Below, piece by piece: positions 1 through 15,077 of a stretch of DNA of 15,077 nt. This DNA is from Planctomycetaceae bacterium TMED10. Lineage in GTDB: Bacteria; Planctomycetota; Planctomycetia; Pirellulales; UBA7805. The stretch is taken from contig NHBP01000067.1 in assembly GCA_002168195.1 (NCBI GenBank), positions 5,772 to 20,848 on the forward strand, given 5' to 3'. Numbering within the stretch: the first letter of the stretch is position 1; every line of letters starts with the position of its first letter. The notes beneath the pieces are model-generated. The model was not told the origin of the DNA and made no database searches. It saw nothing but the letters and a program-made list of their open reading frames with translations. A program made the translations under genes and the position numbers.

Positions 1-1176
<1,176 letters not shown>

Positions 1177-1183
1177 GAAAATT

Positions 1184-2284
1184 TTACCGTTCGATGCGGG
1201 CTCCGCCACCTTTTTGAATTTGGTTGACCAGTGACCGCGTGGCCATCGTCGTATCGCCGGGATAGCTCGTTAACAGTGCGCCGTGTGCCCACCCGCGATG
1301 CAGTGCCTCTTCGAGCGAAAGCCCTTCGAGTAAACCTGCAATCAACCCGGAAGCAAAACCGTCGCCCCCGCCGACCCGATCCAAAACATCGAGCTCGCAG
1401 TGCGGGGCCAGGTAATCGCGACCTTCTGCCCACGCAACGGCCGACCACGTGTGCCGCGCGGTGGAGTGGACTTCACGCAGGGTGGTGGCCAGCACTTTGA
1501 TTTGAGGAAAAGCCTTCCGCACCTGGTCGATCATGCCGAAGAAAATGCCCGGATCGAGTTTTGCGTCGCCCGTAATTTCCGGACCCTCGATCCCCAGGCC
1601 ATGTTGCAGGTCTTCTTCGTTGCCGACCAGTACATCGACCAGAGAAACAATTTTGCGTAGTGTTGCCTGGGCCTGGTCGCGACTGCCGCGCTTTTTCCAG
1701 AGCAGATTGCGAAAATTCAAATCAAAGGAAACGACGGCACCCGCATCACGGGCTGCGGTCATCGCTTCGACGATCAACTCGGGGGTCGACTCGGAAAGCG
1801 CCGCAAAAATCCCGCCGGAGTGAAACCACCGCGTCCCTTCGAGAAGTTTGCTCCAGGGAAAATCGCCCGCTTTGAGCAAACCGGCCGCTTCCTGCGATCG
1901 ATTGTAAAAGACGACCGGGGGCCGGATCCCTTGCCCGCGATCGCTGTAAACAGTGGCAATGTTCGGCCCGTCGACGCCGTTATGGGCAAATTCTTTATAG
2001 ATGCCCTGCACGCCCATGGCGCGAATTTGTTGCCGGACCAGATCGCCTAAGGGGTGATCGACCATGGCCGTTGCAATCGCTGTTCGAAACCCGAAACAAT
2101 CGGCGAGGTTCGCAGCCACATTGTATTCGCCACCACTGACGTGGATCGCGCACTGCGTCGCTTTGCGCATGGGCACCACGCCCGGATCGAGGCGGTGGAC
2201 CATGGCACCGAGTGAGAGCAAGTCAAATCCGCCTGCGTCGGCCTTCACGGCCGGAGGAATGTTTAGCGCGAGAGTCTCGGTCAT
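1184..2284 (-). CDS. PfkB-family sugar kinase, 2-keto-3-deoxygluconate kinase-like
   Basis: ATP-dependent phosphorylation of a sugar or sugar acid in the cytosol, 366 residues, a little longer than typical PfkB kinases. The N-terminal substrate-side motif SGGEYNVAANLA is at residues 50-61. A segment FDLNFRNLLW (187-196) resembles the DxNxRxxLW segment of 2-keto-3-deoxygluconate kinases. The second PfkB signature, DRVGGGDGFASGLIAGLLEG (302-321), contains the catalytic base Asp308 in the GGGD anion hole. It lies directly upstream of gnd in the same direction, which fits a sugar-acid or gluconate catabolic operon. The exact substrate (KDG, fructose or another) cannot be decided from sequence alone. 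ATG 2284 was chosen because the conserved N-terminal strand begins about 20 residues later. No strong Shine-Dalgarno is visible ahead of it. Confidence 0.85.
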   Translation of the reverse strand: MTETLALNIPPAVKADAGGFDLLSLGAMVHRLDPGVVPMRKATQCAIHVSGGEYNVAANLADCFGFRTAIATAMVDHPLGDLVRQQIRAMGVQGIYKEFAHNGVDGPNIATVYSDRGQGIRPPVVFYNRSQEAAGLLKAGDFPWSKLLEGTRWFHSGGIFAALSESTPELIVEAMTAARDAGAVVSFDLNFRNLLWKKRGSRDQAQATLRKIVSLVDVLVGNEEDLQHGLGIEGPEITGDAKLDPGIFFGMIDQVRKAFPQIKVLATTLREVHSTARHTWSAVAWAEGRDYLAPHCELDVLDRVGGGDGFASGLIAGLLEGLSLEEALHRGWAHGALLTSYPGDTTMATRSLVNQIQKGGGARIER

Positions 2285-2378
2285 CGTGGCCCAGGGGTCG
2301 CAGTCAACTGGCAGAGGACAGCCCGCACGACGCGGGAGCCAGAACGAGCACTATTTTACCTCCCACTCGAGCAGCCGA

Positions 2379-2711
2379 CTAGGCTGCCAAGCGGCGACCT
2401 TCTTTGCCTTCGGAAAGCAAATCGACAAGGGTGAGGTGAGTCACCCTTTCGGTCGCAAGCTGGTGCATGCGAGCGACCATGCGGTCAGAGAAGCGATGCC
2501 GCTTGCCGAGCAGTTGTGTGACTTGCTGGCGGATAACGGCTGCTGCACGCGCTTTGACGTAGCCGCGAGCCTCGGGGATATCCATCGTGTAAACGGCATT
2601 CCCCAGGCGTTCCCGGACAGCTTCCTTACTTTGCTCGGCAATGGTTAATGCCTGCTTCTTGGTTTGCCGGAGCAGCGTGCGGTCACGGAGTAGTTGAAGC
2701 CACTTTTTCAA
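2379..2711 (-). CDS. Small conserved-looking protein of unknown function (110 aa, TTG start)
   Basis: I do not recognise a family. The protein is strongly basic at the N terminus (MKKWLQLLRDRTLLRQTKK) and looks mostly alpha-helical, with many Arg, Lys, Gln and Ala residues and no signal peptide or membrane segment. It could be nucleic-acid- or protein-binding, but that is a guess. The start is supported by an unusually good Shine-Dalgarno for this window: minus-strand AGGGAGG at 2726-2720, 8 nt before TTG 2711. The nearest upstream ATG (2736) is out of frame. The gene precedes the kinase-gnd pair by 94 bp and may be the first gene of that operon. Its promoter would lie in the spacer with the 11-bp repeats. 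Confidence 0.6.
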   Translation of the reverse strand: MKKWLQLLRDRTLLRQTKKQALTIAEQSKEAVRERLGNAVYTMDIPEARGYVKARAAAVIRQQVTQLLGKRHRFSDRMVARMHQLATERVTHLTLVDLLSEGKEGRRLAA

Positions 2712-2854
2712 AAGTTTGTCCTCCCTGACTAACCATTAACGACTCGTATCCTTCTTTCTTTTCGAGCGGTTGAGCCGGAAAACTTCACCCCTTCATCGGC
2801 GGTGCTGCACGCATTCGGCTTTGTCATCGCATTGGTGCCCGCGCAACCGGAAAA

Positions 2855-2887
2855 TGTTGCATAACTGTTGCGTAAATGTTGCATTAC
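2855..2887. repeat. Three tandem 11-bp repeats, TGTTGCRTWAM type
   Basis: TGTTGC begins at 2855, 2866 and 2877, exactly 11 bp apart, and each copy is followed by a closely related AT-rich tail (ATAAC, GTAAA, ATTAC). The spacing equals about one helical turn. The array lies between the divergent 110-aa gene (start 2711, minus) and tRNA-Cys (2985, plus), so it is a candidate operator for a protein that binds repeatedly on one face of the helix. The repeats are seen directly; the regulatory role is inferred. Confidence 0.5.
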
Positions 2888-2937
2888 GCTTCCATAACAG
2901 GGCCGATTTCAGCTTGTCCGGCGGCCCCCAGTCGATC

Positions 2938-2966
2938 TTGACCTATCGGTACGGAGTGCCTAACTT
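2938..2966 (+). promoter_or_regulatory. Candidate promoter for tRNA-Cys
   Basis: TTGACC at 2938-2943 closely matches a sigma-70 -35 box. It is followed after a 17-bp spacer by TAACTT at 2961-2966, a weak -10 match. Transcription would begin about a dozen bases before the mature tRNA end, which is usual for tRNA genes. Confidence 0.4.
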
Positions 2967-2984
2967 AACGCAGCGAAACGGTAA

Positions 2985-3056
2985 GGCGCCGTAGGCAAGT
3001 GGCTAAGCCAGCGGATTGCAAATCCGCCACCATCGGTTCGAATCCGATCGGCGCCT
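2985..3056 (+). tRNA. tRNA-Cys (anticodon GCA)
   Basis: A complete cloverleaf can be drawn. The acceptor GGCGCCG (2985-2991) pairs perfectly with CGGCGCC (3049-3055), with discriminator T3056. The D stem is GGC/GCC. The anticodon stem GCGGA/TCCGC (3011-3015/3023-3027) encloses loop TTGCAAA with anticodon GCA at 3018-3020. The T stem ATCGG/CCGAT encloses loop TTCGAAT. The CCA end is not encoded (CTCTTT follows), so it must be added after transcription. Confidence 0.97.
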
Positions 3057-3067
3057 CTTTATACGTC

Positions 3068-3082
3068 GGGTCCATGCGACCC
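3068..3082 (+). other. Short GC-rich hairpin after tRNA-Cys
   Basis: GGGTC (3068-3072) pairs with GACCC (3078-3082) around a 5-nt loop, 12 nt after the tRNA. No T-run follows, so it may be a processing or weak termination element rather than a canonical rho-independent terminator. Confidence 0.25.
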
Positions 3083-3099
3083 CTGCTCTGCCGTGTGAT

Positions 3100-3129
3100 G
3101 GTGTTTGGCGTTGGTTAACGGTGTTTGGC
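3100..3129 (+). repeat. Direct repeat of GGTGTTTGGC, 20 bp apart
   Basis: The identical decamer GGTGTTTGGC occurs at 3100-3109 and 3120-3129, just upstream of the SGNH/heme-protein operon. The 20-bp spacing is about two helical turns, so it could be an operator. The function is inferred only. Confidence 0.3.
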
Positions 3130-3250
3130 ATCGTTGTGGGGACCGCGCTTTCGGCCTATGATGGGTGCATTCTGCACGCCGCCATCCAAGCATAACTTTC
3201 CCGCCGTGACTATTTGCCGGTTCCTTTTCTGCTGTTGCCCTGCGTTGCTC

Positions 3251-4294
3251 ATGCGAGTTGTGCTCGTGATGGGTGCCCTTGCCACTTTCAGCCAAACGGT
3301 CGGTGCGGATGAGCCCCCCACCGGAGCGGTTCGCGGTCTTCTGCCGCGCAGTGATGAGCCACGCAACCGGGAATCACCTCCGATGATTGTGATTCTGGGT
3401 GGGACCAACGCACACGAGATGCAGCGGCATGGCTATTTAGAAACGCAACTTGCCGTTGCCGCTCCGGAAGCAGTTCCCCGGTTTCGCAATCTGGCCTGGC
3501 AGGCCGATACGGTCTATCGCCAACAGCGGCCCCGTAATTTTTTTCTCGATGGACTCGCGGCGCCCAATCAGGACCCGGATCATCGTGGTCGGATTCCCGC
3601 TGATACGATCGTGCTGTGGATGGGCCAGAGCGAAGCACTCGATGCCCGTTCGTCAGATGCATTTGCGACAGCCTACGGGCAACTGGTCGAGAAGTTGCGG
3701 CCCTTCGCTCATCGCCTCGTGCTCGTGACCCCGGTTCCCTTTGAGGATCCGCTAAAAATCGGTGTCGATCTTGAAAAGCGCAACGAAAGACTCGCGCAAC
3801 ATGCTCAGATCATTCGAAGCATCGCGCGTGAAAAACACCTCGATCTGGTTGATCTCAATGGAGCGGCGTCCCGCGAAAAAGAAAATAAAATGCGGACGCG
3901 TGATGGAGTGCATCTATCGGCAGATGGCCACTGGTGGGTGGCCGAGGAACTTGCCAAGCGTTTACAGCAAGGCGAGCAAGCTGAACCGCAGGTCCTCGTT
4001 GCCGAGCCTGCCTGGCCAAAGGTTCAACTCAGCGAGGGTGCCGAGCAGGTGCGACAGAAAATTTTGACCAAGAATCAACTCTGGATGCGCTATTGGCGAC
4101 CGACCAATTGGGCTTTCCTTTACGGGAATCGCCAATTTGTTGAAAGCAGCCGCGATCATGTGAACTATAAGGTCCGTTGGTTTCCTGCTGCGGTCGAATC
4201 GATTGCCTCACCGATTAATCAAGCAGAGGTGGAGATTCAGGCGGCGGCAAAGGCAGCAAACGCAGCAAACAAAGTGAACCCTAATCCCGAATGA
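3251..4294 (+). CDS. Exported SGNH/GDSL-fold protein with degenerate catalytic blocks
   Basis: Numbering is from ATG 3251. Residues 1-18 look like a signal peptide ending VGA before DEPP, so the protein is likely extracytoplasmic. SGNH block I reads ILGGTNAHEM, with Thr52 where GDSL enzymes have the Ser nucleophile. Block II is FRNLAWQADT, with Ala85 where Gly is usual. Block III is LWMGQSEALD, with Ser127 in the Asn position. Block V keeps Asp218 and His221 (DGVHL). The C-terminal part (NQLWMRYWRPTNWAFLYGNRQF) resembles the tail of planctomycete GDSL proteins that accompany PVC heme proteins. The frame is open back to TTG 3125, with ATG at 3158. I reject those starts because the extra stretch is Cys-rich with no Shine-Dalgarno, but the start is uncertain. 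The stop overlaps the next start (ATGA), so translation is coupled. Esterase activity is doubtful. Confidence 0.8.
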   Translation: MRVVLVMGALATFSQTVGADEPPTGAVRGLLPRSDEPRNRESPPMIVILGGTNAHEMQRHGYLETQLAVAAPEAVPRFRNLAWQADTVYRQQRPRNFFLDGLAAPNQDPDHRGRIPADTIVLWMGQSEALDARSSDAFATAYGQLVEKLRPFAHRLVLVTPVPFEDPLKIGVDLEKRNERLAQHAQIIRSIAREKHLDLVDLNGAASREKENKMRTRDGVHLSADGHWWVAEELAKRLQQGEQAEPQVLVAEPAWPKVQLSEGAEQVRQKILTKNQLWMRYWRPTNWAFLYGNRQFVESSRDHVNYKVRWFPAAVESIASPINQAEVEIQAAAKAANAANKVNPNPE

Positions 4295-7290
4295 GCCTGA
4301 ACGTCATGTTGACCCATTCCTTCCGCCCGCTGGTGCTTGTGCTTTTTGCTTCTGTGGCCACAGCCTCGCTGGGGCAAAGCGTTCAGAAACCGGAGGAAGA
4401 TATTACGCCTGCCGGTGAAATGGCAACCTTCGAGATGGACGACGGCTTTGAGGTGAATCTCTTTGCCGACGAGAGCGACGGGGTGGCCAATCCGATTGCG
4501 ATTCGCTTCGACCCGCGGGGGCGATTGTGGGTGCTGTGTACGTGGGCCTATCCGCAACTGGAACCGGACAATGTGCCGGACGACAAACTGCTGATCCTGG
4601 AAGATACCGATGGTGATGGCCGGGCCGATAAAAAAACAGTCTTTGCAGACAAGCTCGATATGCCGACCGGTTTTGCCTTGGGGCATGGCGGGGTTTATCT
4701 GGGCGAGGGCACCGACCTGGTGCACTTGAAAGACACCGACGGAGATGATCGTGCCGATAGCCGGGAAGTGATTTTTACGGGTTTCGGCACCGGGGACACG
4801 CACCAGAACATCAACTCGTTTGCCTGGAGTCCTGGTGGCGAACTGATGTTCTGTCAGGGATTGCATACCTTTTCGCGGGTTGAAACGCCGTGGGGCATCG
4901 AGCGACTGGATGAGAACGGCTTCTGGCGACTGCGACCCCGCCGACGGGATCTCAACGCCTTTTATGGCGGTTCGGGGGCCAACCCCTGGGGCATTGCCTA
5001 CGATAATTGGGGCGTTCCGCTGATTAAAAGTGGAAGCGGAGCAATGATCAGCGAAATGCTTTCCAACATGGTGCACAGCGGCACCTGGCAGCGGCCAGAT
5101 GACATTGGTAGCACACCGATCAAGAGCATGATTATTACGTATGCCGATTCGCCACACTTGCCTGAGGAGATGCGTGACGATGTGTTGATTGCGGGGTATT
5201 TTGGCCACCTGATCGATCGCATGCAGATCACGCCCGACGAATCCGGGCATCGCGCGGTGAATCTTGATCCGGTTTTGCGGAGCGAACACCGGGGATTTCG
5301 TCCGGTCGATATTCAGATCGGTCCGGACGGAGCCATTTATGTCTCGGACTGGTACAACCCGATTATCGGCCATTATCAAGCTTCGTTTCGTCACCCCGAT
5401 CGCGATAAAGACCACGGTCGCATCTGGCGGATCACGGCCAAAGACCGGCCGTTGGCGAAGATTCCGGATTTTATGGCCATGGATGCTGCGGGCCTCTGTC
5501 GTGAGTTGGCTTCACCGGTTCGCTTTCACCGCGAAGCCGCCAAGCGGTTGCTCAGCGAGTTAGAGGCAGATCAAGTTCGTCCACCGCTTCAAACGTGGAT
5601 CGCATCGCTCGACGCGAGCGATCCGGATTACGAGCATCATCTCTATGAGGCCCTCGGCGTCTACGAAGACCACGAACTTGTGAATCCAGAGTTGCTCAAA
5701 CAATTGCTCGCTTCCAAGAACCCGAAACTCCGCAGTTACGCGGTGCGGGTGGTGGGCCGTTGGTCGGATCGATTGGAAGACCCATTGGCAATTTTGAGCG
5801 AAACCATTACCGATCCACATCCCCGCGTGCGGCTCGAAACGATTGTTGCAGTCAGCGAAATTCCGAAAGCCGAAGCGATGGGCATTGCCACCCGTGCGCT
5901 CGATCAGCAGATGGATCGCTTTCAAAATCATGCACTCCGTCAGTGTACGGCTGTGCTGGCTCCCCACTGGATTGCCGCCATTGAAGCAGGTGAACCGGTG
6001 TTTGCGGATCCGGAGCATTTGGTCTATGCGTTGCGGACGACCGGTCAGCGAATCGCCCCGCAAATTCGCATGTTGCTCGCCACCGATACGCTCGACGTAG
6101 AGATGCAGCGTAAACTCCGCATGCTGTTGGCCGAGGTCGGTAGCGACGAAGATCTGCTTGCGGTCTTTCAGGCCGCCCAACAGGATTCGGCGTTGCTGGT
6201 GCGACTGAGCCAGATTGCCGAGCAGCGACGCGTGGTGCCACAGGCCGATTTGACCGACGCGCTTGCGGCGTCATTGGATAGTGAGAATTCTGAAGTTCGC
6301 ATGGCCACCATCCGGCTGGCCGGTGCCTGGCGACAGGCGGGTCTGCTTGACCCGATCGATGCCCTGCTCGATGCAGACGACCAACCTAAAGTGCGGGCCG
6401 TTGCGATGCGGGCGATGCAGACGCTTGCGCCGGAGGATGCGGCAGAGAGATTCCGACGTTTCATTTCGAGTGACGAAGATGCCGACATTGCCCAGGCCGC
6501 GTTGACTGCACTGGCCCGCCGCGATCTGGATGCAGCGCTTCGGGCGGGCTTGAGCCTCTATGCGGAAGCGGATGAGGAAGGCAAAAAACGGATTTTTGAG
6601 ATTTTAATGCAGCGCCGCGGCAGCACTGCCGCTCTGGCAAAGGTGATTGAATCGGAAGATGTTTCCCGCGAGGATGCCGAATCGATTGCCCGCTGGCTCA
6701 GTGCGGCCGGTAAAGACGAGCCGCAATTGGCCGCTGCCCTCCAACGCATCATGGGGATCGAGCCGGTCGGCGAGTTGGAGTTTGATCCGGCGTTTGTCAC
6801 CAAGTTGGCCGGTGAAGTGCAAGCGGAGGGAGATCCTGTGGCGGGGCAACAGATTTTCAACTCGTCGCTGACCAATTGCACGGCGTGTCACTTTGTGGGC
6901 CCGGGGCCGGTCGATACGAAAGAATATTTTAAGGGGCCGGAGCTTTCTGCCGTGTCGGCGGGGCTTCCGGTCGATCTGATTATCCAGGCCGTCGTTTGGC
7001 CGGCCAGGCAGATTAAGGAAGGTTATGAGCTGACGACGCTCTATCTGGACGATGGCCGCGTGCTCTCAGGCTATATCACCCGTCGTGCGCACCGAACGGT
7101 AACGATCCGCGATTTAGGCAGCGGTCGGGAGATTGTTGTGGATCGCGATGCGATTGAAGACTTTGATAAACAGGGTACGGCCATGCCGGCCGGTTTTACG
7201 CGGGTGCTCAGCCGCGACCAACTTCGCGACCTGGTCGCTTATCTGGTCACGCTTAAAGGCAGTGGCAAAAAAGCCGCAGTTGAAAAATAA
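4291..7290 (+). CDS. PVC-type heme-binding CxxCH protein (propeller, HEAT-like repeats, cytochrome c)
   Basis: This is a 999-residue exported protein of the planctomycete/verrucomicrobial 'membrane-bound dehydrogenase plus heme' type. Residues 1-29 form a signal peptide ending SLGQ; an internal Met6 is an alternative start. Residues about 45-385 form the propeller-like dehydrogenase domain, with the Asp-rich motifs DTDGDGRADK and DTDGDDRADS and the ANPWGIAYDNWG segment. Residues about 400-830 are alpha-helical HEAT-like repeats rich in Ala and Leu. The C-terminal cytochrome domain has NCTACH, giving Cys863, Cys866 and His867 for covalent heme c. A GTAMPAGF segment supplies Met965 as the probable distal ligand. 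Known members are predicted to oxidise sugars or related compounds outside the cytoplasm, but substrates are mostly unproven. It is the second gene of the operon. Confidence 0.92.
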   Translation: MSLNVMLTHSFRPLVLVLFASVATASLGQSVQKPEEDITPAGEMATFEMDDGFEVNLFADESDGVANPIAIRFDPRGRLWVLCTWAYPQLEPDNVPDDKLLILEDTDGDGRADKKTVFADKLDMPTGFALGHGGVYLGEGTDLVHLKDTDGDDRADSREVIFTGFGTGDTHQNINSFAWSPGGELMFCQGLHTFSRVETPWGIERLDENGFWRLRPRRRDLNAFYGGSGANPWGIAYDNWGVPLIKSGSGAMISEMLSNMVHSGTWQRPDDIGSTPIKSMIITYADSPHLPEEMRDDVLIAGYFGHLIDRMQITPDESGHRAVNLDPVLRSEHRGFRPVDIQIGPDGAIYVSDWYNPIIGHYQASFRHPDRDKDHGRIWRITAKDRPLAKIPDFMAMDAAGLCRELASPVRFHREAAKRLLSELEADQVRPPLQTWIASLDASDPDYEHHLYEALGVYEDHELVNPELLKQLLASKNPKLRSYAVRVVGRWSDRLEDPLAILSETITDPHPRVRLETIVAVSEIPKAEAMGIATRALDQQMDRFQNHALRQCTAVLAPHWIAAIEAGEPVFADPEHLVYALRTTGQRIAPQIRMLLATDTLDVEMQRKLRMLLAEVGSDEDLLAVFQAAQQDSALLVRLSQIAEQRRVVPQADLTDALAASLDSENSEVRMATIRLAGAWRQAGLLDPIDALLDADDQPKVRAVAMRAMQTLAPEDAAERFRRFISSDEDADIAQAALTALARRDLDAALRAGLSLYAEADEEGKKRIFEILMQRRGSTAALAKVIESEDVSREDAESIARWLSAAGKDEPQLAAALQRIMGIEPVGELEFDPAFVTKLAGEVQAEGDPVAGQQIFNSSLTNCTACHFVGPGPVDTKEYFKGPELSAVSAGLPVDLIIQAVVWPARQIKEGYELTTLYLDDGRVLSGYITRRAHRTVTIRDLGSGREIVVDRDAIEDFDKQGTAMPAGFTRVLSRDQLRDLVAYLVTLKGSGKKAAVEK

Positions 7291-7308
7291 AAAATGGGGG
7301 AGTTGATG

Positions 7309-7881
7309 ATGCGTTCATGCCTTTTCATGTTTACAGTGGCCCTGACCGTTCTTTTCACGCAACAGACATTTGCCGAAGAGCCAACTTCGAAGCCGTTTCG
7401 CGGTAAACCGCACATGATTCCGGGAAAGATCGAGACCGAAGATTACGACGAGGGAAAACCGGGCGAGGCCTACTACGACGTTGAGGAAAAGAATCTCGGC
7501 GTCAATTATCGCGGTGCGACTCAGGTGGATATTGAAAAGCGCGACGATGCCTCGGGCGGTCATGGGATCGGTTGGACCAAAGCCGGAGAATGGGTGGCCT
7601 ATACGGTCGTCGTGAAAGAGACAGGCAATTACGACGTGAAATTTGTCCTCTCTGCCCCGAGCGAAGGCGGTACGATCCACCTGGATTTTAACGGGAAGGA
7701 CGCCACCGGACCGATTGCTGTTCCGAATACGGGAAGTTTTCAGACATTGGGCATGGTCGTGAAGCAAAAAGTGCCTCTCAAGGCCGGGAAGTATGTGATG
7801 AAAATGGTGATGGATGCCAATGGCAAATCGGGGTACGTCGCCGACATTGACTCCATTGAATTTAAAATGTCCTCTTCCTGA
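7309..7881 (+). CDS. Secreted stand-alone carbohydrate-binding module protein (CBM6-like)
   Basis: Small secreted protein. The signal peptide MRSCLFMFTVALTVLFTQQTFA ends before EEP. The rest is almost entirely one CBM6-type beta-sandwich. Diagnostic stretches are IPGKIETEDYDEG near the start, YYDVEEKNLGVNYR, VDIEKRDDASGGHGIGWTKA, then GEWVAYTVVVKETGNYDV, and a C-terminal YVADIDSIEF. CBM6 domains bind beta-glucans, xylans, agarose and similar glycans. No catalytic domain is attached. It follows the heme-protein gene within a few bases and is surely cotranscribed. The frame is open from ATG 7294, but GGGGGAG at 7296-7302 sits 6 nt before ATG 7309 (3 nt before ATG 7306), which also gives the best signal peptide. 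It may tether the operon's products to a polysaccharide. Confidence 0.85.
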   Translation: MRSCLFMFTVALTVLFTQQTFAEEPTSKPFRGKPHMIPGKIETEDYDEGKPGEAYYDVEEKNLGVNYRGATQVDIEKRDDASGGHGIGWTKAGEWVAYTVVVKETGNYDVKFVLSAPSEGGTIHLDFNGKDATGPIAVPNTGSFQTLGMVVKQKVPLKAGKYVMKMVMDANGKSGYVADIDSIEFKMSSS

Positions 7882-7902
7882 TCAGTTGCGGTGATTCAAG
7901 TT

Positions 7903-7936
7903 AACCGGCAGCAAGTCGCCAAGAGCCGCGCCGGTT
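7903..7936 (+). terminator. Possible weak terminator hairpin after the CBM6 gene
   Basis: AACCGGC (7903-7909) is perfectly inverted as GCCGGTT (7930-7936), with a 20-nt loop, followed by TGTTGG rather than a clean T-run. It lies 22 nt after the CBM6 stop and before the amidohydrolase gene. The long loop and poor T-tract keep confidence low. Confidence 0.3.
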
Positions 7937-8004
7937 TGTTGGTCTGTAGATGACGGTGGGCTTCGGCACTTTTTCCTGTAGCATCTTTTGGGAAGGGGCA
8001 CAGC

Positions 8005-9891
8005 ATGAGAAGCTTTCTGTCAGGCATGGTGCTTTGGGTGCCGGCGTTTTGCTTGCTGATAATCGCCACCGGTTGCCGTAAAGAGGCTGCGCCGGACAAG
8101 CATTTGATTCACCAGAAGGCAGAAGCAATGGGCGCACAAACAGTGGGTGACTTTGTCTTTACCAACGGAGCGATCTACACGGTTAACGAAAAGTATCCCT
8201 GGGCGCAGGCCGTTGCCGTAAAGGGCAACACGATTGTCTATGTAGGTGATAACGAGGGCGCCCGGGCATTTGTCGGGCTGGACACTCAGTCGATCGATCT
8301 TCAGGGAAGGTTGGTATTGCCCGGTTTTGTCGAATCACACATTCATATTCTGCTCGGTGCAGCGACCACCTCAGGGCTGACTTTGACGATGGCTGACTCG
8401 CTGGAAACGGTGTTGCGGAAACTCAAGGTCTATGCCGATACCCATCCGGACAGAAAGACCATTTTTGGCGCTTCCTACAGTGCTTTTCTGTTTGATGGCA
8501 CCGAGCCGGATAAAGCAATTCTCGATCAGGTGGTTTCCGATCGTCCGGTGCTGTTGATGGACCACACTCTTCATTCTGTGTGGGTCAATTCAAAAGCCTT
8601 GGAGGTGGCGGGTATTACCAGCGAAACCAAGGATCCTGCAGGTGGCCAGTACATCCGTGATGCGAATGGTGACCCGACCGGATGGATCAAAGGCAGCCCG
8701 GCAAGTTTACCGGTGCTTCGAGCCATTGAGGCGATTCCACCCTCTGCGATGCTCGCATCGATTCCGGAAGTGCTGGAAGGCCTCACGGAATTCGGTTTCA
8801 CAGCAGCGATTGATATGGGTAATCCGATCGCCACCGAAACGGGACTACAGACGATCGTCGATCTGGACCGTCAAGGCAAGCTTCCATTGCGGATGAGCAT
8901 GACGCATTTTGTAAACACACCACACGTGGCCCAAACGGCTTTAAAAGTGCAACGCCAATACGCCGAGCAGTATCAGAGTGACCATGTGTGGTTCGATACA
9001 CTCAAGATTGTCGATGACAGCGTGATGGAAAATCAAAAAGCTGCCATGCTTGAGCCTTACCTGACGAGCGGTGAACGAGGCTTGCTTTACTTTGACCAGC
9101 AGGCGATGCAGCAACTGGTTTTGGGGGCGGCTCAAATGGGGCACGGCACTGCGACGCATTGCATCGGTGACTGGGCCGTTCGCGAAACGCTTGATGCGGC
9201 CGAAGCACTAAGGCAGTCGGGAGATCAAACCACGCGGTTCATTGCCACGCATGTGCAAATGGTGCATCCCGACGACCGGAAGCGTTTTGGCGAATTGAAC
9301 GTGATCGTGCAGACAACCGCGAACTGGGCCAACTATCAGCCTTCCTACATCAAGCACATTGGCCAAATGCGTAATGATACGTATCAATTTCCGTTTCGCA
9401 GTTGGATCGATGGCGGAGCGATTGTGGCTCTCGGTGCCGATTGGCCGGCCACCCCCGGTGGCTTCAAGCACGGCGTCAACCCGTTCATCAATATTTATGT
9501 CGCGATGCATCGCCGCGTGCCCAAAAATTTAATTGATGAGTTCGCTTCGGCCGATCAGGTGTTGCCCCCGGCAGATCAGGTGCTCACGCTTGCAGAAGCG
9601 ATTGAAGGCTACACGATCAACGGTGCGAAACTGCTCGGGATTGAAGATCAGATAGGTTCGATTGAAGTGGGCAAGAAGGCGGACATGATTCTTCTGAGCC
9701 AAAACCTGTTTGAGATCAATGCAGAGGAAATCCCGAAGACAACAATTCTCGCCACGATGTTTGATGGCGAGATCATTCACGACTTGCTGTACGGCATCGG
9801 CGATAGCGATCAGGTTGACCTGGATGAAGTTGGCCGGGGCGCAACGGGGCCCTGCCTGCATGGAAGGAAGTACGAACACCAGCACCATTAG
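8005..9891 (+). CDS. Lipoprotein amidohydrolase, YtcJ/amidohydrolase-3 type
   Basis: A 628-residue metal-dependent hydrolase. The N terminus (MRSFLSGMVLWVPAFCLLI, then IATGC) is a lipoprotein signal with the lipidated Cys at residue 24, so it is probably anchored outside the cytoplasm. Metal-ligand motifs follow amidohydrolase order. GFVESHIHILLG gives His112 and His114. LKIVDDSVMEN gives Lys334, the expected carboxylated lysine. Then come THCIGDWAVRETLDAAEA, the His pair in HVQMVHPDD, and LGADWPATPGG with Asp479. A C-terminal composite-domain strand (GSIEVGKKADMILLSQNLFE) is also present. Relatives include N-substituted formamide deformylase and many uncharacterised enzymes, so the substrate is unknown. 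The tail HGRKYEHQHH is His-rich. AGGGG lies 6 nt before the ATG. It could be part of the preceding operon or have its own promoter. Confidence 0.88.
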   Translation: MRSFLSGMVLWVPAFCLLIIATGCRKEAAPDKHLIHQKAEAMGAQTVGDFVFTNGAIYTVNEKYPWAQAVAVKGNTIVYVGDNEGARAFVGLDTQSIDLQGRLVLPGFVESHIHILLGAATTSGLTLTMADSLETVLRKLKVYADTHPDRKTIFGASYSAFLFDGTEPDKAILDQVVSDRPVLLMDHTLHSVWVNSKALEVAGITSETKDPAGGQYIRDANGDPTGWIKGSPASLPVLRAIEAIPPSAMLASIPEVLEGLTEFGFTAAIDMGNPIATETGLQTIVDLDRQGKLPLRMSMTHFVNTPHVAQTALKVQRQYAEQYQSDHVWFDTLKIVDDSVMENQKAAMLEPYLTSGERGLLYFDQQAMQQLVLGAAQMGHGTATHCIGDWAVRETLDAAEALRQSGDQTTRFIATHVQMVHPDDRKRFGELNVIVQTTANWANYQPSYIKHIGQMRNDTYQFPFRSWIDGGAIVALGADWPATPGGFKHGVNPFINIYVAMHRRVPKNLIDEFASADQVLPPADQVLTLAEAIEGYTINGAKLLGIEDQIGSIEVGKKADMILLSQNLFEINAEEIPKTTILATMFDGEIIHDLLYGIGDSDQVDLDEVGRGATGPCLHGRKYEHQHH

Positions 9892-10061
9892 GAAATGCGC
9901 CCGGTCGGAGCCTCAGAATCCATGCTGCTAGCCCTTCTTTCATGCCCAGGGAGTCCATTTTGGTTAAAAAAAAGCGTGCGACAATGTGGCTTTGCTTGCC
10001 TGATAACGAAGCATTTTTGATTAATGGTTCGGAATGAAAAGAGTCGATTTTAGACAGTGGT

Positions 10062-10080
10062 GGCCTCCCGGTAGGAGGCC
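10062..10080 (+). other. Perfect GC-rich hairpin between amidohydrolase and DUF2490 gene
   Basis: GGCCTCC (10062-10068) pairs with GGAGGCC (10074-10080) around a 5-nt loop, about 170 nt after the amidohydrolase stop. The following bases are not T-rich. It could terminate the upstream transcript, stabilise an RNA end, or form a structured leader for the next gene. Confidence 0.35.
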
Positions 10081-10124
10081 CCGATGTGCCTTTGACTCTT
10101 TCTCATTTTCCTGACAGCTGTTTC

Positions 10125-10853
10125 ATGCGAATCCCGCGTTCTTGTTCCTGGACTAGTTTGTGCATCGGCGGATTTTTATGCGCGGTGTTCATAGTGCCAC
10201 CGGTGGTCTGCGGGCAGGACATCCAGGACCGCGGTTTGTGGCTTGCCTTATTTTCCCAGGGCGAGTTGGATATTCCGGCCACCGACACGGAGAATCTGTT
10301 GTGGTGGTACGATAGCCACGCCCGATTTTTTGGCGGTCCCTTCCCCGAGTTTCAAGGCATTGTCCGCCCCGGGATGGGATACAAACTCAGCGACAACCAT
10401 TCGATGTGGCTCGGTTACGCGTGGGTTCGGGATGTGCTTCCCGAGTTGGATGTCGAGGAAAATCGAATCTGGCAGCAGTGGGGATGGACCGAAGAGTTCG
10501 GCGATATTTCCACGCTCTGGCGGAGCCGGTTGGAGCAGCGATTCGTTTCTGTCGGTCCGCAGGTCGGTTGGCGGTTCCGACAACTGCTGCGAGCCTCCAA
10601 GCCGCTGGAGAATCATCCGCGGTTAACGTGGGTTGCCTGGGATGAGATCTTTTTTCACCTGCGCAACACGGACTGGGGCGCGGTGGCCGGATACAATCAG
10701 AATCGTGTGTTTGTGGGGATGGGCGTCACGCCGCGTTCCGGGAGTCCCTGGCGGACCGAAGTGGGCTATCTCTATCAGCAGATCGACATTCCCTTTGACG
10801 GCGCGAACCTGAGCAATCACATTCTCTCGGTCAACATCTATTACAATCCGTAG
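10125..10853 (+). CDS. DUF2490-like outer-membrane beta-barrel protein
   Basis: 242 residues from ATG 10125. The frame is open back to GTG 10086, but the Met at 10125 gives a clean signal peptide ending near VVCGQD. The mature part has the DUF2490 pattern: a Trp-rich opening (GLWLALFSQGEL), GYKLSDNHSMWLGYAW, ENRIWQQWGW, SRLEQRFV, WRFRQLLRA, then alternating aromatic strands, and a final aromatic strand ending NIYYNP. DUF2490 proteins are predicted outer-membrane barrels of unknown function. There is no recognisable partner next to it, and no good Shine-Dalgarno is visible. Its TAG stop directly abuts the stop of the convergent acyltransferase gene. Confidence 0.75.
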   Translation: MRIPRSCSWTSLCIGGFLCAVFIVPPVVCGQDIQDRGLWLALFSQGELDIPATDTENLLWWYDSHARFFGGPFPEFQGIVRPGMGYKLSDNHSMWLGYAWVRDVLPELDVEENRIWQQWGWTEEFGDISTLWRSRLEQRFVSVGPQVGWRFRQLLRASKPLENHPRLTWVAWDEIFFHLRNTDWGAVAGYNQNRVFVGMGVTPRSGSPWRTEVGYLYQQIDIPFDGANLSNHILSVNIYYNP

Positions 10854-11558
10854 TCAGTTTAATTGCCTGACTATTTTTGCAGGGTTGCCTCCGACGACGC
10901 AATCTGGAGGGACGTCTCGCGTAACAACAGATTCAGCTGCAACGATGGAACGACTGCCAATGGTTGTGCCTTTGAGGATTACTGCGTGGGAACCAACCCA
11001 AACATCGTCCTCAATCATCACTGGCTTTATCTCTTGGTCAGAAATAGCTTTGTGATCACGACGAGCTAAATAATCGATAGAATGTCCATCGTAATCGCGA
11101 ATACTCACTCCACCAGCGATCAGGCAATGGTTTCCAATCCGCACCGACTTCGCTGTATAAATTGAGCAGCCATGCCCAATGAATGTTGAGTTGCCAATTG
11201 ATAATTGAGGACTGTCCCAAACACTATTGCAAAACTCGAATTTTGATTTTCCCGAAAAATAAACGTCCGAACCGATGGAGATTTCTCCCACTCCTTGAAG
11301 AGAAATGAGTTTTTCCATTGTAAATCGCGAGCCAACATCTTTGCATTGACTGCGAAATAGAGGCTCAAACCAAAAGACCCGCAGCAGGCCAAGAATCAAG
11401 AACTTGATAGCCACTTGTGTCATGTAGAGGAGTGCAAAAAAGGGTTTGGTAAGCGGGCCAACAGGAACGCTTATATGCAGCAGTGCCAGCGCTAACCTTT
11501 TTGCATTCTTCCAGAACCAGCCTTCTCCACGGCGAAGTTTAACGCTTAGTTTTGTCAT
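10854..11558 (-). CDS. Left-handed beta-helix (hexapeptide) acyltransferase, WcaF-like
   Basis: 234-residue O-acyltransferase of the colanic-acid/serotonin acetyltransferase type, which transfers an acetyl or similar group from CoA to a sugar. A hydrophobic stretch (about residues 38-68) precedes the beta-helix and may associate with the membrane. Hexapeptide repeats run from about residue 90, for example LSIGNSTFIGHGCSIYTA and VRIGNHCLIAGGVSI. The catalytic loop DYDGHSID gives His159. The C-terminal coil is VWVGSHAVILKGTTIG, and the classic ending GNPAKIV follows. It starts at ATG 11558, with GAGG 9 nt upstream. It probably acetylates surface or exopolysaccharide. The DNA is more AT-rich than the genes to its left, and it is the first gene of the cassette-like region, so I suspect horizontal acquisition. 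Confidence 0.88.
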   Translation of the reverse strand: MTKLSVKLRRGEGWFWKNAKRLALALLHISVPVGPLTKPFFALLYMTQVAIKFLILGLLRVFWFEPLFRSQCKDVGSRFTMEKLISLQGVGEISIGSDVYFSGKSKFEFCNSVWDSPQLSIGNSTFIGHGCSIYTAKSVRIGNHCLIAGGVSIRDYDGHSIDYLARRDHKAISDQEIKPVMIEDDVWVGSHAVILKGTTIGSRSIVAAESVVTRDVPPDCVVGGNPAKIVRQLN

Positions 11559-11591
11559 ATACTATTTCCTCTTCAGGATCTTGTCCTGTCC

Positions 11592-11720
11592 TCAAGCGAA
11601 CCCTGGTGGAGTTCCGTCCTTAACCAAAGGCCGCATGTGGTGGCCGATGATTCCGTAACAAAAACCGCAAACTATCCTACCAGCAAAGCCGATGTAGCTG
11701 ACAACCTCCACAGCGGTCAT
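11592..11720 (-). CDS. Possible 42-aa hydrophobic small protein
   Basis: Short frame from ATG 11720 to TGA 11594-11592, starting MTAVEVVSYIGFAGRIVCGF and ending GTPPGFA. The first 27 residues are hydrophobic with Gly and Cys, as in a single membrane helix, and the tail is polar. AAGGA lies 9 nt before the ATG. It ends 33 bp before the acyltransferase start, same strand, so they could be cotranscribed from the TATAAT box near 11864. I recognise no family. Its support is only the ribosome binding site, composition and position, so it may be chance. Confidence 0.35.
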   Translation of the reverse strand: MTAVEVVSYIGFAGRIVCGFCYGIIGHHMRPLVKDGTPPGFA

Positions 11721-11794
11721 TGTCAGATTTCCTTGGGACCAATAACGTGTAAGAGATTAAATAATTTTGCCCATGGGACTCATGAAGGATGCTC

Positions 11795-11925
11795 GCCCAA
11801 CGGTTAGCTTGGCGATCTCCACTCGTCACCGAAGCGAGCAATCGTCAACCGCCACGGGATTATAGCAAACAGGAAAAGCTCTAAAACGCTGATGGGCGTA
11901 GCCCAGCTTGCAGGCTTTGTTAGGT
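11795..11925 (-). repeat. attC-like element A (cassette recombination site candidate)
   Basis: On the minus strand it begins with ACCTAAC (11925-11919, fits RYYYAAC), then AA and a CAAG segment. A perfect hairpin TGGGC-TAC-GCCCA follows (11905-11893). It ends with GTTGGGC (11801-11795, fits GTTRRRY). The end cores can pair (6 of 7 positions, counting one G-T). The inner segments AGCTGGGC and GCCAAGCT pair at 7 of 8 positions. The length of 131 bp is in the range of long attC sites such as Vibrio repeats. The two spacers between outer and inner boxes differ (about 10 and 4 nt), which is atypical. Confidence 0.5.
11859..11864 (-). promoter_or_regulatory. TATAAT -10 box facing the 42-aa and acyltransferase genes
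   Basis: The minus strand carries a perfect TATAAT at 11864-11859, about 33 nt past the element A hairpin. No convincing -35 is visible. A comparable TACAAT box follows element B and the putative element D at similar distances, which suggests cassettes carry their own promoter. Confidence 0.35.
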
Positions 11926-12085
11926 GACCTCTCACGAACGCGGAATCACGCCGACAAGTGCGAGGAGACCAACCACGGCAACGGCGGTCGGCAATACCGC
12001 GGATCGCTATCATTGCGAAGGCTGTGGAGGTATTTTTGAGGTAGACTGGGTCGAAGGCCAAGTCTGCTACGACATTGCCGAGTGA
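11924..12085 (+). CDS. Possible 53-aa zinc-ribbon-like protein or gene remnant
   Basis: Frame from GTG 11924 to TGA 12083-12085, with a TAG immediately before the GTG. The second half reads like a real protein: RYHCEGCGGIFEVDWVEG followed by QVCYDIAE, with a CxxCG knuckle and a later Cys. The first half is Thr/Ala/Arg-rich and less convincing. No Shine-Dalgarno supports the GTG. The frame begins inside attC-like element A. Another frame over 11942-12000 contains HADKCEETNHGNGG, so a frameshifted, formerly longer zinc-ribbon gene is possible. It lies upstream of the CNNM gene on the same strand. Treat as tentative. Confidence 0.3.
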   Translation: MTSHERGITPTSARRPTTATAVGNTADRYHCEGCGGIFEVDWVEGQVCYDIAE

Positions 12086-12109
12086 TGGTTTTCTTTCCTA
12101 CAATGAGTG
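12075..12109 (+). promoter_or_regulatory. Candidate promoter of the CNNM gene; copy of the cassette TACAATGAGTG motif
   Basis: TTGCCG (12075-12080), an 18-bp spacer, then TACAAT (12099-12104) make a plausible sigma-70 promoter, with about 50 nt to the CNNM start. TTTCCTACAATGAGTG (12094-12109) is nearly identical, apart from one inserted base, to the minus-strand motif at 15035-15019 upstream of the 91-aa gene. Confidence 0.45.
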
Positions 12110-12157
12110 GCGGCTAGCTTCCTCTGTATTTCTTGATTCTCTCGAGTTTGAGTAATA

Positions 12158-13306
12158 ATGCTGAATCGCACCTTTTTTTTACTGACGTTGGCGATTTTGA
12201 TAATGGCTGCGCTTGGTGCTGGATCGCCAATAGCAGCAAGCGAGAAATCGTCTTCCTACACGGGTCTCGCCGATCTGATTCCGCTAGCCCTGTTTTTGCT
12301 ACTGGCACTCGGAGTCTCTTTCCTGTGCTCCATCCTCGAAGCGGTTTTGCTCTCGGTCGGGCCGGGCCAGGTGCAGATGATGGTGGAGGACGGAAAAAAA
12401 TCGGGACAGATACTAAAAAACCTTCGAAGTAATTTAGATCGATCGCTTTCAGCGATCCTCACTCTTAATACCGTGGCACACACGGCCGGAGCAGCCGGTG
12501 TGGGGGCGGAAGTGGCACGCGTGTTTGGAAATACTTATCTAGGGATAGCCTCCGTCATTCTTACATTGCTGGTGCTTGTACTCTCGGAGATTATTCCAAA
12601 AACACTCGGTGCAAGGCATGCCAGTTCGCTTGCCAGCAAGAGCGCCATCTTGATTCACTGGCTCTCCCTCTTGCTCTTACCAGTAGTCATCCTTCTTCAG
12701 GGCATCTCAACTTTACTGTTTGGAAAAGCGAATGAGAGCACCTACTCTCGCGTCGAACTGATTGCAATGGCCGGGCTGGCTGGCCAGGAAGGCGACATCG
12801 GAAAAGCCGAAGCGGGCATGGTGCAAAATATGCTGCGCCTTAAAGTGCTGACAGTCCGCGACATCATGACGCCGATGACAGTTGCTTTCTGTCTAGACGA
12901 AAGCCTCACCGTCCGACAGGCAATTAAAGAACATATGCCGATAAAATTTTCTCGCGTTCCGCTGCGCAACCAAGAAGGGCATTTAAAACGATATTTTAAA
13001 TATACCGATCTTTTGAGATCACACTATGAATCGGCAGATGAAAAGACACTTTCAGAAATCGCATTTCCACTAAAAAACATTGCGGACTCCGCAAGCGTCT
13101 TTGATTCACTGCAAATGCTCACAGACGGTCGCGATGAAATGGTGCTCGTGTTAAATGAATTCGGACAAGAGATCGGCCTCGTTACCCGCGAGGATATTTT
13201 GGAAGCTATCGCCGGAAAAGCAATTGCAGATGAAGACGATGAACACGCCAGCCCACGTGATTACGCATTAGAGCAAAGCAAAACGCGGGGAAGCACCGAA
13301 CCCTAG
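12158..13306 (+). CDS. CNNM/CBS domain membrane protein (hemolysin-C/CorC-related, putative divalent-cation transport)
   Basis: 382 residues. A hydrophobic N terminus (residues 1-27) may be a signal peptide. The CNNM (DUF21) membrane domain spans about 38-200, with hydrophobic segments around 40-62, 95-118, 127-150 and 164-190. It contains the family stretches LTLNTVAHTAGAAG and LSEIIPKTLGARHAS. A linker with QNMLRLKVLTVRDIMTPMT leads into a CBS pair (about 225-345) ending GLVTREDILEAIAG. The C-terminal CorC/HlyC domain of longer relatives is absent. The family is linked to Mg2+/Co2+ or Na+/Mg2+ exchange. The gene runs opposite to its neighbours in the cassette-like region, and its promoter carries the shared TACAATGAGTG motif. 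Shine-Dalgarno is weak, so the start at ATG 12158 is moderately certain. Confidence 0.88.
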   Translation: MLNRTFFLLTLAILIMAALGAGSPIAASEKSSSYTGLADLIPLALFLLLALGVSFLCSILEAVLLSVGPGQVQMMVEDGKKSGQILKNLRSNLDRSLSAILTLNTVAHTAGAAGVGAEVARVFGNTYLGIASVILTLLVLVLSEIIPKTLGARHASSLASKSAILIHWLSLLLLPVVILLQGISTLLFGKANESTYSRVELIAMAGLAGQEGDIGKAEAGMVQNMLRLKVLTVRDIMTPMTVAFCLDESLTVRQAIKEHMPIKFSRVPLRNQEGHLKRYFKYTDLLRSHYESADEKTLSEIAFPLKNIADSASVFDSLQMLTDGRDEMVLVLNEFGQEIGLVTREDILEAIAGKAIADEDDEHASPRDYALEQSKTRGSTEP

Positions 13307-13334
13307 GCATAATTAAGCAAAAGATTGCACCTGA

Positions 13335-13374
13335 CCACATTAGTGGAACTGATACGCGTCGCAGTGGTTGCGAC
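13335..13374. other. Two short hairpins after the CNNM gene
   Basis: CCAC-ATTA-GTGG (13335-13346) and GTCGCA-gtggt-TGCGAC (13358-13374) are perfect inverted repeats within 70 nt of the CNNM stop. No T-run follows either. They may be a 3'-end or bidirectional structure, or part of element C. Confidence 0.35.
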
Positions 13375-13421
13375 ACCCAATGGTGGGCGAAGCCGGGCCT
13401 TGCGGGCACGACTTGTTGGGC
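13375..13421 (-). repeat. attC-like element C
   Basis: On the minus strand: GCCCAAC (13421-13415, fits RYYYAAC), then AA, CAAG (13402-13399), a short hairpin GGC-TTC-GCC (13394-13386) and ATTGGGT (13381-13375). The last is one base short of GTTRRRY and pairs with the first core, allowing a G-T pair. It has the same order of parts as elements A and B. It lies between the sulfotransferase and CNNM stops, 93 nt past the sulfotransferase stop. At 47 bp it is short, and the two arms are unequal in length. Confidence 0.4.
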
Positions 13422-13514
13422 GAAGCCTACGACGGCGTGTGGCCAACAGCAAGATTATTCACACTATGCTGCACTCTATTGAACTAAGAGAACGCAGTTT
13501 GCCGCAGGAGATTT

Positions 13515-14393
13515 CTAAAAAGGTATTTCGTAACCAAGCATCTCCATGCTTTCTGAGCAATGGTTCTTGAAGGTTTCTTTTTGTTGATTGCTCCACTTCT
13601 GATGAGCGGGTTCCCTGTTTTGAAAGGTAGTTTTAGCATCGACAGCCAATTCCACCGTTTTATCGAGGGGGCGAACTAGTGTTGACGCTGCATATTCAGC
13701 TGCCCCTTCATTGGGTTCGAGTTTCAAAAAGCTGATAATCTTATTCAGGACTGCCGCACTGTTTTCGACCATGTCCTGATGTTTGACCACGATGGCTTTA
13801 TCATCTTCGATTAAGTAGTGGTACTGCAATGCACCTTTATTCCAAAGTTCACAATGTTCCTTAAACGATAAAGATTTAAATGATCTGAAATTGCCCATGG
13901 AATAAACGACATCAATGCCGTTGCGATGTATATAAATATATTTTGAATTCGGGTAGAGCCAATTTAGTCCATCGGCAGAATTTTTGTCGGGGAAAACTTT
14001 CGCTAGCCAAACCTTAATTTTATTTTTGCAAGAAATAATAGAAGTGTTGGATTGATTTAAAATATGATAAGACAGGCCATACTGTTCTCCGAAGGTAGCC
14101 TTGAGGCAAAGCTCCATGATATGTTTCTTAAAAGCTTCTTCTTCTAACAGTATATTGCTCGGATGAGCCTCTCTGCTGATGTAATTATAAAGAATATTTC
14201 CAAGCTGATGCACGAGAATAGATTCGATGCGCGAGGCTAATACCGAGGGATGTTGTTCCAGCGCTCTGCATAGCACGGTTGTTCCCGATCGGCCCATCCC
14301 AACGACAAATACTGGATTATTCCAAAAGGGATAATTTTTTATGCCAAACAGTTTCTGCATAAAATATCTAGTATTTGCTTTTAGGATATCCAT
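13515..14393 (-). CDS. PAPS-dependent sulfotransferase
   Basis: 292 residues. The 5'-phosphosulfate-binding loop reads VFVVGMGRSGTTVLCRALEQ (about residues 28-47). The 3'-phosphate-binding motif YIYIHRNGIDVVYSM has Arg157, Asp161 and Ser165 in the expected spacing. The C terminus ends MEMLGYEIPF, as in many bacterial sulfotransferases. It should transfer sulfate from PAPS to a carbohydrate or other acceptor; planctomycetes carry many such genes, and the acceptor here is unknown. The DNA is clearly AT-richer than the left half (the 60 bases at 13861-13920 are one-third GC), which suggests acquisition. No strong Shine-Dalgarno precedes ATG 14393. The possible promoter TACAAT at 14570-14565 leaves a leader of about 165 nt. 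Confidence 0.88.
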   Translation of the reverse strand: MDILKANTRYFMQKLFGIKNYPFWNNPVFVVGMGRSGTTVLCRALEQHPSVLASRIESILVHQLGNILYNYISREAHPSNILLEEEAFKKHIMELCLKATFGEQYGLSYHILNQSNTSIISCKNKIKVWLAKVFPDKNSADGLNWLYPNSKYIYIHRNGIDVVYSMGNFRSFKSLSFKEHCELWNKGALQYHYLIEDDKAIVVKHQDMVENSAAVLNKIISFLKLEPNEGAAEYAASTLVRPLDKTVELAVDAKTTFQNREPAHQKWSNQQKETFKNHCSESMEMLGYEIPF

Positions 14394-14544
14394 TTATATA
14401 CCACTGCCCTTGCGCGTCTTGGCACTTCTGCTCTTCTCGTGAAATATCTTCTGGGTCATTTTTCAGTTTTTACGCTGATCAGGTTAGTTGTCATTATCCG
14501 CGCAGAGCAGCAGATAGAAAGACTCAAGGCAATCTGAGGTGGGG

Positions 14545-14571
14545 AAAAGTTAAGTAACACACTTATTGTAT
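14545..14571 (-). repeat. 27-nt cassette-boundary repeat, copy 1, with TACAAT box
   Basis: These 27 bases match 15004-15030 at 24 positions. On the minus strand the element reads ATACAATAAGTGTGT, then an RYYYAAC core ACTTAAC (14555-14549) and TTTT. TACAAT at 14570-14565 is preceded by TGA, as in an extended -10, and could drive the sulfotransferase gene. It lies about 39 nt past the hairpin of element B. Confidence 0.55.
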
Positions 14572-14593
14572 CAGACTATTTAATTGGTTATTT

Positions 14594-14642
14594 GCTAGGC
14601 GGCGATGGCCGTAGGCCACCTTGCGACCAGAGTTTGTTAGAC
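14594..14642 (-). repeat. attC-like element B, overlapping the stop of the 91-aa gene
   Basis: On the minus strand GTCTAAC (14642-14636) contains the TAA stop of the 91-aa gene, a typical arrangement for cassette genes and attC sites. It continues with AAACTCTGGTCG, then CAAGG, and a perfect hairpin TGGCC-TAC-GGCCA (14618-14606). A good GTTRRRY partner is not found: the far end reads GCCTAGC (14600-14594), or the element may extend to the boundary repeat at 14549. Confidence 0.45.
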
Positions 14643-14912
14643 CGCATTCCGTTGCGCACGAAATAGTGCGATGCCAATGCCTACCGCCCACAATGCGTTC
14701 GTGATCACCATCAATAGGATTACCAACATCATTTGTGCTCCAGCATGATTGGCGATGGACTCGCCTTGCTGCTCGCTGAGCACGTTCTTGAAGGCCTCAA
14801 AGTTCATGTCATAGAGCCCGACTCCGGAAACTGCATGATAGAAGAAAGCGAAGCAAATCGCCGTTAGCGCAAAAAGGCACATCAATACATAGACAATCCA
14901 CGCGGTACGCAT
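14637..14912 (-). CDS. Small membrane protein with two transmembrane helices, unknown function
   Basis: 91 residues with two predicted membrane helices, roughly 4-26 (WIVYVLMCLFALTAICFAFF) and 60-84 (MMLVILLMVITNALWAVGIG). They are joined by a polar loop of about 30 residues (NFEAFKNVLSEQQGESIANH). Basic residues follow the second helix (FRAQRNAV), so both ends are probably cytoplasmic. GGAGG lies 9 nt before ATG 14912, a strong start. The stop lies inside attC-like element B, and the gene is bracketed by the 27-nt boundary repeat, so it looks like a single-gene cassette of about 460 bp. I recognise no family; small two-helix proteins of this kind are common integron-cassette products. Confidence 0.7.
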   Translation of the reverse strand: MRTAWIVYVLMCLFALTAICFAFFYHAVSGVGLYDMNFEAFKNVLSEQQGESIANHAGAQMMLVILLMVITNALWAVGIGIALFRAQRNAV

Positions 14913-14972
14913 CGTGCGCGTCCTCCGTTCAAGAAACCTCGGTGTCGGATTTGCTTATGTGGTTTAATGGTG

Positions 14973-14996
14973 GGTGTGGCCGTCACCGCCCACACC
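14973..14996 (-). promoter_or_regulatory. Leader hairpin upstream of the 91-aa gene
   Basis: GGTGTGG (14973-14979) pairs with CCACACC (14990-14996), with two more inner C-G pairs around a TCAC loop. It lies between the TACAAT box (15029-15024) and ATG 14912, so it would fold in the 5' leader of that transcript. It could insulate the cassette from upstream transcription or affect translation. No T-run follows on the minus strand. Confidence 0.35.
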
Positions 14997-15003
14997 GGGG
15001 ATT

Positions 15004-15030
15004 AAAAGTTAAATCACACACTCATTGTAT
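15004..15030 (-). repeat. 27-nt cassette-boundary repeat, copy 2, with TACAAT box
   Basis: Matches 14545-14571 at 24 of 27 positions, 459 bp away in the same orientation. On the minus strand it reads ATACAATGAGTGTGT, then ATTTAAC (RYYYAAC) at 15014-15008 and TTTT. TACAAT (15029-15024) is a candidate -10 for the 91-aa gene. Confidence 0.55.
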
Positions 15031-15057
15031 GGAAACGCAAGAATTGTGCAAAAACAT

Positions 15058-15077
15058 CGAAGGTGACCCGGCGAAGC
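15058..15077 (-). repeat. Partial attC-like element D at the right edge
   Basis: The last bases read, on the minus strand, GCTTCGCCGGGTCACC. This matches the hairpin turn of element C (GGC-TTC-GCC) and lies about 42 nt before the TACAAT boundary repeat, the same distance as in element B. The rest is outside the window. Confidence 0.3.

What the first reader, a model, noticed from the sequence alone, without database searches (positions are those of the whole stretch)
10854..15077. Probable gene-cassette array without a visible integrase in a planctomycete
Seen: single genes, each with its own spacer and mixed orientation, separated by three and probably four elements sharing one layout on the minus strand. 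That layout is RYYYAAC, AA, CAAG, then a GC hairpin with a TAC or TTC loop. Element B overlaps a gene stop as in integron cassettes, and element A ends in GTTGGGC with pairing inner boxes. Known: integron attC sites have RYYYAAC and GTTRRRY ends and fold into imperfect hairpins. Inference: this is a chromosomal cassette array (integron or CALIN-like) with unusual, asymmetric attC sites. The shared hairpin and TACAAT modules could equally belong to a different cassette system.
Basis: partly seen in the sequence, partly recalled or inferred. Interest (0 to 1): 0.75.

Follow-up and report, generated by a model that had tools for sequence, protein, structure and literature searches.

The report
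Integron-like gene cassettes, different integrase
The end of this window is part of a gene-capture array in an ocean planctomycete that is built like an integron but appears to be run by a different recombinase lacking the domain thought essential for integron integrases, which could help show how integrons arose.

Summary
In detail: three elements plus the start of a fourth lie on the minus strand between single genes at 11795-15077. They belong to a repeat with 64 sites found in five of six genomes of this Pirellulales genus, mostly in same-strand arrays with differing genes between. No IntI over the cut-off was found in those six genomes. On the same contig, 4 kb left of the window, sits a tyrosine recombinase (REC). 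Its orthologue in a sister species is followed by a conserved attI-like site and a cassette ending in such an element. In family f15 (apparently including Rhodopirellula baltica), REC relatives stand upstream of attI-like sites and arrays of up to about 70 attC-like sites. There each cassette's two ends are complementary (275 cassettes: 90% paired versus 54% permuted, 0 of 5000). Cassettes shared between genomes have different neighbours. Sixteen IntI regions from such genomes carry none of these sites. REC lacks the roughly 40-residue IntI insert (I2) and forms its own clade near IntI. Most sites carry a sigma70-like promoter. I read this as a second, non-IntI integron-type platform. Recombination by REC is inferred, not shown.

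The parts
14962..15077 (-). E4: right part of a full-type attC-like element (hairpin end, promoter, L' box CGGCCAC, R' ATTAAAC); its left part lies beyond the contig end
   Evidence: 87.5% identical 112-bp copy in sister species G003:C64 with other genes on both sides; profile match 136.9 bits
15024..15051 (-). sigma70-like promoter inside E4: TTGCAC, 16 nt, TACAAT
   Evidence: read from sequence; the same module aligns across genus copies
14637..14967 (-). cassette with the 91-aa ORF (14637-14912); 5' end TTAAACCACAT, 3' end ATGCGGTCTAA, 9 of 11 complementary (TT/AA included)
14549..14642 (-). E3: attC-like element starting GTCTAAC, overlapping the ORF stop, with the TACAAT module; right border uncertain
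   Evidence: profile match 22.2 bits
13515..14393 (-). sulfotransferase-family gene of the next cassette
   Evidence: PF13469 E 7.5e-19
13375..13421 (-). E2: short attC-like element, GCCCAAC ... CACCATTGGGT
   Evidence: profile match 23.8 bits
12158..13306 (+). CNNM/CBS-domain gene, antisense to the array; cassette ends TTGGGTGTC and revcomp TTAGGTGAC agree at 7 of 9 (TT included)
   Evidence: PF01595 E 8.9e-35
11795..11925 (-). E1: attC-like element ACCTAAC ... GTTGGGC; probably degenerate
   Evidence: pattern match; no profile match
10854..11558 (-). hexapeptide-repeat acyltransferase-like gene, last cassette gene at the distal end of the array
   Evidence: PF14602 E 1.3e-12; no element seen between it and the DUF2490 gene
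10086..10853 (+). DUF2490 gene: anchor at the array edge, also at the array edge in G003
   Evidence: PF10677 E 1.5e-40

Best explanation
The region is the distal part of a cassette array of an integron-type platform. The platform consists of a tyrosine recombinase (REC; in this genome at G000:C3:406-1716, minus, outside the window), an attI-like site just downstream of the REC gene, and cassettes each made of a gene plus an attC-like site. REC is inferred to excise cassettes as circles by recombining attC-like sites (R''/R' ends, inner L boxes, folded hairpin) and to insert them at attI before GTT. Each cassette's ends are complementary, so the circle carries a well-paired R-stem hairpin. Most sites also carry an outward promoter that would express the next gene. 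Shown by sequence comparison: the arrays, complementary ends, REC-attI-array order, sharing of single cassettes between genomes, segregation from the IntI regions examined, and absence of the IntI insert. Inferred: that REC is the enzyme, that the substrate is folded single-strand DNA, and that the promoters work.
For: Genus: 64 profile sites in the contigs fetched from G000, G001, G002, G003 and G005, and 1 in G006 of the same family; 15 of 16 contigs with more than one site have one orientation, and the exception combines stretches 71 kb apart. Own-end complementarity in the genus: 24 cassettes, 92 pairs over 8 positions versus 73.7 permuted, p 0.00055 (0.016 over 6, 0.0043 over 5). REC in G000 and G005 with a conserved downstream block ending in GTT, then in G005 a cassette with ends TTGGCGTCAC/GTGCCGCCAA. 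Family f15: 12 arrays, 283 elements, 275 cassettes, 1987 of 2200 pairs versus 54.1% permuted, 0 of 5000; the scored positions lie outside the motifs used to find the ends. The best attI-like GTT agrees with the complement of the first attC end at 9-12 of 12 positions (three fixed) in 12 of 12 arrays, at least 10 in 10; runners-up 4-9. 258 of 267 rebuilt circular sites fold with both R and L stems; 9 sites share an L stem changed on both sides. REC domain and site pattern: 25 both, 6 REC only, 11 site only, 199 neither, of 241 genomes, Fisher p 5e-20. 0 REC-type sites in 16 IntI regions. 22 cassette pairs shared between genomes (18 between genera), 0 with a matching neighbour.
Against: No recombination was observed. 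In f15 the REC genomes often also carry IntI (14 of 14 f15/f21 genomes tested; by my reading, 24 of 31). Three of five element-bearing genomes of the window's genus show no REC (62-70% complete). The window's array is not itself next to attI; it lies 15 kb from REC at the far side of the contig, so it is CALIN-like. E1-E3 are degenerate. REC loci without a clear downstream array exist: G704 (only 3 kb fetched, 0 sites), G598 and G712 (one site each), G790 and G771 (sites only on the other strand), and the partial genes of G203, G163 and G230b. G785 (2 cassettes) and G257 (4) are not significant alone. Eleven f15 genomes have the site pattern without the REC domain (1-9 matches each). The REC + IntI sister relation is not firm (92/78, unresolved with four other recombinases).
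Confidence: 0.78

Rival explanations
1. It is an ordinary integron whose arrays are served in trans by a canonical IntI elsewhere in the genome; REC is only a neighbour.
For: IntI over the cut-off in 14 of 14 f15/f21 REC genomes tested and in 122 of 241 f15 genomes.
Against: 0 of 16 IntI regions from 13 genomes (20 kb each but one of 11 kb; further IntI copies in G230, G815 and G796 were not fetched) carry REC-type sites, and several have other short repeats of their own. No IntI over the cut-off in 6 of 6 genomes of the window's genus. By my reading, G777, G779 and G793 (97-99% complete) have REC-domain hits and 10-12 sites but no IntI at E<=1e-60. Having the REC domain predicts the sites (25 of 31 versus 11 of 210) far better than having IntI does (27 of 124 versus 9 of 117). 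attI-like sites sit just after REC.
Confidence: 0.1
2. The elements are a MITE or a promoter/terminator repeat scattered by a transposase, not recombination sites of cassettes.
For: They carry promoter and hairpins and are highly conserved in sequence.
Against: Complementarity is between the two ends of the same gene unit and falls when ends are permuted; one orientation in nearly all arrays; gene parts, not only bare elements, recur between genomes; position behind REC.
Confidence: 0.04
3. A decayed CALIN in the window, left by a canonical integron that was lost from this genus.
For: E1-E3 look degenerate; the array is 15 kb from REC; no IntI over the cut-off in the genus.
Against: E4 and tens of similar copies exist in the genus, one behind REC in G005; sites unlike the repeats beside IntI in relatives.
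Confidence: 0.08

Closest known systems
Integron (IntI, attI, attC), sedentary chromosomal type
   Same: Tyrosine recombinase gene, adjacent attI-like site ending at GTT, tandem same-orientation cassettes of mostly one gene, complementary ends, hairpin sites with R and L boxes, up to about 70 sites seen in 40 kb, cassette genes of unknown or toxin-type families among ten scanned.
   Different: Recombinase lacks the IntI insert and has an extra C-terminal domain of about 100 residues; R' consensus GTTRNNYG rather than GTTRRRY; inner stem mostly without unpaired base; promoter inside most sites; recombinase gene codirectional with the array (classical intI is divergent - recalled).
CALIN (cluster of attC sites lacking IntI)
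   Same: The window's array has no integrase beside it.
   Different: The genome has a recombinase that I assign to this site type, 15 kb away on the same contig.
XerC/XerD/XerA recombinases
   Same: REC matches them over the core (XerA model 193.9 bits, cut-off 220; XerC 162.3) and has no insert.
   Different: REC clade is separate from the genome's own two Xer-type proteins and sits at cassette arrays.

Membership tests
Integron (IntI type) | integrase carries the IntI-specific additional domain (I2), as required in PMC9668308 (passages seen) | tested here: not met
   GKG-to-HxxR distance 66-73 in 16 of 17 REC and 86 in one, versus 107-109 in 10 of 10 measurable IntI (8 of 18 not measurable by the motif); TIGR02249 185 bits, cut-off 265; IntI4 structure 2a3v aligns in two pieces with the gap there
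Integron (IntI type) | recombinase falls inside the IntI clade | tested here: not met
   IntI 18 rows and REC 17 rows each one side of a branch, 100/100
Integron (IntI type) | attI beside the integrase gene with insertion at G^TT | tested here: met
   12 of 12 f15 arrays (G215 and G795 only 9 of 12 positions, G215 tied with another GTT), plus G000 and G005; by sequence only
Integron (IntI type) | attC ends RYYYAAC / GTTRRRY | tested here: not met
   65 and 68 of 283 elements fit (an AAC start and a TT end were required when collecting sites); in the window E1-E3 fit at the AAC side
Integron (IntI type) | attC folds to an imperfect hairpin with R and L stems | tested here: met
   258 of 267 rebuilt circular sites
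Integron (IntI type) | extrahelical bases in the L stem | tested here: not met
   the 10-bp L stem pairs without mismatch in 245 of 283; sites were collected by motifs that include the L boxes (4-5 substitutions allowed, no gaps), so this count is favoured; bulges elsewhere were not analysed
Integron (IntI type) | recombination of attC x attI / excision as circles | not testable with these tools
   inferred from complementary ends and from sharing of single cassettes
CALIN | two or more attC sites in a row, no integrase nearby | tested here: inconclusive
   four sites seen; REC 15 kb away on the contig; a HattCI/IntegronFinder model was not available

The most novel reading that the evidence does not exclude
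A second, independent-looking class of integron exists in Planctomycetota, run by an I2-less tyrosine recombinase that is a sister line (or near-sister) of IntI. It uses its own attI and attC types, coexists with and is segregated from IntI integrons in the same chromosome, and carries its promoters within the recombination sites. It may keep the state before I2 was gained, or show that I2 is not needed for cassette recombination.
Probability: 0.65. Interest if true: 0.93.

Novelty: new variant of a known kind. Interest (0 to 1): 0.88.

Why it matters
The I2 helix is held to be the innovation that moved integron integrases to single-strand attC sites; an eLife 2020 paper (PMC7790495, abstract and passages seen) gives 'the lack of intermediates' among its reasons why the ancestor cannot simply be inferred and rebuilt. 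A recombinase family without I2, near IntI in the tree and standing at cassette arrays, makes that question directly testable. It also means that searches requiring the IntI domain would miss this gene-capture system in planctomycetes.

Tried and rejected
Rfam found only a tRNA in the window. The first strict pattern gave E1 and one chance hit on contig C110, around which I saw no array. A repeat in G012 (GCGGAGCAAGCGGGCTACGGC) is another intergenic hairpin and was dropped. Four recombinases near REC/IntI in the tree (G029, G042, G008, G007) show no repeat arrays in the stretches fetched (0-4 repeat pairs); the IntI-bearing stretches L130-L136 showed 1-9 repeat pairs and no comparable array. 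REC relatives were not found in viral contigs (33 pattern matches, none confirmed). Plasmid matches were all under 60% identity; the search stopped at 5000 records, 2 of them matched over at least 80% of the query. The C-terminal domain was found in 3 of 392 genomes of the phylum, G000 among them. The search for related loci in named genomes confirmed only the G005 contig. Dropped before counts: one search lost 3 left and 5 right ends that the motif did not fit and 7 of 31 listed cassettes (3 with an R-type end between, 4 over 3.5 kb). One search used arrays of 12 genomes and cassettes under 3 kb. rebuilt 267 of 275. One search used 270 of 275 (under 1.8 kb). The f15 profile was trained on sites of G230, G275, G215 and G257, which match by construction. 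In the listings and passages that I saw (lists capped, e.g. 20 of 689) no I2-less integron integrase is reported; only open-licence PMC papers are held and no preprints. Promoter activity in Vibrio gene-less cassettes, with start sites within attC in one, is known (PMC11014356, passages seen), so promoters at cassette level are not new as such. The structure prediction had not finished and nothing rests on it.
Full report
WHAT IS IN THE WINDOW. The window is G000:C3:5772-20848 and ends at the contig end. On the minus strand of 11795-15077 lie four elements, E4 (cut by the contig end), E3, E2 and E1 in array order, with one gene between each pair: a 91-aa ORF, a sulfotransferase-family gene and a CNNM/CBS gene (opposite strand). 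A hexapeptide acyltransferase-like gene follows E1 and abuts the DUF2490 gene at 10853. The shared GCAAG-hairpin layout occurs 5 times in 3.76 Mb, 3 of them here (reversed control 2). The 91-aa cassette has ends TTAAACCACAT and, read as reverse complement, TTAGACCGCAT (9 of 11); the CNNM cassette TTGGGTGTC and TTAGGTGAC (7 of 9). The sulfotransferase cassette gave no convincing match, because E3's right border is unclear.

COPIES IN THE GENUS. A copy from contig C37 searched against 11 genomes gave 60 matches: G000 13, G001 7, G002 11, G003 18, G005 10, G006 1; G004 (99% complete) and the four genomes of other families none. In the contigs then fetched, a profile finds 65 merged full or partial sites at E<=1e-3 (G000 14, G001 8, G002 12, G003 20, G005 10, G006 1); 16 contigs have more than one, 15 of them in a single orientation (the exception combines two stretches of G003:C4, 71 kb apart). 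Consensus, read by eye: YAACAAGTCGTGGCCGCAAGGYCCGGCTTCGCCGGGTCACCTTC..TTTTTGCAC..CATACAATGAGTGTG..CCCCGGTGTGGGCGGTGACGGCCACACCCACCATT. GTGGCCG at the left can pair with CGGCCAC at the right, and a promoter-like TTGCAC-16-TACAAT lies between. One copy is a minimal version of 47 nt from AAC to ATT (G005:C439:7877). In sister species G003 the same DUF2490 gene is followed by other genes, and its copy of E4 has other neighbours. Over 24 cassettes the two ends of one cassette are more complementary than permuted ends (p 0.00055 over 8 positions, 0.016 over 6, 0.0043 over 5).

THE RECOMBINASE. No IntI over the cut-off exists in 6 of 6 genomes of the genus, and the weaker matches listed for them skip model positions 182-234. 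One of them, REC, is on the window's contig at C3:406-1716 (minus). Its orthologue in G005 (a Pirellulales MAG, ETNP7_MAG_59) is followed by a block conserved with G000 that ends ..TCGGACACRCTGTCCGCTAGAGTACTGTTGG, then a cassette (TTGGCGTCAC .. GTGCCGCCAA, 9 of 10 complementary, read by eye) and an attC-like element at the contig end. REC has the core catalytic motifs (by eye), no IntI insert and an extra C-terminal domain. Best structure-bank matches are XerC-like and XerA enzymes; IntI4 (2a3v) aligns in two pieces around the missing insert.

RELATIVES WITH LARGE ARRAYS. The C-terminal domain was sought in 296 order genomes (8 with a match), 392 phylum genomes (3) and 241 genomes of family f15 (31). 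f15 includes a one-contig genome of 7,145,576 bases, the length that PMC4712552 (one passage seen) gives for Rhodopirellula baltica SH 1; the name is my inference. Behind REC, on its strand, are arrays: profile hits G815 71 and G781 62 within 40 kb, G230, G275 and G751 31 each, G778 24, G787 20, G796 18, G215 17, G795 15, G679 5 (its REC frame is broken), G257 4, G785 4 (the profile was trained on G230, G275, G215 and G257). Regions without such an array: G704 (3 kb held, 0 sites), G598, G712 and the REC fragment G230b (one site each), G790, G771, G203 and G163 (sites only on the other strand). In 12 arrays I counted 283 complete sites (median 127 nt) and 275 cassettes (median 413 bp). The pairing of a cassette's own ends over 8 positions, all outside the motifs used to find the ends, is 1987 of 2200, 90%, against 54.1% (maximum 57.4%) in 5000 permutations; G785 and G257 alone, with 2 and 4 cassettes, are not significant. 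An attI-like GTT followed by the complement of the first site's R'' lies 109-306 nt after the REC stop in 12 of 12 (at least 10 of 12 positions, GTT included, in 10; G215 and G795 9; other GTTs score 4-9, and in G215 one ties). In 11 of 12 a dyad like CGACACNCTGTCG or a GGGG(N)TGTCG block lies shortly before GTT (by eye); G000 and G005 have CGGACACRCTGTCCG there.

SITE STRUCTURE. Rebuilt circular sites fold with both R and L stems in 258 of 267 (top strand; 255 bottom strand; 200 for the mixed sites as they stand in the array). The L stem GGTTTTTACG/CGTAAAAACC or another perfect stem is present in 245 of 283, and 9 sites have GGTTTTGCCG/CGGCAAAACC, a change on both sides (sites were collected by motifs that include these boxes). 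A TTGnnn-16..18-TAnnnT promoter is in 220 of 283 sites, 213 of them with a 17-nt spacer, pointing to the next cassette, against 603 of 5660 single-base shuffles and 0 of 283 on the other strand. The longest ORF is on the array strand in 213 and opposite in 58 of 275 cassettes. Only 68 of 283 R' fit GTTRRRY; the consensus is GTTRNNYG. Ten cassette proteins of G230 and G275 gave Fic, ParE, three DUFs, a sub-threshold peptidase and four without a match.

CASSETTES MOVE SINGLY. Of 270 cassettes, 22 pairs between genomes (18 between genera) and 23 within a genome are alike (at least 75% identity over at least 75% length); 0 of 22 and 0 of 23 have a matching neighbour.

IS IT INTI? All 14 f15/f21 REC genomes tested also have an IntI, so I fetched 16 IntI regions of 13 genomes (not every IntI copy): 0 REC-type sites, and other short repeats of their own in several. 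In 241 f15 genomes: REC domain 31, site pattern 36, both 25, Fisher p 5e-20; all 17 genomes with 10 or more pattern matches have the REC domain (read by hand). IntI is in 124 at E<=1e-60 (122 over the cut-off); by my reading, sites occur in 27 of these and in 9 of the other 117, and 24 of the 31 REC-domain genomes have IntI. In the window's genus there is REC without IntI. In the tree REC (17) and IntI (18) are separate groups, each 100% supported, and with four other recombinases form one group apart from Xer; REC as the sister of IntI has 92/78 in the smaller tree.

MECHANISM. I infer that REC recombines folded attC-like sites with attI as IntI does. How it avoids second-strand exchange without I2 is open; the nearly bulge-free L stem fits an enzyme that reads no extrahelical base. 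PMC7790495 (passages seen) attributes attC use to I2 and mentions the lack of intermediates. Nothing here shows catalysis.

VERDICT. A real cassette array of an integron-type system with a non-IntI recombinase. It works like an integron by its anatomy; as an IntI integron it fails tested defining features.

Noticed in passing
L106 (G000:C104) near 9383-9436; G000:C3 near 1120-1180 and the REC C-terminus: Single N letters sit inside attC-like sites and inside the REC gene of the window's own assembly, which may reflect strain variation in the MAG.
   Followed up: no
L118:6101, L051:3525, L051:2982 (window's genus): Right halves of some sites match those of family f15 (GTAGTTCAGGCATCG..GGGCGGTGTCGTAAA), suggesting exchange of cassettes or sites between families.
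   Followed up: partly
G785 (length of R. baltica SH 1): C1:487847, 3238417, 3957669: Three REC-type genes or gene fragments in one chromosome, with few sites behind the one fetched; G795 also has three.
   Followed up: partly
G777, G779, G793: Genomes 97-99% complete with the REC domain and 10-12 site matches but no IntI at E<=1e-60: good natural test strains if cultured.
   Followed up: no
L159-L162: A recombinase group next to REC and IntI in the tree, without arrays in the stretches fetched; two of the plasmid matches listed are annotated beside IS91 transposases.
   Followed up: partly
G012, e.g. L056:2682 and L060:2679: About ten intergenic copies of a GCGGAGCAAGCGGGCTACGGC-type hairpin, a different repeat in another family.
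   Followed up: no
window 2852-2895: Three 11-nt-spaced imperfect repeats (AAATGTTGCATAACTGTTGCGT) upstream of the tRNA at 2985-3056.
   Followed up: no
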